From Gammaproteobacteria bacterium (GTDB taxonomy: Bacteria > Pseudomonadota > Gammaproteobacteria > Eutrophobiales > Eutrophobiaceae), in assembly GCA_028819495.1 (NCBI GenBank), contig JAPPLI010000086.1, positions 1 to 64,000 on the forward strand: a DNA stretch of 64,000 nucleotides. The letters run 5' to 3'. Position numbers and translations under genes: made by a program. Within the stretch, counting starts at the first letter, position 1, and each line of letters opens with the position of its first letter. The notes beneath the pieces were generated by a model. The model was not told the DNA's origin, ran no database searches, and saw nothing but the letters and a program-made list of their open reading frames with translations. Below are positions 1-64,000 of the stretch, in pieces.

Positions 1-2
1 GC

Positions 3-119
3 ACCATGTACCTCATGGCCCTGCTGCTGGCCATCGCGCTGGTCAGCAATGCCCTCATGCGCCCGGTGCACCCCAAACACCACATGACGGAAGAGGAACT
101 GAGGGTCGGACCAGTATAA
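3..119 (+). CDS. C-terminal end of an MFS transporter (OFA-like), truncated by window start
   Basis: Open frame from the window edge: TMYLMALLLAIALVSNALMRPVHPKHHMTEEELRVGPV*; hydrophobic last helix and short polar tail. Confidence 0.45.
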   Translation, partial: TMYLMALLLAIALVSNALMRPVHPKHHMTEEELRVGPV

Positions 120-166
120 GACTCTAAAAACAAGACCCCTAAGGCCAAGTCTGTATAAGCCTGTAA

Positions 167-1531
167 ATGATTAGCGGCGTGAACGATAATACCGGAAGAG
201 ACTGGCGGGAAGCGCTGGCGGTTTACAGTAAGCCGCGCGTCATTGCCATGAGTTTTCTCGGGTTTTCCGCCGGATTGCCGTTCCTGCTGGTATTTTCCAC
301 CTTGTCTGCGTGGTTGCGCGATTCCGGGCTGGCCTTGTCCACTATCGGCTTTTTCAGTTGGATAGGCATTACCTACTCGATCAAGGTGTTCTGGGCGCCG
401 GTTGTGGACCGGACGCCGATTTTTCTCCTGACCGGGCGGCTGGGCAAGAGGCGTTCCTGGATGCTGTCGGCCCAGCTCCTGATTGCCCTGGGCCTGGCCG
501 GGATGGCCATGAGCGACCCGCAGGCGCACCTGCAGCAGATCGCGATCTTCGCGCTGCTGGTGGCATTCGGTTCCGCCACCCAGGATATCACTATCGACGC
601 TTACCGCATCGAGGCGGTGGACCGGTTGCTGCAGGGGGCGATGGCGGCCAGCTACGTGTTCGGCTACCGCGTGGCGCTGCTGGTCGCCGGCGCCGGCGCG
701 TTCTACATCGCCGCGGCGCAAAGCTGGCAGTACGCGTATTTCACCATGGCCTGCCTGATGGGTATAGGCGTGGTAACCACCTTGATCATCGCGGAACCGG
801 CCCACCCTGTCTCCGATGCTGCCGGGGAGCTGGAAAGTGAAGTAGGGCGGAAGATGGGAGTGAAAGAGGGAGCACGTATGTTCGACAGGCTGACCGCCTG
901 GTTCGCGAGCGCCGTGGTCAGTCCCTTCGTCGAGTTCTTCCGCAGGAACGGGTTGCTGGCCCTGGTGATCCTGTTGCTGATCGGGACGTTCCGGCTCAGC
1001 GATATCACCATGGGCGTGATGGCCAACCCGTTTTACCTGGACCTGGGGTTCAGCAAGATCGAGATCGCCAACATCACCAAGATATTCGGGTTCTTCATGA
1101 CCATCCTCGGCGCCGGCCTGGGCGGAATTTTCGTCCTGCGCTACGGGATCTACAAACCGCTGCTGGTGGGCGCCATACTGGTGCCCGTCACCAACCTGTT
1201 CTTTGTCTGTCTGGCAATGAGCGATCCCGACACGGTCAGCCTGGCCGTTGTGATCAGTATGGACAACCTGAGCGGCGGTTTCGCCACCTCGGCCTTCATC
1301 GCCTACCTTTCCAGCCTGACCAATACCACGTACACCGCCACCCAGTATGCCTTGTTCTCATCACTGATGACCCTGCCGGCAAAGATCATAGGCGGTTTTT
1401 CCGGCATCGTGGTCGAGGCCGCCGGCTATGCCTGGTTCTTCCTGTACGCCGGAGTACTGGGCGCTCCGGCGTTATTGCTGATCATTTACCTGATGAGGAA
1501 ACCGCTTTTATCCGCAGATGACGCAGATTAA
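167..1531 (+). CDS. MFS transporter, AmpG/PAT-like
   Basis: 454 aa, multi-TM, N-terminal VIAMSFLGFSAGLPFLLVFSTLSAWLRDSG typical of AmpG-like permeases. Confidence 0.85.
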   Translation: MISGVNDNTGRDWREALAVYSKPRVIAMSFLGFSAGLPFLLVFSTLSAWLRDSGLALSTIGFFSWIGITYSIKVFWAPVVDRTPIFLLTGRLGKRRSWMLSAQLLIALGLAGMAMSDPQAHLQQIAIFALLVAFGSATQDITIDAYRIEAVDRLLQGAMAASYVFGYRVALLVAGAGAFYIAAAQSWQYAYFTMACLMGIGVVTTLIIAEPAHPVSDAAGELESEVGRKMGVKEGARMFDRLTAWFASAVVSPFVEFFRRNGLLALVILLLIGTFRLSDITMGVMANPFYLDLGFSKIEIANITKIFGFFMTILGAGLGGIFVLRYGIYKPLLVGAILVPVTNLFFVCLAMSDPDTVSLAVVISMDNLSGGFATSAFIAYLSSLTNTTYTATQYALFSSLMTLPAKIIGGFSGIVVEAAGYAWFFLYAGVLGAPALLLIIYLMRKPLLSADDAD

Positions 1532-1632
1532 CGCAGATTAAGTTATATAAAATAAATTTGCTCCTATGCTCGTCATGCCGGGCTTGACCCGGCATCTGCG
1601 GATAAATCCTCTGCGTCATCTGCGGATAATCA
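1509..1632. repeat. Hairpin repeat ATCCGCAGATGACGCAGATTA ... CTGCGTCATCTGCGGAT
   Basis: Inverted arms read directly; the same arms recur at 40907-40991. Confidence 0.85.
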
Positions 1633-1648
1633 TGGTATTTTATGTCCC

Positions 1649-2821
1649 ATGACTGCCCTGCATGAGATCGAATTTTCACTGTTCCTGATTTTTACCGGCG
1701 CCGCGATCCTGGCGACCCTGGCCTTGTATGCGCGCCAGGCGGTGATCGTTGCCTATATCGTGCTCGGCGTCATCCTGGGGCCCTGGGGCCTGGGCCTGGT
1801 CGATGATCCTGAACTGATAGCCGACATATCGCATATCGGCATCGTGTTCCTGCTCTACCTGCTCGGGCTGGACCTGTTCCCCCAGGAATTGTGGAAGATG
1901 CTGGGTGAGGCAATGTGGGTCACGTTGCTGAGTTCGCTCCTGTTTTTTGTCGCGGGTTTCGCCATTGCCCTGGGTTTCAGCTACCCGGTAGCCGAGGCGG
2001 TGCTGATCGGTTCCATCATGATGTTCTCCAGCACCATCATCGGCGTGAAGCTGTTGCCCACCACCGCGTTGCACCACCGCCATACGGGACAGATGATCAT
2101 CAGTGTCCTGTTAATCCAGGACCTGATCGCGATCATCATTCTGCTGATGCTGCAGGGATACGGAAAAAACGACCAGTTGCTGCTCGACATCACCATGCAG
2201 ATACTTACGCTGCCGTTGTTGATACTTATCTCCTGGTTCTTCGAGCGCTACGTCATCGTCAGGCTGATCCAGCGCTTCGACAAGATCCACGAATACATCT
2301 TCCTGCTGGCCATCGCCTGGTGCCTGGCCATCGCCGAGGTGTCCGTGATGCTGGGTCTGTCCCGCGAGATCGGCGCGTTCATCGCCGGCATCACCCTGGC
2401 GGCCAGCCCCATCGCCCTGTTCATCACCATGAAGCTGAAACCCCTCCGTGATTTCTTCCTGGTGCTGTTCTTCTTCTCCCTGGGCGCCAGTTTCAACCTG
2501 GACATCATCTCGCAAATCATCCTGCCCGCGACCGCGCTCGCGGTCTGCGCCCTGGTCATCAAACCGTTCATCTTTGAGAAGCTGTTTGTCAAGGCCCACG
2601 AAAAACGGGCTATTTCCAGGGAAGTGGGCTTCCGGCTGGGGCAGATCAGCGAGTTTTCCTTCCTGATCGCGGTGCTGGCGGCCGAGGCGCGCTTCATTGA
2701 GCAGAACACCTCGTACATGATCCAGTTGGCGACATTGATCACCTTTGTCATCTCCTCCGGGATTGTCGTCATGAATTTCCGGACGCCGATTGCAACCTCG
2801 GACCGCCTGCGCCGGGATTGA
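1649..2821 (+). CDS. Cation:proton antiporter, CPA2/Kef-like membrane domain
   Basis: 390 aa, polytopic, Kef-type motifs (LLFLLGLDLFP-like, FSSTIIGVKLL, LGLSREIGAFIAG). Confidence 0.85.
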   Translation: MTALHEIEFSLFLIFTGAAILATLALYARQAVIVAYIVLGVILGPWGLGLVDDPELIADISHIGIVFLLYLLGLDLFPQELWKMLGEAMWVTLLSSLLFFVAGFAIALGFSYPVAEAVLIGSIMMFSSTIIGVKLLPTTALHHRHTGQMIISVLLIQDLIAIIILLMLQGYGKNDQLLLDITMQILTLPLLILISWFFERYVIVRLIQRFDKIHEYIFLLAIAWCLAIAEVSVMLGLSREIGAFIAGITLAASPIALFITMKLKPLRDFFLVLFFFSLGASFNLDIISQIILPATALAVCALVIKPFIFEKLFVKAHEKRAISREVGFRLGQISEFSFLIAVLAAEARFIEQNTSYMIQLATLITFVISSGIVVMNFRTPIATSDRLRRD

Positions 2822-2847
2822 TCGGGCGGCAGTTCCTGCTAAATTCC

Positions 2848-2914
2848 GGGGTCAGAGTAAAATCGCCGAGAACGTTGGTAACAGCAGGACCGGTGGTGAT
2901 TTTACTCTGACCCC
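2848..2914. repeat. GGGGTCAGAGTAA inverted-repeat element, with extended outer arms 2828-2943
   Basis: ggggtcagagtaaaatc...gattttactctgacccc. Confidence 0.9.
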
Positions 2915-3014
2915 ACCCATCTGACCGAGGTTAGCGGGAACCGCTGGTTATCGCACAAACCGGTGTAACCGTTATAATGGCGGGCAATCCCTGTACAACG
3001 AAGGAAAATCAATA

Positions 3015-3614
3015 ATGTTCGAAAAGAAAGCGATTACCTCAGTCCCTGTCAATGACCTTATTGCCAGGCGCTGGAGCGGCGTGTCGTATGATCCCACCCG
3101 CCCGGTGGAAGCGGAAAAACTCACCGCCTGTGTCGAGGCGGCCAGGTGGGCCCTGTCCTGTTACGGCGCCCAGCCCTGGAACTTCATCATCTGTGATCGG
3201 TCCAGGGACGAGGCGGCCTGGAATACTGCCCTGGAATGCCTGGTGGAGGGGAATCGCGGCTGGGCGCGGAATGCGCCCGTGCTGATTCTGGCGGTTGCAG
3301 TGGAGCGCTTCAAGCATAACGGCGAGCCGAACCGGTGGGCGCAGTACGATACCGGCGCCGCCGCCATCAGTTTATGCCTGCAGGCCACCGACCTGGGCCT
3401 CATGGCGCACCAGATGGGAGGTTTCGACGCAGACAAGTCCATACAGACGTTCGGCATTGCAGACGATCACACGCCCATGGCCATGATAGCGATCGGCTAT
3501 CAAACGGCGCGGGAGGATGTTCCTGAGGAACGGCAGGAGAGGGAGTTCGCCCCGAGAAAGCGCAATCCGGTCAGTGAGCACTTCTTTTTCGGTAAATGGG
3601 GAGCAGGTAATTAA
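3015..3614 (+). CDS. Nitroreductase family protein
   Basis: 199 aa; RRWSGVSYDPTRPV, ARWALSCYGAQPWNF and MAMIAIGYQTA nitroreductase-like segments. Confidence 0.85.
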   Translation: MFEKKAITSVPVNDLIARRWSGVSYDPTRPVEAEKLTACVEAARWALSCYGAQPWNFIICDRSRDEAAWNTALECLVEGNRGWARNAPVLILAVAVERFKHNGEPNRWAQYDTGAAAISLCLQATDLGLMAHQMGGFDADKSIQTFGIADDHTPMAMIAIGYQTAREDVPEERQEREFAPRKRNPVSEHFFFGKWGAGN

Positions 3615-3680
3615 CATGGATGGACAGGATAGACAGGATTAGTTCATTCAATATCCTGTAAATCCTGTGCATCAATGTTA
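3611..3680. repeat. TTAACATGGATGGACAGGATAGACAGGATT ... AATCCTGTGCATCAATGTTAA hairpin repeat
   Basis: Inverted arms; related copies at 4982-5092 and 27095-27122. Confidence 0.8.
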
Positions 3681-4985
3681 AGCCATCATAACCGCCTGCT
3701 GGGGCTGGCGGGCCCGTTAATCCTGTCCAACCTGACGGTTGCCCTGCAGGGAATGGTCGATACGGCAGTCGTCGGCCACCTGGATACACCCGCCTACATC
3801 GGCGCAGTGGCAGTGGCCGGCGTGATTTTCAGCTTCCTGTACTGGGGCCTGGGCTTTCTGCGCATGGGCACCGTGGGCATCGTCGCCCAGCTCGAGGGAG
3901 ATGAAAACCCTGATCGGATCAGGTCGGCGCTGCTGCACAGTTGCTTTCTGGCAATCTTCCTGGCCCTGGGCATCCTGGTACTCCAGACCCCTGTCGTTAC
4001 CATTGGACTGAACCTTGTCGGCGGCACCCCGGACGTCAGGAGTAATGCCGAGGTTTACTTCTACTGGGCGGTCTGGGGCGCGCCTGCCGTATTGCTGAAC
4101 ATGACCTGTATCGGTTGGTTGCTGGGCATGCAGAATGCCCGGGCCACGTTTTACGTCACCGTGCTGATCGGTGTTATGAATATTGTCCTCGATTTTGTCT
4201 TTGTCTTCGGCCTGCACCTGGACGTGCGCGGCGTGGCCCTGGCTTCCGTCATAGCCCAGTTCTGCGGCAGCATACTTGCCGCCCTGTTCATCCATGGCGA
4301 ACTGAAACGGCATCCAGGCCGCTGGCGCAAGGCGGTCATCCTGGACAGGCAGGACTTTACCGCCTTGCTGTTACTGAACCAGAATATCTTCATCAGGACC
4401 ATGTGCCTGATCTTCGCATTCGCGTTTTTTACCAGGCAGGGGGCGAACCAGGGAGAACTGGTACTGGCGGCGAATGCCATCCTGTTGAACTTCATGTTGC
4501 TGGTAGCCCTGGGGCTGGACGGTTTCGCCCAGGCCGCCGAGGCGCTGGTCGGCAGGTCCGTGGGCACAAGAGACCGTGAGCAGTTGCGCGGGGCCGTCAG
4601 GGCGACAATGGCCTGGGGTGGCGGCGTTGCGTTGCTGTATTCCCTGCTGTTCATCGGCGCCGGTAATGGGCTGGTGAACCTGATGACGGACATTGAGACC
4701 GTCCGGGAAACCGCTTACCTGTTCCTGCCCTGGATGATCGCCGCACCGGTCATATCCGTCTGGTGCTTCCTGCTGGACGGTATATTCATCGGCGCCACCC
4801 GGGGCAGGGAACTCAGGAACGCCATGCTGTTTTCGACCTTCATCGTCTATCTTCCCTGCTGGTACCTGTTGCAGGGCCTCGGCAACCACGGTTTATGGCT
4901 GGCCCTGATGGCGTTTTTCATTGCGCGCGCGTTGAGCCTGCTCTGGTATTATCGCGCGGCTTCGAACTGGATTGATCAGAATTAA
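3675..4985 (+). CDS. MATE family efflux transporter (DinF-like)
   Basis: 436 aa, 12 TM; RLLGLAGPLILSNLTVALQGMVDTAVVGHL. Confidence 0.9.
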   Translation: MLSHHNRLLGLAGPLILSNLTVALQGMVDTAVVGHLDTPAYIGAVAVAGVIFSFLYWGLGFLRMGTVGIVAQLEGDENPDRIRSALLHSCFLAIFLALGILVLQTPVVTIGLNLVGGTPDVRSNAEVYFYWAVWGAPAVLLNMTCIGWLLGMQNARATFYVTVLIGVMNIVLDFVFVFGLHLDVRGVALASVIAQFCGSILAALFIHGELKRHPGRWRKAVILDRQDFTALLLLNQNIFIRTMCLIFAFAFFTRQGANQGELVLAANAILLNFMLLVALGLDGFAQAAEALVGRSVGTRDREQLRGAVRATMAWGGGVALLYSLLFIGAGNGLVNLMTDIETVRETAYLFLPWMIAAPVISVWCFLLDGIFIGATRGRELRNAMLFSTFIVYLPCWYLLQGLGNHGLWLALMAFFIARALSLLWYYRAASNWIDQN

Positions 4986-5092
4986 CATGGATGTACAGGA
5001 TAGACAGGATTTATTGTTGTGTTTCAACCGTTCTTACGCTGTTGCAGGCATCTGGCATTATTTATCCTGTATATCCTGTGCATCCATGTTAG
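4982..5092. repeat. TTAACATGGATGTACAGGATAGACAGGATT ... TATCCTGTGCATCCATGTTAG repeat, second copy
   Basis: Same arms as 3611-3680. Confidence 0.8.
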
Positions 5093-5125
5093 TTTATACT
5101 GTCCTTTTTTGCATCCATGTAAGAC

Positions 5126-5644
5126 GTGTCCGACATAGAATTCAAGCCGTTGAACATCGCCGTGCTGGTCGTCTCCGATTCGCGCACGGAAAAGACCGAC
5201 AAGTCCGGAAAACTCCTGGTGCGCAGGTTGGAGGAGTCGGGTCACCGCCTGCATGAAAAGGCCATCGTGCCGGATGATATTTACCTGATCCGTGCAGCGG
5301 TTGCGCGCTGGTGCGCCAATACGGAAGTGGATGCGATCCTGGCCACGGGAGGCACCGGTGTGACCGGCCGGGACGGCACGCCTGAGGCTGTTTCCGTCCT
5401 GTTCGACAAGGAGATCGAGGGCTTCGGCGAACTGTTCCGTTACCTGTCCTACCAGGAGATAGGCACGTCGTCATTGCAGTCGCGCGCCCTTGCCGGGGTG
5501 GCCGGCGGCACCTATGTTTTCTGCCTGCCGGGTTCATCGGGCGCCTGCGCCACTGCCTGGGACAGCATTATCTCGCACCAGCTTGACTTCCGTACCCGGC
5601 CCTGCAACCTGGTTGAACTGATGCCGAGACTGAAGGAGGGTTAA
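5126..5644 (+). CDS. moaB: Molybdenum cofactor biosynthesis protein B (GTG start)
   Basis: ILATGGTGVTGRDGTPEA and FCLPGSSGACATAWD motifs. Confidence 0.92.
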   Translation: MSDIEFKPLNIAVLVVSDSRTEKTDKSGKLLVRRLEESGHRLHEKAIVPDDIYLIRAAVARWCANTEVDAILATGGTGVTGRDGTPEAVSVLFDKEIEGFGELFRYLSYQEIGTSSLQSRALAGVAGGTYVFCLPGSSGACATAWDSIISHQLDFRTRPCNLVELMPRLKEG

Positions 5645-5649
5645 GAGGA

Positions 5650-6627
5650 ATGTTGCCGAGTCGTTATCCAGCCGTGCTCTTGATGGCTTGCGTATTCGCC
5701 GTATCCCCTGCCTGGGCAGCGGTTTCCTTCACGTTGAAAAATTCCGCTGATTCGATGGTAGGCGCAATGGAGAAAATCAGCGCCAGGCACGAAGACACGC
5801 TTCCCGACATAGCCAGGGCCAACGGACTGGGCTTCAGGGAGATCAAGCTGGCCAATCCCGGCGTAGACACCTGGTTGCCCGGTCAGGGCACTGAAATCAT
5901 GCTGCCGACCCGGTATGTTTTGCCGGGTACTCCCAGAGTGGGCATCGTGCTGAATATACCGGAGATGCGCCTTTACTACTATCCTCCGCAGCATACCGGC
6001 CAGGCACCGGAAGTGATCACCCATCCAATCGGGGTCGGCCGCCAGGGCTGGGCGACGCCGTACCTGGATACCCGGATTATCCAGAAGAAGACACGGCCTT
6101 CCTGGTATCCGCCGGAATCTATCCGCAAGGAACATGCGGAAATGGGTGATCCGCTACCGAAACGGGTGCCCCCGGGACCGAAAAACCCCCTGGGCAACTA
6201 TATGATGAGGCTGGGAATGCCCGAGTATATTATTCATGGCACGAACAAACCGTTCGGTATAGGCATGCGCGTCAGCCACGGCTGTATCCGCCTGTATCCT
6301 GAAGACATCAAGAGCCTGTACCAGCAGGTCACGCTGAATACTCCGGTGCGCATCGTCAACCAGCCTTACAAGGTAGGCCGGTTAGAAGATAAAATCTACC
6401 TGGAAGCCCATCCCTATCTGGAAGAGGACACGGAACAGTTCGAAGGGAACCTGACCAGCGTAGTGGAAATGCTGATAGACATCACCGGCGAAAGGGGATA
6501 CCAGGTGGACTGGGGTCTGGTGAAAACGGTAATTGCCGAAAGCAACGGCATACCGGTCGAAATCGGGATGGTTATCGCAGAAGATCCGGAAGGCCCGGAG
6601 AAACAGGAAATAGTGTCAGTGCAGTGA
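5650..6627 (+). CDS. L,D-transpeptidase (YkuD domain, LysM-like N-terminus)
   Basis: Signal peptide; IIHGTNKPFGIGMRVSHGCIRLYPEDI catalytic HGT...SHGCIRL motif. Confidence 0.93.
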   Translation: MLPSRYPAVLLMACVFAVSPAWAAVSFTLKNSADSMVGAMEKISARHEDTLPDIARANGLGFREIKLANPGVDTWLPGQGTEIMLPTRYVLPGTPRVGIVLNIPEMRLYYYPPQHTGQAPEVITHPIGVGRQGWATPYLDTRIIQKKTRPSWYPPESIRKEHAEMGDPLPKRVPPGPKNPLGNYMMRLGMPEYIIHGTNKPFGIGMRVSHGCIRLYPEDIKSLYQQVTLNTPVRIVNQPYKVGRLEDKIYLEAHPYLEEDTEQFEGNLTSVVEMLIDITGERGYQVDWGLVKTVIAESNGIPVEIGMVIAEDPEGPEKQEIVSVQ

Positions 6628-6703
6628 CGCGACCTACACCTTCCGGTGCGCTGTCATGTTACAACGCACCGGACGGAATGTAGTCGTTCAATCAGTCAAG
6701 CCG

Positions 6704-7006
6704 TTACTTCTGCATCGCTTTTTCGAACATGCGATCCAGCTTGCTGGTGTTTTCGTTGCAACAGGCCATCGCAGCATCGGCTGCAGACTGGGCGGCACTT
6801 GCCGCATCCATTGCCTGGTTGGCTGCTGCTGCGGCGCTGTTCGCTGCTCCTGCTGCGCTGTCCGCGGCAGAGGCCGCACTGTTCGCTGCGGATTGAGCAC
6901 TTTCTGCAATTGCCCTGACCTCGTTAAGTTGCTCAACCGTTGCGCAACCTCCCAGTACCATCAGTACAGCCGCAAGAAATGTTACTTTGACTAAGGTTCT
7001 CTTCAT
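6704..7006 (-). CDS. Lpp/OprI-like alanine-zipper lipoprotein
   Basis: Signal peptide with lipobox VLGGC followed by Ala/Ser-rich heptads. Confidence 0.8.
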   Translation of the reverse strand: MKRTLVKVTFLAAVLMVLGGCATVEQLNEVRAIAESAQSAANSAASAADSAAGAANSAAAAANQAMDAASAAQSAADAAMACCNENTSKLDRMFEKAMQK

Positions 7007-7191
7007 GTTTTACTCTCCAGTTTGCCCGGTTACAGTGGTTTTAAGCGATTCTGCCAATAATGACGCATTTTTCAAATATAATCAATCCACAAATTAAAAC
7101 CCTGCTGTTTCATGCGCAGGATAACACAAAATACAAGATATTGTAGTAAATTATCGACGATAATACAAGCAGTAGAGAGAATCCGGATTCT

Positions 7192-7557
7192 TCAACGGCC
7201 CATCCTGCCGGGCGGCATCCGGTAACGCTGCTCATGGTGGTTGTTGATGAACTGGAGCAGGGACTGTTCCAGCCCGGTCACCTGGTTCGCGTCGCAATAA
7301 TCATCCAGCCAGGTCATGATCTGGTCCAGGTTCATATCCCTGGAAATACTGTAGGTTTCCGCAGCCACGGCATTGTACGCGGTCAGGTATCCCATGACAT
7401 ATTCCCTGTAGGCCTGGTCCATGCCCCCGGCGCGTTCTTTCAGGTAGCGGAAACAGGACTTCTGGCCTTTCCCCCATATTGCATAATTGCCTGACTGGTC
7501 CGCAGCCGGGACCTGCAGCGACAGGCCGATGATTAATATACTGATGATAATCCTCAT
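7192..7557 (-). CDS. Small secreted hypothetical protein (Rap1a/Tai-like fold possible)
   Basis: Signal peptide MRIIISILIIGLSLQVPAAD; two Cys; YVMGYLTAYN motif. Confidence 0.5.
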   Translation of the reverse strand: MRIIISILIIGLSLQVPAADQSGNYAIWGKGQKSCFRYLKERAGGMDQAYREYVMGYLTAYNAVAAETYSISRDMNLDQIMTWLDDYCDANQVTGLEQSLLQFINNHHEQRYRMPPGRMGR

Positions 7558-7587
7558 GAACGTTCCTCGCGGATACCTGGATATGCC

Positions 7588-7628
7588 GGGGTCAGAGTAA
7601 GAAATTCGTCAGACATTACTCTGACCCC
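7588..7628. repeat. GGGGTCAGAGTAA inverted-repeat element
   Basis: ggggtcagagtaagaaattcgtcagacattactctgacccc. Confidence 0.9.
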
Positions 7629-7639
7629 ATGTATCTTAT

Positions 7640-8212
7640 CTATTGATTATGGAAGGGCATCTTCCGGCCGGAAAACTGGGTCTTCAGGAATTCCATTTGG
7701 TCGGCCAGTATTTTCCTGTTCGACAGCGCAAGATACTCGGCCCAGTTGGGCACGTACGGCACCGCCAGCAGCGGCATTTTTGCCTCTTCCGGAGTCCTGT
7801 TGCCCTTGCGGGTATTGCACGAACGGCAGGCGGTGACCACGTTGGACCAGCGATCCCTGCCCCCGCGGGACATCGGTGTGACGTGGTCCCGGGTCAACTT
7901 GTTGTCCCTGGGGTGGGCGCCGCAATACATGCAGATGTGCGCATCACGCAGAAACAGCTCGCGATTGGTCAACGGCGGGACGCTCCGGTAAATATGCTTG
8001 TGACTCCTCGAACGTTTGACGGCGATGATGGAATTGATCGATATGGAGGATCGCAAGCCACTGTGCCTCGAGGTGCCGCCATAGAACGTGAAGGTTTCGT
8101 CGCCCGCGGTCCAGCCCACCATATCCCGGCAGTACAGGCTTACCGCGTCCTGCCAGGGAACCCAGGTGACCGGTGTTCCGGATATATCCAGTCGTAAGAT
8201 AAGCGGTGTCAT
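7640..8212 (-). CDS. HNH endonuclease family protein
   Basis: CMYCGAHPRDNKLTRDHVTPMSRGGRDRWSNVVTACRSCNTRKGNRT: HNH with CxxC pairs. Confidence 0.9.
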   Translation of the reverse strand: MTPLILRLDISGTPVTWVPWQDAVSLYCRDMVGWTAGDETFTFYGGTSRHSGLRSSISINSIIAVKRSRSHKHIYRSVPPLTNRELFLRDAHICMYCGAHPRDNKLTRDHVTPMSRGGRDRWSNVVTACRSCNTRKGNRTPEEAKMPLLAVPYVPNWAEYLALSNRKILADQMEFLKTQFSGRKMPFHNQ

Positions 8213-8350
8213 GTGTTAATCTGATAATCCGGTGCCGGATCCCGTCCCTGGAGGTCCGGCGGGTTGCCGTAATTTCCGTGTGGAATACTAATAAACGAAA
8301 ATTACCAGAATATTAAGATATTACAAGCGATTTTGTGTGAGATAGTTAAG

Positions 8351-9145
8351 ATGAAGGCAATACAAGAGCTGATCGGCATAATGGCGGCGCTGCGCGACCC
8401 GGTAACGGGATGCCCCTGGGACAGGCAGCAGACGATGGAAACCATCATTCCGTATACACTGGAAGAAATTTACGAACTGGTCGATGCCATAGAGCGTAAC
8501 AGCACGGAAGACATCAGGGACGAACTGGGTGATTTGCTGTTCCATATCATCTTCTATTCGCACATGGCGGCCGAAGCCGGCAGTTTCGAATTTACTGACG
8601 TGGTGAGCGGCGTCTGCGAGAAACTGGTCCGCAGGCATCCCCATGTTTTCGCCGGGCAGCGGGTTGACACGGTGGAGGAGGTGAAGCGTAACTGGGGAAA
8701 GATGAAACGGGAGGAAAACAGCGGGGATTACCTGGGCGATATCGCCAGGACCTTGCCGGCGCTGCAGCGGGCGGAGAAACTGCAGAAACGCGCGGCGCGG
8801 GCAGGTTTCGACTGGGACAACCCTGCGCCGGTACTGGCCAAGGTGGAAGAGGAGATCAACGAACTGAAACAGGGTATGGCCGGGTCGGAAGAGCGCTCCC
8901 GCCTGCAATCGGAACTGGGCGACGTGTTGTTTGCAACGGTCAATCTCGCCAGGCACCTGCAGGTCAACCCCGAAACGGCGTTGCGCGAGGCAAACAACAG
9001 GTTTGAGCAGCGCTTCCGTTTTATTCAGACAAAACTTGAAGAAGCAGGGGAAGACCTGGAAAGCGCCTCGCTGGAGCGAATGGACGAATTATGGGAGGAG
9101 GCGAAAATAAAATTCCATAATTCAGAGGCTGACAGGTTGGGATAG
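8351..9145 (+). CDS. mazG: Nucleoside triphosphate pyrophosphohydrolase
   Basis: LRDPVTGCPWDRQQTMETIIPYTLEEIYELVDAI; EELGDLLF-type repeats; ATG at 8351 preferred over track start 8333. Confidence 0.92.
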   Translation: MKAIQELIGIMAALRDPVTGCPWDRQQTMETIIPYTLEEIYELVDAIERNSTEDIRDELGDLLFHIIFYSHMAAEAGSFEFTDVVSGVCEKLVRRHPHVFAGQRVDTVEEVKRNWGKMKREENSGDYLGDIARTLPALQRAEKLQKRAARAGFDWDNPAPVLAKVEEEINELKQGMAGSEERSRLQSELGDVLFATVNLARHLQVNPETALREANNRFEQRFRFIQTKLEEAGEDLESASLERMDELWEEAKIKFHNSEADRLG

Positions 9146-9311
9146 TATTTTCAAGACACGCTGTGAATACGTCCATGTACGTTCATTGCGCCCATCCCTG
9201 GGCGCAACCCTTCGGGCGGCTGGCGCCGTGCAAATCGTCTGTCCTGACGATTTGTCCCTTCCAGCCATCCATGGCTTCCAGAGGGTCTTGAAAATACTAT
9301 CCCAACCTGTC
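9131..9311. repeat. Long hairpin repeat with perfect 27-nt arms (GACAGGTTGGGATAGTATTTTCAAGAC)
   Basis: gacaggttgggatagtattttcaagac ... gtcttgaaaatactatcccaacctgtc; related copy at 10355-10463. Confidence 0.92.
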
Positions 9312-9355
9312 CGGTAGATATCTACATGTATCCGATTCGTCATTTCCGAATTAAA

Positions 9356-9383
9356 GGGGTCAGAGTAAGTTTACTCTGACCCC
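9356..9383. repeat. Minimal GGGGTCAGAGTAA inverted-repeat element
   Basis: ggggtcagagtaagtttactctgacccc. Confidence 0.9.
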
Positions 9384-9448
9384 ATCTACCCGATCCGCCA
9401 TTCCCGCGCACGCGGAAATCCAGTCATACAACAGTCGCTTGCGACACC

Positions 9449-10339
9449 TTAATTATTCCTTTCCACAATATAAAGCGCTATCTGGCGCAGCATCCCGGCC
9501 TCTTCGCCAAAATCCGCCAGGTGGCCCAGGGCCTCGTCCAACGCTTCGCGCGCCGCGCGCTTGGCGCCTTCAAGGCCGAGCAGGTTGGGGTAGGTGGCCT
9601 TGTTCCGTTCCAGGTCGGAGCCCTGGGGTTTGCCCAGGGTTTCGGTATCGCTCTCGATGTCCAGCACGTCGTCGTGGATTTGAAAAGCCAGGCCGATACA
9701 GTCCGCGTAGCGTGAAACCTTGTCAAAGCGTTGCTCATCGACGCTGCCGGAGCACAACGCGCCCAGTTCCACGCTGGCCCTGATCAGCGCGCCGGTCTTG
9801 CGCTCATGCATGTCCTGAAGTTCCTCCAGGCCAAGCATCCTGTTCTCCGCCTCCAGGTCGATGGCCTGCCCGCCGGTCATACCGGTCGGTCCGGCGGCCA
9901 ACGCCAGGGTTCCGATCATCCTCATGCGTCGTTCGGCTGGAACCGTAATTGCGGGATCCTCCGCCAGCACCTGGAATGCCAGGGCCTGAAGGGCATCCCC
10001 GGCCAGGATGGCCGTAGCTTCATTGTAGGCCTTGTGGCAGGTCGGCCGCCCGCGCCGCAGGTCGTCATCGTCCATCGCCGGGAGGTCGTCATGGATGAGC
10101 GAATAGGTATGGATCATTTCCACTGCGCAGGCGCAGCCGTCCAACGCAGCCGGTTCGGCGCTGAAAGCCTCGCCGCCGGCGTAAACAAGCACCGGCCTGA
10201 CACGCTTGCCGCCGCCGAAAACCGCGTAACGAACAGCCTCGTTCAGGGATTCCGGCTTCTCAGTTGCCGCCGGCAGCCAGCGGTCCAGGGCCGCTTCCAC
10301 ACGGGCCTGATAGATTGCCAATCGTTCGGTAAATTTCAT
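9449..10339 (-). CDS. ispA: Polyprenyl synthetase / (2E,6E)-farnesyl diphosphate synthase
   Basis: GGKRVRPVLVY, LIHDDLPAMDDDDLRRGRPTCH, QIHDDVLDIESDTETLGKPQGSDLERNKATYP; ATG at 10339 preferred over TTG at 10378, which lies inside a repeat. Confidence 0.93.
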   Translation of the reverse strand: MKFTERLAIYQARVEAALDRWLPAATEKPESLNEAVRYAVFGGGKRVRPVLVYAGGEAFSAEPAALDGCACAVEMIHTYSLIHDDLPAMDDDDLRRGRPTCHKAYNEATAILAGDALQALAFQVLAEDPAITVPAERRMRMIGTLALAAGPTGMTGGQAIDLEAENRMLGLEELQDMHERKTGALIRASVELGALCSGSVDEQRFDKVSRYADCIGLAFQIHDDVLDIESDTETLGKPQGSDLERNKATYPNLLGLEGAKRAAREALDEALGHLADFGEEAGMLRQIALYIVERNN

Positions 10340-10354
10340 GAGACTATGGTTCAG

Positions 10355-10463
10355 TGCAGGTTTGAATAAGCTTTTCAAGACACGCTATGAATACATCCAT
10401 GTACGCTCCCTTCCAGCCATCCCTGGCTTCCAGAGGGTCTTGAAAAGCTTATCCAAACCTGTC
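10355..10463. repeat. Second copy of the TTTTCAAGACACGCTRTGAATAC hairpin
   Basis: gcaggtttgaataagcttttcaagac ... gtcttgaaaagcttatccaaacctgtc. Confidence 0.9.
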
Positions 10464-10499
10464 GGAGTTGGCAGGAATCAATTTTAAACCTGCCGTCGT

Positions 10500-10748
10500 T
10501 TATGCATTATCCGCCTGCTCCGCGGCAAACTCGGCCAGTTCAGCAGATTCGTTGTCGCGGGTCAGGATGCGCACTTTCTGCTCGGCCTCCGCCAGGGCCT
10601 TCTGGCAGGCCCGGGTCAGGGTTACGCCGCGCTCGAACTGCTTCAGGGACTCCTCCAGGGTGAGATCGCCTTTTTCCATGGTTTCAACAAGCTGTTCCAG
10701 TTCAGCCAGCGCCTTCTCAAAATCTATTTCGTTTCTGGTTTCGGACAC
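10500..10748 (-). CDS. xseB: Exodeoxyribonuclease VII small subunit
   Basis: [50 protein letters not shown]. Confidence 0.95.
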
Positions 10749-10793
10749 GAGTGGGTCTCCGGTCGGTGATGGCGGAGATTGTACCGAATATAA

Positions 10794-10864
10794 GGGGTCA
10801 GAGTAAAAATTCTTGTAATGCAGGGGTCAGAGTAAGAAATTCGAAGAATTTTTACTCTGACCCC
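10794..10864. repeat. GGGGTCAGAGTAA element with an extra tandem left arm
   Basis: ggggtcagagtaaaaattcttgtaatgcaggggtcagagtaagaaattcgaagaatttttactctgacccc. Confidence 0.9.
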
Positions 10865-11029
10865 ATCTATCCTTCTTATAGATAGAACCTATGTTCATGA
10901 TTAATAAATACAATGTAAATGTCCTGTTAATCAAGTTGACACTATCGGCGGGATTAGTAAAATTCCTATTGAACAACACCCGTTTAAATCATCATAAAAC
11001 CAGAACAGATCACACCAGGAGATAGCAAG

Positions 11030-11449
11030 ATGAGTTTGAAAGGCACCAAAACCGAAGACAACCTGAAAGCGGCGTTTGCCGGCGAGTCACAGGCCAACCG
11101 TCGTTACCTGTATTTTGCACAAAAAGCGGACGTGGAGGGCTTCAATGACGTATCCGCGGTATTCCGCTCGACTGCAGAAGGCGAAACCGGCCATGCCCAC
11201 GGCCACCTGGAATACCTGGAAGAGGTAGGAGACCCCGCAACGGGCGAGCCGATTGGTTCCACCGAGAACAACCTGAAGGCCGCCATTGCCGGTGAAACCT
11301 ACGAGTACACCGATATGTATCCGGGTATGGCAAAGACTGCACGGGACGAAGGTCTGGACGAGATCGCCGACTGGTTCGAGACACTCGCCAAGGCGGAACG
11401 CTCCCATGCCAACCGTTTCCAGAAGGCCCTGGACAACCTCGACGCGTGA
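11030..11449 (+). CDS. Rubrerythrin
   Basis: 139 aa; [41 protein letters not shown]-type motifs. Confidence 0.92.
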
Positions 11450-11472
11450 TTTGAGCAGGCCTGAGCAATGCC

Positions 11473-11500
11473 GAGCCGGGCCTGTGCCCGGCTCTTTTTT
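11473..11500 (+). terminator. Rho-independent terminator after rubrerythrin
   Basis: gagccgggcctgtgcccggctctttttt: GC stem followed by a T run. Confidence 0.85.
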
Positions 11501-11521
11501 AACCGCAACTGAAACAACTCC

Positions 11522-12865
11522 ATGAGTGTCGATATCCGAGAAGGCAGCCTGGAGGCTCCGACCCGCCATCCCATTGAGTGGAAACAGCCGGACTACTACG
11601 ACCGGGAGGCGCTGAACGCGGAACTGGAGCGCGTCTTTGACATCTGCCACGGCTGCCGCCGCTGTGTCAGCCTGTGCAATGCATTTCCCACCCTGTTCGA
11701 CCTGGTCGATGAGTCGGACACCATGGAGGTGGACGGCGTGGCAAAGGAGGATTACGGCAAGGTCGTTGAACACTGCTACCTGTGCGATCTCTGCTACATG
11801 ACCAAGTGCCCCTACGTGCCTCCCCACGAGTGGAACGTCGATTTTCCGCACCTCATGCTGCGCGCCAAGGCCGTGAACTTCAGGGAAGGCGGGACAAAAT
11901 GGCGCGACAGGGTATTGACTTCGACAAAGACCGTCGGCAACCTGGCCGGCATCCCCGTTGTTGCCCAGGTGGCGAACGCGGCGAATAAAACCCGGCCGCT
12001 GCGCAAGCTACTGGAAAAAACCGTGGGCATCCATGCCGATGCGCCCTTGCCGGAGTTCCATTCCAGACCGTTCCGGAGCAGGGTGAAGGGCAGCCAGCCA
12101 GCGCCGCTCACGGCTCAGGCGGCCGGCCGCACCACCGGCAAGGCGGCCCTGTTCGTGACCTGTTACTGCAACCGGAATACGCCCGGGGTGGCGCAGGACC
12201 TGGTCGCCGTGTTCGAGCATAACGGCATACCGGTCACCCTGGCGCAAAAGGAAGAATGCTGTGGCATGCCGAAGCTGGAACTGGGCGATCTCGAAGCGGT
12301 GGAGCGGGCCAAAAACGTCAACGTGCCCCAGCTTGCGGCGTTGGTGGACCAGGGCTGGGACATCGTTGCCCCCATCCCTTCCTGCGTATTGATGTTCAAG
12401 CAGGAACTCCCCCTCATGTTCCCCGGTGATGAGGTAGTGGAGAAGGTCCGCCAGGCGTTTTACGACCCGTTCGAATACCTCATGCTGCGCCACAGGGAAG
12501 GGAAGCTGAATACGGATTTCAGGCATTCCCTGGGTAAAGTCGTCTACCACGCGCCCTGCCACCAGCGGGTGCAGAATATCGGCCTGAAGACCCGCGATAT
12601 ACTGGCGCTGGTCCCGGATACGGAGATCGACGTGATCGAACGCTGCTCAGGCCACGACGGCACCTACGCGGTCAAGGCCGAAAGCCACGACATATCGACA
12701 AAAATATGCCGCCCGGTGGTGAACAAGGTGAAGCAGGCCGAAGCGGACCATTATGTCAGTGATTGCCCCATGGCGGGCGCGCAGATTCAGAACGGCATGG
12801 GTGAGGGACAGACAGGGGCTGCTGAATCTGCGTTTTCCCTGCTGAGAACTGCCTACGGCCTGTAA
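11522..12865 (+). CDS. 4Fe-4S ferredoxin / heterodisulfide-reductase-like (GlpC-like) protein
   Basis: [51 protein letters not shown]-like domains CCGMP and CSGHDG. Confidence 0.88.
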
Positions 12866-12868
12866 GCC

Positions 12869-13459
12869 ATGCCGGAAAAACTGGGCAGAAAAGACCTCTA
12901 CACGCTGGAAAAATACGCGGAAATCCGCAACGATTTCCGGGCCGGCGTAATGGCGCACAAGAAGGCGCGGCGCCTGGCGCTGGGCGCCAATGCCAACCTG
13001 TATTTTGAAGACCGCTTCACCATCCAGTACCAGGTGCAGGAGATGCTGCGCATTGAGAAGATCTTCGAGCGCGACGCCATCGAAGAGGAACTGGCGGCCT
13101 ACAACCCGCTGATCCCGGACGGGCACAACTGGAAGGCCACGTTCATGCTGGAATACGACGACCCCGCCGAACGCAGTGATATGCTGGCAAAGCTGGTCGG
13201 TGTAGAGGACTGCGTCTGGATGCGCGTCGGCGCCGGCCCGGTCATCACGCCGGTCTGTGACGAAGATCTGGAGCGCGCCACCGGGGACAAGACCTCATCC
13301 GTGCACTTCATGCGTTTTGAATTGTCGCCGGAGGACATCGGCGCGCTGAGGCAGGGCGCGGAAATATCCGCAGGCATCAGCCACGCGGAATACACCTGCC
13401 AGGTAGCGCCCATCCCGGCGGAGATACGCGAGTCGCTCGTTAAGGATTTAAGCGAATGA
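12869..13459 (+). CDS. DUF3501 family protein
   Basis: LTLEKYAEIRNDFRAGVMAHKKARRLALGANANLYFEDRFTIQYQVQEMLRIEKIF; placed after rubrerythrin and Fe-S genes. Confidence 0.75.
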   Translation: MPEKLGRKDLYTLEKYAEIRNDFRAGVMAHKKARRLALGANANLYFEDRFTIQYQVQEMLRIEKIFERDAIEEELAAYNPLIPDGHNWKATFMLEYDDPAERSDMLAKLVGVEDCVWMRVGAGPVITPVCDEDLERATGDKTSSVHFMRFELSPEDIGALRQGAEISAGISHAEYTCQVAPIPAEIRESLVKDLSE

Positions 13460-13464
13460 AAAAA

Positions 13465-13507
13465 GGGGTCAGAGTAAGAAATTCGTCAGAATTTTTACTC
13501 TGACCCC
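13465..13507. repeat. GGGGTCAGAGTAA inverted-repeat element
   Basis: ggggtcagagtaagaaattcgtcagaatttttactctgacccc. Confidence 0.9.
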
Positions 13508-13513
13508 ATCTAT

Positions 13514-13562
13514 CGTCATTCCCGCGCAGGCGGGAATCCAGTATAATAAGACAACCGCCAAA
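13514..13562. repeat. CGTCATTCCCGCGCAGGCGGGAATCCAGT REP-like hairpin plus downstream CGCC/GGCG palindrome
   Basis: Direct reading; related copies near 9401, 20318, 42988 and 48722. Confidence 0.8.
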
Positions 13563-13600
13563 GGCGGCTCATTTCCGAGCATTTACGAGGACACCCACAC

Positions 13601-15487
13601 TTGGCTGATACCTACGCCGCCGCCGATATCGAAGTATTGACCGGTCTGGAACCGGTGCGCAAGCGGCCGGGCATGTACACCGATACTTCCCGGCCCAATC
13701 ACATGGTGCAGGAAGTGGTGGACAACAGCGTCGATGAAGCCATCATCGGCCATGCCAACAAGGTCGAGGTCACCCTGCACAAGGACGACTCCGTCACGGT
13801 GACGGACAACGGCAGGGGCATGCCCGTGGACATACACCCGGGCGAGAAACTTCCGGGCGTGGAAGTCATCCTCACCCGCCTGCACGCGGGGGGCAAGTTC
13901 TCCGAGAAGAATTACCGGTTCTCGGGCGGACTGCACGGCGTAGGCGTGTCCGTGGTCAACGGCCTGTCGAAACACCTGGAGGTCTGGGTAAAGCGGGATG
14001 GGCACGAATACAATATGGCCTTTGCCGGCGGCAAGCCGGTCGGCCCGCTGGAGGTGGTAGGGGAGGTCGGTAAACGCAACACCGGCACGACTCTGCGCTT
14101 CTGGCCGGACCCGGCTTATTTCGATTCCGTCAAGGTGGCGAGGGCGAAGCTGAAACACCTGCTACGCGCCAAGGCGGTGTTATGTCCCGGCCTGACGGTC
14201 AGGCTCGATGATGAAGCCGCCAACGAACAGACGGAATGGCACTACGAGGACGGCATCAGCACTTATCTCTCCAGCATGCTGTCCGGCGTCGAATTGCTGC
14301 CCGTGGAACCGTTTACCGGCCACATGCAAGGCAATGACGAGCAGGTGGACTGGGCCGTGCACTGGCTGCCGGAACCCGGCGACCTGATCACCGAGAGTTA
14401 CGTGAACCTGGTTCCCACCACCCAGGGCGGCACCCACGTCAACGGCCTGCGCCAGGGACTGCTGGAAGCCTTCCGGGAATTCTGTGAGTCGCGCAACCTG
14501 TTGCCCCGCGGCGTCAAGCTGAGCGCGGAGGACGTCTGGGATCGCTGCTCCTACCTGCTCTCGGTGAAGATGGACAACCCCCAGTTCCTGGGCCAGACCA
14601 AGGAACGGCTGGCCTCGCGGGAATGCTCCACCTTCGTGTCCGGCGTGGTGCGCGATAACCTGAGCCAGTGGCTGCACCAGCACGTGGAGACCGGCGAGCG
14701 CATCGCCGAACTGGCCATCCGCCACGCCCAGAGCCGCCTGAAGGCGAGCAAGAATGTCGTGCGCAAGAAGGTCACCAGCGGCCCTGCGCTGCCCGGCAAG
14801 CTGGCGGACTGCGCCAGCCAGTCCGCCGAACACAGCGAGCTGTTCCTGGTGGAAGGGGACTCCGCCGGCGGTTCCGCCAAGCAGGCCCGGGACCGGGAAT
14901 TCCAGGCGGTCATGCCGTTACGGGGCAAGATCCTCAACACCTGGGAAGTGGAACCGGGCGAGGTGCTGTCCTCGAAGGAAGTCCATGACATCTCGGTGGC
15001 CCTCGGCGTGGACCCGGGTTCCGACGACCTGTCCCGGCTGCGCTATGCCCGCATCTGCATCCTGGCCGATGCGGATTCCGACGGCCTGCACATCGCCACC
15101 CTGCTGTGCGCGCTGTTCCTGAAGCATTTCCGTCCGCTCGTGCGCGCCGGCCACGTGTTCGTGGCCATGCCGCCCCTGTACCGGATAGACGCCGGCAAGG
15201 AGGTGTTCTACGCCCTGGACGATTCGGAAAAATCCGGCGTGCTGGATCGCATCGCCGCGGAGAAGATCAAGGGCACGGTCAACGTGCAGCGCTTCAAGGG
15301 CCTGGGCGAGATGAACCCCATACAGTTACGCGAGTCCACCATGGCGCGGGAAACGCGCCGCCTGGTCAAACTCACCCTGCCGGAAGACAACAAGCCGGAC
15401 CGTATGATGGACATGCTGCTGGCAAAGAAACGCGCCTCGGACCGCAAGGACTGGCTGGAGAGCAAGGGCGATCTGGCGACGGTATGA
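13601..15487 (+). CDS. parE: DNA topoisomerase IV subunit B (apparent TTG start)
   Basis: [62 protein letters not shown]. Confidence 0.96.
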
Positions 15488-15518
15488 AAGTATTTCGTGG
15501 AGTCTTGGGGACACAATA

Positions 15519-17768
15519 ATGCCGGAAAATCTTAGCCTGGATTTCGAGCAGAACGAAACCCGGCCGCTGCACGAATTTACCGAAAAGGCATACCTGGACT
15601 ATTCCATGTACGTCATCCTGGACCGGGCGCTGCCGCATATCGGCGACGGGTTGAAGCCGGTGCAGCGGCGCATCATCTATGCCATGTCGGAACTGGGGCT
15701 GAGCGCGGCCGCCAAGTTCAAGAAATCGGCCCGCACGGTGGGGGACGTTATCGGCAAGTTCCATCCCCACGGGGATACCGCCTGCTACGAGGCCATGGTG
15801 CTGATGGCGCAGGAGTTCAGTTACCGCTATCCCATCATCGACGGCCAGGGGAACTGGGGTTCCATGGACGACCCCAAGTCGTTTGCGGCCATGCGTTACA
15901 CGGAATCCAGGCTCAAGCCCTACAGCCAGGTTTTGCTGGCGGAACTGGGGCAGGGGACGGTGGACTGGGTCCCCAATTTCGACGGCACCCTGAAGGAGCC
16001 GAAACTGTTGCCGGCGCGCCTGCCCAACATCCTGCTGAACGGCGCCACGGGCATCGCCGTGGGCATGGCGACGGACATCCCGCCCCACAATATCAGGGAG
16101 GTGGCCGGCGCTTGCATCCGCCTGCTGGAGCGGCCCCGGAGCACGTTGGAGGACCTGTTCGAACACGTCAAAGGCCCGGACTTCCCCACCGAGGCGGAGA
16201 TCATCACGCCGGCGCAGGAACTCCGGGAAATCTATCGCACCGGTACCGGTTCGGTGAAACTGCGGGCCAGGTGGGAGAAGGAATCCGGGAACGTCATCGT
16301 GACCGCGCTGCCGTACCAGACCTCCGGCAACAAGATCCTGGAACAGGTGGCCGCGCAGATGCAGGCGAAGAAACTGCCCATGCTGGAAGACCTGCGCGAC
16401 GAATCCGACCATGAAAACCCCACCCGGCTGGTGTTTATCCCGCGCTCCAACCGCGTCAACCTGGCGGAACTGATGTCGCACCTGTTCGCCACCACGGACC
16501 TGGAACGCAGTTACCGGGTCAACCTGAACATGATCGGCATCAACGGGCGGCCCCGGGTCAAGGGCCTCAAGACCATCCTGCAGGAATGGCTGGAATACCG
16601 CACCGAGACGGTGCGCCGGCGCCTGCAGCACCGCCTGGAGCAGGTGGAACAGCGCCTGCACGTCCTCGAAGGCCTGATGACAGCCTACCTGAACATCGAC
16701 GAAGTGATCCGGATCGTGCGCGAGGAAGACGACCCCAAGCAGGAACTGATGCGGCGTTTCGACCTGTCCGACGCCCAGGCGGAGGCCATCCTCGACCTCA
16801 GGTTGCGCCGCCTTGCAAAACTGGAGGAGATAAAGATCCGGGGCGAACTGGACGAGTTGCAGGAAGAACGGGAGTCGTTGCAGCAGGTACTGGGTTCGGC
16901 TACCCGTCTGAAGAACCAGGTGAAGGAGGAAATCCGGGCCGACATGGAAAAGTTCGGCGATGCGCGGCGCTCCCCCCTGGAACAGCGGGAAGAAGCCCGG
17001 GCGCTGGATGAGACTCAACTGATGCCCACGGAACCGGTGACGGTTATCCTGTCCGGGAAAGGCTGGGTCAGGGCCGCGAAAGGCCACGATATCGACCCGG
17101 AAACCCTGACTTACCGGGCCGGCGACGATTTCAGGCAGGCCGCCACTGGGCGCAGCAACCAGTTTGCCGTGTTCCTTGATTCGACCGGGCGCTGTTATTC
17201 CATCGCTTCGCACGTCCTGCCGTCCGCGCGCAGCCATGGCGAACCGGTGTCCGGTTGGGTGACGCCGCCGGATGGCGCCGCCTTCGTCGGCGTTATGCTG
17301 GGAGAAAGCGACCGGTTGTATTTCCTTTCCACCGACGCCGGTTACGGCTTCGTCACCAGGCTGGGCGACCTGTACGTGAAGGCGAAAGCCGGCAAGGCCG
17401 TGCTGAACGTGCCGCATTCCGCGCTGATCCTGCCGCCCGTACCGGTAACCGACCACAAACAGGACCTGGTGGCCGCCGTGAGTTCCGAGGGCCGCATGCT
17501 GGTGACGGACCTGGCGGAGTTCCCGCAACTGGCCCGGGGCAAGGGCGTCAAGGTCATGCAGGTACCGCCGGCCAGGCTGAAGAACCGGGAAGAATACCTG
17601 GTCGCTCTCACCGTATTCGGGAAAAAAGACAAGCTGCGCCTGGTATCCGGCAAACGCCACCTGACCTTGAAACCGAAGGACTGGAACCATTATCATGGCG
17701 AACGCGGCCGCCGCGGCAACGTCCTGCCGCGGGGCTACCGGCAGGTTTCATCCATCAAACCGAAGTGA
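15519..17768 (+). CDS. parC: DNA topoisomerase IV subunit A
   Basis: [64 protein letters not shown]. Confidence 0.96.
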
Positions 17769-17775
17769 AGGACAC

Positions 17776-18345
17776 ATGGTTAACCACAGCACCAACGAAT
17801 TCAGGCCCGGCCTGAAACTGACCATCGACGGCGACCCCTGTACCATTCTCGACAGCGAGTTTGTCAAACCGGGCAAGGGCCAGGCATTCACCCGCATCAA
17901 AATACGCAACCTGAAAACCGGCAGGGTGCTGGAAAAGACCTATAAATCGGGTGAGAGCGTTCCCGCAGCAGACGTGATGGACGTGGAGTTGCAGTACCTC
18001 TACAACGATGGTGATATCTGGTATTTCATGGACACGGGCACCTATGACCAGGTCGAAGTCGGCAGAACCGCGCTGGGCGATGCCGGCCAATGGCTGACGG
18101 GGGAGGAGATATGCGGGGTGACCTTGTGGAACGGCGCGCCGTTGACCGTGCAGCCGCCCAACTTCGTCGAACTCACGATTACCGAAACCGATCCGGGCGT
18201 ACGCGGCGACACGGCCTCCGGCGGCACCAAACCAGCCGTCCTAGAAACCGGCGCTACGGTCAAGGTCCCCTTGTTCGTGGAGCAGGACGAGAAAATCAAG
18301 GTGGATACCCGCACGGGTGAGTACGTAAGCCGTGTGAAAAGCTGA
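17776..18345 (+). CDS. efp: Elongation factor P
   Basis: [52 protein letters not shown]. Confidence 0.95.
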
Positions 18346-18349
18346 GTCC

Positions 18350-20281
18350 GTGCAGACCCCGGCGGACATCCTCGGCGAACACGGCGCCATAGCAGGCCTG
18401 GTCCCTGACTTCACGGTCCGGCCCCAGCAGGTGGAGATGGCCGAGGCCATCCGGGAGGCGATAGACAACGGCGAATCGCTGATCTGCGAGGCCGGCACCG
18501 GGACTGGCAAAACCTTTGCCTACCTGGTTCCGGCGCTACAGTCCGGCTACAAGGTGATCATCTCCACCGGTACCAAGCACCTGCAGGACCAGCTTTTTAC
18601 CCGCGACCTGCCCCTGGTGCGCAAGGCCGTCGGGCGGGCGCTCAACGTTGCCTTGCTGAAGGGACGGGCAAATTACCTGTGCCTGCACCGGTTGAAACAG
18701 GCGGAGACCGACCCGCGCCGGCTGGACAAGCAGGGGAGGAGTTACCTGGCCGATATCCGCGCCTGGTCGCAACGCACCTCCAGCGGCGACCTGGCCGAGT
18801 TGACCCATATCCCGGAAGACGCTTCCGTCAGGCCCGCCTGCGTTTCCACCGTGGATAACTGCCTGAACCAGGACTGCGATTTTTACGATGACTGTTTCGT
18901 ATTCCGCGCCCGGCGCCGCGCCGCGGACGCGGACCTGGCCGTGGTCAACCACCACCTGTTCCTGGCGGACATGGTGTTGAAGGAGGCCGGTTACGGCGAG
19001 TTGCTGCCCTCCGCCGAAGTGGTGATATTCGATGAGGCGCACCAGTTGCCGGAACTGGCTTCGCAGTTTTTCAGCGAGACCCTGGGTAGCCGGCAACTGC
19101 TGGAGCTGGTGTCCGACACCAGGACGGCGTACTTTGAGGAAGCCGCGGACCTGCCTGGTTTTCCCGAGATGCTGGACCAGTTTCAAAAAGCAATCCGCGA
19201 CCTGGTGCTGAGCTTCCCGCGGGAGGACAGCCGGGCCGCCTGGGCCGGGATCAAGGAGAAGGAGGAGGTGGCCGCCGCATTATCGGTCCTGCTGGAGAAA
19301 ATGGCCGGCGTCCACAAGGTGCTGGAGGATTTCGCCGCCAGGGGCAAGGCGCTGGACAACTGCCACAAGCGGGTGGTTGCGGCATCGGCGTTGCTGGATC
19401 GCTTCAATGAGCGGGAGGAGGATGAGTTCATCCGCTGGGTGGAGATACGCGGCAAGGGATTTTACCTGCACCAGACGCCCCTGGACATTGCCGGCGTGTT
19501 CCGGTCGCGCATGGAGGAATTTGAGTGCATGAACGTGTTTACCTCGGCCACCCTGAGCGTGAACCGGCAGTTTGACTATTTTTCCGCGCGCCTTGGGCTG
19601 GAAGAGGTCGAGGCGCGCGGTTGGGACAGCCCGTTCGATTTCAAGGCGCAGTCCCTGCTGTACCTGCCCCGGGGCCTGCCCGATCCGAGGTCCGTGGAAT
19701 TCACCGGGGCGCTGGTGGAAAAGGCGGTCCCGCTGCTGCAACTGACCAGGGGGCGGGCGTTTTTCCTGTTTACCAGCCACCGCGCGCTGCGCCAGGCCGC
19801 CGGGTTGATCGGCGAGGCGCTGGATTATCCCATCCTGGTGCAGGGGGATGCGCCGCGCACCGAACTGCTGGAAACCTTCAGGTCCACCCCCCATTCGGTG
19901 CTGCTGGGCACCAGCAGTTTCTGGGAAGGCGTGGACGTCCGGGGCCAGGCCCTGTCCTGCGTGATCATCGACAAGCTGCCGTTCGCCTCGCCCGGCGACC
20001 CGGTACTGAACGCGAGGTTGACCCGCATGGAGGAGCAGGGCGGGAACCCGTTCCTGGAGTACCAGGTGCCCGAAGCGGTGCTGGCGTTGAAACAGGGCAT
20101 CGGCCGCCTGCTGCGGGACAGCAGCGATTACGGGGTGCTGATGATCGGCGACCCCAGGCTCAGGACCCGGCCCTACGGCAGGATTTTCCTGAACAGCCTG
20201 CCGGAGATGGCGCATACCGGGGAATTGCGGGACGTGGAGGCGTTTTTCAGGGGGCACGCGGCGACGAAGGATCATATATAA
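18350..20281 (+). CDS. DinG/YoaA-type ATP-dependent DNA helicase
   Basis: RPQQVEMAEAI, CEAGTGTGKTFAYLVPAL, FDEAHQLPE (DEAH), C-terminal helicase motifs GIGRLLRD. Confidence 0.93.
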   Translation: MQTPADILGEHGAIAGLVPDFTVRPQQVEMAEAIREAIDNGESLICEAGTGTGKTFAYLVPALQSGYKVIISTGTKHLQDQLFTRDLPLVRKAVGRALNVALLKGRANYLCLHRLKQAETDPRRLDKQGRSYLADIRAWSQRTSSGDLAELTHIPEDASVRPACVSTVDNCLNQDCDFYDDCFVFRARRRAADADLAVVNHHLFLADMVLKEAGYGELLPSAEVVIFDEAHQLPELASQFFSETLGSRQLLELVSDTRTAYFEEAADLPGFPEMLDQFQKAIRDLVLSFPREDSRAAWAGIKEKEEVAAALSVLLEKMAGVHKVLEDFAARGKALDNCHKRVVAASALLDRFNEREEDEFIRWVEIRGKGFYLHQTPLDIAGVFRSRMEEFECMNVFTSATLSVNRQFDYFSARLGLEEVEARGWDSPFDFKAQSLLYLPRGLPDPRSVEFTGALVEKAVPLLQLTRGRAFFLFTSHRALRQAAGLIGEALDYPILVQGDAPRTELLETFRSTPHSVLLGTSSFWEGVDVRGQALSCVIIDKLPFASPGDPVLNARLTRMEEQGGNPFLEYQVPEAVLALKQGIGRLLRDSSDYGVLMIGDPRLRTRPYGRIFLNSLPEMAHTGELRDVEAFFRGHAATKDHI

Positions 20282-20317
20282 TAGTTTTATACGTAACGAC
20301 ATAAATCGCACCGCCTT

Positions 20318-20406
20318 CGTCATTCCCGCGCAGGCGGGAATCCAGTAGACAAAACTCCTTGTAAGGAATGTTTTTTCATTGGATTCCCGCCTGCGCGGGA
20401 CGAACG
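20318..20406. repeat. Inverted pair of TCATTCCCGCGCAGGCGGGAATCCAGT repeats
   Basis: cgtcattcccgcgcaggcgggaatccagt ... ggattcccgcctgcgcgggacgaacg. Confidence 0.85.
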
Positions 20407-20421
20407 TGGGCGCAGATAGCA

Positions 20422-20444
20422 GGGGTCAATTTTACTCTGACCCC
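20422..20444. repeat. Truncated GGGGTCA...TTTTACTCTGACCCC element
   Basis: ggggtcaattttactctgacccc. Confidence 0.75.
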
Positions 20445-20462
20445 ATATGCGGAGGGCGCGGG

Positions 20463-22718
20463 ATGATCAGTCGACACTGTAATATTTCAGTTCTTTTTAC
20501 TGCATTTATATTTCTGGCCGGAGCGTTCCCTTCGCCGGTTGCGAACGCGCAGGAAGCGCCACACCATAGCGATATGATTCCCATGTTTGAAGAGGTTGTG
20601 GTGACGGCGCGCAAACGCGAAGAAACCATATTTGACGCGCCGCTGTCGGTCAGCGCGCTGGGAGCCGGTCAGATAGAAGCGCGCAAATTGCGCGGCCTGA
20701 CTGACCTGGCGGTGAGCATGCCCAACGTGGCCCTGGATGAAGTGGGCACTCTCAGGGGAATATCCAACTTTTCCATACGCGGCCTGGGTGTGAACAGTTC
20801 CATCCCGTCCATCGATCCCACCGTCGGCATTTTCGTGGACGGCGTTTACCTTGGCACGAACAGCGGCTCCGCATTCGATATGTTTGACCTGGAAAGCATC
20901 CAGGTCCTGCGCGGCCCCCAGGGTATCCTGTTCGGGCGCAACGTGACCGGCGGCGCCATCCTGGTAAATACCCGTCAGCCCGGTGACGAGTTCGAGGCGC
21001 GCCTGCGCACCGCGCTGGACGGGGGGGGCGACGGCGGTCTCAACAAGTACCTGATGGGTAGTATGAGTGGGCCCGTAAGCGACAGCTTCAGCGTCGGCGT
21101 CACGGCCTACTACAACGATGATGACGGCTGGTTCGAGAACAAGCTGAACGGCAATGACTTCGGCGCGCTGGAACAGGTGATGTTTCGTCCCGTCCTGGTC
21201 TGGACCCCCGGAGACGGGGTGGAACTGGTAATACGTTACGAGTACCGTGAAACCGAAGGCGACGGTTCCCCCTCGCAGGCGCATACCAACGGTCTGGGGA
21301 TCGACGGAAGTCCGGCAAACTTTGACCGCGACAGCCACGATTTCTCCATAGATGAAGAAGGTTTTCTGGATGGCGAAACCCATTTTGTGAGCGCGGAACT
21401 GAACCTTAAAGCCGGTGAGAACGGCGTGATTACCAATATTTTCGGCTATCAAAGCTCCGAATCGGATGGGCTGAGCGACATCGATGCCCAGCCCATCAAC
21501 CTGTTCCACGGCACCGGTAGCACGGATGCGGAGCAGGTGAGCAACGAACTGCGCTATAACGGCGTCTTTGCCGGACGCGTCAACCTGACTGCGGGCGTGT
21601 TCTATTTCAACAACGATATCGTTTACCATGAGCGGCGCAACCTGCTCGGATTGCTGACCCCGGACGGGTCGCCGGCACTGCTCCAGGATGGCGGCGGCGA
21701 GTACGAGGTGGAAACCATAGGGGTGTTCGCGGCGGTTGACTACGACCTCAACGACCTGTTGACATTCAGCGCCGGTCTGCGTTACACGTCCGAGGAAAAG
21801 GAAGCCGCAATAGCCTCCCTGATCAGGAATGTGAACTCGCCCTGCAACGTGCTGGAAGGCACCTGTGTGTTTGATTTTATCGACGACGAAAAGTGGGATA
21901 GCTGGTCTCCGAAAGTGGGGATGACCTGGCATGTCTCTGACGCTGCGCGCATCTACGCGCACTGGACCCGCGGTTTCCGTTCCGGTGGCTACAACCTGCG
22001 CAATACTGCCATCGATACCGTAAACTTCGGGCCGGGACCGTTTGACGAGGAGACCGTGGATAACTATGAGATCGGCTTCAAGTACAGTTTCAGGCAAGGC
22101 TACCTCAGCGGCGCGCTGTTCTTCAATGATATTGAGGACATGCAGCGGGAGGTCAACCTCCCCGATCCGGTCTCCGGCGTTGTCCAGGTGGTCAAGAATA
22201 CCGCGGACGCCGAAATCCTCGGTATTGAACTGGACGGCGCCCTCAACCTGGCGGAAAACCTGCAGGCTACCGGATCCGTCGGCTGGCTGGATCCCGAGTA
22301 CAAAAAAGTAAGGTTTGACCTCAACGGCGACGGCATGATTGACGGGCGCGACAAGGACCTGGACCCGCCCCGCGCCGCGGACTGGACCTGGAGCCTGGGT
22401 CTCAGGCACCGCCTGCAGGCCGGGGACCTGGGTTATGTGGCCACGCGGGTCAGTTACTCCTACCGGGATAAATCGTTCTTCACCGACAACAACCTGGGCT
22501 ACATCCTCTCGCAGAAGATCCTGGACGCCGGCCTGGACTTCCACCTGGGAAACGGCCATTGGGTGTTCTCAATCTACGGCAAGAACCTGCTGAATGAAGT
22601 CAAGCACGGCGGCGATACCCAACTCCCCTCAAGGCTGGGCCCCATCCCCCTGGGCGGCGCCTACGGCCCCCTGGCCAAGGGCCGGGTCATGGGAGGCGAG
22701 GTGACGTTTACGTTCTGA
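20463..22718 (+). CDS. TonB-dependent receptor
   Basis: Signal peptide; EEVVVTARKREETIFDAPLSVSAL TonB box/plug; VLRGPQGILFGRNVTGGAILVNTRQP; C-terminal aromatic ending VTFTF. Confidence 0.93.
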   Translation: MISRHCNISVLFTAFIFLAGAFPSPVANAQEAPHHSDMIPMFEEVVVTARKREETIFDAPLSVSALGAGQIEARKLRGLTDLAVSMPNVALDEVGTLRGISNFSIRGLGVNSSIPSIDPTVGIFVDGVYLGTNSGSAFDMFDLESIQVLRGPQGILFGRNVTGGAILVNTRQPGDEFEARLRTALDGGGDGGLNKYLMGSMSGPVSDSFSVGVTAYYNDDDGWFENKLNGNDFGALEQVMFRPVLVWTPGDGVELVIRYEYRETEGDGSPSQAHTNGLGIDGSPANFDRDSHDFSIDEEGFLDGETHFVSAELNLKAGENGVITNIFGYQSSESDGLSDIDAQPINLFHGTGSTDAEQVSNELRYNGVFAGRVNLTAGVFYFNNDIVYHERRNLLGLLTPDGSPALLQDGGGEYEVETIGVFAAVDYDLNDLLTFSAGLRYTSEEKEAAIASLIRNVNSPCNVLEGTCVFDFIDDEKWDSWSPKVGMTWHVSDAARIYAHWTRGFRSGGYNLRNTAIDTVNFGPGPFDEETVDNYEIGFKYSFRQGYLSGALFFNDIEDMQREVNLPDPVSGVVQVVKNTADAEILGIELDGALNLAENLQATGSVGWLDPEYKKVRFDLNGDGMIDGRDKDLDPPRAADWTWSLGLRHRLQAGDLGYVATRVSYSYRDKSFFTDNNLGYILSQKILDAGLDFHLGNGHWVFSIYGKNLLNEVKHGGDTQLPSRLGPIPLGGAYGPLAKGRVMGGEVTFTF

Positions 22719-22720
22719 CT

Positions 22721-22760
22721 GGGGACAGATTTAAAATCTGTCCCCTGCAAATCTGTCCCC
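22721..22760. repeat. GGGGACAGATTTAAAATCTGTCCCC palindrome plus extra half arm
   Basis: ggggacagatttaaaatctgtcccctgcaaatctgtcccc. Confidence 0.9.
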
Positions 22761-22892
22761 TTCTGTGTAATCAGTCCGTCGCTGTATTTACTTTGAAAAT
22801 CGGGAGTTCAAGTACGGATTTTCAAGGTTTAAGGATATTTTTTATGTAATAATGGACTTGAACTCCAGAATTGCATAAATTAGAATACCTCC

Positions 22893-24059
22893 ATGATTAA
22901 GCGGCACATTTTCGCCGAACTCCAAAAACTGCTTGGTGAATACCCGGTAGTGACTATCCTGGGTCCAAGACAGGCAGGCAAGACGACCCTGGCGCGTGAG
23001 ATGCTGAGCGGCTACGAATATTGCAACCTTGAAGCCCCTGAAGTCCGTCAACTGGCCCTCGATGATCCCAAGGCCTTTCTGGCGCGGCTTAAAGGCGATA
23101 CCATTATCGATGAAATTCAAAGGGCGCCACACCTGCTCAGTTATATCCAGGTCATCGTTGATAACGAGCAGCGTAACGGCCGCTTTGTACTGACTGGTTC
23201 CCACCAGTTGGCGCTACGGGAAGCGATTACCCAGTCGCTTGCGGGCAGGACCAGTATCCTGAACCTGTTCCCTTTTTCTATCGCTGAACTGTTTGATGCC
23301 GGCATCTCTTTTGAATTGCCGGAGGAGTTCATCTACCAGGGCTTTTTGCCGCGCATTTATGATCAACACCAGCGGCCAACGCCGGCCTGGTCGAATTATT
23401 ACCAGACCTACGTGGAACGCGACGTGAGACAACTGATCAATCTCAAGGATTTTTCGCTGTTTGAAAAATTCATGAAGCTGCTGGCTGGTCGTGTCGGCCA
23501 GTTAATGGATTGTACGCGCCTTGCAAACGAAACAGGAGTAAGCGTAAAAACAGTGAAAAGCTGGCTGTCCATACTGGAAGTTTCCTTTATTGTTTACAAG
23601 TTGTCTCCTTATTTTGAAAATTTCGGAAAGCGCGCGGTGAAATCCCCCAAGTATTATTTTATCGACACCGGATTGCTGGCATTTCTGCTGGGCATTGAGA
23701 AACCTGAACAGGTATACAGGGACCCGCTGCTGGGACAGATGTTTGAGAACCTGGTAGTCATTGAGTGTCTCAAATCGCGGGCCAACCAGGGCAGACTGCC
23801 GAACCTGTACTTTTACCGGGACAGTAATGGCAACGAAGTGGATATCCTGTTCCAGAACGGCAGGGACCTGGTAGCGATAGAGGCGAAATCAAGCGCCACC
23901 TACACGGCCTCCCTGCTGAAGGGATTGAAGAAGATGGCGTCCGTGGCGCCGGCAATAAAGCGTTCCTGCTTGGTATATTCGGGCGACGCTTTTGAGTTCA
24001 GCGACTCCGTTACGGCGTTGAAATATGACCAGGTCAACCGGATTTTTTCTGAAAACTGA
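22893..24059 (+). CDS. ATP-binding protein with AAA_14/DUF4143 architecture
   Basis: VVTILGPRQAGKTTLAREML Walker A; TIIDEIQRAPHLLSYIQ; C-terminal NEVDILFQNGRDLVAIEAKSS nuclease-like DUF4143 segment. Confidence 0.9.
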   Translation: MIKRHIFAELQKLLGEYPVVTILGPRQAGKTTLAREMLSGYEYCNLEAPEVRQLALDDPKAFLARLKGDTIIDEIQRAPHLLSYIQVIVDNEQRNGRFVLTGSHQLALREAITQSLAGRTSILNLFPFSIAELFDAGISFELPEEFIYQGFLPRIYDQHQRPTPAWSNYYQTYVERDVRQLINLKDFSLFEKFMKLLAGRVGQLMDCTRLANETGVSVKTVKSWLSILEVSFIVYKLSPYFENFGKRAVKSPKYYFIDTGLLAFLLGIEKPEQVYRDPLLGQMFENLVVIECLKSRANQGRLPNLYFYRDSNGNEVDILFQNGRDLVAIEAKSSATYTASLLKGLKKMASVAPAIKRSCLVYSGDAFEFSDSVTALKYDQVNRIFSEN

Positions 24060-24106
24060 GTAAGTTATTCTGTTGACATTTTTCCCATATTGATTTTACG
24101 TCAGGA

Positions 24107-24310
24107 GTGAACATGACTTGTTTGACTATAACAGGACTTGATGATGATACGCTGAGGAGGTTACGGGTCCACTTCGCTCTGCCTGCCCATACCATCACCG
24201 AACTCTACCGCTGGCGGGTCGAGCTGTTCTTCAAATGGATCAACCCCTGTATCAACTACTTACGCAGAGCGACAAAAAAGCAGACCACTATGATACACTT
24301 AACCAATTGA
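24107..24310 (+). pseudogene. Chimeric remnant: ribbon-helix-helix antitoxin start fused to IS4-type transposase C-terminal fragment
   Basis: MTCLTITGLDDDTLRRLRV resembles RHH/FitA N-termini; HTITELYRWRVELFFKWI resembles IS4-family transposase C-terminus. Confidence 0.6.
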
Positions 24311-24312
24311 AT

Positions 24313-24531
24313 TTATTCGATTAATTCTTGGGACAGTAATGAATTCATCATTATGCCAGCCAAGTGGCCCATTAGACGTGCGGACTTGGAAGGGTTGAAC
24401 CCAATCTCATGTACCAACCGGTTTTTCACCTCGCCATAGGTGATCAATGAGCGTTGATGAGCCGCTGTTATTAGCCATCTTGCCAGCGGTTTAACTGCAT
24501 TTTCTTCTAGGTTTTCATCTGTCCATTTCAT
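24313..24531 (-). pseudogene. Truncated conserved hypothetical protein
   Basis: 72 aa MKWTDENLEENAVKPLARWLITAAHQRSLITYGEVKNRL...; last codons and stop lie in the sequence at the edge of the IS4 remnant. Confidence 0.45.
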
Positions 24532-24618
24532 CGTTGATGCGTCCCGAATTTAAACAGGTAACAAAGGATAATACGATATTTCGGATCATCACAAATTTTC
24601 AAAACCCTCTTTGTTTTT

Positions 24619-24638
24619 TTGTATAAGATATTATACAA
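24619..24638. promoter_or_regulatory. Putative HigBA operator TTGTATAA-GATA-TTATACAA
   Basis: Inverted 8-nt arms 9 bp upstream of the HigB-like start codon. Confidence 0.6.
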
Positions 24639-24646
24639 TCCATTCT

Positions 24647-24745
24647 ATGGAAAGGATTTTTAAGCCAATCTGGTGGATAGGACAGAGCAAGGACGAACTG
24701 ATGGCCTTTCCGAAAAGCGATATCCGGATGCAAAAGAGAACCTGA
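24647..24745 (+). pseudogene. HigB/RelE-like (Gp49 family) toxin remnant
   Basis: MERIFKPIWWIGQSKDELMAFPKSDIRMQKRT*: N-terminus typical of phage-derived Gp49-like toxins, stops after 32 codons. Confidence 0.65.
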
Positions 24746-24746
24746 A

Positions 24747-25022
24747 ATGAAACAGCATTTAACTACCGGAAGCGTGTTCGATGATCTGGAACCTGATCCG
24801 GGTAAAGCTGAGCAGTTGAAAATCAAAGCAGCCCTGTTCGACGCCATTATTGCTTACATCAAGGAAAATGGTTTGACACAGGAGCAGGCAGCCGAAATTA
24901 TGGGCGTGCAGCGTTCGCGTATCGGTGACGTGTGCAGGGGAAAGATGTCCGGGTTCTCAATTGATGCCCTGATTTCCATGACGGCGAGGGCCGGTCTGCA
25001 TCCGCTTCAAGTCGCCGCCTGA
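24747..25022 (+). CDS. XRE-family antitoxin (HigA-like)
   Basis: 91 aa HTH: ENGLTQEQAAEIMGVQRSRIGDVCRGKMSGFSIDALISMTARAGL. Confidence 0.85.
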   Translation: MKQHLTTGSVFDDLEPDPGKAEQLKIKAALFDAIIAYIKENGLTQEQAAEIMGVQRSRIGDVCRGKMSGFSIDALISMTARAGLHPLQVAA

Positions 25023-25235
25023 CAGCTTGTATCAGAGCCAGGGATTGTTTTACCGCATTCCTCCCTGCACAGGGATGGCAGGATTCTGTCAGATACGAGG
25101 AGGACAGATTTAAAATCGATCTTGTCCGTTTTCCCGGCATTCAAAGCCAACAGAAAGTTGAATTTTATTACGTCGAATATATAATATATGACACAAACGC
25201 AGTCGGGCACATATTAGCTTATTGGTATTCCTGTT

Positions 25236-25496
25236 ATGAAAACAGAGATTGTTATTCACGCCGCAGAGGAAGGTGGTTATTGGGCCGAGGTTACTTCGAT
25301 CCCCGGGTGTGTTACACAAGGGGATACTATTGAGGAATTGGCTTTCAATTTAAAAGAAGCTATCGACGGATGTTTGTCTGTTATGGCTGACAATGTGAAA
25401 ACCATCCTGGATCAGGGTTTACAGGAGACTGATTTTGAAGGCAATAAGCGGAAAGAGGTTGTGTTATCTTCTCCGGCAGAAAGGGTGGCAGCATAA
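25236..25496 (+). CDS. hicB: HicB-like antitoxin
   Basis: MKTEIVIHAAEEGGYWAEVTSIPGCVTQGDTIEELAFNLKEAIDGCL. Confidence 0.88.
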   Translation: MKTEIVIHAAEEGGYWAEVTSIPGCVTQGDTIEELAFNLKEAIDGCLSVMADNVKTILDQGLQETDFEGNKRKEVVLSSPAERVAA

Positions 25497-25641
25497 GCGT
25501 ACTACCAGCAGTCACCATATTTATTCAAAAAAGGGAGAGTATTACGCGATTTCGATACCAGTTCATGGCAGCAAATCTCTGAAGATTGGACTACAGGGAA
25601 AGATAATGAAGATAGCAGGCATTGAAGAATCTGAATTATAG
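25435..25641 (+). CDS. hicA: HicA-like mRNA interferase toxin, overlaps hicB out of frame
   Basis: MKAISGKRLCYLLRQKGWQHKRTTSSHHIYSKKGEYYAISIPVHGSKSLKIGLQGKIMKIAGI. Confidence 0.9.
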   Translation: MKAISGKRLCYLLRQKGWQHKRTTSSHHIYSKKGEYYAISIPVHGSKSLKIGLQGKIMKIAGIEESEL

Positions 25642-25647
25642 CCAACC

Positions 25648-26997
25648 TCACCCCGCCCCCCACAACAACAACCCGCCGCCGAACAGGAACAGGGTCAGCA
25701 GGAAGATCACGAAGGTGTAACCCATGATCTGGCGCATGTGCAGGCCCGCGATCGCCAGCAGGGGGATGGTCCAGAAGGGCTGGACCATGTTGGTCCACTG
25801 GTCGCCGTAGGAGATGGCCAGGACAATGATGGAGGGGTCCACCCCCAGATTTTGCCCCGCTTCAATGAAGATCGGTCCCTGTACCGCCCACTGGCCGCCC
25901 CCTGACGGGATGAACATGTTGACCAGGCCGGCGCACAGAAACGCGAAAAAGCTGAGTGTCTGCGGGGTGGCGATCGCGGTGAACCAGTCGGAAATGATAC
26001 CGGCGAGGCCGGTGCCCTGCATCATGCCCAGGATGCCGGCATAGAACGGGTACTGGATGAGCACCGGTCCGATGGTCGAACTCGCGTTGTTGATCAGCCG
26101 GACGTAGTGGGATGGTGATCTGGCAAGCAGCAGACCGGCGCCCAGGAACGACCAGTTCACCAGGTTCAGGTTGAGGTGGAACCCCCTGGCATAGAAGCTA
26201 TAGCCGATATAGCAGAACAGGCCCGCGCCGAGCAGCAGGGTGAGAGGCCGCATGGCGTCGAGGTACTGGGCAAAAGTCCGCCGCTCCGGCGCGCCGGCCG
26301 GTTCCTGGACGCGTTCTTCGAGCAACGCCGGGTCGATTTCGAGCAGCTCCCGTTCATGGGGCCGCATCAGCGGGCAGACCATGCAGATGACAGCCAGGGT
26401 GATCAGCGCCAGAAGGCCGTTGTGCAGGGTGAATACGGTCTCGGTGATCGGGATGATGCCGATTTCAGCTTCCAGCGAATGGCCCGCGGTGGCGACAAAC
26501 AGGCCGGCAGATGAGGAGTAGCCCATGTGCCAGATGACGAAACCGGCGTAGGCGGATGCCACCAGCAGCGGGTAGTGGATGCGGATGCCTCTTGCAGAGC
26601 ATTGCCTGGCAACCTCCCGCGCCACGGTGGCGCCCACGATCAGCCCCAGGGACCAGGCAAGGAGCGAACCTATGCCGGCGCTGAACGCGACCAGGGCGTA
26701 GGCGCCCGCGGCGCTGTTGGGGATATTGCCGATGCGTTTCAACAGGGCCTGCACCTTGTCGGTGTGGGCCAGCGCGTGGGCCGTCAGCAGGGTAATGCAG
26801 ATCTGGGCGGTAAACGCCAGCAGGCTGGGCAGTCCGTCGCCCCAGGCGGACAGGGCGACGGCCGGCGTCGCGTCCGCCAGGAGCAGGGACAGCAGGAAGG
26901 TGAGCGCGGAGAGCAGGACCACGAATACGAACGGGTCGGGGTAGTAACGCTCTACGAAGGCGACAAAAGGCCGGGCCAGGATCTGAAAAAAATGCAC
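25648..26997 (-). CDS. Short-chain fatty acid transporter family protein (AtoE-like)
   Basis: 449 aa polytopic; FVERYYPDPFVFVVLLSALTF, FIPSGGGQWAVQGPIFIEA. Confidence 0.9.
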   Translation of the reverse strand: MHFFQILARPFVAFVERYYPDPFVFVVLLSALTFLLSLLLADATPAVALSAWGDGLPSLLAFTAQICITLLTAHALAHTDKVQALLKRIGNIPNSAAGAYALVAFSAGIGSLLAWSLGLIVGATVAREVARQCSARGIRIHYPLLVASAYAGFVIWHMGYSSSAGLFVATAGHSLEAEIGIIPITETVFTLHNGLLALITLAVICMVCPLMRPHERELLEIDPALLEERVQEPAGAPERRTFAQYLDAMRPLTLLLGAGLFCYIGYSFYARGFHLNLNLVNWSFLGAGLLLARSPSHYVRLINNASSTIGPVLIQYPFYAGILGMMQGTGLAGIISDWFTAIATPQTLSFFAFLCAGLVNMFIPSGGGQWAVQGPIFIEAGQNLGVDPSIIVLAISYGDQWTNMVQPFWTIPLLAIAGLHMRQIMGYTFVIFLLTLFLFGGGLLLWGAG

Positions 26998-27029
26998 GAT
27001 TGTTCTCTTGAATTTGGAGTCAGAAATGT

Positions 27030-27072
27030 GGGGTCAGAGTAAAAATTCTGACGAATTTCTTACTCTGACCCC
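27030..27072. repeat. GGGGTCAGAGTAA inverted-repeat element
   Basis: ggggtcagagtaaaaattctgacgaatttcttactctgacccc. Confidence 0.9.
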
Positions 27073-27135
27073 TGATATCTGAATCACGACACAATAATCC
27101 TGTATATCCTGTCCATCCATGTGAATTAAATTTGT

Positions 27136-28509
27136 TTAAAACTCCAGGTGGTTCGGGGTACGCGGAAACGGGATCACGTCCCGGATATTGCTTGCGCCGG
27201 TCAGCAGCATCAGCAAACGTTCAAACCCCAGGCCGAAACCGCAGTGGGGCGCAGTGCCGTACTTGCGCATGTCCAGGTACCACCAGTAGTCCTCCGGGTT
27301 GAAACCCAGCTCTTTAATACGCCGGTACAGGGGGTCATAACGTTCCTCCCGCTGGCTGCCGCCGATGATCTCGCCGATGGATGGCACCAGCACGTCCATG
27401 GCGGCGACGGTCCTGCCGTCATCATTCTGGCGCATGTAGAACGCCTTGATCTCTTTCGGATAATCGAACACGATCACGGGCCGTTTGAAATGCTGTTCGG
27501 TCAGGAAGCGCTCGTGTTCGGACTGCAGGTCCTTACCCCACTCGGGTTTGAACTCGAAGTTTTGTCCGGATTTCTGCAGTATTTCAACGGCCTCCGTGTA
27601 GGGAAGGCGGATGAAATCATTGTCCGCGATGTTATCCAGGGTGGCGGGCAGGGATTTATCGACGAAGCGGCAGAACAGGTCGAGGTCGGTACTGCACTCC
27701 TCCCGTACGAAGTTCACCAGGTAGCGGATCATTTCCTCTCCCAGGTCCATGTTATCCTGCAGGTCGGCGAAGGCCATTTCCGGTTCTATCATCCAGAACT
27801 CGGCGACGTGGCGCGAGGTGTTGGAGTTCTCCGCGCGGAAGGTAGGGCCGAAGGTATATACGCGCCCCAGGCTCAGGCAGTATGCCTCTACCTCCAGTTG
27901 TCCCGAGACCGTCAGGTTTGCCTCCTTGCCGAAGAAGTCCTCGCCGAAATCGACCGCGCCGTTGTGCTTCGGCACTTGCTGCAGGTCCAGGGTCGTCACC
28001 CGGAACAGTTCCCCGGCGCCTTCGCAGTCGGCGCCGGTGATGATGGGGGTGTGGATCCAGTTGAAGCCGCGCGCCTGGAAGAAGCCGTGCACGGCCTGCG
28101 CCAGCCTGGAACGAATGCGGAACATGGCGCCGTACTTGTTGGTGCGCGGGCGCAGGTGGGCGATCGTACGCAGGAATTCATCGGAGTGGCGTTTCTTCTG
28201 CAGGGGATAGTCTTCCGGCGCAGCGCCGACAACCTCCATGGACGCGGCCCGTATCTCCCATGCCTGGCCCTTGCCGGGCGATTCGACCAGGTCTCCCCGC
28301 ACCCGTATGGCCGCGCCGGTAGTGATGTGCCTGACAACGGCGTAATTTTCCAGCCCGGTGTCGGCAATCACCTGGATATTCGCCAGGCAGGAACCGTCGT
28401 TCAGTTCAATGAAGGAAAAGTCCTTTGCATCCCGTTTTGTCCTCACCCACCCGGATAGTTCCAGGTTTTGAGCGGGGCCTGTCGCCCTCAGCAGGGATTT
28501 AACCCGCAT
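27136..28509 (-). CDS. asnS: Asparaginyl-tRNA synthetase
   Basis: [26 protein letters not shown]-like class II motifs; [35 protein letters not shown]; likely start MRVKSLL at 28509 rather than 28545. Confidence 0.95.
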
Positions 28510-28528
28510 ATTTCGAATGTTGGGTTCT

Positions 28529-28735
28529 TCAGATGAGTTTAACAAGAGCCACGATCAGGCCCGCAAGCAGAGCGTTCCAGATCATTAATGAGACTTTCAA
28601 CTCAGCCAGGTCCGATTTTGTGGCAAAATGCTCGGATTGGTGCTCGTGAATAGCTTTGGCAATTTGCTTGGCCGGCCCTGCATCCAGGCCGGATGCCTCC
28701 AGTTTCTCTGCCAAGGTAATTGTATCTGTAGTCAT
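28529..28735 (-). CDS. Small coiled-coil/TM protein (DUF1640/CCDC90-like)
   Basis: [38 protein letters not shown] plus C-terminal TM. Confidence 0.55.
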
Positions 28736-28797
28736 TTCACTATCTCCATGACCAATATATCATATATCACAGGTTTTTGCTTGTGCGTGTGGCAGGC

Positions 28798-29463
28798 TCA
28801 GCGCTTCCTGATCAGGCTGAGGCCGTCGCCCACCGGGAGCATGCACATATCCACCCTGTCGTCCTCGTGCACCATCTTGTTGAAGGCGCGGATGGCGTTG
28901 GTTTCGGCCTTCTGGTTGTCCGGGTTCGCCACGCTGCCGCCCCAGAGCACGTTGTCCACGGCCATCAGGCCGCCGCGGCGCAGCAGGCGGTAGTTCAGCG
29001 GGTAATAGTCGGAGTATTCTTCCTTGATCGCATCGACGAATATGAAATCGAAACTGCCTGCCTCTCCCTCCCGCAGCAGGTCGGCCAGGGTGTCCAGGGC
29101 CGGGGCCAGGCGCAGTTCAACCCTGTCCGCGACACCCGCCGCCTTCCAGTATTCCGTTGCCTTGTCGGTATATTCCTTCTTCACGTCACAGGCGATGAGT
29201 TTCCCGTCCGCCGGCATCGCCCTGGCCATGCACAGGCTGCTGTACCCGGTGAACACGCCGAGTTCGATGATCTTCCTGGCATCCAGCAGCTTTACCAGCA
29301 TGGTCATGAACTGTCCCTGCTCGGGGGAAATCTGCATGCCGGCCCATTCATGCCGCGCCGTTTCTTCGCGGCAGCGGCGCATCACTTCATCCTCCCGTAG
29401 CGTTACGGAGAGATAATATTCGTACACCTGGTCGGTTAAATTGATTGAACTGCTGGACATCAT
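28798..29463 (-). CDS. SAM-dependent O-methyltransferase
   Basis: KIIELGVFTGYSSLCMARAMP, FDFIFVDAIKEEYSDYYPLNYRLLRRGGLMAVDNVLW. Confidence 0.92.
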   Translation of the reverse strand: MMSSSSINLTDQVYEYYLSVTLREDEVMRRCREETARHEWAGMQISPEQGQFMTMLVKLLDARKIIELGVFTGYSSLCMARAMPADGKLIACDVKKEYTDKATEYWKAAGVADRVELRLAPALDTLADLLREGEAGSFDFIFVDAIKEEYSDYYPLNYRLLRRGGLMAVDNVLWGGSVANPDNQKAETNAIRAFNKMVHEDDRVDMCMLPVGDGLSLIRKR

Positions 29464-29490
29464 TCTTTCCGGGGAATCTATAATAGAAAC

Positions 29491-30270
29491 ATGCTACAGC
29501 ATATTGAACTTCATTGTCAGCACCCCGACGAGATCAACCTGGTGCAACTGACGGATACGCACATCTCCGCCGACCCCGGCGAACTGCTCGCCGGCGTCAA
29601 CACGACGGAAACCTTGCTGGAGGTCATCAACGCGATAAATCGTCATGAAGACCTCGACCTCGCCCTGCTGACGGGTGACCTGGCCAGCGACCCCTCCGTA
29701 GAGGTGTATGAAAAACTGGCCGGTATCATGCGCCGGCTTGAACTTCCGGTATATTGCCTGGCCGGGAATCACGACGATCCCGGACTCATGGAGCGCCTGT
29801 TGAACAGCGGAAACGTCAGTACCGCCAACTTTCTCACCGGCGGTACCTGGTCGATAATCCTGCTCAATACCCATAAGCCGGGTACCGACGGCGGTTGCCT
29901 GTCCGCTGCCGAGTTGTCCCGTCTCGATGCCGCCCTGGAACGTTCGCGCGGCAGGCATGTCCTGGTCTGCCTGCATCACCATCCCGTCAGTATCCGCAGT
30001 CCCTGGATGGACTCCATGGCGCTGGAAAACGGTGAGGAATTATTTCGGATACTGGACCGGCACGATAACGTCAGGGGCATTCTCTGGGGCCATATCCACC
30101 AGGAATTCTCCATGACCCGGAATGGGGCATTGTTGCTCGGTTCGCCGTCAACCTGCGTACAGTTCCTGCCGCGGGCGGAGCGGGCCGGCACTGACGACAA
30201 GCCGCCTGCTTACCGAACCCTGACCCTGGCCGCAGACGGCGCTATACAGACACAGGTTCATTGGCTGTGA
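29491..30270 (+). CDS. cpdA: 3',5'-cyclic-AMP phosphodiesterase, metallophosphoesterase family
   Basis: VQLTDTHISADP, LLTGDLASDPS, LAGNHDDP, CLHHHPV, GHIHQEF. Confidence 0.9.
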   Translation: MLQHIELHCQHPDEINLVQLTDTHISADPGELLAGVNTTETLLEVINAINRHEDLDLALLTGDLASDPSVEVYEKLAGIMRRLELPVYCLAGNHDDPGLMERLLNSGNVSTANFLTGGTWSIILLNTHKPGTDGGCLSAAELSRLDAALERSRGRHVLVCLHHHPVSIRSPWMDSMALENGEELFRILDRHDNVRGILWGHIHQEFSMTRNGALLLGSPSTCVQFLPRAERAGTDDKPPAYRTLTLAADGAIQTQVHWL

Positions 30271-30283
30271 GGATCGGAAACCT

Positions 30284-30325
30284 GGGGTCAGAGTAAGAAT
30301 TTCGCAGAAATTTTACTCTGACCCC
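30284..30325. repeat. GGGGTCAGAGTAA inverted-repeat element
   Basis: ggggtcagagtaagaatttcgcagaaattttactctgacccc. Confidence 0.9.
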
Positions 30326-30351
30326 GACTATCCGGGGTCCCGCCCAAAGCA

Positions 30352-30392
30352 GGGGTCAGAGTAATGTCTTACGAATTTCTTACTCTGACCCC
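30352..30392. repeat. GGGGTCAGAGTAA inverted-repeat element, second copy in the same gap
   Basis: ggggtcagagtaatgtcttacgaatttcttactctgacccc. Confidence 0.9.
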
Positions 30393-30459
30393 GGATATCC
30401 GGTGTTATACTTTATGAATCTCTGATTAACTCGGAACTTCCTTAGGAGATTTGCCGGAA

Positions 30460-30837
30460 ATGAGTAGTATTAGATTTACCGAGGACCATGAATGGTTGCG
30501 CCTGGAAGATGACGGAACAGTCACCATCGGCATCACTGATTATGCCCAGGACCAGCTTGGCGATATTGTCTATATCGAGTTGCCCAATGTGGGTGACATG
30601 CTGAGTACCGGCAGTGAGGCGGCAGTCATCGAATCTGTCAAGGCCGCGGGTGAAATTAAAACGGCCATCGGCGGCGAAGTCCTTGCAGTGAATGGGGTCC
30701 TGGCGGATAAACCGGAGGCGGTAAATCTTGATCCAACCGACACGGGCTGGTTTTTCAAACTGGCGCCGGACGACGTAAACGAACTGGACCAGTTCATGGA
30801 CGAGGAAACCTACCAGGAGTTTATCAAGGATCTTTAA
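30460..30837 (+). CDS. gcvH: Glycine cleavage system H protein
   Basis: SSIRFTEDHEWLRLEDDGTVTIGITDYAQDQLGDIVYIELPNVGD; ESVKAAGE lipoyl-Lys motif. Confidence 0.96.
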   Translation: MSSIRFTEDHEWLRLEDDGTVTIGITDYAQDQLGDIVYIELPNVGDMLSTGSEAAVIESVKAAGEIKTAIGGEVLAVNGVLADKPEAVNLDPTDTGWFFKLAPDDVNELDQFMDEETYQEFIKDL

Positions 30838-30928
30838 CAGGGACTTCCCCCGAGATAAAAAAGTTGCGCAAAGCGACAAGCGGTGTTAGCCTGTCAGCGT
30901 AGATTCGGACTCGTGTAATCAGTTAAAT

Positions 30929-31141
30929 ATGGAGGGAATTCACATCATGAACTACGAACTTATCACTATTGTCGTCACCATTGTTGGAACGGGCTGCACG
31001 ATTGTTGCGCTCATCAGGCCGAGCATTATCGCCTTGCAGAAACGCATGACAGGCCTGGATGAGCGTATGTCAGGGCTGGAGCAAAGAATGGCTCGTCTGG
31101 AAGGATTATTCGAGGGTTTTGCGGGCAGAACGGCAGCTTAA
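30929..31141 (+). CDS. Small hypothetical protein, N-terminal TM and heptad coiled coil
   Basis: MNYELITIVVTIVGTGCTIVALIRPSIIALQKRMTGLDERMSGLEQRMARLE. Confidence 0.45.
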   Translation: MEGIHIMNYELITIVVTIVGTGCTIVALIRPSIIALQKRMTGLDERMSGLEQRMARLEGLFEGFAGRTAA

Positions 31142-31148
31142 CTGCGGG

Positions 31149-31820
31149 TTACACTTGCTTCACGACGTTATCTCTCAGGTACACGGGTAACGCTTGTTCC
31201 GGGCTGACGCAGCGCCCTTTGTTATATTCTCTTACTGCCAGCGGCAGCATGTTTTTCGCCAGGGGAAAGCGTTCAGGATCAATCCCGCTGAGACGCCCGT
31301 GCAGGACGCGTTCCAGACGCTCCCGGTAGGTTCCCCAGCCGCTGCCGACACCGAAGATTTGCCTGTTTGAAGGAACCCGCACCGCGTCGGGCAAGGCAAC
31401 CTGCTCATCGACCAGCGCCGCCGCCAGGCCGTCCTGCCCCGAGTCGTAGGCAGCCCAGTAAACCTCTCCCATCCTCGCGTCTATCGCCGGCAGCACAACG
31501 GCGGCATTGCCGAGCGCCGGCTGCGCCAGCGCGGCCAGTGAGGAAACCGGTATCACCGGCAATCCGGCGCCCAGCGCCAGGCCCTGGGTCACGCCGGCCG
31601 CGATACGCACACCGGTGAATGCGCCCGGACCTCTGCCGAAAGCAATGGCGTCAAGACCGTCCAGGCCGAGACCGGCCTGCGCCAGCACGGCGTCCACCAT
31701 GGGCAGGATCAACTCCGCGTGCCGCCGCGGCGCGATGTCATGCCGTTCATAAACGCTGCCGTCGCAGAGCAGCGCCGCGGAACAGGCCTCTGTTGCGGTA
31801 TCGAGTGCCAGTATATTCAT
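31149..31820 (-). CDS. tsaB: tRNA threonylcarbamoyladenosine biosynthesis protein TsaB
   Basis: MNILALDTATEACSAALLCDGSVYERHDIAPRRHAELILPMVDAVLAQAGLGLDGLDAIAFGRGPGAFTGVRIA; start at 31820, not 32651 as in the track. Confidence 0.94.
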   Translation of the reverse strand: MNILALDTATEACSAALLCDGSVYERHDIAPRRHAELILPMVDAVLAQAGLGLDGLDAIAFGRGPGAFTGVRIAAGVTQGLALGAGLPVIPVSSLAALAQPALGNAAVVLPAIDARMGEVYWAAYDSGQDGLAAALVDEQVALPDAVRVPSNRQIFGVGSGWGTYRERLERVLHGRLSGIDPERFPLAKNMLPLAVREYNKGRCVSPEQALPVYLRDNVVKQV

Positions 31821-31877
31821 CTTCGCTACATTATATTTGAGGTTCCGCCCCCTGTCCCCTGGCGTTATACTGGTCCA

Positions 31878-33122
31878 ATGTTCAACCCCTTCGAAGCATT
31901 CATCGGCCTGCGCTACGTAAGGGCCAGGCGGCGTAACCATTTCATTTCGTTCATATCCCTGGTGTCGATGCTGGGGATCGCCGTCGGGGTGCTGGCCCTG
32001 ATTACCGTCCTCTCGGTGATGAACGGGTTCCAGCAGGAGTTGACCGGACGCATCCTGGCAATGGCCACCCATGCCGACGTAATCCATGAAGACGGGGCTA
32101 TCGATGACTGGCGCGCCGCGGCAGGGGTTTTGAACCGCCAGGATGGGATAGTCGGCGCGGCGCCTTATTTCCGTGCGGAAGGGATGCTGGTGCATGAACA
32201 CAGGGTGCACGGGGTGGTATTGCGCGGCATCGACCCGGACGCGGAGACAACGGTGTCCCTGGTCGCGGAAAAGATGGAGTCCGGCGAATTCTCGGCGCTG
32301 AAACCCGGCGCATACGGCATGATTATCGGGTCCGAGGCGGCGCGCAAGCTGGGAGTCATGCCGGGTGACACGATTACCCTGGTTGCGCCCCAGGCCGGCG
32401 CGGGCGCCGCCGGGTTCCTGCCCCGCCTGAAACGCTTCACCGTTGCCGGCATCTTCAGCGCAGGCATGCACGAGTTCGACAGCGGCCTGGCCCTGGTCCA
32501 CCTGGAGGACGCCCTGGCCTTGTTCGGGCGCGCCGGGCCTGCCGGGCTGAGGCTGAAGACCGCTGACGTCATGCAGGCGCCCCGCATCAGCCGGGAGGCC
32601 GTGCAGGCGCTGCCGGGGCAGTATGAAGTCATGGACTGGACCGGCAGGCACGCAGTCTTTTTCCGGGCGTTGAAGACGGAGAAGCGGGTGATGACGCTGA
32701 TCCTCCTGCTCATCATCGCGGTGGCCGCGTTCAACGTGATCGCGACCCTGATGATGGTGGTCACAGACAAGCAGGCGGATATCGCGGTATTGCGCACCCT
32801 GGGCGCGGGCTCGCGCAACATCATGAAGATTTTCATCATCCAGGGCACCGTCATCGGTCTGGCCGGCATCCTCCTCGGGGTGCTGGGCGGGGTATGGCTG
32901 GCCGAAAACATCAACGCCATCACCACCGCCGTGGAGCAGTTCCTGAACATCCGGTTCCTGTCCCCGGACGTGTATTACATCAGCGAACTGCCGTCCGACC
33001 TGCGCTGGCAGGACGTGGCCGTCACCGCTACGCTGGCGTTCCTGCTCGCGGTGGCGGGCACGATCTATCCGGCCTGGCGCGCCGCGCAGGTACAGCCGGC
33101 AACGGTGTTGAGATATGAATAA
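31878..33122 (+). CDS. lolC: Lipoprotein-releasing ABC transporter permease (LolC/E family)
   Basis: EAFIGLRYVRARRRNHFISFISLVSMLGIAVGVLALITVLSVMNGFQQELTGRIL. Confidence 0.9.
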   Translation: MFNPFEAFIGLRYVRARRRNHFISFISLVSMLGIAVGVLALITVLSVMNGFQQELTGRILAMATHADVIHEDGAIDDWRAAAGVLNRQDGIVGAAPYFRAEGMLVHEHRVHGVVLRGIDPDAETTVSLVAEKMESGEFSALKPGAYGMIIGSEAARKLGVMPGDTITLVAPQAGAGAAGFLPRLKRFTVAGIFSAGMHEFDSGLALVHLEDALALFGRAGPAGLRLKTADVMQAPRISREAVQALPGQYEVMDWTGRHAVFFRALKTEKRVMTLILLLIIAVAAFNVIATLMMVVTDKQADIAVLRTLGAGSRNIMKIFIIQGTVIGLAGILLGVLGGVWLAENINAITTAVEQFLNIRFLSPDVYYISELPSDLRWQDVAVTATLAFLLAVAGTIYPAWRAAQVQPATVLRYE

Positions 33123-34368
33123 ACCGTTCGGCTCCTACCGGTTCTTCATCGGTCTGCGCTACGTCATGTCGAAGCGCCGCAACCGGTTTATCTCGTTCAT
33201 CTCGCTGATCTCGGCGCTGAGCATCGCCCTGGGCGTCGTCGTATTGATCACGGTGCTGTCCGTGGTCAACGGCTTTGAAAGAGTCCTGACCGAACACCTG
33301 CTGGGCATGGAAGCCGAGGCGACCATCATCGGTTACGGCGATTCGCTGCGGGACTGGGAGGACGTCGCGGACCGGGCGCAACGGCATCCGGGCGTCAGCA
33401 GCGTGGCCCCCTACGTGGAGTCCGAGGGCATGGTGACCCTCGGCCGGGAAGTCAAAGGCGTGGTGGCGCGCGGTATCCTGCCGGAAGCAGAGCCGCAGGT
33501 GTCATTTTTGCCCGAAAAAATAGTTGCCGGGGGACTGGATGCGCTGGCGCCGGGAGAATTCGGGATCATCCTGGGCGCAGACCTCCTGGACCTGTTGCAG
33601 GCGCAGACGGGGGACAGGGTGACGCTGGTCTCGCCCTCGGCAAGAATAACGCCGGCGGGCATCCTGCCCAGGCTCAAACGCTTTACCGTGGTGGGGGTGT
33701 ACGACACCGATATGTATGAATTCGACAGCGCCATGGTGTTCATCCACCTGGACGATGCGATCCGGTTTTTTCGTACGGGCAACCCTACCGGCCTGCGCCT
33801 GAAGACCAATGACGTGATGCAGGTGCCCCGGATCAGCCGCGAGGCATTCCGGGACGTGCCGGGGCGCTACGGCGTTATTGACTGGACCCAGAGACACGTG
33901 AATTATTTCCACTCCATCCGCATGACAAAGAAGATGATGTTCGTCATACTGGTCCTGATCATTGCGGTGGCGGCATTCAACATCATCTCCACCCTGATGA
34001 TGATGGTAACGGACAAACAGGCGGACATCGCAGTGCTGCGCACCCTGGGCGCAGCGCCGAGGGACATCATGAAGATATTTATCATACAGGGCGCGGCGCT
34101 GGGCGGCGCCGGCATTATCCTGGGCGTGGCCGGCGGCGCCGGCCTGGCGCTTAATATCGACACGATGGCCGCAACGGTGGAGCATTACCTGCAGGTGAAA
34201 TTCCTGTCGCCGGAGGTGTATTTCATCAGTGAACTGCCTTCCGACCTGCACTGGCCGGACGTTTTCGTGATTGCGGCGGCAGCCTTTGCCTGCGCGCTCC
34301 TGGCGACCCTGTACCCGGCCTGGCAGGCGGCCCGGACCCGGCCGGCGGAGGCGTTGCGCCATGAGTGA
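33115..34368 (+). CDS. lolE: Lipoprotein-releasing ABC transporter permease (LolC/E family), tandem paralog
   Basis: YRFFIGLRYVMSKRRNRFISFISLISALSIALGVVVLITVLSVVNGFERVLTEHLL. Confidence 0.88.
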   Translation: MNKPFGSYRFFIGLRYVMSKRRNRFISFISLISALSIALGVVVLITVLSVVNGFERVLTEHLLGMEAEATIIGYGDSLRDWEDVADRAQRHPGVSSVAPYVESEGMVTLGREVKGVVARGILPEAEPQVSFLPEKIVAGGLDALAPGEFGIILGADLLDLLQAQTGDRVTLVSPSARITPAGILPRLKRFTVVGVYDTDMYEFDSAMVFIHLDDAIRFFRTGNPTGLRLKTNDVMQVPRISREAFRDVPGRYGVIDWTQRHVNYFHSIRMTKKMMFVILVLIIAVAAFNIISTLMMMVTDKQADIAVLRTLGAAPRDIMKIFIIQGAALGGAGIILGVAGGAGLALNIDTMAATVEHYLQVKFLSPEVYFISELPSDLHWPDVFVIAAAAFACALLATLYPAWQAARTRPAEALRHE

Positions 34369-34391
34369 TCATCGCACGGGGACAGAGGGAC

Positions 34392-34420
34392 ACGGGGACG
34401 GAATTCAATTCCGTCCCCGT
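34392..34420. repeat. Near-perfect palindrome between lolE and lolD
   Basis: acggggacggaattcaattccgtccccgt. Confidence 0.85.
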
Positions 34421-34428
34421 ACCGGGAT

Positions 34429-35112
34429 ATGAGTAATCCGGTTACATTGGCCTGCTCGGGCCTGCGCAAAACCTTCAGCGAGGGAGACCTGCACGTGGAG
34501 GTGTTGAAAGGCGTTGACCTGGAGGTGCCGGCCGGGGCCTGTATCGGGGTCGCCGGTTCGTCGGGGTCGGGCAAGAGCACCCTGCTGCACCTGCTGGGCG
34601 GGCTGGATAAACCCAGCGCCGGGGAAGTGACGGTGGACGGTGTCTCCCTGGCGTCGCTGTCGGAAACGGAAACCGGCGTGTTGCGTAATCAAAAACTGGG
34701 TTTCGTTTACCAGTTCCATCACCTGCTGCCGGAGTTCACCGCCCTGGAGAACGTGGCCCTGCCGTTGCTGGTCAGGGGTGAGGCTCCGCAAACGGCCCGG
34801 GATGCCGCGGCAGACATGCTGGCGGAAGTGGGACTGGAACAGCGCCTGCGGCACAAGCCGGGAGAATTATCGGGTGGAGAGAGACAGCGGGCCGCGATAG
34901 CCCGGGCGCTGGTGACCCGGCCACGCTGCGTACTCGCCGACGAACCGACGGGCAACCTGGATGAACAGACCGCGGCCCGGGTGTTTTCGGTTATGCTGGA
35001 GTTGAACAGGGCGCACGGCATCAGCCTGGTCATGGTCACCCACAATACCCGCCTGCTGGACAGGCTGGACCGGGTGTATGAATTGAGTGACGGGAAGTTG
35101 CGCTCTGTGTAA
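34429..35112 (+). CDS. lolD: Lipoprotein-releasing ABC transporter ATP-binding protein
   Basis: [50 protein letters not shown]. Confidence 0.93.
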
Positions 35113-35133
35113 AATCAGGATTCTGGAAATTAT

Positions 35134-35177
35134 GGGGTCAGAGTAAAAATTCTTTCAGAATTTCTTACTCTGACCCC
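35134..35177. repeat. GGGGTCAGAGTAA inverted-repeat element
   Basis: ggggtcagagtaaaaattctttcagaatttcttactctgacccc. Confidence 0.9.
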
Positions 35178-35206
35178 TGAAAACTCACGGGATTTGCGGG
35201 ACTCTT

Positions 35207-35249
35207 GGGGTCGGAGTAAGAATTTCGTCAGAAATTTTACTCTGACCCC
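35207..35249. repeat. GGGGTCGGAGTAA variant inverted-repeat element
   Basis: ggggtcggagtaagaatttcgtcagaaattttactctgacccc. Confidence 0.9.
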
Positions 35250-35333
35250 TGGCATTTACAGGAAGGGGCTGGGTAGTTACACCCCAAGTAATACAAGGTA
35301 TCGAATAACTGACAAACAAACAAGGATCGTATT

Positions 35334-37667
35334 ATGTTCTTCAAGGGATTGTTGTTTCTGTCCGGCGTTTTTGCCTGCTCCCGTCTTCCGTACCTGCCGG
35401 ATATTTGGTTTGCGTCTGGATTGCCGCTGCTGGCATGGCTGGGCTGGAGATATCGTTGCTGCCGCTGTCCCTGCTGGGCGCTGGGCGGTTTTCTCTGGAC
35501 CCTGCTGAATGCCCACCTGCTGTTGCAGCAGGAGTTGTTGCCCCGTGACGAAGGCAAGTCGCTGGACGCGACAGGCGTGGTCGTCTCGTTGCCCGAGACG
35601 AGGGGGGAATCAGTCCGTTTCAATTTCCGCATCGATGAACTTCAACAATACGGCCACCCGGTCTTGTCCAATCCCGGCAAGGTGAGGCTGAGCTGGTACA
35701 AAGGGCGCCGGCCGCTGCGGCCCGGAGAAAAGTGGAAGCTGAAGATAAGGCTGAAACGGCCCCACGGATACATGAACCCCGGCGGCTTCGATTACGAGTC
35801 CTGGCTGTTTCAGAACCGGCTGCGGGCCACCGGGTACGTGGTGGACGACAAGGACAATGCCCGTCTGCGACCTGCCGGCGGGTTCAACCCCGCTTCCCTG
35901 CGCTTTGTCCTGAGGGAAGAAATCCGCGCAGCGCTCCCGTCCGATCCGCTTGCCGCGTTAATCCCGGCGCTGGCGATCGGCGACCGGAGCGGCCTGAGCG
36001 ATGCGCAATGGGAAGCGCTGACGGTTACCGGCACCAATCACCTGATAGCCATTTCCGGCCTGCATATCGGCCTGGTGGCCGGCCTGGCCTACCTGCTGGC
36101 GCTGAAGACCTGGGGCATGCTGCTGGTATTTGCGCCGGGACCCTTCGGCAGGGTTCCGCCCATCAGGGCCGCCGCGCCGGGCGCCATGCTGGCGGCCCTC
36201 GTGTATGCGCTGATGGCCGGGTTCTCGCTCCCTACACAACGCGCCCTGGTCATGGTCTGGGTATATTTCGGTATGAAGCTGTACGATCGCACGGTTCCAT
36301 CGGGCGACGTGCTGGGCATGGCATTGATCGCGGTCCTGGTACTGGACCCGTTCGCGCCCATGGCCGCGAGTTTCTGGTTGTCGTTCGGCGCCGTGGCGGT
36401 GATATTTTTCGGTATCGGCTACCGGGTTCACCTGCACCGGCGCCGGTTATGGGAATGGGGCAGGGTGCAGTACATCGTCACCCTGGGCCTGGCGCCGGCG
36501 CTGGCGCTTTACTACCAGCAGATACCGGTGTTAAGCCTGTTCGCGAACCTGTTCGCGGTGCCCTGGGTCAGTTTCATCCTTATACCCCTGGTCTTCGGCG
36601 GCTGTCTGCTGTTGTTCATCAACGTGAACCAGGTGCTGGAACTTGCCCTGGCGTCCCTGTACGTACTCTGGTGGGTGCTGGAATTTTTCGCCGGATGGGA
36701 GTTCCAGTTGCTCGCTGTCGCGCGTCCCGGGCTTCTCACCCTGGTGGTGATCAGCGCCGGCGTCATGATCCTGCTGCTGCCCCGCGGCAGCGCGAGCAGG
36801 TGGCTGGGCGTGATCTGGCTGGCCCCGTTATTTTTTCCCGCCAAAGCGGGGCCGTCGTACGGCGAGGCCATGATGACCGTGCTTGACGTGGGGCAGGGGC
36901 TTGCCGTGGTCGTGCGCACGCAGAATCACAGCCTGCTCTACGACGCCGGACCGGCCTATGCCTCCGGTTTCAATACGGGGGAAGCGGTGGTGGCGCCGTT
37001 TCTGCGGAGTAAGGGCATCCGTGCGATCGACTTGCTGGTACAGAGCCACGGCGATAACGACCACATCGGCGGGTTGCAAGGCATCCTGGGCGAAATCCCC
37101 GTTTCCCGGGCTATCAGCAGCGTGCCCGGGATGGTGCCGCACCCGCAGGTCCGGGAATGCCTGGACGGGCAGGCATGGCGCCGGGACGGCGTGCAGTTCC
37201 GGGTATTGCACCCGGTGGCAGGTATGGAGATGTCCGCCAACGACCGTTCATGCGTGGTGCAGGTGCGGGCGCGCAACCTGACCCTGCTGCTGTCCGGGGA
37301 TATCGAGCAGGCCGCCGAGCGGGGACTGCTGCAGCGCCACCGCGCGGGATTGAAATCGGATGTGCTGGTGGTCCCCCACCACGGCAGCAAGACCTCTTCT
37401 ACCCGGGATTTCATCAGGGCGGTTTCCCCGGACGTCGCCGTCTTCCCGGTAGGTTACAGGAACCGGTTCGGGTTGCCGCACCGGGATGTGGTCGCCCGTT
37501 ACCGGGAACACGGCGCCAAGCTGTTAAGTACGGCGGAGAGCGGCGCTATACGCATCAGCGCAACCAGCGCGGGAATGACGGTGACGGAGCATAGGGAAAA
37601 ACAGCGCCGATTCTGGCATACTTTACAAAAAAGGTCAGGCCGGCAGCAGATGGTGGGGTCAGAGTAA
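35334..37667 (+). CDS. comEC: DNA internalization-related competence protein ComEC/Rec2
   Basis: 777 aa; GDRSGLSDAQWEALTVTGTNHLIAISGLHIGLVAG competence domain; metallo-beta-lactamase-like QSHGDNDHIGGLQG; stop codon falls in a repeat. Confidence 0.94.
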   Translation: MFFKGLLFLSGVFACSRLPYLPDIWFASGLPLLAWLGWRYRCCRCPCWALGGFLWTLLNAHLLLQQELLPRDEGKSLDATGVVVSLPETRGESVRFNFRIDELQQYGHPVLSNPGKVRLSWYKGRRPLRPGEKWKLKIRLKRPHGYMNPGGFDYESWLFQNRLRATGYVVDDKDNARLRPAGGFNPASLRFVLREEIRAALPSDPLAALIPALAIGDRSGLSDAQWEALTVTGTNHLIAISGLHIGLVAGLAYLLALKTWGMLLVFAPGPFGRVPPIRAAAPGAMLAALVYALMAGFSLPTQRALVMVWVYFGMKLYDRTVPSGDVLGMALIAVLVLDPFAPMAASFWLSFGAVAVIFFGIGYRVHLHRRRLWEWGRVQYIVTLGLAPALALYYQQIPVLSLFANLFAVPWVSFILIPLVFGGCLLLFINVNQVLELALASLYVLWWVLEFFAGWEFQLLAVARPGLLTLVVISAGVMILLLPRGSASRWLGVIWLAPLFFPAKAGPSYGEAMMTVLDVGQGLAVVVRTQNHSLLYDAGPAYASGFNTGEAVVAPFLRSKGIRAIDLLVQSHGDNDHIGGLQGILGEIPVSRAISSVPGMVPHPQVRECLDGQAWRRDGVQFRVLHPVAGMEMSANDRSCVVQVRARNLTLLLSGDIEQAAERGLLQRHRAGLKSDVLVVPHHGSKTSSTRDFIRAVSPDVAVFPVGYRNRFGLPHRDVVARYREHGAKLLSTAESGAIRISATSAGMTVTEHREKQRRFWHTLQKRSGRQQMVGSE

Positions 37668-37751
37668 AAACCCCGCAGACAGGTGGGGTCAGAGTAAAAT
37701 CACCACCGGCTTTACTGTTACCAGCGTCCCAGGCGATTTTACTCTGACCCC
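37655..37751. repeat. Compound GGGGTCAGAGTAA element (two left arms, one right arm)
   Basis: ggggtcagagtaaaaaccccgcagacaggtggggtcagagtaaaatcacc...gcgattttactctgacccc. Confidence 0.9.
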
Positions 37752-37825
37752 GGAATTCCGGAATTTAGCGGGAACTGCCGTACGAGGCTGAATAGCGTGT
37801 TTAAACAGGTAAGCAGGAGGGTTAC

Positions 37826-38434
37826 GTGCTTGAATTAATCCAATCAGGTGGAATTCTGATATGGCCGTTGCTGCTGTGCTCGGTCATCTCGCTGGCGATC
37901 ATCGGTGAACGGTTCTGGTCGCTGCAGAAAAAGCGCATTATCCCGGAAGACCTGGTTAGAACGGTGTGGGAGTGGAACAGGACAGGTTTCCTGGACGAGC
38001 AGCATATCGAAACGCTGAGGAGAAGTTCGCCGCTGGGGAGGATCCTCGCCGCCGGCCTGATGAACAGGAAGCGCGACCGGGAAGTGATGAAGGAAAGCAT
38101 AGAGGAGGTCGGGCGCCACGTGGCCCATGACCTGGAACGGTTCCTGAACACCCTGGGCACCATAGCCTCGATATCGCCCCTGCTGGGGTTGCTGGGCACG
38201 GTGATCGGAATGATCAAGGTTTTTGCCGTGATAACCACACAGGGAGTCGGTGACCCCGGCGTCCTTGCCGAGGGGATTTCCGAGGCGCTGATCACGACGG
38301 CCGTGGGTTTGACCGTGGCCATCCCGTCGTTGATGTTTTACCGCTATTTCCGCGGACGGGTCGATGAACTGGTGGTGACCATGGAACAGGAGTCCCTGAA
38401 ACTGGTCGAGGTCATCCATGGGGAGAGAGAATGA
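37826..38434 (+). CDS. exbB: MotA/TolQ/ExbB proton channel family protein
   Basis: LNTLGTIASISPLLGLLGTVIGMIKVF...GISEALITTAVGLTVAIPSLMFYRYF. Confidence 0.92.
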   Translation: MLELIQSGGILIWPLLLCSVISLAIIGERFWSLQKKRIIPEDLVRTVWEWNRTGFLDEQHIETLRRSSPLGRILAAGLMNRKRDREVMKESIEEVGRHVAHDLERFLNTLGTIASISPLLGLLGTVIGMIKVFAVITTQGVGDPGVLAEGISEALITTAVGLTVAIPSLMFYRYFRGRVDELVVTMEQESLKLVEVIHGERE

Positions 38435-38853
38435 ATTTTCGCTCGCATCGCCACAGCGAAACGGACATCAACATCACCCCGTTGATCGACGTGGTGTTCC
38501 TGCTGCTGATCTTCTTCATGGTGTCCACGACCTTCGAACGCGAGTCGGAGATCAGGATCGCCCTGCCGGAAGCCTCGGAAGAGCAGGTAGAGGCCCGGGA
38601 TGACATCATCCTGGTCAGTATCGATGCGAATGAACAGGTGTATATCGGCGATGAACCCCTGGCAGACACGCAAATCGCGACGATCGGCGCGGCGCTGGCG
38701 GAGCAGGCGAACAGGTTGGCCGATGCGCCGGTAGTCATCCGTGCCGATGCCGGGGTCAGCCACCAGGCAGTGATCAAGGTGATGGATGCCGCCAGGCAGT
38801 CGGGACTGGTGAATATCACGTTTGCGACGCGGGTGCTGGACGAGGAAGAATGA
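38431..38853 (+). CDS. exbD: Biopolymer transporter ExbD/TolR
   Basis: MNFRSHRHSETDINITPLIDVVFLLLIFFMVSTTF. Confidence 0.94.
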   Translation: MNFRSHRHSETDINITPLIDVVFLLLIFFMVSTTFERESEIRIALPEASEEQVEARDDIILVSIDANEQVYIGDEPLADTQIATIGAALAEQANRLADAPVVIRADAGVSHQAVIKVMDAARQSGLVNITFATRVLDEEE

Positions 38854-38876
38854 AATCAGAGGTCAGAACGCCGGCT

Positions 38877-38900
38877 GGGGACAGACTTAAGTCTGTCCCC
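38877..38900. repeat. Perfect palindrome GGGGACAGACTTAAGTCTGTCCCC
   Basis: Read directly; 24 bp. Confidence 0.95.
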
Positions 38901-38918
38901 GGAATTTACACAACTCCC

Positions 38919-38961
38919 GGGGTCAGAGTAAGAAATTCGTCAGAATTTTTACTCTGACCCC
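38919..38961. repeat. GGGGTCAGAGTAA inverted-repeat element
   Basis: ggggtcagagtaagaaattcgtcagaatttttactctgacccc. Confidence 0.9.
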
Positions 38962-38988
38962 AGGTATCCAAATGTGACCCCATATCTT

Positions 38989-39978
38989 ATGCCGCTCCAG
39001 TTCCGTATCGAGACCCTTTGGTACGGTCGCCACCCGCTGACCCTGCTGCTGGCGCCGTTGAGCTGGTTGTACCTGGCGGCGACGGCCTGCCGCAAGTTCG
39101 TGTATGCGGCCGGTATCCTGCCTGTGACCAGGCTTCCCGTACCGGTGATTGTCGTGGGTAACCTTACGGTCGGCGGGACCGGGAAAACTCCGCTGGTTAT
39201 CTGGCTGGCCCGTTACCTGCAATCGCTGGCGTATAAACCGGGCATCGTCAGCAGGGGATATGGGGGATCGGCGCAGTCGCGTGTGCAGAGGGTCGGGCCC
39301 GACAGTGATCCGGCCCTGGTGGGCGACGAACCGGTATTGCTGGCACAGCGAACCGGGTGCCCGGTAGCGGTGGCGGCGGACCGGGTAGAAGCAGCGCAGG
39401 CTCTTTTGCGGCAGACGCAATGCGACATCCTGCTGAGCGACGACGGCCTGCAGCATACCTCCCTCGCCAGGGATGTGGAAATCGTGGTGGTGGACGGCGT
39501 GCGCCGCTTCGGTAATGGCCGTTGTCTGCCGGCCGGCCCGTTACGCGAGCCCGCTGCGCGCCTGGACACGGTGGACCTGGTCGTGGCCGGAGGCCGCGCT
39601 GCGCTGAACGAATTTCTTATGGAATATACCGCGCTGCCGGTAAAATCCCTGGACGGCAGACGGGAAATGCAACCGGCCGGGTTCGGGAAGCAGACCGTGC
39701 ATGCAGTCGCCGCCATCGGCAATCCCGAACGTTTTTTTTCCATGTTGCGCCGGAGCGGTATCGACATCGAGGAACATGCATTTCCCGACCATCATGCTTT
39801 CAGCCGCTCCGACCTGGAATTCGGTGACGCCGGCGCCGTGCTGATGACGGAAAAAGACGCGGTCAAGTGCCGGCGTTTCGGGCTTGAGAATGCCTGGTAT
39901 ATGCCGGTGGACGTGGGATTGTCCGAAACGTTTGAACGCAAGCTCAAAGATCTGCTGGAGGAAGTGAGACATGGATAA
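38989..39978 (+). CDS. lpxK: Tetraacyldisaccharide 4'-kinase
   Basis: [61 protein letters not shown] at 38989. Confidence 0.95.
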
Positions 39979-40162
39979 GAATTTACTGGAGATACTGGTG
40001 TGCCCGGTAACCAAGGGCCCGTTAATCTATGACAAATCGAAACAGGAACTGGTTTCGCTCTCGGCGCGGCTGGCCTATCCGATACGCGACGATATTCCCA
40101 TCATGCTGGAAAGCGATGCCCGTACCCTGAGCCAGGAAGAAGTGGAACACTACAGAAAGTGA
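39971..40162 (+). CDS. Trm112/YcaR family protein
   Basis: [51 protein letters not shown]. Confidence 0.92.
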
Positions 40163-40899
40163 CACAGGATTTCATTGTAGTCATCCCCGCCAGGTTTGCC
40201 GCAAAGCGCTTGCCGGGGAAACCGTTGATCGAATTCGGCGGCCGTCCGTTGCTGCAGCATGTGTACCAGGCAGCCTTAAACAGCAAGGCGGCGGAAGTCG
40301 TCATTGCCACCGATGATGAACGGATTGAAACCGCTGCGCGGGGTTTCGGCGCCAGGGCGGTCATGACCTCACCCACACACCGCACCGGGACGGACCGCAT
40401 AGCCGAGACCGTGAGTCTTCTGCAATTGCCCGGCTCCCGTATCGTCGTCAACGTACAGGGAGATGAACTGGGACTGCCCCCGGTCCTGGTTGACCAGGTC
40501 GCCGGCAACCTGGCGGGTAACAGGGACGCATCCATGGTCAGCCTGTATGCGCCGGTCAAATCGGCGCAGGAGATGAACAACCCCAACTGCGTAAAAGTGG
40601 TGGTTGACGCGCGCGGCTACGCCCTGATGTTCAGCCGCTCAGCCTTGCCCTGGAATGCGCCGGATAAAGGCTGCCGGCACATCGGTATTTATGCCTATAC
40701 CTGCGATTTCCTGAAGATTTACGCGGAATTGCCCGTATGTGAACTGGAACAGACCGAGCGGCTGGAACAGTTGCGGGCGCTGTATCACGGCTACCGGATC
40801 CATATGGAACGGGCGGCAGCGGAACCGGGCCTGGAAATCAATACGCCGGAAGACGTGGAAGCGGCACAAACCAGCTATCGCGAGAAACCCATGGACTGA
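40159..40899 (+). CDS. kdsB: 3-deoxy-manno-octulosonate cytidylyltransferase
   Basis: [51 protein letters not shown]. Confidence 0.95.
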
Positions 40900-40906
40900 G
40901 TTGATT

Positions 40907-40991
40907 TATCCGCAGATGACGCAGATTTCCGCAGATATTCAAGATAATTCCTGAAAAAAACATCTGCGTTCATCTGCGTCATCTGCGGATG
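40907..40991. repeat. Second copy of ATCCGCAGATGACGCAGAT ... ATCTGCGTCATCTGCGGAT hairpin
   Basis: Same arms as 1509-1632. Confidence 0.85.
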
Positions 40992-40996
40992 AACTT

Positions 40997-41215
40997 TTAT
41001 CTGTTGCGGTAGGTGATCCTGCCCTTCGACAGGTCGTAAGGGGTCATTTCTACGGTGACGCGGTCCCCGGTGAGGATGCGGATATAGTTTTTACGCATTT
41101 TTCCGGAAATATGGGCGGTAATGATATGCCCGCTATCCAGTTCGACCCTGAACATGGTGTTCGGAAGGGTTTCGATTATCGTCCCTTCCATTTCAATCTG
41201 GTCTTCTTTCGGCAT
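40997..41215 (-). CDS. infA: Translation initiation factor IF-1
   Basis: [70 protein letters not shown]. Confidence 0.97.
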
Positions 41216-41274
41216 GGGTCCTCGCTGTTGGAAAAAATGGGATTATGGCGTAAAAATCCGTGATTTGCCATAGC

Positions 41275-41970
41275 TCATGAGCAGTAATGCTCCAGGATGC
41301 CGATAAACGTGTCCCGGGGCATGGACCTGGCGCCCAGGCTTTCCAGGTGCCTGGAATGGACCTGGCAATCGATGAGGCGGAAACGCCGCTTGTCCAGCAT
41401 TTCCGCCAGGCGCACCAGCGCTACCTTGGACGCATCGGCCTTGCGGCTGAACATGGACTCGCCGAAAAACACCCTGCCTATGACCACGCCGTAGAGCCCG
41501 CCGGCAAGCTCGCCTTCATGCCAGCATTCGCACGACATGGCGTGTCCCAGCCGGTGCAGCCTGTTATAGGCATCGGCCATGTCGTTCGTGATCCAGGTGT
41601 TGGTATCGCCGCCGCGCGGTCCCGAACAACCCCGTACCACTTCCGCGAACGCCTGGTTGAACGACACCTTGAACTTGTTTCGCTTCAGGGTCCTGGCCAG
41701 GCTGCGGCTTATCCTGACCTGGCCGGGTTCCAGCACGGAACGCGGGTCCGGCGACCACCAGAGAATGGGTTGTCCCTCGCTATACCAGGGGAAAATACCG
41801 CGCCGGTAGGCATTCAGCAGCGTTTCGGGTTCCAGGTTGCCGCCGATAGCCAGCAGTCCGTCCGGGTGTCGCAGGGCTTTCGATACGTCAGGAAGGTCGC
41901 CGGCGATGACATTGTCCGCGACCTGGAAGAACTGCCCGCTGGTGGTCCGGTCTGTGCCCGGTTGCGCCAT
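41275..41970 (-). CDS. aat: Leucyl/phenylalanyl-tRNA--protein transferase
   Basis: LLNAYRRGIFPWYSEGQPILWWSPDPRSVL, GLYGVVIGRVFFGESMFSRK, DCQVHSRHLESLGA. Confidence 0.96.
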   Translation of the reverse strand: MAQPGTDRTTSGQFFQVADNVIAGDLPDVSKALRHPDGLLAIGGNLEPETLLNAYRRGIFPWYSEGQPILWWSPDPRSVLEPGQVRISRSLARTLKRNKFKVSFNQAFAEVVRGCSGPRGGDTNTWITNDMADAYNRLHRLGHAMSCECWHEGELAGGLYGVVIGRVFFGESMFSRKADASKVALVRLAEMLDKRRFRLIDCQVHSRHLESLGARSMPRDTFIGILEHYCS

Positions 41971-41979
41971 TATTGCGTT

Positions 41980-42948
41980 TCAGGGACGGTAACCGTCAAA
42001 AAAATCCAGCAGCAGCCGATTCACCGCGGCGGGTTTTTCCAGCATGAACCAGTGCCCCGCATCCTCGAGCCGCTCATAGCGCCAGGGGCCTGCCACGTTT
42101 ATCGCGGACTCCTGCATCTGCTTCTCCTTCAGGAATGGGTCGGCGCTGCTCCATATCCCCATTACCGGCATGTTTACCGGGGGGTAGTTGAGACCGGAGT
42201 GCAATCCTCCCCAGCCCCGGGTGTTGGCGCGGTACCAGTTCGACGCGGCGGTCAACGCGCCGGGCCGGGACAAGTCCCTGATGAAATGGTCCTGGTCGCC
42301 GCTGTGGCGGGTGAGCCGCCTGAAGAAGTCCCAATCGTTTGCCGTCAGTGCGGTCTCTGCGGTCCCGGTCTTGTTGAAGAAATCGAAATACCAGGACGCC
42401 TCCCGCTGTTCGATGGTGTCCCAGCCGGGATTGCCCGAAGAGCCGACCGACATGACGACCAGTTGTTCGAAACGTTCCGGTATGGTGGCAGCCATGACCC
42501 AGGCCAGCCCGGCCCCGAAGTCGTGGCCGACGAGCCTGGCCCGTTCTATGCCCAGCCGGTCCATGATGCCGATGATGTCTCCGGCGAGCAGTTCGATGCC
42601 GTAGTGTTCCACTCCTTCCGGACGGCCGGCGTTGCCGAACCCGCGCTGGTCCGGGACGATGACCCGGTAGCCGCCGTCGGCGATTGCCTGTACCTGGTAG
42701 CGCCAGACTTCACGGGAATCCGGGAAGCCGTGCAGGAACACAACGTCCGGTCCCTCCCCGTACACGGTCACCGGGAACTCCAGGTCATTGACAGCCAGGG
42801 CCCTGGAATGCGCTGACATGTCAAACGGCTCTGGTGCCTGCTGTTCCGGCGCGCAGGCCTGGCAACACAGCAGCAGGATCAGGAAGCTCACGCTGAGCCT
42901 GCGGCTGAGACACATGGGAACTGGCATACTCCGTGGGTATTGATTCAT
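41980..42948 (-). CDS. Secreted alpha/beta hydrolase (epoxide-hydrolase-like), possible lipoprotein
   Basis: Signal peptide; VVFLHGFPDSREVWRYQV, LVGHDFGAGLAW, EDAGHWFMLEKP catalytic His. Confidence 0.88.
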   Translation of the reverse strand: MNQYPRSMPVPMCLSRRLSVSFLILLLCCQACAPEQQAPEPFDMSAHSRALAVNDLEFPVTVYGEGPDVVFLHGFPDSREVWRYQVQAIADGGYRVIVPDQRGFGNAGRPEGVEHYGIELLAGDIIGIMDRLGIERARLVGHDFGAGLAWVMAATIPERFEQLVVMSVGSSGNPGWDTIEQREASWYFDFFNKTGTAETALTANDWDFFRRLTRHSGDQDHFIRDLSRPGALTAASNWYRANTRGWGGLHSGLNYPPVNMPVMGIWSSADPFLKEKQMQESAINVAGPWRYERLEDAGHWFMLEKPAAVNRLLLDFFDGYRP

Positions 42949-42987
42949 GATTTTCAGATTGTATATGATACGCTAGTATTCAGACTG

Positions 42988-43037
42988 CGTCATTCCCGCG
43001 CAAGCGGGAATCCAGTAGAAAAACAAGCGCCGCAGGC
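42988..43037. repeat. REP-like hairpin CGTCATTCCCGCGCAAGCGGGAATCCAGT plus GCGCCGCAGGCGC palindrome
   Basis: Direct reading. Confidence 0.8.
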
Positions 43038-43101
43038 GCTCCTTGAACCTGACGGCTTGCGGCTGGTCTCACAGTATATGTGACATGAACGGGACAGCAA
43101 A

Positions 43102-44481
43102 TTGAAACGTCTTGCATACATAGCGCTTGGCGCTGTTCTTGCCCTGTTCGGCAACTACTACCTCACCAGTTCGACAGAACCCGACCTGCAGCGGCTGTAC
43201 ATGCAGAGCATGGCCGTAGAAGACCAGCCCCCGGTCGTCTTCATCCATGGAATCCTGGGCAGCAGGCTCAAGGATGAGAATACCGACGAGGAATTATGGT
43301 TCGGTCCTATATGGAATCTACTGTTTGATCATCATTATGACCTGGTCATGGATATTAACCCCGACTCTCTGCAGGCGGAACCCGGTGAACTGAAGGCTTT
43401 TGCCATAGCGGACAACACGGCCGGCAAGGATTACTACGGCAACGTACTGCGCACCCTCGAGGAAGTAGGGGGCTATGAGAAGGCAACGCCCGGCCAGGAA
43501 ATCCGGCCGCAGTCAAAATATTTCTACGAATTCTATTATGACTGGCGCCTGGATAACGCGATTAATGCGGCACACCTGGCGGATTTCATCGACCGTATCA
43601 GGCTGGACCATGGCGATCCGGACCTGAAGGTCGATATCATCGCGCACAGTATGGGTGGCCTGATCGCCCGCTACTATATCCGTTACGGGCGCGCCGACGT
43701 GCTGGACAGCAATGATTTTCCGGTGAATATGTACGGCGGGGAGCGGGTGAGGCGCGTCATCCTGCTGGGGACCCCCAGCCTGGGCTCGGTTAAAATCCTG
43801 AACGCGTTTATCGACGGGATCCAGGTGGGTTTCAGGAAAATCAATACCGAGATCCTGGTGACCATGCCGAGCATGTTCCAGTTGTTGCCCCATCCCATCA
43901 CTGACTGGATCGTGACTGCCAGGGGCGCCCCACTGAACCGCGACATATTCGACATCGACACGTGGCGCCGCTTCAAGTGGTCGATCTTCGATGAGGACAC
44001 CCGCACCCGCATCCTGTCCCGTTATGACAGCGCCGCGGAAGGTGAAGCCTACCTGGAGACCCTGGAAGCCTATTTCGGGAAGACACTGGAGCGCGCCAGG
44101 CGCTTCGTCTGGTCGTTGACCGTGCCGTTGCCGGATGAGCATCCCCAGTTGATAGTCTTCGGCGGAGACTGCGCCCTGACGCCGGCCCGCATCCTGGTCG
44201 AGGAGGTGGACGGGATATCGGAAATAAGGATGTACCCTGATGAGATCACACAACCCGTTATGGGGGTGGACTACGACGCCCTGTTGCTGGAACCGGGAGA
44301 CGGCGCCGTCACCAAGTCGTCCCTGCTGGGAAGGAACACCCTCGACCCCAGCGTGCCGCGCCACGAGTACATTTTTTTCCCCCTGCATCATGCGTTCCTG
44401 TTGTGCGAAAAACACGACAGTCTCACCGGCAATATCAGTTTCAGGGATAATCTGCTGAATACCTTGTTGTCGCTGGAGTAA
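43102..44481 (+). CDS. Secreted lipase / LCAT- or PGAP1-like alpha/beta hydrolase
   Basis: VVFIHGILGSRLKDENTDEELWFG; VDIIAHSMGGLIARYYI nucleophile elbow GHSMGG-like. Confidence 0.85.
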   Translation: MKRLAYIALGAVLALFGNYYLTSSTEPDLQRLYMQSMAVEDQPPVVFIHGILGSRLKDENTDEELWFGPIWNLLFDHHYDLVMDINPDSLQAEPGELKAFAIADNTAGKDYYGNVLRTLEEVGGYEKATPGQEIRPQSKYFYEFYYDWRLDNAINAAHLADFIDRIRLDHGDPDLKVDIIAHSMGGLIARYYIRYGRADVLDSNDFPVNMYGGERVRRVILLGTPSLGSVKILNAFIDGIQVGFRKINTEILVTMPSMFQLLPHPITDWIVTARGAPLNRDIFDIDTWRRFKWSIFDEDTRTRILSRYDSAAEGEAYLETLEAYFGKTLERARRFVWSLTVPLPDEHPQLIVFGGDCALTPARILVEEVDGISEIRMYPDEITQPVMGVDYDALLLEPGDGAVTKSSLLGRNTLDPSVPRHEYIFFPLHHAFLLCEKHDSLTGNISFRDNLLNTLLSLE

Positions 44482-44484
44482 ATC

Positions 44485-46206
44485 ATGTCAAACCCGGCCC
44501 TGAAATCAATAATCCTGGCACTGGCTTTATTCGGCGCCGGTAGCCAGGCTGCGGAACTCACCGCCCTGCAGGATGAGGAAGCGTTGAACCCGGACAATGT
44601 CATCTTCCTGGAGCAGAACTGGGATGATGCGGACCGGCAATGGTTCTACCATATGAACCAGGGTTCCAGCCTGCTGACCCATGACCTGTTCCTGCACCTG
44701 GAACAGCACGACAACGGGGAGTTGTTGAGGGACCCCCTGAACATGATGCGTTTTGGCTTCCTGCCGGGGGTGAAGTCGGATCAAAACCCGGATGTATTGC
44801 CCATCGGCTTCGCCCGGGACCGTGACAACGTCGGGCTGACCTGCTCGGCCTGCCATACCCAGCATATCCGCCATGACGGCAAGCTGCTGCGCATCGACGG
44901 CGGCCAGGCGATGCTGGACCTGCAGTTGTTCCTGGGACACCTGGAGAAGTCCCTGACCGCGACCCTCGGCGACCATGAAAAGCTGGACAGGCTGGGAAAG
45001 CGCTACCATGGGGACGGACCCACGGAAGAGGAATTCCTGGAATTGAAGAACCTGCTGGAACAGGATCTCGCCCGCATCAGCGACAGCAACCGCCGTAACC
45101 ATACCCGGGTTCCCTACGGTTATACCCGGCTGGACGCCTTCGGAGCGATCCTGAACAAGGGCCTGGCCGCGACCGGGGCGGAAGACAACTTCAACGAACC
45201 GGACGCTCCCACCAGTTATCCCTACCTGTGGGATACGCCCCAGCACGACTACGTGGAATGGAACGGTTCCCAGGCCAACTCCAATATCGGCGCCCTGGCA
45301 AGAAACGTCGGTGAAGTGATCGGGGTTTTCGGCAGGGTGGAGACTACGCCGGCGACCTGGCTGGGCTTCTATGACGCGGGCTATCCCTCCACGGTGCGCG
45401 CGGACAACCTGCGCGCAATCGAAAAGAAAGTAGCGGAGCTGCAATCACCCCTGTGGCCGGCGTTTTTCCCGGCCATCGATGAGGAGCAGGCGGCGCGGGG
45501 CAGGGTGCTGTACGAGCAGTATTGCCTGAGTTGCCACCAGGATATCGACCGCACCGACCCGGGACGCCTGATCAAGGTGCGGATGGGCAGCGTTGACAAG
45601 CTGGGAACAGATCCAAAAATGGCAAAGAACGTCCTCGAAATGCGGGGAAAAACCGGTATCTTCCTCGATAAGCCGAGATTTTACCTGGTCGGAGCAGTGA
45701 TGGGTGAAGAAGAACCCGCCCTGTTCGTGGCGAACAACCTCATGGGTGGCGTCCTGAGAAATAATCCGTTACAAAGCCTGCTGGCCATCAGGGACGCCAG
45801 AAAAATGGGACACCCGGAGGAGATACACCCGCCTAAATACCTGGACGGGGAAATCCTGGCGCGCGGCGAGGAAGTTTCAGACCGGGCCCTGCTGGCTTAC
45901 AAGGCCAGGCCGTTGAACGGCATCTGGACCGGGGCGCCCTACCTGCACAACGGTTCGGTGCCGAACCTGTACGAACTGATGCTGCCGGCGGCCGAGCGCA
46001 GCAGGACGTTCTACATCGGTTCCTGGGAATACGACCCGGTCAGGGTAGGCTACGCGAACCGTCCCGAACCGGGCGCGTTCCTGGTCGATACCGGCCTGCC
46101 GGGCAACAGCAATGCCGGACATGAATACGGCGCCGGCGCAGACGGCCTGCCGGTCCTGACCGACGAGGAAATATGGGCGCTGGTTGAATATATGAAGACC
46201 CTTTGA
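44485..46206 (+). CDS. Secreted di-heme cytochrome c (RoxA-like / di-heme peroxidase-like)
   Basis: Signal peptide ...GSQAAE; CSACH (nt 44842-44856) and CLSCH (45523-45537) heme motifs; NQGSSLLTHDLFLHLE; PYLHNGSVPNLYELM. Confidence 0.85.
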   Translation: MSNPALKSIILALALFGAGSQAAELTALQDEEALNPDNVIFLEQNWDDADRQWFYHMNQGSSLLTHDLFLHLEQHDNGELLRDPLNMMRFGFLPGVKSDQNPDVLPIGFARDRDNVGLTCSACHTQHIRHDGKLLRIDGGQAMLDLQLFLGHLEKSLTATLGDHEKLDRLGKRYHGDGPTEEEFLELKNLLEQDLARISDSNRRNHTRVPYGYTRLDAFGAILNKGLAATGAEDNFNEPDAPTSYPYLWDTPQHDYVEWNGSQANSNIGALARNVGEVIGVFGRVETTPATWLGFYDAGYPSTVRADNLRAIEKKVAELQSPLWPAFFPAIDEEQAARGRVLYEQYCLSCHQDIDRTDPGRLIKVRMGSVDKLGTDPKMAKNVLEMRGKTGIFLDKPRFYLVGAVMGEEEPALFVANNLMGGVLRNNPLQSLLAIRDARKMGHPEEIHPPKYLDGEILARGEEVSDRALLAYKARPLNGIWTGAPYLHNGSVPNLYELMLPAAERSRTFYIGSWEYDPVRVGYANRPEPGAFLVDTGLPGNSNAGHEYGAGADGLPVLTDEEIWALVEYMKTL

Positions 46207-46224
46207 GCAGAGGCTGGGAAACCA

Positions 46225-46266
46225 GGGGTCAGAGTAAAATTTCTGCGAAATTCTTACTCTGACCCC
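46225..46266. repeat. GGGGTCAGAGTAA inverted-repeat element
   Basis: ggggtcagagtaaaatttctgcgaaattcttactctgacccc. Confidence 0.9.
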
Positions 46267-46292
46267 TGGTTTGGGCGAGACCCCGGATAGTC

Positions 46293-46335
46293 GGGGTCAG
46301 AGTAAGAAATTCGACAGAATTTTTACTCTGACCCC
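46293..46335. repeat. GGGGTCAGAGTAA inverted-repeat element, second copy in the same gap
   Basis: ggggtcagagtaagaaattcgacagaatttttactctgacccc. Confidence 0.9.
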
Positions 46336-46371
46336 ATCTTTCACCCATCTTTCAGGAATACAGGTAAGATC

Positions 46372-47511
46372 ATGACAAGAAAGAATCACTACCTGAACGA
46401 CTGGTTAACCAAATGCTTCAGAACTGTGCCTGCGTTGGTGCTCGCAGGCCTCCTCATGGGTTGTTCGGACGTGGACGTCAGCAAGGAGGTTTTGCGCGAT
46501 GATGAGGCGCAGCAGGGCGAAGCCACCCGGGCGCATTTTATCAAACTGGTGGATGAGCACCGGACCGATTACGTGGCCCGCGGCGCCCACGCCAAGGCCC
46601 ATGCCTGTGTGCGGGCTTATTTCGACGTGTTGCCGGATCTTCGCGGCGAGTTTCGTTACGGCGTGTTTGCCGAGCCGGGCCGGCGTTACAAGACCTGGGT
46701 ACGGTTTTCCAATGGCAATTTCAACATGAAAACCAGCCAGGACTACCGGAACGATGTCAGGGGCATGGCGCTCAAGCTGCTGGAAGTAAACGGGCAACCC
46801 CTGGAGCAGGGCGACCCCGGCAGCGTCACCCAGGATTTCCTGATGCTGACCACCCCGGTCTTTATCGTCAGCAATAGCGCGGACTACAATTATTTTATGG
46901 CCAACCTCGATCAAGGCAAAAAGTTTTTCTTCCCGGACTGGAATCCGTTGAATTGGCGCATCAGGGAGTTATTGGCGGTAAAACGAGCTGTTACACCCCC
47001 GCCGGCAAGTGTGCTTGAGCCGACTTATTACAGCGCGGCCCCGTTCAAGCTCGGCCCCCATAATATCAAGTTCGCCATGCGCGCCTGCCACAAGCGCAAC
47101 GGCGTTGCTCCGGCAACGGCTGAGCCGGAGGGAGCTGATTTTTTACGGGAACAACTCCGGGAAGAACTGGCTGAAACAGCAGCCTGTTTCATCTTCCAGG
47201 TCCAGTTGCAGCGGACCGGCAGGGGCGGCATGTCCCTGGAGGACGGCCTTGAAGAATGGTCTGAGGACGATGCGCCGTTTATCCCGTTAGCTGCGCTTAC
47301 CATTCCCCCACAGACGTTTTCAACGCCGGCACAAACCGAATTCTGTGAGAACCTGTCATTTTCCCCCTGGCATGCCCTGCCGGAGCACCGCCCGCTGGGA
47401 CAATTGAACCGCCTGCGCAGGCATGCCTACCCGGCCTCGTCCGGGTACCGGCATGAGCAGAACGAGGCGGAGATACCCGACGCGATGGCGTATTGGGAAG
47501 CAGGGGAATGA
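46372..47511 (+). CDS. Catalase-superfamily protein, predicted lipoprotein
   Basis: Lipobox GLLMGC; RGAHAKAHACVRAYFDVLPDLRGEFRYGVF...YKTWVRFSNGNFN...DVRGMALKLL; QDFLMLTTPVFIVSN. Confidence 0.8.
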   Translation: MTRKNHYLNDWLTKCFRTVPALVLAGLLMGCSDVDVSKEVLRDDEAQQGEATRAHFIKLVDEHRTDYVARGAHAKAHACVRAYFDVLPDLRGEFRYGVFAEPGRRYKTWVRFSNGNFNMKTSQDYRNDVRGMALKLLEVNGQPLEQGDPGSVTQDFLMLTTPVFIVSNSADYNYFMANLDQGKKFFFPDWNPLNWRIRELLAVKRAVTPPPASVLEPTYYSAAPFKLGPHNIKFAMRACHKRNGVAPATAEPEGADFLREQLREELAETAACFIFQVQLQRTGRGGMSLEDGLEEWSEDDAPFIPLAALTIPPQTFSTPAQTEFCENLSFSPWHALPEHRPLGQLNRLRRHAYPASSGYRHEQNEAEIPDAMAYWEAGE

Positions 47512-47559
47512 CGAACGAGATGGCAAATGACGGACCATGTCGCGGCATTATTTTTGTCG

Positions 47560-48723
47560 TTACGTATCCTTAAACGGCAGGTGGGTTTTCAAGGTCCTGA
47601 CGTAGCTCTCCAGCTGCGCGGTTTCCTGTTCCAGGTAGTCGTCAACCGCATTCCGGAAGCCTTGATGGTGGATCCAGTGGCCGGATACCGCCAGGAACGG
47701 TTCAAATCCCCGGTACAGTTTATGCTCGCCCTGGACGCCCGCATCTACCGAGGCCAGCCGGTTTTCAATGCAATATTCGATGGTCTGGTAGTAGCACAGT
47801 TCAAAATGCAGGTTCGCCAGGTACCTGTCGCAACCCCAGTGCCTGCCGTACAAGGTGGTGTCGCTGAGCATGGCGAATGCGCCGGCGACGTGCTCGTTGC
47901 CCTGTTTTGCCAGTATCAGCAGGGTATTGTCCGGCATCGCCGTACTCAGGTGGTGAAAGAAATCCAGAGTCAGGCGGGGGCTGCCCCAGCGCCGGTAGAA
48001 CGTGCTGCAATAGAACCCGTAGAAGACGTCCCAGTGTTCCTCGGTGATGTCGGCGCCGCGCAGGCAGGCAATGTCTATGTTCTCGTCCCGGACTGTCCTG
48101 CGTTCCCGCCTTATCTGCTTGCGCCGCTTTGACGTCATGCCTTGCAGGAAGTCGTCGAAGTCCCCGTAGCCGCGGTTATGCCAGTGGAACTGGCAGGTAT
48201 GGCGCAATAACAGGCCGTTGTCCGTCAGGATTCCCAGGTCGTCCTCCTCCGTGAACAGGCAATGGAATGAGGACAGGCGGGAGCGCTCCGCCAGTTCCGC
48301 CACTGTCCTGACGATCAGGGACTTGATATCGCGGTCCCTGCCGGCCGACCGGTCGATGAGCATGCGCGGGCCGCACACGGGGGTGAAAGGGATGGCCGAT
48401 ACCAGCTTGGGATAATACCTGCCGCCGGCCCTTTCAAAGGCGTCGGCCCAGGCCCAGTCAAATACGAACTCCCCGTGCGAGTTGTCCCTGATATACAGCG
48501 GCATCGCTCCCAGCAGTTTGTCTGCCGACGATACCAGCAGGTGACAGGGTTCCCAGCCGTGCCCTGCCAGGCACCCGAAACGTTCCAGGCCGTTCAGGAA
48601 GTCGTATCTTAGAAATGGGTTGCCGTTGCAGTCCAGCCGGTCCCATTCCGCCTTGTCAACCTGGTCAAGGCTCCGGGTCTGCCTGATGGTAATTTCCATG
48701 TAACTCGGAGTCAGTTTCGTCAT
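47560..48723 (-). CDS. GNAT/FemAB-like N-acyltransferase (DUF482 type)
   Basis: 387 aa; AEWDRLDCNGNPFLRYDFLNGLE, YSTFYRRWGSPRLTLDFFHHL, KQGNEHVAGAFAMLSDTTLYGRHWG. Confidence 0.88.
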   Translation of the reverse strand: MTKLTPSYMEITIRQTRSLDQVDKAEWDRLDCNGNPFLRYDFLNGLERFGCLAGHGWEPCHLLVSSADKLLGAMPLYIRDNSHGEFVFDWAWADAFERAGGRYYPKLVSAIPFTPVCGPRMLIDRSAGRDRDIKSLIVRTVAELAERSRLSSFHCLFTEEDDLGILTDNGLLLRHTCQFHWHNRGYGDFDDFLQGMTSKRRKQIRRERRTVRDENIDIACLRGADITEEHWDVFYGFYCSTFYRRWGSPRLTLDFFHHLSTAMPDNTLLILAKQGNEHVAGAFAMLSDTTLYGRHWGCDRYLANLHFELCYYQTIEYCIENRLASVDAGVQGEHKLYRGFEPFLAVSGHWIHHQGFRNAVDDYLEQETAQLESYVRTLKTHLPFKDT

Positions 48724-48792
48724 ACCGGCCAGGGAATGGCCGGTATCCAGTCACAGGGATGTAATCTCAAGTATCGCCCGCAGGGCGATTCC
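48722..48792. repeat. ATACCGGCC...GGCCGGTATCCAGT hairpin plus CGCCC-GCA-GGGCG palindrome (bipartite REP-like)
   Basis: Direct reading. Confidence 0.6.
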
Positions 48793-48795
48793 TTG

Positions 48796-49122
48796 TTACT
48801 CTCCACCCTTGGTGTACAGCGGGAACGGCATGATGTTTTTCCCGCTCTCGTCAAACTCCGTTATCTTGGCGGTGCCCTGCTTGTCCATTTCGTCTATGCG
48901 AATCACCGAGTGCATGGGAATGTAAGTGCGGGTGACGTGGTTGAACTCGGATTTCAGGTTTTCCTCCGTCGGATCGACCACCACCGAGTTTTTTCCACCA
49001 AATACCAGTTGTTCCATCTCGACGAAGCCGAACATGGCGCCCTGGTGGACGTTGCGCGCATACATTTCATAAATCTTGCCCTGGTTATGAAATATGACTT
49101 TGTAGATCGGCTTTTTTGACAT
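48796..49122 (-). CDS. DUF1820 family protein
   Basis: MSKKPIYKVIFHNQGKIYEMYARNVHQGAMFGFVEMEQLVFGGKNSVVVDPTEENLKSEF. Confidence 0.85.
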   Translation of the reverse strand: MSKKPIYKVIFHNQGKIYEMYARNVHQGAMFGFVEMEQLVFGGKNSVVVDPTEENLKSEFNHVTRTYIPMHSVIRIDEMDKQGTAKITEFDESGKNIMPFPLYTKGGE

Positions 49123-49231
49123 GGTTCCTCTGATGATTGACGCCAGGCAACGAAGTCTAGCATATCGCAAAGTGGTATTATAACAAACACTTAATCAAAC
49201 GGATTCAGGATGTCGCCTGCAGGCGACTGAT

Positions 49232-50980
49232 TTGCTTCAAGAAATGTCCCGGGTAAAACCGTTACGGCGCTCGCTGCCTTTCCTGCGCCCCTATACCGGC
49301 AGGATACTGTTTGCGCTGGCCTGCCTGACGACTGCAGCGCTGGCCGCGCTGGCCATGCCGGTCTCCATCAGGCTGGTAGTGGATTACGGCTTTTCCGGCG
49401 CCAACGGCCAGTCCATAGATATCTATTTCATCGCGCTGCTGCTGTTGTCCGTGATCTACGCGATCTCTTCTTCACTGCGCTATTACACGGTGATGTGGAT
49501 CGGCGAACGGGTGGTAGCGGATATCCGCTCCGCGGTGTACCAACACGTGATTCGAATGGACCCCACGTTTTTTGAAGTCACCAAGTCCGGCGAGGTGCTG
49601 TCCAGGCTGACCACGGACACCACCCTGGTCCAGTCGGTGGTCGGCGCCGGCGTTTCCATCGCCCTGCGCAGTTCGTTTATCCTGGCGGGCGGGCTGGTCA
49701 TGTTGTTCGTCACCAGTTCCCGGCTCAGCATGTTGCTGTTCGGTTTGTTGCCCATTGTGGTGGTCCCCGTCCTGGTCTACGGCAGGAAGGTGAGGAAGCT
49801 GTCACGGGAAACCCAGGACCGGGTTGCCGATTCCAGCGGCATTGCCGGGGAAGTACTGAATTCCATACAGGTCGTTCAGGCGTTTACCCTGGAAACCCTG
49901 CAAAACCGCAGGTTCAGCGACGCGGTGGAGCGCTCCTTCGTTGCGGCAAGGCGCCGCCTGTCCGTCGGGGCGCTGTTATCCGGCCTTATCGTGTTATGCG
50001 CGTTCAGCGCAATCGTGGTCGTGCTGTGGACCGGCGCCCGTTACGTCATAGACGGCAGCATCAGCGCCGGCACGCTGGTGCAGTTCCTGTTTTACGCCAC
50101 GCTGGTCGCGGGCAGCACCACCGCGATAGGGGAGGTCTGGAGCGACGTGCAGCGGGCGGCCGGCGCCATGGAGCGGGTGATGGGCATCCTGGACAGCCGG
50201 CCCGCCATCACCAGTTCCGCCGACAGCCTTCCGTTCCCCACCGGCGGCAGCAACCACGTCGTCATGGATAACGTGAGTTTCAATTACCCCAGCCGCCCGG
50301 GGCAGTTGGCCCTGGACGGGTTTTCCCTGGATATCACCCCCGGCGAGACACTGGCGCTGGTGGGTCCTTCCGGTGCCGGCAAGAGCACGGTCTTCCAGTT
50401 GCTGCTGCGGTTCTATGATCCCGGATCGGGCGCAATCCGACTGGATGGCGTCGATATCCGGCAGGCGGACCTGCGCGCGCTCAGGAAACGCATCGGCATC
50501 GTGCCGCAGCAGACGGTCCTGTTCGCCGGCAGCGTGCTGGAGAACATCCGTTTCGGCAGGCCGGACGCCACGGACGATGAGGTCATGCTAGCGGCCAAAG
50601 CGGCCTATGCGGACGACTTCATCCGGCAATTGCCTGAAGGCTACCGGACGTTCCTGGGCGAGAAAGGCGCCCGCCTGTCCGGCGGCCAGCAACAGCGTAT
50701 CGCCATCGCCCGGGCCGTGTTGAAAGACCCGCCGCTGCTGCTGCTGGACGAGGCGACCAGTTCCCTGGACGCCGAAAGCGAGAACCTGCTGCAACAGGCG
50801 CTGCAGAAGCTGATGGAAAACCGCACTGTCATCGTGATCGCCCACCGCCTGGCCACCGTGAAAAAAGTTGACAGGATCATCGTCATGGACCGGGGCAGGG
50901 TGGTGGACAGCGGCGACCATGACAGCCTGGTAGCCGGGGACGGCATCTACGCGCGGCTCGCGGAACTACAGTTTGATTGA
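49232..50980 (+). CDS. ABC transporter, fused permease/ATP-binding (MsbA-like exporter)
   Basis: VGPSGAGKSTVFQLLLRFYDP, LSGGQQQRIAIARAVLKDPPLLLLDEATSSLDAES. Confidence 0.93.
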   Translation: MLQEMSRVKPLRRSLPFLRPYTGRILFALACLTTAALAALAMPVSIRLVVDYGFSGANGQSIDIYFIALLLLSVIYAISSSLRYYTVMWIGERVVADIRSAVYQHVIRMDPTFFEVTKSGEVLSRLTTDTTLVQSVVGAGVSIALRSSFILAGGLVMLFVTSSRLSMLLFGLLPIVVVPVLVYGRKVRKLSRETQDRVADSSGIAGEVLNSIQVVQAFTLETLQNRRFSDAVERSFVAARRRLSVGALLSGLIVLCAFSAIVVVLWTGARYVIDGSISAGTLVQFLFYATLVAGSTTAIGEVWSDVQRAAGAMERVMGILDSRPAITSSADSLPFPTGGSNHVVMDNVSFNYPSRPGQLALDGFSLDITPGETLALVGPSGAGKSTVFQLLLRFYDPGSGAIRLDGVDIRQADLRALRKRIGIVPQQTVLFAGSVLENIRFGRPDATDDEVMLAAKAAYADDFIRQLPEGYRTFLGEKGARLSGGQQQRIAIARAVLKDPPLLLLDEATSSLDAESENLLQQALQKLMENRTVIVIAHRLATVKKVDRIIVMDRGRVVDSGDHDSLVAGDGIYARLAELQFD

Positions 50981-50998
50981 ACAACGGGAGGATGTGTT

Positions 50999-51433
50999 AT
51001 GGCCGGAGTTAACCTGCAAAAACTATGTTGCGTCAGGAAAATTATGGCGCTGTTTCTGACAAGTCTTGTCGCTATCACATCACACGGAGCGGATGGACCG
51101 GTGAGCCCGTGCCACCAGTTCTACCCCAATGTCCCCGGTGAGACCCTGCTTGATAATGACACGCTTGTAGTACAGAGATTTATCATTCCGCCCGGACAAT
51201 GGGAAGGTGTGCACAAACATCCGCCGAATCAACTTTATATCCATGTTAAAGGCGGTGAGTGGACGGTTCGTTTTGGAGACAAGAAGGAGACTTCCGTAGC
51301 GGCTGATGGTGAGATCGGCTGGAGCGATAAAGGACTTGGGCTGGACGCCGACCACGAGTCCCAGAATTCCGGAGATCAACCGATCCACCTGATCTGGGTT
51401 GCCGTAAAACCGGGTTGTATGGCCGGCCCATGA
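50999..51433 (+). CDS. Secreted cupin-like protein
   Basis: Signal-like N-terminus; LVVQRFIIPPGQWEGVHKHPPNQLYIHVKGGEWTV cupin-like. Confidence 0.6.
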   Translation: MAGVNLQKLCCVRKIMALFLTSLVAITSHGADGPVSPCHQFYPNVPGETLLDNDTLVVQRFIIPPGQWEGVHKHPPNQLYIHVKGGEWTVRFGDKKETSVAADGEIGWSDKGLGLDADHESQNSGDQPIHLIWVAVKPGCMAGP

Positions 51434-51466
51434 GAAGGCATTATTCAGCAGTTCCCGCTAAATTCC

Positions 51467-51508
51467 GGGGTCAGAGTAAGAAATTCGAAGAATTTTTACT
51501 CTGACCCC
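51467..51508. repeat. GGGGTCAGAGTAA inverted-repeat element with outer arms 51448-51537
   Basis: ggggtcagagtaagaaattcgaagaatttttactctgacccc. Confidence 0.9.
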
Positions 51509-51618
51509 ATCTATCTGACCAAAGTTAGCAGAAACGGCTTGGCGTTATTACCGAGACCTGAAGACAAGAGAACATTCTGATAGAATTTATCTCATCATTA
51601 TCCAAGAAACTACCAGAG

Positions 51619-54075
51619 ATGAATATGATGAAATTATTGAACAGCCGCATCACAGTTCCTGCCATTACCCTGTTATCCCTGTATATCTGCACATTCCAAT
51701 CGGCGGCACAGGAATCAGGGTCTGCCGCAGATAACGAGATTGAAGAAATCATTACCATCGGTACCCGTTCCCAGACCCGCGCGGTTGAAGACAGCCTGGT
51801 CCCGGTGGATATCATTACGGCCGACGACCTGCTCAGGTCGCCCAATATTGCCGGGGAACTGGGCGGCTTGTTACAGGCCGCCGTTGCTTCTTTCAGCATG
51901 CCGCGCCAATCCAATTCCGGCTATACCGATATCGTCAGGTCGGCGCAATTAAGGGGTCTGAGTCCGGATCAGGTGCTGGTCCTGGTGAATGGAAAGCGGC
52001 GCCATGTCAATTCGGTCATCAGTACCGAATCGAAGGTGGGCAGGGGCAGCGCAGCAGTGGATTTCAATAATATCCCCACCAGCGCCATTGAACGTGTCGA
52101 GGTATTACGGGATGGCGCGGCAGCCCAGTACGGTTCGGATGCCATTGCCGGAGTCATTAACATCGTCCTGAAAGACAATGCCGAAGGGGGGAATATCTCG
52201 GTGTCGTATGGGGGCCATATCACTGACCTGGAACCGGTTGACAAGAGTATCACGGACGGAGAAACCGTCACCGTCAGTGCAAACCATGGGTTTTCCTCCG
52301 GAAACGGGTTCATCAACCTCAGTCTGGAATATCGTGACCGATCGTCGACTGACCGGTCCAGTTTCGACCAGTTGCCGACGATTGGCTTTGCTGAATTCAT
52401 CGCGCCGATCCCCTCCAGCGGGACGCCGGAAGCCGCCCCGAATGATGCCCTGGCGGGCATGCGGAACTACCGGGAAGGCGATGGTGAAGCAAGTGATATC
52501 AACCTGATGTATAACGCCGGTCTGGATCTGGATTCAGGATTTGAGTTGTACAGTTTCGGCAGTTACTCGGAGCGTGACGGGGAAGGCTACAATTTCTTCC
52601 GTTATCCGGTCAGCGCAAATAACGTGATTTCAGTCTATCCCAACGGGTTTTTGCCGATAAGTGAGGCGGATGTCACTGACTTCTCCGTGGCCGGCGGCAT
52701 CACCGGCGAGTTGTCCGGCGGCTGGCTGATCGATGCGAGCGTGGTACACGGTTTCAACGAGTTTTCCGACGGCGTAAAGAACACGCTCAATTCATCGCTG
52801 GGCGAGGCCAGTCCGACTGAATTTTACCGGGGCGAGTATGAATATTCGCAGACCGTGCTGAATTTTGATGTTTCCAAGGGGATGGATCTCGGCGCGATCC
52901 CGGTCAATGCCGCGGCCGGCCTGGAGTTCCGTTTTGAGGATTACAGCACCAAGGCGGGCGACCCGGAATCCTATATCGCAGGGACCGCGGTAGCCTGTAC
53001 GGTCTGTATTACCTTCGGCAACAGCGATGTATCCAAGATCGGAGCGCAGAGCGGTCCGGGATTGACGCCGGATGATGAAGTCGATGAGGATCGATTTTCC
53101 TGGTCGGCTTATATCGACCTGGAGTTTGATATTACTGAAGATCTCCTGTTCTCGGTGGCGGGCAGGTTTGAAGATTACGATGATTTCGGCGATACGGTTA
53201 ACGGTAAAGCTGCGGCCCGGTATGAACTGTTCCCGGGCTTTGCCGTGCGCGGAAGTGTCAGCACCGGGTTCAGGGCCCCCTCCCTGGCACAGGCCTTTTT
53301 TACCGGTACGACGACCAGTTACGGCACCGGCGGCGCGCTGGTAAGAACATTGAGTCTGCCCGTGACGGACCCGATCGCGCAGAAGAATGGCGCGGAGGCT
53401 CTCGATGCCGAAGAATCACTGAGTATGAGCGTCGGTTTTACCTGGTCCCATGATAGCGGTCTCAGCCTGACCTTTGATTACTTCGAAGTGGAGATCGATG
53501 ATCGCATTGCACTGTCCCAGAATATACCGGTAGATGGTGTGCCCGGTGTTGGCGGAGTCCGGTTCTTTACCAATGTTGCAGACACGGAAACCACCGGATT
53601 TGACGTGGTTGCATCCTACCGGCACGAGGGCTGGAACCTCTCGGTTGCGTATAACAACATCGATACGGACATCGTCAATAATCCGAACCGGGTGATCATG
53701 GGTATCGAAGAGCAGAACACCTATGAGACCGCGCCGCCGGAAGACAAGCTGATTCTCACCGGTTCATGGTCCAACAAGACCATTTCCGCCCTGGTGCGGG
53801 CGACGCGTTTCGGAGAAACGGAACGGATATTCGATTTCGGCGGAGGTTTTGAGCCGCAGCAGGTCTATGGCGCCGAATGGTCTGTCGATGCCGATATTGA
53901 ATATGCAATCAATGATAACTGGAGTATTTCGGCAGGGGGAAATAACCTGCTTGATGAATACCCTGACTTATCGATATTCGACATCAGCTATTTCGGCAAC
54001 CTGCCGTACGATGTTCTTTCGCCTATCGGCGTTAACGGCCGCTTCGTTTACGTGAGGACGAATTTCAGTTACTGA
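51619..54075 (+). CDS. TonB-dependent receptor
   Basis: EEIITIGTRSQTRAVEDSLVPVDIITADDLL, RVEVLRDGAAAQYGSDAIAGVINIVLK, C-terminal VRTNFSY. Confidence 0.93.
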   Translation: MNMMKLLNSRITVPAITLLSLYICTFQSAAQESGSAADNEIEEIITIGTRSQTRAVEDSLVPVDIITADDLLRSPNIAGELGGLLQAAVASFSMPRQSNSGYTDIVRSAQLRGLSPDQVLVLVNGKRRHVNSVISTESKVGRGSAAVDFNNIPTSAIERVEVLRDGAAAQYGSDAIAGVINIVLKDNAEGGNISVSYGGHITDLEPVDKSITDGETVTVSANHGFSSGNGFINLSLEYRDRSSTDRSSFDQLPTIGFAEFIAPIPSSGTPEAAPNDALAGMRNYREGDGEASDINLMYNAGLDLDSGFELYSFGSYSERDGEGYNFFRYPVSANNVISVYPNGFLPISEADVTDFSVAGGITGELSGGWLIDASVVHGFNEFSDGVKNTLNSSLGEASPTEFYRGEYEYSQTVLNFDVSKGMDLGAIPVNAAAGLEFRFEDYSTKAGDPESYIAGTAVACTVCITFGNSDVSKIGAQSGPGLTPDDEVDEDRFSWSAYIDLEFDITEDLLFSVAGRFEDYDDFGDTVNGKAAARYELFPGFAVRGSVSTGFRAPSLAQAFFTGTTTSYGTGGALVRTLSLPVTDPIAQKNGAEALDAEESLSMSVGFTWSHDSGLSLTFDYFEVEIDDRIALSQNIPVDGVPGVGGVRFFTNVADTETTGFDVVASYRHEGWNLSVAYNNIDTDIVNNPNRVIMGIEEQNTYETAPPEDKLILTGSWSNKTISALVRATRFGETERIFDFGGGFEPQQVYGAEWSVDADIEYAINDNWSISAGGNNLLDEYPDLSIFDISYFGNLPYDVLSPIGVNGRFVYVRTNFSY

Positions 54076-54088
54076 CCCGGATTTCCGG

Positions 54089-54127
54089 CTGCGCTATTGG
54101 ACCGTGAAACCAATAGCGCAGTTGTTT
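54089..54127 (+). terminator. Hairpin terminator after TonB receptor
   Basis: ctgcgctattgg-accgtgaaa-ccaatagcgcag followed by ttgtttcct. Confidence 0.65.
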
Positions 54128-54160
54128 CCTGTTCCATAATCGTATAAGCGGGGATATATC

Positions 54161-55036
54161 ATGGCCGGCCTGGCAAGAGTGGCCTTACTGTTTCTTTTTC
54201 CAATTGCTGTTTCCGCCGCCGCGGACAATACATCAAGCCCGGATTGTGAATTGTTCTACGTGGTATTCCCGAACAGGGATGCGGCCGGCCAGGTCGAGAG
54301 TAAGGTTTTTGACGCGGTTTCCGGATTGAGCTGGGAACAACGCAAAGCGCTGTCACGGTCCGAGAGTAAACGGCTTGAATCGATCCTGGCTATCAGCCCC
54401 GGTCTTGCCGGCAGAATAAAGGTCGGGGATATACTGATTACCCAGGGCGGCTACCAGGGAGTATCCGGCATTTCCATCAATGCCCGCCTGATAATGACCG
54501 CGGATGCTACCGGGAAAGACGTTGTTTCCCTGGCCTCAATGATCGGGTATATCTATTTTCAGGACAGTGTTCTGTTGTTGTGCCATGTGTCCGTTGATAA
54601 AGGTATAAAGCCTGCCGTCATGCACACTGTCCTCGACGCCGGCGCCAGGGACTACCTGAATCCGGTATCTGCGCGGCTACTGTTCGGCATGATGATGGGA
54701 TATCTGAACAAGGTCGAATCTGTTGGCTATACCTATGAGCAGGCCAACGATATCTTTCGCGTACTGGAATTTGACCGGGTGGACCAACCCAATAAAAAGG
54801 CTTTATCAAGCATTGCCGGGCACCTGGGTGATGTATCGGACGGCAAGGTGAAACTGGATATACGGAGCGCCGACGTGTTTGCGTTTTCTACGGGTAATAA
54901 ATGGAAGGAATTTCCACAGGGGGGTGACTACGCCACTCGTTTTGCTGACGATGTGGACAAGGCGTTGATAAAGTCGGAACAAATGGTGTTTATAAAGAAG
55001 CTGGAAAGAGAGCATACCTGGCATCACCAACAATAG
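54161..55036 (+). CDS. Secreted hypothetical protein
   Basis: Signal peptide MAGLARVALLFLFPIAVSAA; no domain recognised. Confidence 0.65.
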   Translation: MAGLARVALLFLFPIAVSAAADNTSSPDCELFYVVFPNRDAAGQVESKVFDAVSGLSWEQRKALSRSESKRLESILAISPGLAGRIKVGDILITQGGYQGVSGISINARLIMTADATGKDVVSLASMIGYIYFQDSVLLLCHVSVDKGIKPAVMHTVLDAGARDYLNPVSARLLFGMMMGYLNKVESVGYTYEQANDIFRVLEFDRVDQPNKKALSSIAGHLGDVSDGKVKLDIRSADVFAFSTGNKWKEFPQGGDYATRFADDVDKALIKSEQMVFIKKLEREHTWHHQQ

Positions 55037-55091
55037 CCGGAGATATAGTCAAAATTCCTGACCTGTCCCCCAAACGTCATTCCGTAAAGCA

Positions 55092-55158
55092 GGGGTCAGA
55101 GTAAAATCACCCCTGATCCTGCCGCCAGCCCCCGCAACGGCGATTTTACTCTGACCCC
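55092..55158. repeat. GGGGTCAGAGTAA inverted-repeat element
   Basis: ggggtcagagtaaaatcacc...ggcgattttactctgacccc. Confidence 0.9.
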
Positions 55159-55172
55159 ATCTATCTCCTGAC

Positions 55173-55649
55173 TCACTCCACGTAGGGAATAAACCGCCCT
55201 AGGACAATAACCCCGATCCAGAACAGGAAGGACAACGCGGACACCGTTCTGATAGCCGCTCCCGGGTCCTGTCCTCCTGCCGGCCCGGCAGGCCTGTGTA
55301 CGGTCAGCGCGAAATACAGCGCGTTCAACCCGGCCAGGAGAATGAACAGCATCTTCAGCCGGAAGGCGATATTAGGGTAATAACGGAACGGATCGCTGAA
55401 AAAAAACATGGTACCGGTCACCAGGTTAATGCCGAAACCGGCCAGCGCCAACGGCAGGAACCGGTACACCGCGGCAACCGGGAAATTACGTGCAAAACCC
55501 AGCAACCTGAAATCCACTACCAGCAATGACCCGATGAGCAGCGAAAGCCCCATGAAATGCAGGATCTCAGCCATGGGGAACAGCCAGACGCTGTCCCGCA
55601 TCAACTGGCCCAGCGCAGAGGTTTCAATACTCAGCAGCAGGTCGTCCAT
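55173..55649 (-). CDS. Four-TM membrane protein (DUF6644-like)
   Basis: MDDLLLSIETSALGQLMRDSVWLFPMAEILHFMGLSLLIGSLLVVDFRLLGFAR; start at 55649. Confidence 0.7.
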   Translation of the reverse strand: MDDLLLSIETSALGQLMRDSVWLFPMAEILHFMGLSLLIGSLLVVDFRLLGFARNFPVAAVYRFLPLALAGFGINLVTGTMFFFSDPFRYYPNIAFRLKMLFILLAGLNALYFALTVHRPAGPAGGQDPGAAIRTVSALSFLFWIGVIVLGRFIPYVE

Positions 55650-55653
55650 AAGC

Positions 55654-56145
55654 CTACATCCCGTTCCCGAACTCGATATAAGCGATAAGCCGCCCGGCGA
55701 TAATCGCGCCGGCCCAGAACGCCAGTGAGCAGCCTGCAACCAGCTTCGCTCCGGCAGGCGTCTCAGGGCCGGCTTCCGGCATGGCCCCGGCATTCCGTAA
55801 TGCCCGTACCACCAGCCACAACGACACCGCTCCCAGGGTGATAAGCGATAGCTTGATCCAGAACACAGGGTGGTAAAAAAACTTCACGGGATCGCCCGAA
55901 AACAGCGCCAGGCCGGTCACCACGTTCAGGACCAGCCCCGCCCAGGCGATGGCGGACAAACGGGCAAACAGCGTGAGCGGCACGGCGCGGGCAAACCCCA
56001 GGATGCGGATACAGATCATCGTCACCGTCCCGGCCACCACGGCCATGCCCAGCGCATGGCAGGCCAGCACGATCGGATATCCCCAGATGGACCCCGCCAC
56101 CCAGGTCCCCAGGGCGCTGTCTTGCAGCCAGGTTAAATAGTCCAT
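55654..56145 (-). CDS. Four-TM membrane protein (DUF6644-like), tandem paralog
   Basis: MDYLTWLQDSALGTWVAGSIWGYPIVLACHALGMAVVAGTVTMICIRILGFAR. Confidence 0.7.
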   Translation of the reverse strand: MDYLTWLQDSALGTWVAGSIWGYPIVLACHALGMAVVAGTVTMICIRILGFARAVPLTLFARLSAIAWAGLVLNVVTGLALFSGDPVKFFYHPVFWIKLSLITLGAVSLWLVVRALRNAGAMPEAGPETPAGAKLVAGCSLAFWAGAIIAGRLIAYIEFGNGM

Positions 56146-56228
56146 TACTTTATGCTACAAAGTTTGACAAAGTTTGTCTTTTCATTCAGACTGATGATGG
56201 TGTACTTGAAGGCCGATTATTTCATTAT

Positions 56229-56474
56229 ATGCATATTTCATTGACACCTGAACTCGAGGCAAGGGTCAAATCAAAGGTCGCAACGGGCATGTATAATAAT
56301 GCCAGCGAGGTCATCAGGGAGGCACTCAGATTTATGGACCAGAATGAAAAACTTCTCTACCTGCTTAAATCAGAACGGTTACGCTACGAGGTGGCGCAGG
56401 GAGCAATAGAGGCTGAGCAGGGTAATTTCAGCCCGCGCACCGTACAAGACATTCTTGATGATATGAATTCATAG
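56229..56474 (+). CDS. ParD-like (CopG/RHH) antitoxin
   Basis: MHISLTPELEARVKSKVATGMYNNASEVIREALRFMDQ. Confidence 0.9.
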   Translation: MHISLTPELEARVKSKVATGMYNNASEVIREALRFMDQNEKLLYLLKSERLRYEVAQGAIEAEQGNFSPRTVQDILDDMNS

Positions 56475-56486
56475 CCAGGGAAGGAT

Positions 56487-56783
56487 ATGATGGCCAGGTA
56501 CAGGCTCACACCGAAAGCCGACAGGGATTTGACACAAATCTGGCGCTATACCAACGAGAATTGGGGTAAATCCCAGGCAAATGAATACCTGCAACTTCTT
56601 GAAAACCGCTTTCTGATGCTTTTACGCCACCCGAAGTCAGGCAGGGCGCGTGATGAAATAAGGAGGGGATATCGTAGTCTGCCGGTTGAAAATCACGTCA
56701 TATTTTATCGAGTTAAAGATGCTGACATCGAAATTGTAAGAATTCTTCATCAAAGAATGGAAGTCAATCAACATGTATTTTAA
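56487..56783 (+). CDS. ParE-like toxin
   Basis: YRLTPKADRDLTQIWRYTNENWGKSQANEYLQLLENRF...HVIFYRVKDADIEIVRILHQRMEV. Confidence 0.93.
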   Translation: MMARYRLTPKADRDLTQIWRYTNENWGKSQANEYLQLLENRFLMLLRHPKSGRARDEIRRGYRSLPVENHVIFYRVKDADIEIVRILHQRMEVNQHVF

Positions 56784-56903
56784 TGTAATAAACATTCGGT
56801 TAGACGTCGGTTGAGAGAATGTTGGCAGGATCTCACCAAAAACTGCTTCGGTTCGGAAGTTGTACCTGGGGCGGTTCTCCAATATCATAAAGTTAACTTG
56901 TCA

Positions 56904-56994
56904 GGAGAGATGGCCGAGTGGCTTAAGGCGCACGCCTGGAAAGTGTGTATACGTTAATAGCGTATCGAGGGTTCGAATCCCTCTCTCTCCGCCA
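56904..56994 (+). tRNA. tRNA-Ser (GGA anticodon)
   Basis: ggagagatggccgagtggcttaaggcgcacgcctggaaagtgtgtatacgttaatagcgtatcgagggttcgaatccctctctctccgcca: class II tRNA, long variable arm, CCA encoded. Confidence 0.95.
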
Positions 56995-57198
56995 AAAGCG
57001 TTCCGCTCCACGGGGGAAAACCGTTGTAACTGACTGATAACAATAACAAATCAGCCAGCAATAAAACGTGACGAAATTACCTGAATCAGGCGGCGCTCAG
57101 TAGCCGCAGTTTCCGGCCCGAAGAAACGAGACGATTGTTTGGGATAATCGCTTCATAAATGTCTGTTATATGAAGCGAATAAGGGGTATAATCGCGTC

Positions 57199-58389
57199 AT
57201 GAATTGGATATGGGAGCATGACAACTGGCCGCGTTTTGCGCACGACGCCATGATATCAGGCGATCTTACCGCGAATGATTTCAGGCTGAGATCACAACAG
57301 TTACACGGAAACATTGAAGCCATGTCGGCGCACGACCAGTTAGACACACTGGCGGACCTGATGCTTTCTGAGGTATTGAATACCAACATGATTGAAGGCG
57401 AAAAACTGGACCGTGATTCCGTTCGCGCATCCCTGCTGGCATTACTTGGCGGCGGTTCAGTCGGATCAGTCGCCGGCCAGGATGATAAATCGTCAACAGC
57501 CGCAGAGTTCATAGTGGATGTCCGCAACCACTGGAACAGCCCCCTGGACGCATCCCTTTTGGGACGCTGGCAATCCATGATAATTGCAGATCAACCAGGC
57601 AATATCATTAGGAGAGGGGCGTTTCGCAGAGATACTGCCCCGATGCAGATCGTAAGTGGCGGGCCTGGGCGCTATCGGGTGCATTATGAGGCGCCGCCGG
57701 CCACGCGGGTTGATGAAGAGATGGCACGATTTCTTGACTGGTATAATACCACCAGGCCGGACGCGGATAATTCAGACGCGTCGGCAGGGCTGCTGAGAGC
57801 CGGCATTGCCCATGTATGGTTTGAAATGATACACCCGTTCGACGATGGTAACGGGCGGGTGGGGCGTGCCATTGTCGACCACGCCATATCACAGACCTTA
57901 GGTTATCCCGCGCTGACCTGTTTTTCAGCCGCCGTCCTGCAATCCAGGAAACGCTACTACCGGGAACTTGAATGGATCGGCCGCGGGAATAGTAATCTGG
58001 ATTCCTGGTTGCGTTTTTTTTCCGAGACCGTCAGACAGGCGCTGATGATCACACGGCAACAAGTAGAATTTGTGCTGAAAAAGACGCGGTTTTTCGATGC
58101 GTTTGGCGCTCGGTTGAATGAGCGCCAGAGCAAGATGGCTGCACGCGTGTTTGCAGAGGGGATCAAGGGTTTTGAAGGCGGTATAACGACCCGGAAATAC
58201 CAAGCGGTCACGAAATGTTCACGCGCAACCGCATTTCGTGACCTGAATGATATGCTCAAGGCGGGCATTCTGGTAGCGAGACCAGGGGCGGGGCGCAATG
58301 TCAGCTATGACCTGGTTTCGGTTACGATAGCCATGCAGGGGCTCAAGCAGGCCGGCCAAGCCGTGATTTTAACCGGCCCCCAACCGTAA
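57199..58389 (+). CDS. Fic family protein with DUF4172-like N-terminus
   Basis: MNWIWEHDNWPRF; inhibitory motif TNMIEGEKL; catalytic HPFDDGNGRVGR. Confidence 0.93.
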   Translation: MNWIWEHDNWPRFAHDAMISGDLTANDFRLRSQQLHGNIEAMSAHDQLDTLADLMLSEVLNTNMIEGEKLDRDSVRASLLALLGGGSVGSVAGQDDKSSTAAEFIVDVRNHWNSPLDASLLGRWQSMIIADQPGNIIRRGAFRRDTAPMQIVSGGPGRYRVHYEAPPATRVDEEMARFLDWYNTTRPDADNSDASAGLLRAGIAHVWFEMIHPFDDGNGRVGRAIVDHAISQTLGYPALTCFSAAVLQSRKRYYRELEWIGRGNSNLDSWLRFFSETVRQALMITRQQVEFVLKKTRFFDAFGARLNERQSKMAARVFAEGIKGFEGGITTRKYQAVTKCSRATAFRDLNDMLKAGILVARPGAGRNVSYDLVSVTIAMQGLKQAGQAVILTGPQP

Positions 58390-58576
58390 ACTCGAACACG
58401 GCGGCGGCGAGGTCACACTGCAGGATGTCAATCAGGCCGACCTGGCCAAGGTTAAGACTATCCTTAACGACTTTATGTTGAAACGCTGGGCCGAGCGTTG
58501 TGGCGTTGACTGTTCGGAGGAATGGAATCAAAGAGTCGGAATATTACTCGACCTTATAATTTTAGTTGTCATATGA
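58385..58576 (+). pseudogene. Possible C-terminal remnant of a DctP-type TRAP substrate-binding protein
   Basis: Open frame RKLEHGGGEVTLQDVNQADLAKVKTILNDFMLKRWAERCGVDCSEEWNQRVGILLDL; resembles DctP C-termini from memory, no start codon. Confidence 0.35.
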
Positions 58577-58594
58577 CAACTAAAGTGCTATGAT
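58561..58594 (+). promoter_or_regulatory. Sigma70-like promoter with overlapping 24-bp perfect palindrome (putative TA-type operator)
   Basis: TTTAGTTGTCATATGACAACTAAA (58561-58584); -35 TTGTCA 58566-58571, 17-nt spacer, -10 TATGAT 58589-58594. Confidence 0.7.
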
Positions 58595-58628
58595 TAACAC
58601 TCTGACTACAACCATTAGAGGAAGTAGA

Positions 58629-58682
58629 TGCAACACCCCTATAAGGAGATTGATGCGGTCATTCGCTATGCGAAATCAAGAT
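58629..58682 (+). pseudogene. Truncated small ORF MQHPYKEIDAVIRYAKSR*
   Basis: Starts downstream of the palindromic promoter and runs into an 82-bp direct repeat. Confidence 0.45.
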
Positions 58683-58741
58683 GACGAAGACTTTTGACTT
58701 TACATTGACATTTTCACTCTTGAGATACGGTTCCAGTCCGG
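58660..58741 (+). repeat. 82-bp direct repeat, left copy (truncated HTH gene start)
   Basis: cattcgctatgcgaaatcaagatgacgaagacttttgactttacattgacattttcactcttgagatacggttccagtccgg; two mismatches to 62104-62185. Confidence 0.95.
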
Positions 58742-58883
58742 TTTCGTGCCGTGTGCCTCAATGGGTCAGACCAGTTCAAAATGACAGAAGTTACTGATAA
58801 TAAGGGGGAACCAGCAAACAAGACCTGCTTTCAGTAGGCTTAAACTGCGCTTTTCACGCGCCAAAACATGGTTTTAAGGAGGT

Positions 58884-59459
58884 TTACAAATCAACCAATT
58901 CCTGTGCCCAGCCGGGTAAGGGATCAAGCATTTTTTCCAACAGTCCATCACGTATTGTCAAAACCCGTACAAAAGGGTTATCGGCACGCGAGTTATCCAG
59001 CAGGGTAACGTGGTCGCACAAGGGGATGACCGCCTTGATGTGCCGCAACAATCGCGGGATACGGGCTTCGACCTTTTCATCAGGCACATCATGACCGCCT
59101 TCTTCGACACGTTGCGCAACCCTGGCTTTATTGAGACTGGCAGGTTCCAGGTGAATCATTACCAGGATTATTTGATATCCCAAGGCTTTTGCCTTACCCG
59201 CGAAATCAACCTTGCCCGGGTGCGAAAAGACAGTTTCAAAACAGAAACTTCGCCCGTCATGGAGCAGGTTGTCACAGATCTGCTCGACAATCTGCATCGC
59301 CTGGTAACTGTGAACCTCCGGCGCCTCGGGAAACAACTCTTTCGCTATCAGGTCGGCATTCACAAGAGGGATCCCGAGAGGGGCCAGGCGAGTACGATAA
59401 AAAGTACTCTTGCCGGCGCCATTGCCGCCCGCCAGCAGCCAGAGTTGTTTAGCCTCCAT
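58884..59459 (-). CDS. Zeta-toxin-like P-loop kinase family protein
   Basis: LWLLAGGNGAGKSTFYRTRLAPLGIPLVNADLIAKELFPEAPEVHSYQA; SFCFETVFSHPGK. Confidence 0.85.
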   Translation of the reverse strand: MEAKQLWLLAGGNGAGKSTFYRTRLAPLGIPLVNADLIAKELFPEAPEVHSYQAMQIVEQICDNLLHDGRSFCFETVFSHPGKVDFAGKAKALGYQIILVMIHLEPASLNKARVAQRVEEGGHDVPDEKVEARIPRLLRHIKAVIPLCDHVTLLDNSRADNPFVRVLTIRDGLLEKMLDPLPGWAQELVDL

Positions 59460-59462
59460 TTC

Positions 59463-59879
59463 TCAATCAGCCTGTTCCGTCAGCGGCGTGAATACTCCGT
59501 CATGAAATTGACCGATGATCACCCGGCCATCCGGCAATACCTGCTCAAGCTGACCGGGATGAAGGCTTGAGCTCTGATAACGCACTGAACTGGTTGTCAC
59601 GGATTCCGTCAGCCTGCCGCTTTTTCGATCACGCTCAAGGTTGGAAAACACCTCATCAGGCGCAATAGTCTCTGGTTCTACGGGTTCTATCTTCAAATGA
59701 ACCAGGCCGGCGCTGATCTCAAGCAGGGTATCCTGATCAATTATTCTGGATAAACTGCGGCCGATACCGGCCCAGTATTCAATTTGCTCAGCAGCGCTGC
59801 GATGCTGACGTTGACCGGCCAGGGTCGCTGCCTGCATGAGGTCCACCTGCAGTCTGATGGGGGATGCGGCTTTAGGCAT
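59463..59879 (-). CDS. ParD-like antitoxin partner of the zeta-like kinase
   Basis: MPKAASPIRLQVDLMQAATLAGQRQHRSAAEQIEYWAGIGRSL; 3-nt gap to the kinase gene. Confidence 0.75.
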   Translation of the reverse strand: MPKAASPIRLQVDLMQAATLAGQRQHRSAAEQIEYWAGIGRSLSRIIDQDTLLEISAGLVHLKIEPVEPETIAPDEVFSNLERDRKSGRLTESVTTSSVRYQSSSLHPGQLEQVLPDGRVIIGQFHDGVFTPLTEQAD

Positions 59880-60314
59880 GGATCGTGGCCTCTTTTGGTA
59901 AGAAAATATGATTGTAGCAGAATGCTACGTGCAAGGAAAGGGCACTCAATGCCACTATCATTTTTGCGATGTGTTAAAACCAGTCAAGGCAAAAGCGTAC
60001 TTTTCAGACTGATGAGACAGAAAAGTAAATCCGCGGGGCCAGTATGTCCCACCAGTAATATTGCACGCTTCCTTGTGTAAGGCCATTCCGTGGCCTCCTT
60101 TATTACGCCTGATGTTAATCAAGTACAGGTATTAGTATCTGGCGTAGCAGATGACGGGTGGGTCCCGTGCAAGCGAGGACGCGCATCAGGCGGGTTAATT
60201 TTTATTACGGATTGGCGGCCAGGCGGATAATTTCAATATAAAATACTTGACATAAATATTATATAAAGGGGAATATACCCCCAATATCCGCAAATATTGA
60301 CAAGTTATTGGCTT

Positions 60315-61118
60315 ATGGACACTGGCACTTTTTTACAGACGCACCGAGTCTTCAACCTCGATGAAGCCGCACGGGTATTAGCGCCGCCCGGCGGGCGTAA
60401 GGCGACATTGGAGCGCCTGAAATACACAGCTGCACGAAACAAGCTGAAGAAGCTCACACGGGGGGTCTATGCTTCGGTGCCGCCGGGGGTGGATGCGGCC
60501 AAATTTCAGCCGGATCGTTTCCTTGTGGCGGTGGCGATGCGACCTGACGCGGTCTTTTCCCATCATTCGGCGCTTGAACTACTGGGTGCTGCGCATTCCG
60601 AATGGCGGGAATGCACCGCGTACAGCGCCAGGCGTTCACAGTCGTTCGATCTGGATGGCCTTGAACTGCGCTTCCTGTCCCACCCGCAATCACTGGTGCG
60701 CTATCGGGCTCTTGATCGGGGCATACGCTCCGTCCACCGGCTCGATCGTGAATTACGGGTTACCGGACCCGAACGTACACTGATCGATGGTTTCCGCCGG
60801 ACGGACCTGGTGGGCGGGCTTGCGGAGTTTGTCGAGTCGGCGGCGGGATTTCCTGTTCTGGAGTTGCCATTGTTGTTTGAGCTTCTGGATGTTTTCGGAC
60901 AAAAGGTGTTGTGGGCAGCGGCCGGCTGGTTCCTTGAGCTGTATCGAAAGACCTTTTATGTCAGCGATGATGATCTTGCATTAATAGAAAAATACGTCCC
61001 AAAGGCGCCGCTTTATCTTGCCAGGGATCAACGCGGCGGCGTACTGGTGCGGCGATGGAATCTGATCGTCCCGGACGCGCTGCTGGAGGGCATGGAGCCG
61101 GATGAATCTCAGCGCTGA
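60315..61118 (+). CDS. AbiEi-type antitoxin (type IV TA)
   Basis: wHTH LKKLTRGVYASVPPG, FQPDRFLVAVAMRPDAVFSHHSALELLGAA; ATG at 60315. Confidence 0.85.
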   Translation: MDTGTFLQTHRVFNLDEAARVLAPPGGRKATLERLKYTAARNKLKKLTRGVYASVPPGVDAAKFQPDRFLVAVAMRPDAVFSHHSALELLGAAHSEWRECTAYSARRSQSFDLDGLELRFLSHPQSLVRYRALDRGIRSVHRLDRELRVTGPERTLIDGFRRTDLVGGLAEFVESAAGFPVLELPLLFELLDVFGQKVLWAAAGWFLELYRKTFYVSDDDLALIEKYVPKAPLYLARDQRGGVLVRRWNLIVPDALLEGMEPDESQR

Positions 61119-62058
61119 ACTCATTGAAGGACTCGCGACGGAGACTGGTTTCCGTGCGGAGACACTGGAAAAGGTGATCCGCCTGGGTGAATTCGCCGCA
61201 GACGTTGGGCGTCATCCGTTGCTATCACGTGTATTGATATTGAAAGGTGGTACGGCATTGAATCTGTTGTTCGGCCCCCCGGCCCGGCTTTCGGTTGATC
61301 TGGATTTCAATTATATTGGGCAGGAAGATCCGGCGGGTATGCAAGCTGATCGCACCGAGGTTGAACGGGCCCTCGCGAATATCGGAGAGGGTCAGGGCTA
61401 CAGGGTACAGCAATCGCGCGATGCCCATGCCGGACGGAAGTTCTATCTCACCTACACAAGTTCGACCAGTACGCCAGACCGTATTGAGATAGATCCAAAC
61501 TTTTTGTTTCGCATACCACTGGGTAAAGTCACAACACGGCCGCTCTGGCAGCCACCGGGAATTGTATACCCGGAAATTCGGGTCGTGCCTATGGAAGAGC
61601 TGTTCGCCGGAAAACTGCGTGCGACCCTGGCTCGGGCGATGCCGCGTGATCTATTCGATACCATTCGATTGCCCGAATACGGATCGGAAATCTGGGGGAG
61701 TCTGCGAATGCGCCGAATTCATGTGGCGCTGGCGGTTACGCTGCCGCTTCCGCTTTATCAATATGGACGGGATCGCTTTGAGCGTGTTACCGATAGAAGC
61801 ACTGAGGAACAGCTTGTACCGATGCTTCAAGGTAATGAGCGGCCAGTTGCAAGTGAATTGAAGGAACAGGCATGGTCGGTTATGGAACCGCTGGTTACGC
61901 TTGAAGAGACTGAGCGGGAATACATTGACCGAGCGCATGCCGGTGAACTGTCGCCTGAGTTGCTGTTTCCTGACGACGAAGAAATGGTAAGTCGGTTGGC
62001 GCGATCTCCGGCATTATTATGGAAAATCAAAAATGTGAGACGGCATGTTTCCAGATGA
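61102..62058 (+). CDS. AbiEii/AbiGii nucleotidyltransferase toxin
   Basis: LSRVLILKGGTALNLLFGPPARLSVDLDFNYIG nucleotidyltransferase motif; overlaps AbiEi by 17 nt. Confidence 0.93.
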   Translation: MNLSAELIEGLATETGFRAETLEKVIRLGEFAADVGRHPLLSRVLILKGGTALNLLFGPPARLSVDLDFNYIGQEDPAGMQADRTEVERALANIGEGQGYRVQQSRDAHAGRKFYLTYTSSTSTPDRIEIDPNFLFRIPLGKVTTRPLWQPPGIVYPEIRVVPMEELFAGKLRATLARAMPRDLFDTIRLPEYGSEIWGSLRMRRIHVALAVTLPLPLYQYGRDRFERVTDRSTEEQLVPMLQGNERPVASELKEQAWSVMEPLVTLEETEREYIDRAHAGELSPELLFPDDEEMVSRLARSPALLWKIKNVRRHVSR

Positions 62059-62103
62059 TTCCAGCCAGAGATGTACAACATTTATCATGCTGTCTTATTG
62101 CCA

Positions 62104-62185
62104 CATTCGCTATGCGAAATCAAGATGACGAAGACTTTTGACTTTACATTGACATTTTCACTCTCGAGATACGGTTCCAATCCGG
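62104..62185 (+). repeat. 82-bp direct repeat, right copy (start of intact HTH gene)
   Basis: Two mismatches to 58660-58741. Confidence 0.95.
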
Positions 62186-62637
62186 AAAATTACCTGGAAG
62201 CGCTATTCGAAGCGGGTTGTGATGACGCAATAGTTGGAACCGGAATACCGGGTTCTATTGCACTGAATTTTTCACGTGGCGCAAAATCAGCAGAAGATGC
62301 AATTCAGCGAGCTGTACGTGACGTCCGCAAGGCAATTCCCGATGCGGAGTTGTTGGAATTAAAACCCGACCTGGTCGGCATCTCCGATATAGCCGGATTA
62401 CTCGGTTGTTCGCGTCAGAACATTCGGAAACTGACCACGAAAGGCAGTTTAAATTTCCCCAAACCGACTGTTTCCGGTAGCGTCCCGCTCTGGCATTTCT
62501 ATGAAGTGGCAAACTGGCTGATCAGGAACTCCAGGATAAAGATTAAACCAAAGGAAGAGGATGTTGAGATCGCGAAAGTAACCTTTCAGAAAAATCTGGA
62601 GGTTCAAGGAATTCGTTATCGGGCACTCGCAAATTGA
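62125..62637 (+). CDS. HTH DNA-binding protein (excisionase/MerR-like HTH, HicB-like N-terminus possible)
   Basis: MTKTFDFTLTFSLSRYGSNPENYLEALFEAGCDDAIVGTG...DLVGISDIAGLLGCSRQNIRKLTTKG. Confidence 0.8.
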   Translation: MTKTFDFTLTFSLSRYGSNPENYLEALFEAGCDDAIVGTGIPGSIALNFSRGAKSAEDAIQRAVRDVRKAIPDAELLELKPDLVGISDIAGLLGCSRQNIRKLTTKGSLNFPKPTVSGSVPLWHFYEVANWLIRNSRIKIKPKEEDVEIAKVTFQKNLEVQGIRYRALAN

Positions 62638-62829
62638 CAATGAATTCCAGGGACACTGACTTTATTTTAGTCAAGACCATTCTAAAATATCCTTTATTTT
62701 AGTCATGTACGGCAGCTGGCGCCCCATTTCGACCTGATCACCATTATTCGCAAAAATACCATATATATTGCAAATCCTTAACAAATATGCTACAGTTTTT
62801 GTTATTTTCGGCAAAAACTCTGGCAAATA

Positions 62830-64000
62830 ATGGCAAATCTCCTCCTGGTTACCGATGTCTCCACGCGTACGGCCCTGCAAAGGCGTTATCGCCGCGGTGA
62901 ACTGACGCGGGTGCGCAATGGTGTCTATGTGGATAGCCATGACCCTGCTGAGATAGTGAAGGTTCTAAGCACGGAGTGGGTGGCGATTGCCAATTTTCTC
63001 TTCGCCGATCCGGTTGCTGTTTACAGAACAGCATTTGAACTCGGCCCCGTCAACAACCGCGTCTATTTGATGGTGGCCCGGGGCAAACGCCGTAGCGTCA
63101 CTGTCGGCTCGCTGCAACTGAGCATTGAAGCCGGCGACGTGGAACATGGCATCGAGCCCGCCGGCCCGGCGATGCGGCGCAGCAATGTGCCGCGGCAACT
63201 GCTGGAAAATCTCACGTCGGTACGTACTGAAAAAGGCTTTAAGAAGAAATTGGGGCGAGCGTGGGTGGAGGAACAATTACTGAATGAAGTGGCTGTTCGC
63301 GGTGAAGCCGGCATAAACCGGCTGAGAGACGAAGCCGCCGCTTTGGCGCCATTGCTTGGTATGGAGGGGCAACAGCAACAACTCAATAAAATGGTATCAG
63401 CCATATTAAAGACCCATCCGATGGATGGTGTCTTAACGACACGCGCGGGTTACGCTCATGCGCTGGGCAAGCCCTTCGACCGGGAAAGGCTCGAGCGTTT
63501 TTCGGCGTTATCAAGCTACCTCAATAAACTCGATTTAAGTGAATCCGCCTACACCTATGATAATGCCGGTTGGCGCAATCTTGCTTTCTTTGAAAGTTAT
63601 TTCTCAAATTATATCGAGGGGACACAATTTACTATTGAAGAAGCCGAAGATATCGTCACCACCGGCCGGGTGCTGTATCAACGACATGAAGACAGCCATG
63701 ATTTGTTGTCCCATATTGACATAACGCGTGACCATGCTGAAATGACCCGTACCCCTTCTACCGCCGACAGTTTGCTCGACATACTTAAATCACGGCACGG
63801 TATCTTGCTGGCGCAACGTCCCGACAAACGGCCGGGTCAATTCAAGAACGCGCCCAATCAGGCCGGCACGACGTATTTTGTCCTGCCGGAACAGGTTGAG
63901 GGCACCCTGTTACAGGGGTTTGACTTATACAGGCACGTGAAGGCCGGTATCAAACGCGCATTATTCATGCATTTTCTCGTAGCTGAAGTACATCCATTCA
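62830..64000 (+). CDS. Fic family protein with AbiEi-like wHTH N-terminal domain, truncated by window end
   Basis: Open frame of 390 codons not in the track: MANLLLVTDVSTRTALQRRYRRGELTRVRNGVYVDSHD...SYFSNYIEGTQFTIEEAE...DILKSRHGILLAQRPDKRPGQFKNAPNQAGTTYFVLPEQVEGTLLQGFDLY...FLVAEVHPF. Confidence 0.85.
   Translation, partial: MANLLLVTDVSTRTALQRRYRRGELTRVRNGVYVDSHDPAEIVKVLSTEWVAIANFLFADPVAVYRTAFELGPVNNRVYLMVARGKRRSVTVGSLQLSIEAGDVEHGIEPAGPAMRRSNVPRQLLENLTSVRTEKGFKKKLGRAWVEEQLLNEVAVRGEAGINRLRDEAAALAPLLGMEGQQQQLNKMVSAILKTHPMDGVLTTRAGYAHALGKPFDRERLERFSALSSYLNKLDLSESAYTYDNAGWRNLAFFESYFSNYIEGTQFTIEEAEDIVTTGRVLYQRHEDSHDLLSHIDITRDHAEMTRTPSTADSLLDILKSRHGILLAQRPDKRPGQFKNAPNQAGTTYFVLPEQVEGTLLQGFDLYRHVKAGIKRALFMHFLVAEVHPF

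Follow-up and report, generated by a model that had tools for sequence, protein, structure and literature searches.

A split PDC-M06 locus is probably a decayed toxin-first toxin-antitoxin operon

PDC-M06 is a candidate defence system of PADLOC-DB 2.0 that consists of two genes, PDC-M06A followed by PDC-M06B (here A and B); PADLOC gives no mechanism for it, and we found no study under this name in searchable open-access papers. Among described systems it resembles the HicAB toxin-antitoxin (TA) system in having a small, putative toxin gene first, a gene for a putative DNA-binding antitoxin second and a palindromic site of probable autorepression, and in the predicted α-β-β-β-α topology of the putative toxin with its conserved His (PMC10865869). 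It differs from HicAB in the antitoxin domain, which is ferredoxin-like rather than the partial RNase H fold of HicB, in the lack of a Pfam HicA (PF07927) match for PDC-M06A, and in an SIWSTP motif and a number of conserved Cys residues on the PDC-M06 side. A homologous pair, intact and with a related GTTGACnnnnGTCAAC form of the operator, is carried by the phage-plasmid Cyrano of E. coli LF82, where CYRAN_51 and CYRAN_50 are annotated as HicA toxin and putative HicB antitoxin and are expressed in the lysogen at 30 and 14 times background, respectively (PMC9928086). The HicA/HicB labelling of the phage homologue is already known, and what is gained here is that PDC-M06 can be read, and tested, as a TA system. 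Antitoxins retained after loss of their toxin have been described as orphans in Klebsiella and E. coli (PMC7192599, PMC10790755); in comparison with those, the locus reported here allows the lesion, its position in time before a later insertion, and a stranded operator to be read base by base.

The locus lies in a stretch of 64,000 nucleotides of gammaproteobacterial DNA (the window), and we consider it quite probably a decayed toxin-first TA operon of the PADLOC PDC-M06 type; that its products work as a TA pair and that B is expressed is inferred. A perfect 24-bp palindrome, TTTAGTTGTCATATGACAACTAAA (58561–58584, no strand assigned), is a candidate operator on the basis of the family consensus GTTGTCANNTGACAAC; it is the sole match in the window at ≤3 mismatches (0 of 100 shuffles). 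The core GTTGTCANNTGACAAC occurs once in the entire 4.97-Mb genome, and therefore a genome-wide regulon of the orphan HTH protein was rejected. The palindrome is overlapped by a promoter-like TTGTCA-17-TATGAT (58566–58594, + strand), recognized by its match to the consensus, the −35 (TTGTCA) of which sits within the palindrome. Next, an ATG at 58628 opens an 18-codon remnant of A, the likely toxin gene (58628–58684, + strand; translation MQHPYKEIDAVIRYAKSR), which ends with TGA at 58684 at a deletion scar and has its intact counterpart in an 82-aa homologue in G005, a genome of the same genus (L005:1247–1495). The orphaned B gene, encoding the likely antitoxin/repressor of 170 aa (62125–62637, + strand), starts 67 bp past AbiEii and is now separated from the operator and promoter by ~3.5 kb. 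Its product matches PADLOC PDC-M06B over residues 4–165 (8.6e-58), and dN/dS against the G005 gene is ~0.24. While G005 has A beside B and matches both halves of the system (PDC-M06A at 8e-34, PDC-M06B at 1e-57), A in the window is down to 18 codons located 3.4 kb from B, and the window thus holds a remnant of PDC-M06, an incomplete system.

The AlphaFold2 (AF2) model of PDC-M06B (pLDDT 94.7) comprises a ferredoxin-like N domain of β-α-β-β-α-β order, the best PDB matches of which are ACT/ferredoxin-like, followed by the HTH and a C-terminal helix. Homology to HicB was rejected: the partial RNase H fold of HicB is absent, no HicB domain was detected, and the profile probability was 0.7%. PDC-M06A has a predicted α-β-β-β-α topology, and in profile comparison with HicA its H28 was aligned with the HicA GSH motif (P 5e-4 vs. 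0.08–0.2 for controls; probability 32%); the match to the PADLOC HicA-like profile was weak (E 0.03), a Foldseek search of the PDB with PDC-M06A yielded no significant match, and a PDB sequence search with both proteins found nothing significant. These predictions suggest that PDC-M06A is probably a HicA-like toxin of dsRBD fold, an RNase in which the invariant His would be catalytic. Cumulatively, sequence and models point to PDC-M06 as a toxin-first type II TA system with a HicA-like toxin and a non-HicB ferredoxin-like/HTH antitoxin, in which A would be toxic and B would neutralize it and bind the operator.

To place the window in the family, we compared 80 genome loci from several bacterial phyla. 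Intact A lies directly upstream of B in 63 of them, and in the remaining 17 A is frameshifted, stopped, internally deleted or absent, while the B frame is open in all 80 (and never shorter than 161 aa beside an intact A). This asymmetry is partly conditioned by the use of B as the query that found the loci, and the sample led by A is small, with 12 intact A genes. The gene layout of type II TA systems (adjacent, co-oriented, often overlapping) is thus present in 63/80 loci, the window itself excepted. An internal A deletion of the same kind occurs in two Alloalcanivorax loci (L068, L071), and A is also broken on two plasmids (L234, L235). Reading the in-frame TGA stops of L042 and L058 as selenocysteine was rejected because the lesions are mixed in type and some of the stops are codons other than TGA. 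No close relative was found among viral contigs. The operator GTTGTCANNTGACAAC was present with ≤2 mismatches within 120 nt of A in 50 of the 63 loci with an intact pair, as opposed to 0 in 3150 shuffles, and never within B; a conserved operator at the promoter, as in type II TA systems, is in this sense a family-wide motif, for which reason autoregulation of the operon is strongly suggested at the level of sequence. The first-pass annotation had seen here an autoregulated two-gene HTH operon, and the two-gene operon stands, as an uninterrupted palindrome, MQHPYKEI gene and MTKTFDFT gene are found in G005 and many other taxa; it needs correcting in that the operon is itself probably of the TA type (PDC-M06), with a likely toxin as the lost gene.

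An alternative is that the small and HTH proteins are not a TA system but a regulatory/excision pair of phage or plasmid type, the small gene having been lost as dispensable and not as toxic. B does resemble the PHROG ‘excisionase and transcriptional regulator’ (8e-26) and, weakly, TIGR01764, and the B of the pair is present on SSU5-type phage-plasmids. Nevertheless, the four annotated records examined show no integrase next to the pair, A has the HicA-like topology with the conserved His in register, and near-full A without adjacent B was found in none of 369 genomes of the class. Keeping in mind that A alone has been lost repeatedly (broken or absent beside an open B in 17/80 loci), which is the genomic pattern fitting a toxin not tolerated without its antitoxin, we regard a regulatory pair as unlikely. 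The data on PDC-M06 as a TA family suggest, as far as gene content can, that toxin loss with the antitoxin retained is a recurring fate.

How the window acquired its present arrangement is apparent from comparison with G005, in which the same palindrome is followed by the intact small gene and the HTH gene (92% aa identity to that of the window) without interruption; homology between the two is confined to the operon, and by this comparison G005 keeps the ancestral arrangement. The window operon equals the G005 operon minus 201 bp between two AATCAAG 7-bp repeats, which in G005 lie at L005:1293 and 1494, and the loss of the first gene, proposed earlier, is accounted for by this deletion. A single AATCAAG marks the junction at 58674–58680 (+ strand) and again at 62118–62124, that is, in both copies of an 82-bp direct repeat. 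The left copy (58660–58741, + strand) spans the end of the remnant and the first ~20 HTH codons (fragment 58681–58743, 21 codons), and the right copy (62104–62185, + strand) continues into the intact HTH gene; the two are 80/82 identical with a spacing of 3444 and share an exact stretch of 61 nt. Since the scar is in both copies, the small-gene deletion preceded the insertion, and on these alignments both steps and their order are shown, in agreement with the earlier view that the toxin DNA arrived after gene loss and that the HTH gene was parted from its operator, which stayed with the decaying remnant. The repeats correspond to no known RNA, because the Rfam match in the window is only a tRNA; folding of the 125-nt repeat revealed no unusual stability.

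Between the repeats, two TA units account for all gene-sized ORFs. A zeta-like P-loop kinase toxin (58884–59459, − strand; Pfam Zeta_toxin 9.4e-12) is paired with a ParD_like antitoxin (59463–59879, − strand; Pfam ParD_like 2.7e-8), and AbiEi, the antitoxin/regulator (60318–61118, + strand; PADLOC AbiEi 3.8e-63), is followed by the AbiEii nucleotidyltransferase toxin (61102–62058, + strand; Pfam AbiEii 1.8e-26, PADLOC 5.8e-83), the start of which overlaps abiEi, in a type IV TA operon. All of these, like the palindrome, promoter, remnant and repeats, lie where the first-pass annotation had placed them. The single inserted toxin cassette that it proposed did not hold up: a fragment of a ~310-bp MITE-like dispersed repeat with ends GGGGTCAGACC (58762–58881, no strand assigned; blast match 58757–58881) is cut where it abuts the zeta unit, and the zeta unit (58883–59943) occurs alone in three congeners (G005, G002, G004) at 75–82%. 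Judged by these matches, the inserted DNA is a composite of MITE fragment, zeta unit and AbiE. A transposon or composite transposon was rejected: transposase and short target duplication are both missing at the insert ends, and the truncated MITE-like fragment is on one side only. A duplication of 82 bp is far beyond the usual target duplication length.

An assembly chimera, in which the 82-bp repeat joined an uninterrupted ΔA/B operon to a separate zeta and AbiE element, for example of another strain, is improbable: the genome is a draft of 221 contigs with ~6% estimated contamination, and the exact 61-nt stretch could have served as the join, but the two copies carry distinct SNPs, and at each outer junction (58741 and 62104) gene B or A is truly broken, so that a rearranged molecule would be needed anyway. 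Excision of the 3.4-kb module by homologous recombination as a switch that returns the operator to B is very improbable, since the repeats, although in the same orientation and of a length sufficient in principle for RecA, would yield only a ΔA operon, the copies are not being homogenized, given that both mismatches (2/82) are changes of the left copy only relative to G005, and no other genome was found with the module at the same place.

The order AbiEi-AbiEii-PDC-M06B N domain recurs in an unrelated genome (G230, L151), and a stand-alone N-domain copy follows an RlaP nucleotidyltransferase on another contig of this genome (C42) and in G006. Based on these arrangements, the ferredoxin-like domain might be an exchangeable antitoxin module for unrelated toxins (HicA-like RNases, nucleotidyltransferases), with the window orphan recaptured as third gene of the AbiE operon, which we consider a doubtful proposition. 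Stand-alone N-domain proteins were rejected as a common family; they are rare, and matches of the phylum search are mostly full-length B genes.

Returning to the decayed PDC-M06 operon, the intact form, seen in G005 and some 60 further loci, consists of operator/promoter, small gene A and an overlapping or adjacent B, whose product would neutralize A and, through its HTH, repress the operon at GTTGTCAnnTGACAAC, covering the −35. The 201-bp deletion between AATCAAG repeats took most of A and left B without its putative toxin to neutralize. Gene B was later interrupted by 3.36 kb of DNA (truncated MITE, zeta-like TA, AbiE TA), and 82 bp were duplicated. The operator, promoter and remnant were thereby cut off on the upstream side, and B now follows abiEi-abiEii, of which it may be a third gene. 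The window is in this way an unusually readable fossil of probable TA decay: microhomology deletion of the toxin, antitoxin and operator left behind, and then the insertion of further TA genes. With toxin deletions that arose independently in other loci, it can be tested statistically whether toxin loss is directional, and PDC-M06 gains a concrete, testable mechanism, with a putative HicA-like toxin, an antitoxin fold unlike HicB, and one operator motif across distant bacteria.

All the features from which the first-pass annotation had drawn a palindrome-led HTH operon split by a toxin module were recovered at their coordinates. A 24-bp perfect palindrome overlaps the -35 element of a promoter-like sequence, and downstream of it lies an 18-codon ORF that reads into the first 21 codons of the HTH gene. 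An 82-bp direct repeat recurs 3444 bp on (80/82 identical), where it opens the intact HTH gene (62125-62637, plus strand), and the intervening DNA encodes a zeta-like kinase and a ParD_like antitoxin on the minus strand and AbiEi/AbiEii on the plus strand. The stretch 56229-64000 is rich in toxin-antitoxin (TA) and defence-type genes, with ParDE (56229-56783), tRNA-Ser(GGA) (56904-56994), Fic (57199-58389) and a second Fic-like gene from 62830.

The HTH protein was matched in 6 of 40 related genomes, and in G005, a genome of the same genus (92% identity), the uninterrupted arrangement whose search had been proposed is present: palindrome, promoter, an 82-aa gene beginning MQHPYKEINAVIRYAKSRGW and, a few bases on, the HTH gene. 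DNA homology between the window and G005 is confined to the operon (window 58555 to 62627 less the insert), so the operon appears as a self-contained unit in differing surroundings. The 7-mer AATCAAG occurs twice in G005 at a distance of 201 bp, and dropping one copy with the intervening DNA reproduces the window's scar exactly; the suspected loss of the first gene can thus be read as a 201-bp deletion. Since this scar is common to both 82-bp copies, the deletion preceded the insertion. The right copy equals G005 at each of the two mismatches, which places both changes in the left remnant.

The TA genes do lie between the repeats, as had been noted, but the insert is not the single cassette that was envisaged. 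Window 58757-58881 is a truncated copy of a ~310-bp MITE-like dispersed repeat, with ends resembling GGGGTCAGACC / GGGTCGGACC, found genus-wide, both elsewhere in the window's genome and in congeners (further copies at L025 ~1314-1625 and L028 ~1313-1624). The fragment stops exactly at the start of the zeta unit (58883-59943), which occurs alone in G005, G002 and G004 (75-82%); the AbiE part had no DNA match in the relatives searched. Every gene-sized ORF flanked by the repeats belongs to one of the two TA units, and no transposase was recognised. The insert is thus composite. Chimeric assembly is a possible alternative origin of the arrangement; excision through the 82-bp repeats is likewise possible, with nothing in its support.

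Both operon proteins match a PADLOC candidate defence pair, PDC-M06A (small protein) and PDC-M06B (HTH protein), for which a search of the open-access literature found no paper. Of 80 loci from a single genome-collection scan, 63 have an intact small gene immediately ahead of the HTH gene; in the other 17 it is frameshifted, stop-interrupted, truncated, internally deleted or not found. The HTH frame is open in all 80. Two Alloalcanivorax loci (L068, L071) carry the window's type of lesion, the middle of the small gene being deleted and promoter, operator, start and antitoxin retained. In Alloalcanivorax gelatiniphagus NZ_VCQT01000022 roughly 10 kb separates two PDC-M06 operons (L068, L070), of which one is intact and the other has the internally deleted small gene. 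PDC-M06A is also broken on two plasmids, pAQ7 (L234) and one of Janthinobacterium lividum (L235), as unannotated pseudogenes adjoining intact HTH genes on the upstream side. Queries with each protein across 369 class genomes revealed no near-full small gene without a neighbouring HTH gene. A pair made up of a toxic small protein and an HTH antitoxin would be expected to decay in this asymmetric way.

The palindrome core GTTGTCANNTGACAAC, a putative operator, is present (≤2 mismatches, in the 120 nt preceding the small gene) in 50/63 intact loci and in 0/3150 shuffled sequences, was not found inside the HTH gene in the locus scan, and is retained in 10 of the 17 loci lacking an intact small gene; some family members, and phage Cyrano, have a related form, GTTGACnnnnGTCAAC. 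The window's genome contains GTTGTCANNTGACAAC once, at 58565, so that the orphan HTH protein has no visible second target; no palindrome was found upstream of its gene's current position.

The small protein is predicted to fold as alpha-beta-beta-beta-alpha (pLDDT 83), the dsRBD topology of HicA toxins (PMC10865869). Against a profile built from HicA proteins of related genomes, its invariant His28 aligns with the GSH motif (P 5e-4, against 0.08-0.2 in three controls). It likely works like HicA but can be called a HicA only tentatively, since Foldseek gave no significant match and Pfam HicA did not detect it. In the model of the HTH protein (pLDDT 94.7) the N-terminal domain is ferredoxin-like and is followed by an HTH and a long C-terminal helix; structure and profile comparisons ruled out HicB identity. 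A homologous pair on the Cyrano phage-plasmid has an existing HicA/HicB annotation, and its transcription in the lysogen exceeds background (PMC9928086). A true HicB/HicA pair lies elsewhere in the window (HicB-like ORF 25236-25496; HicA 25435-25641, Pfam HicA 1e-11 at 25450-25623), and the genome has ten HicA matches.

The ferredoxin-like domain also exists by itself, as a protein of 76-84 aa. Its gene directly follows that of an RlaP nucleotidyltransferase in the window's genome (contig C42, 46425-46652; L010, 1471-1701, minus strand) and in G006 (L009, 692-922), and comes after AbiEi-AbiEii in G230 (L151, 1498-1740), which is the window's order; a further copy (L167, 243-497) lies near a contig end. 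Recapture of the window's orphan antitoxin-like gene by AbiE is offered as a lead only, and an improbable one, since such cases are rare.

The locus is best read as a PDC-M06 toxin-antitoxin operon from which the toxin gene was first deleted and into which other DNA was inserted afterwards. Between the window and G005 the HTH gene is, judging from substitution rates (dN about 0.043, dS about 0.177), under purifying selection averaged over both branches, which does not itself prove constraint since orphaning. A promoter scan of the region around the orphan gene found no plus-strand promoter. On this reading the split left the putative operator at the defunct stub of the small gene, with the antitoxin-like gene now 67 bp downstream of abiEii and perhaps expressed from the AbiE transcript.
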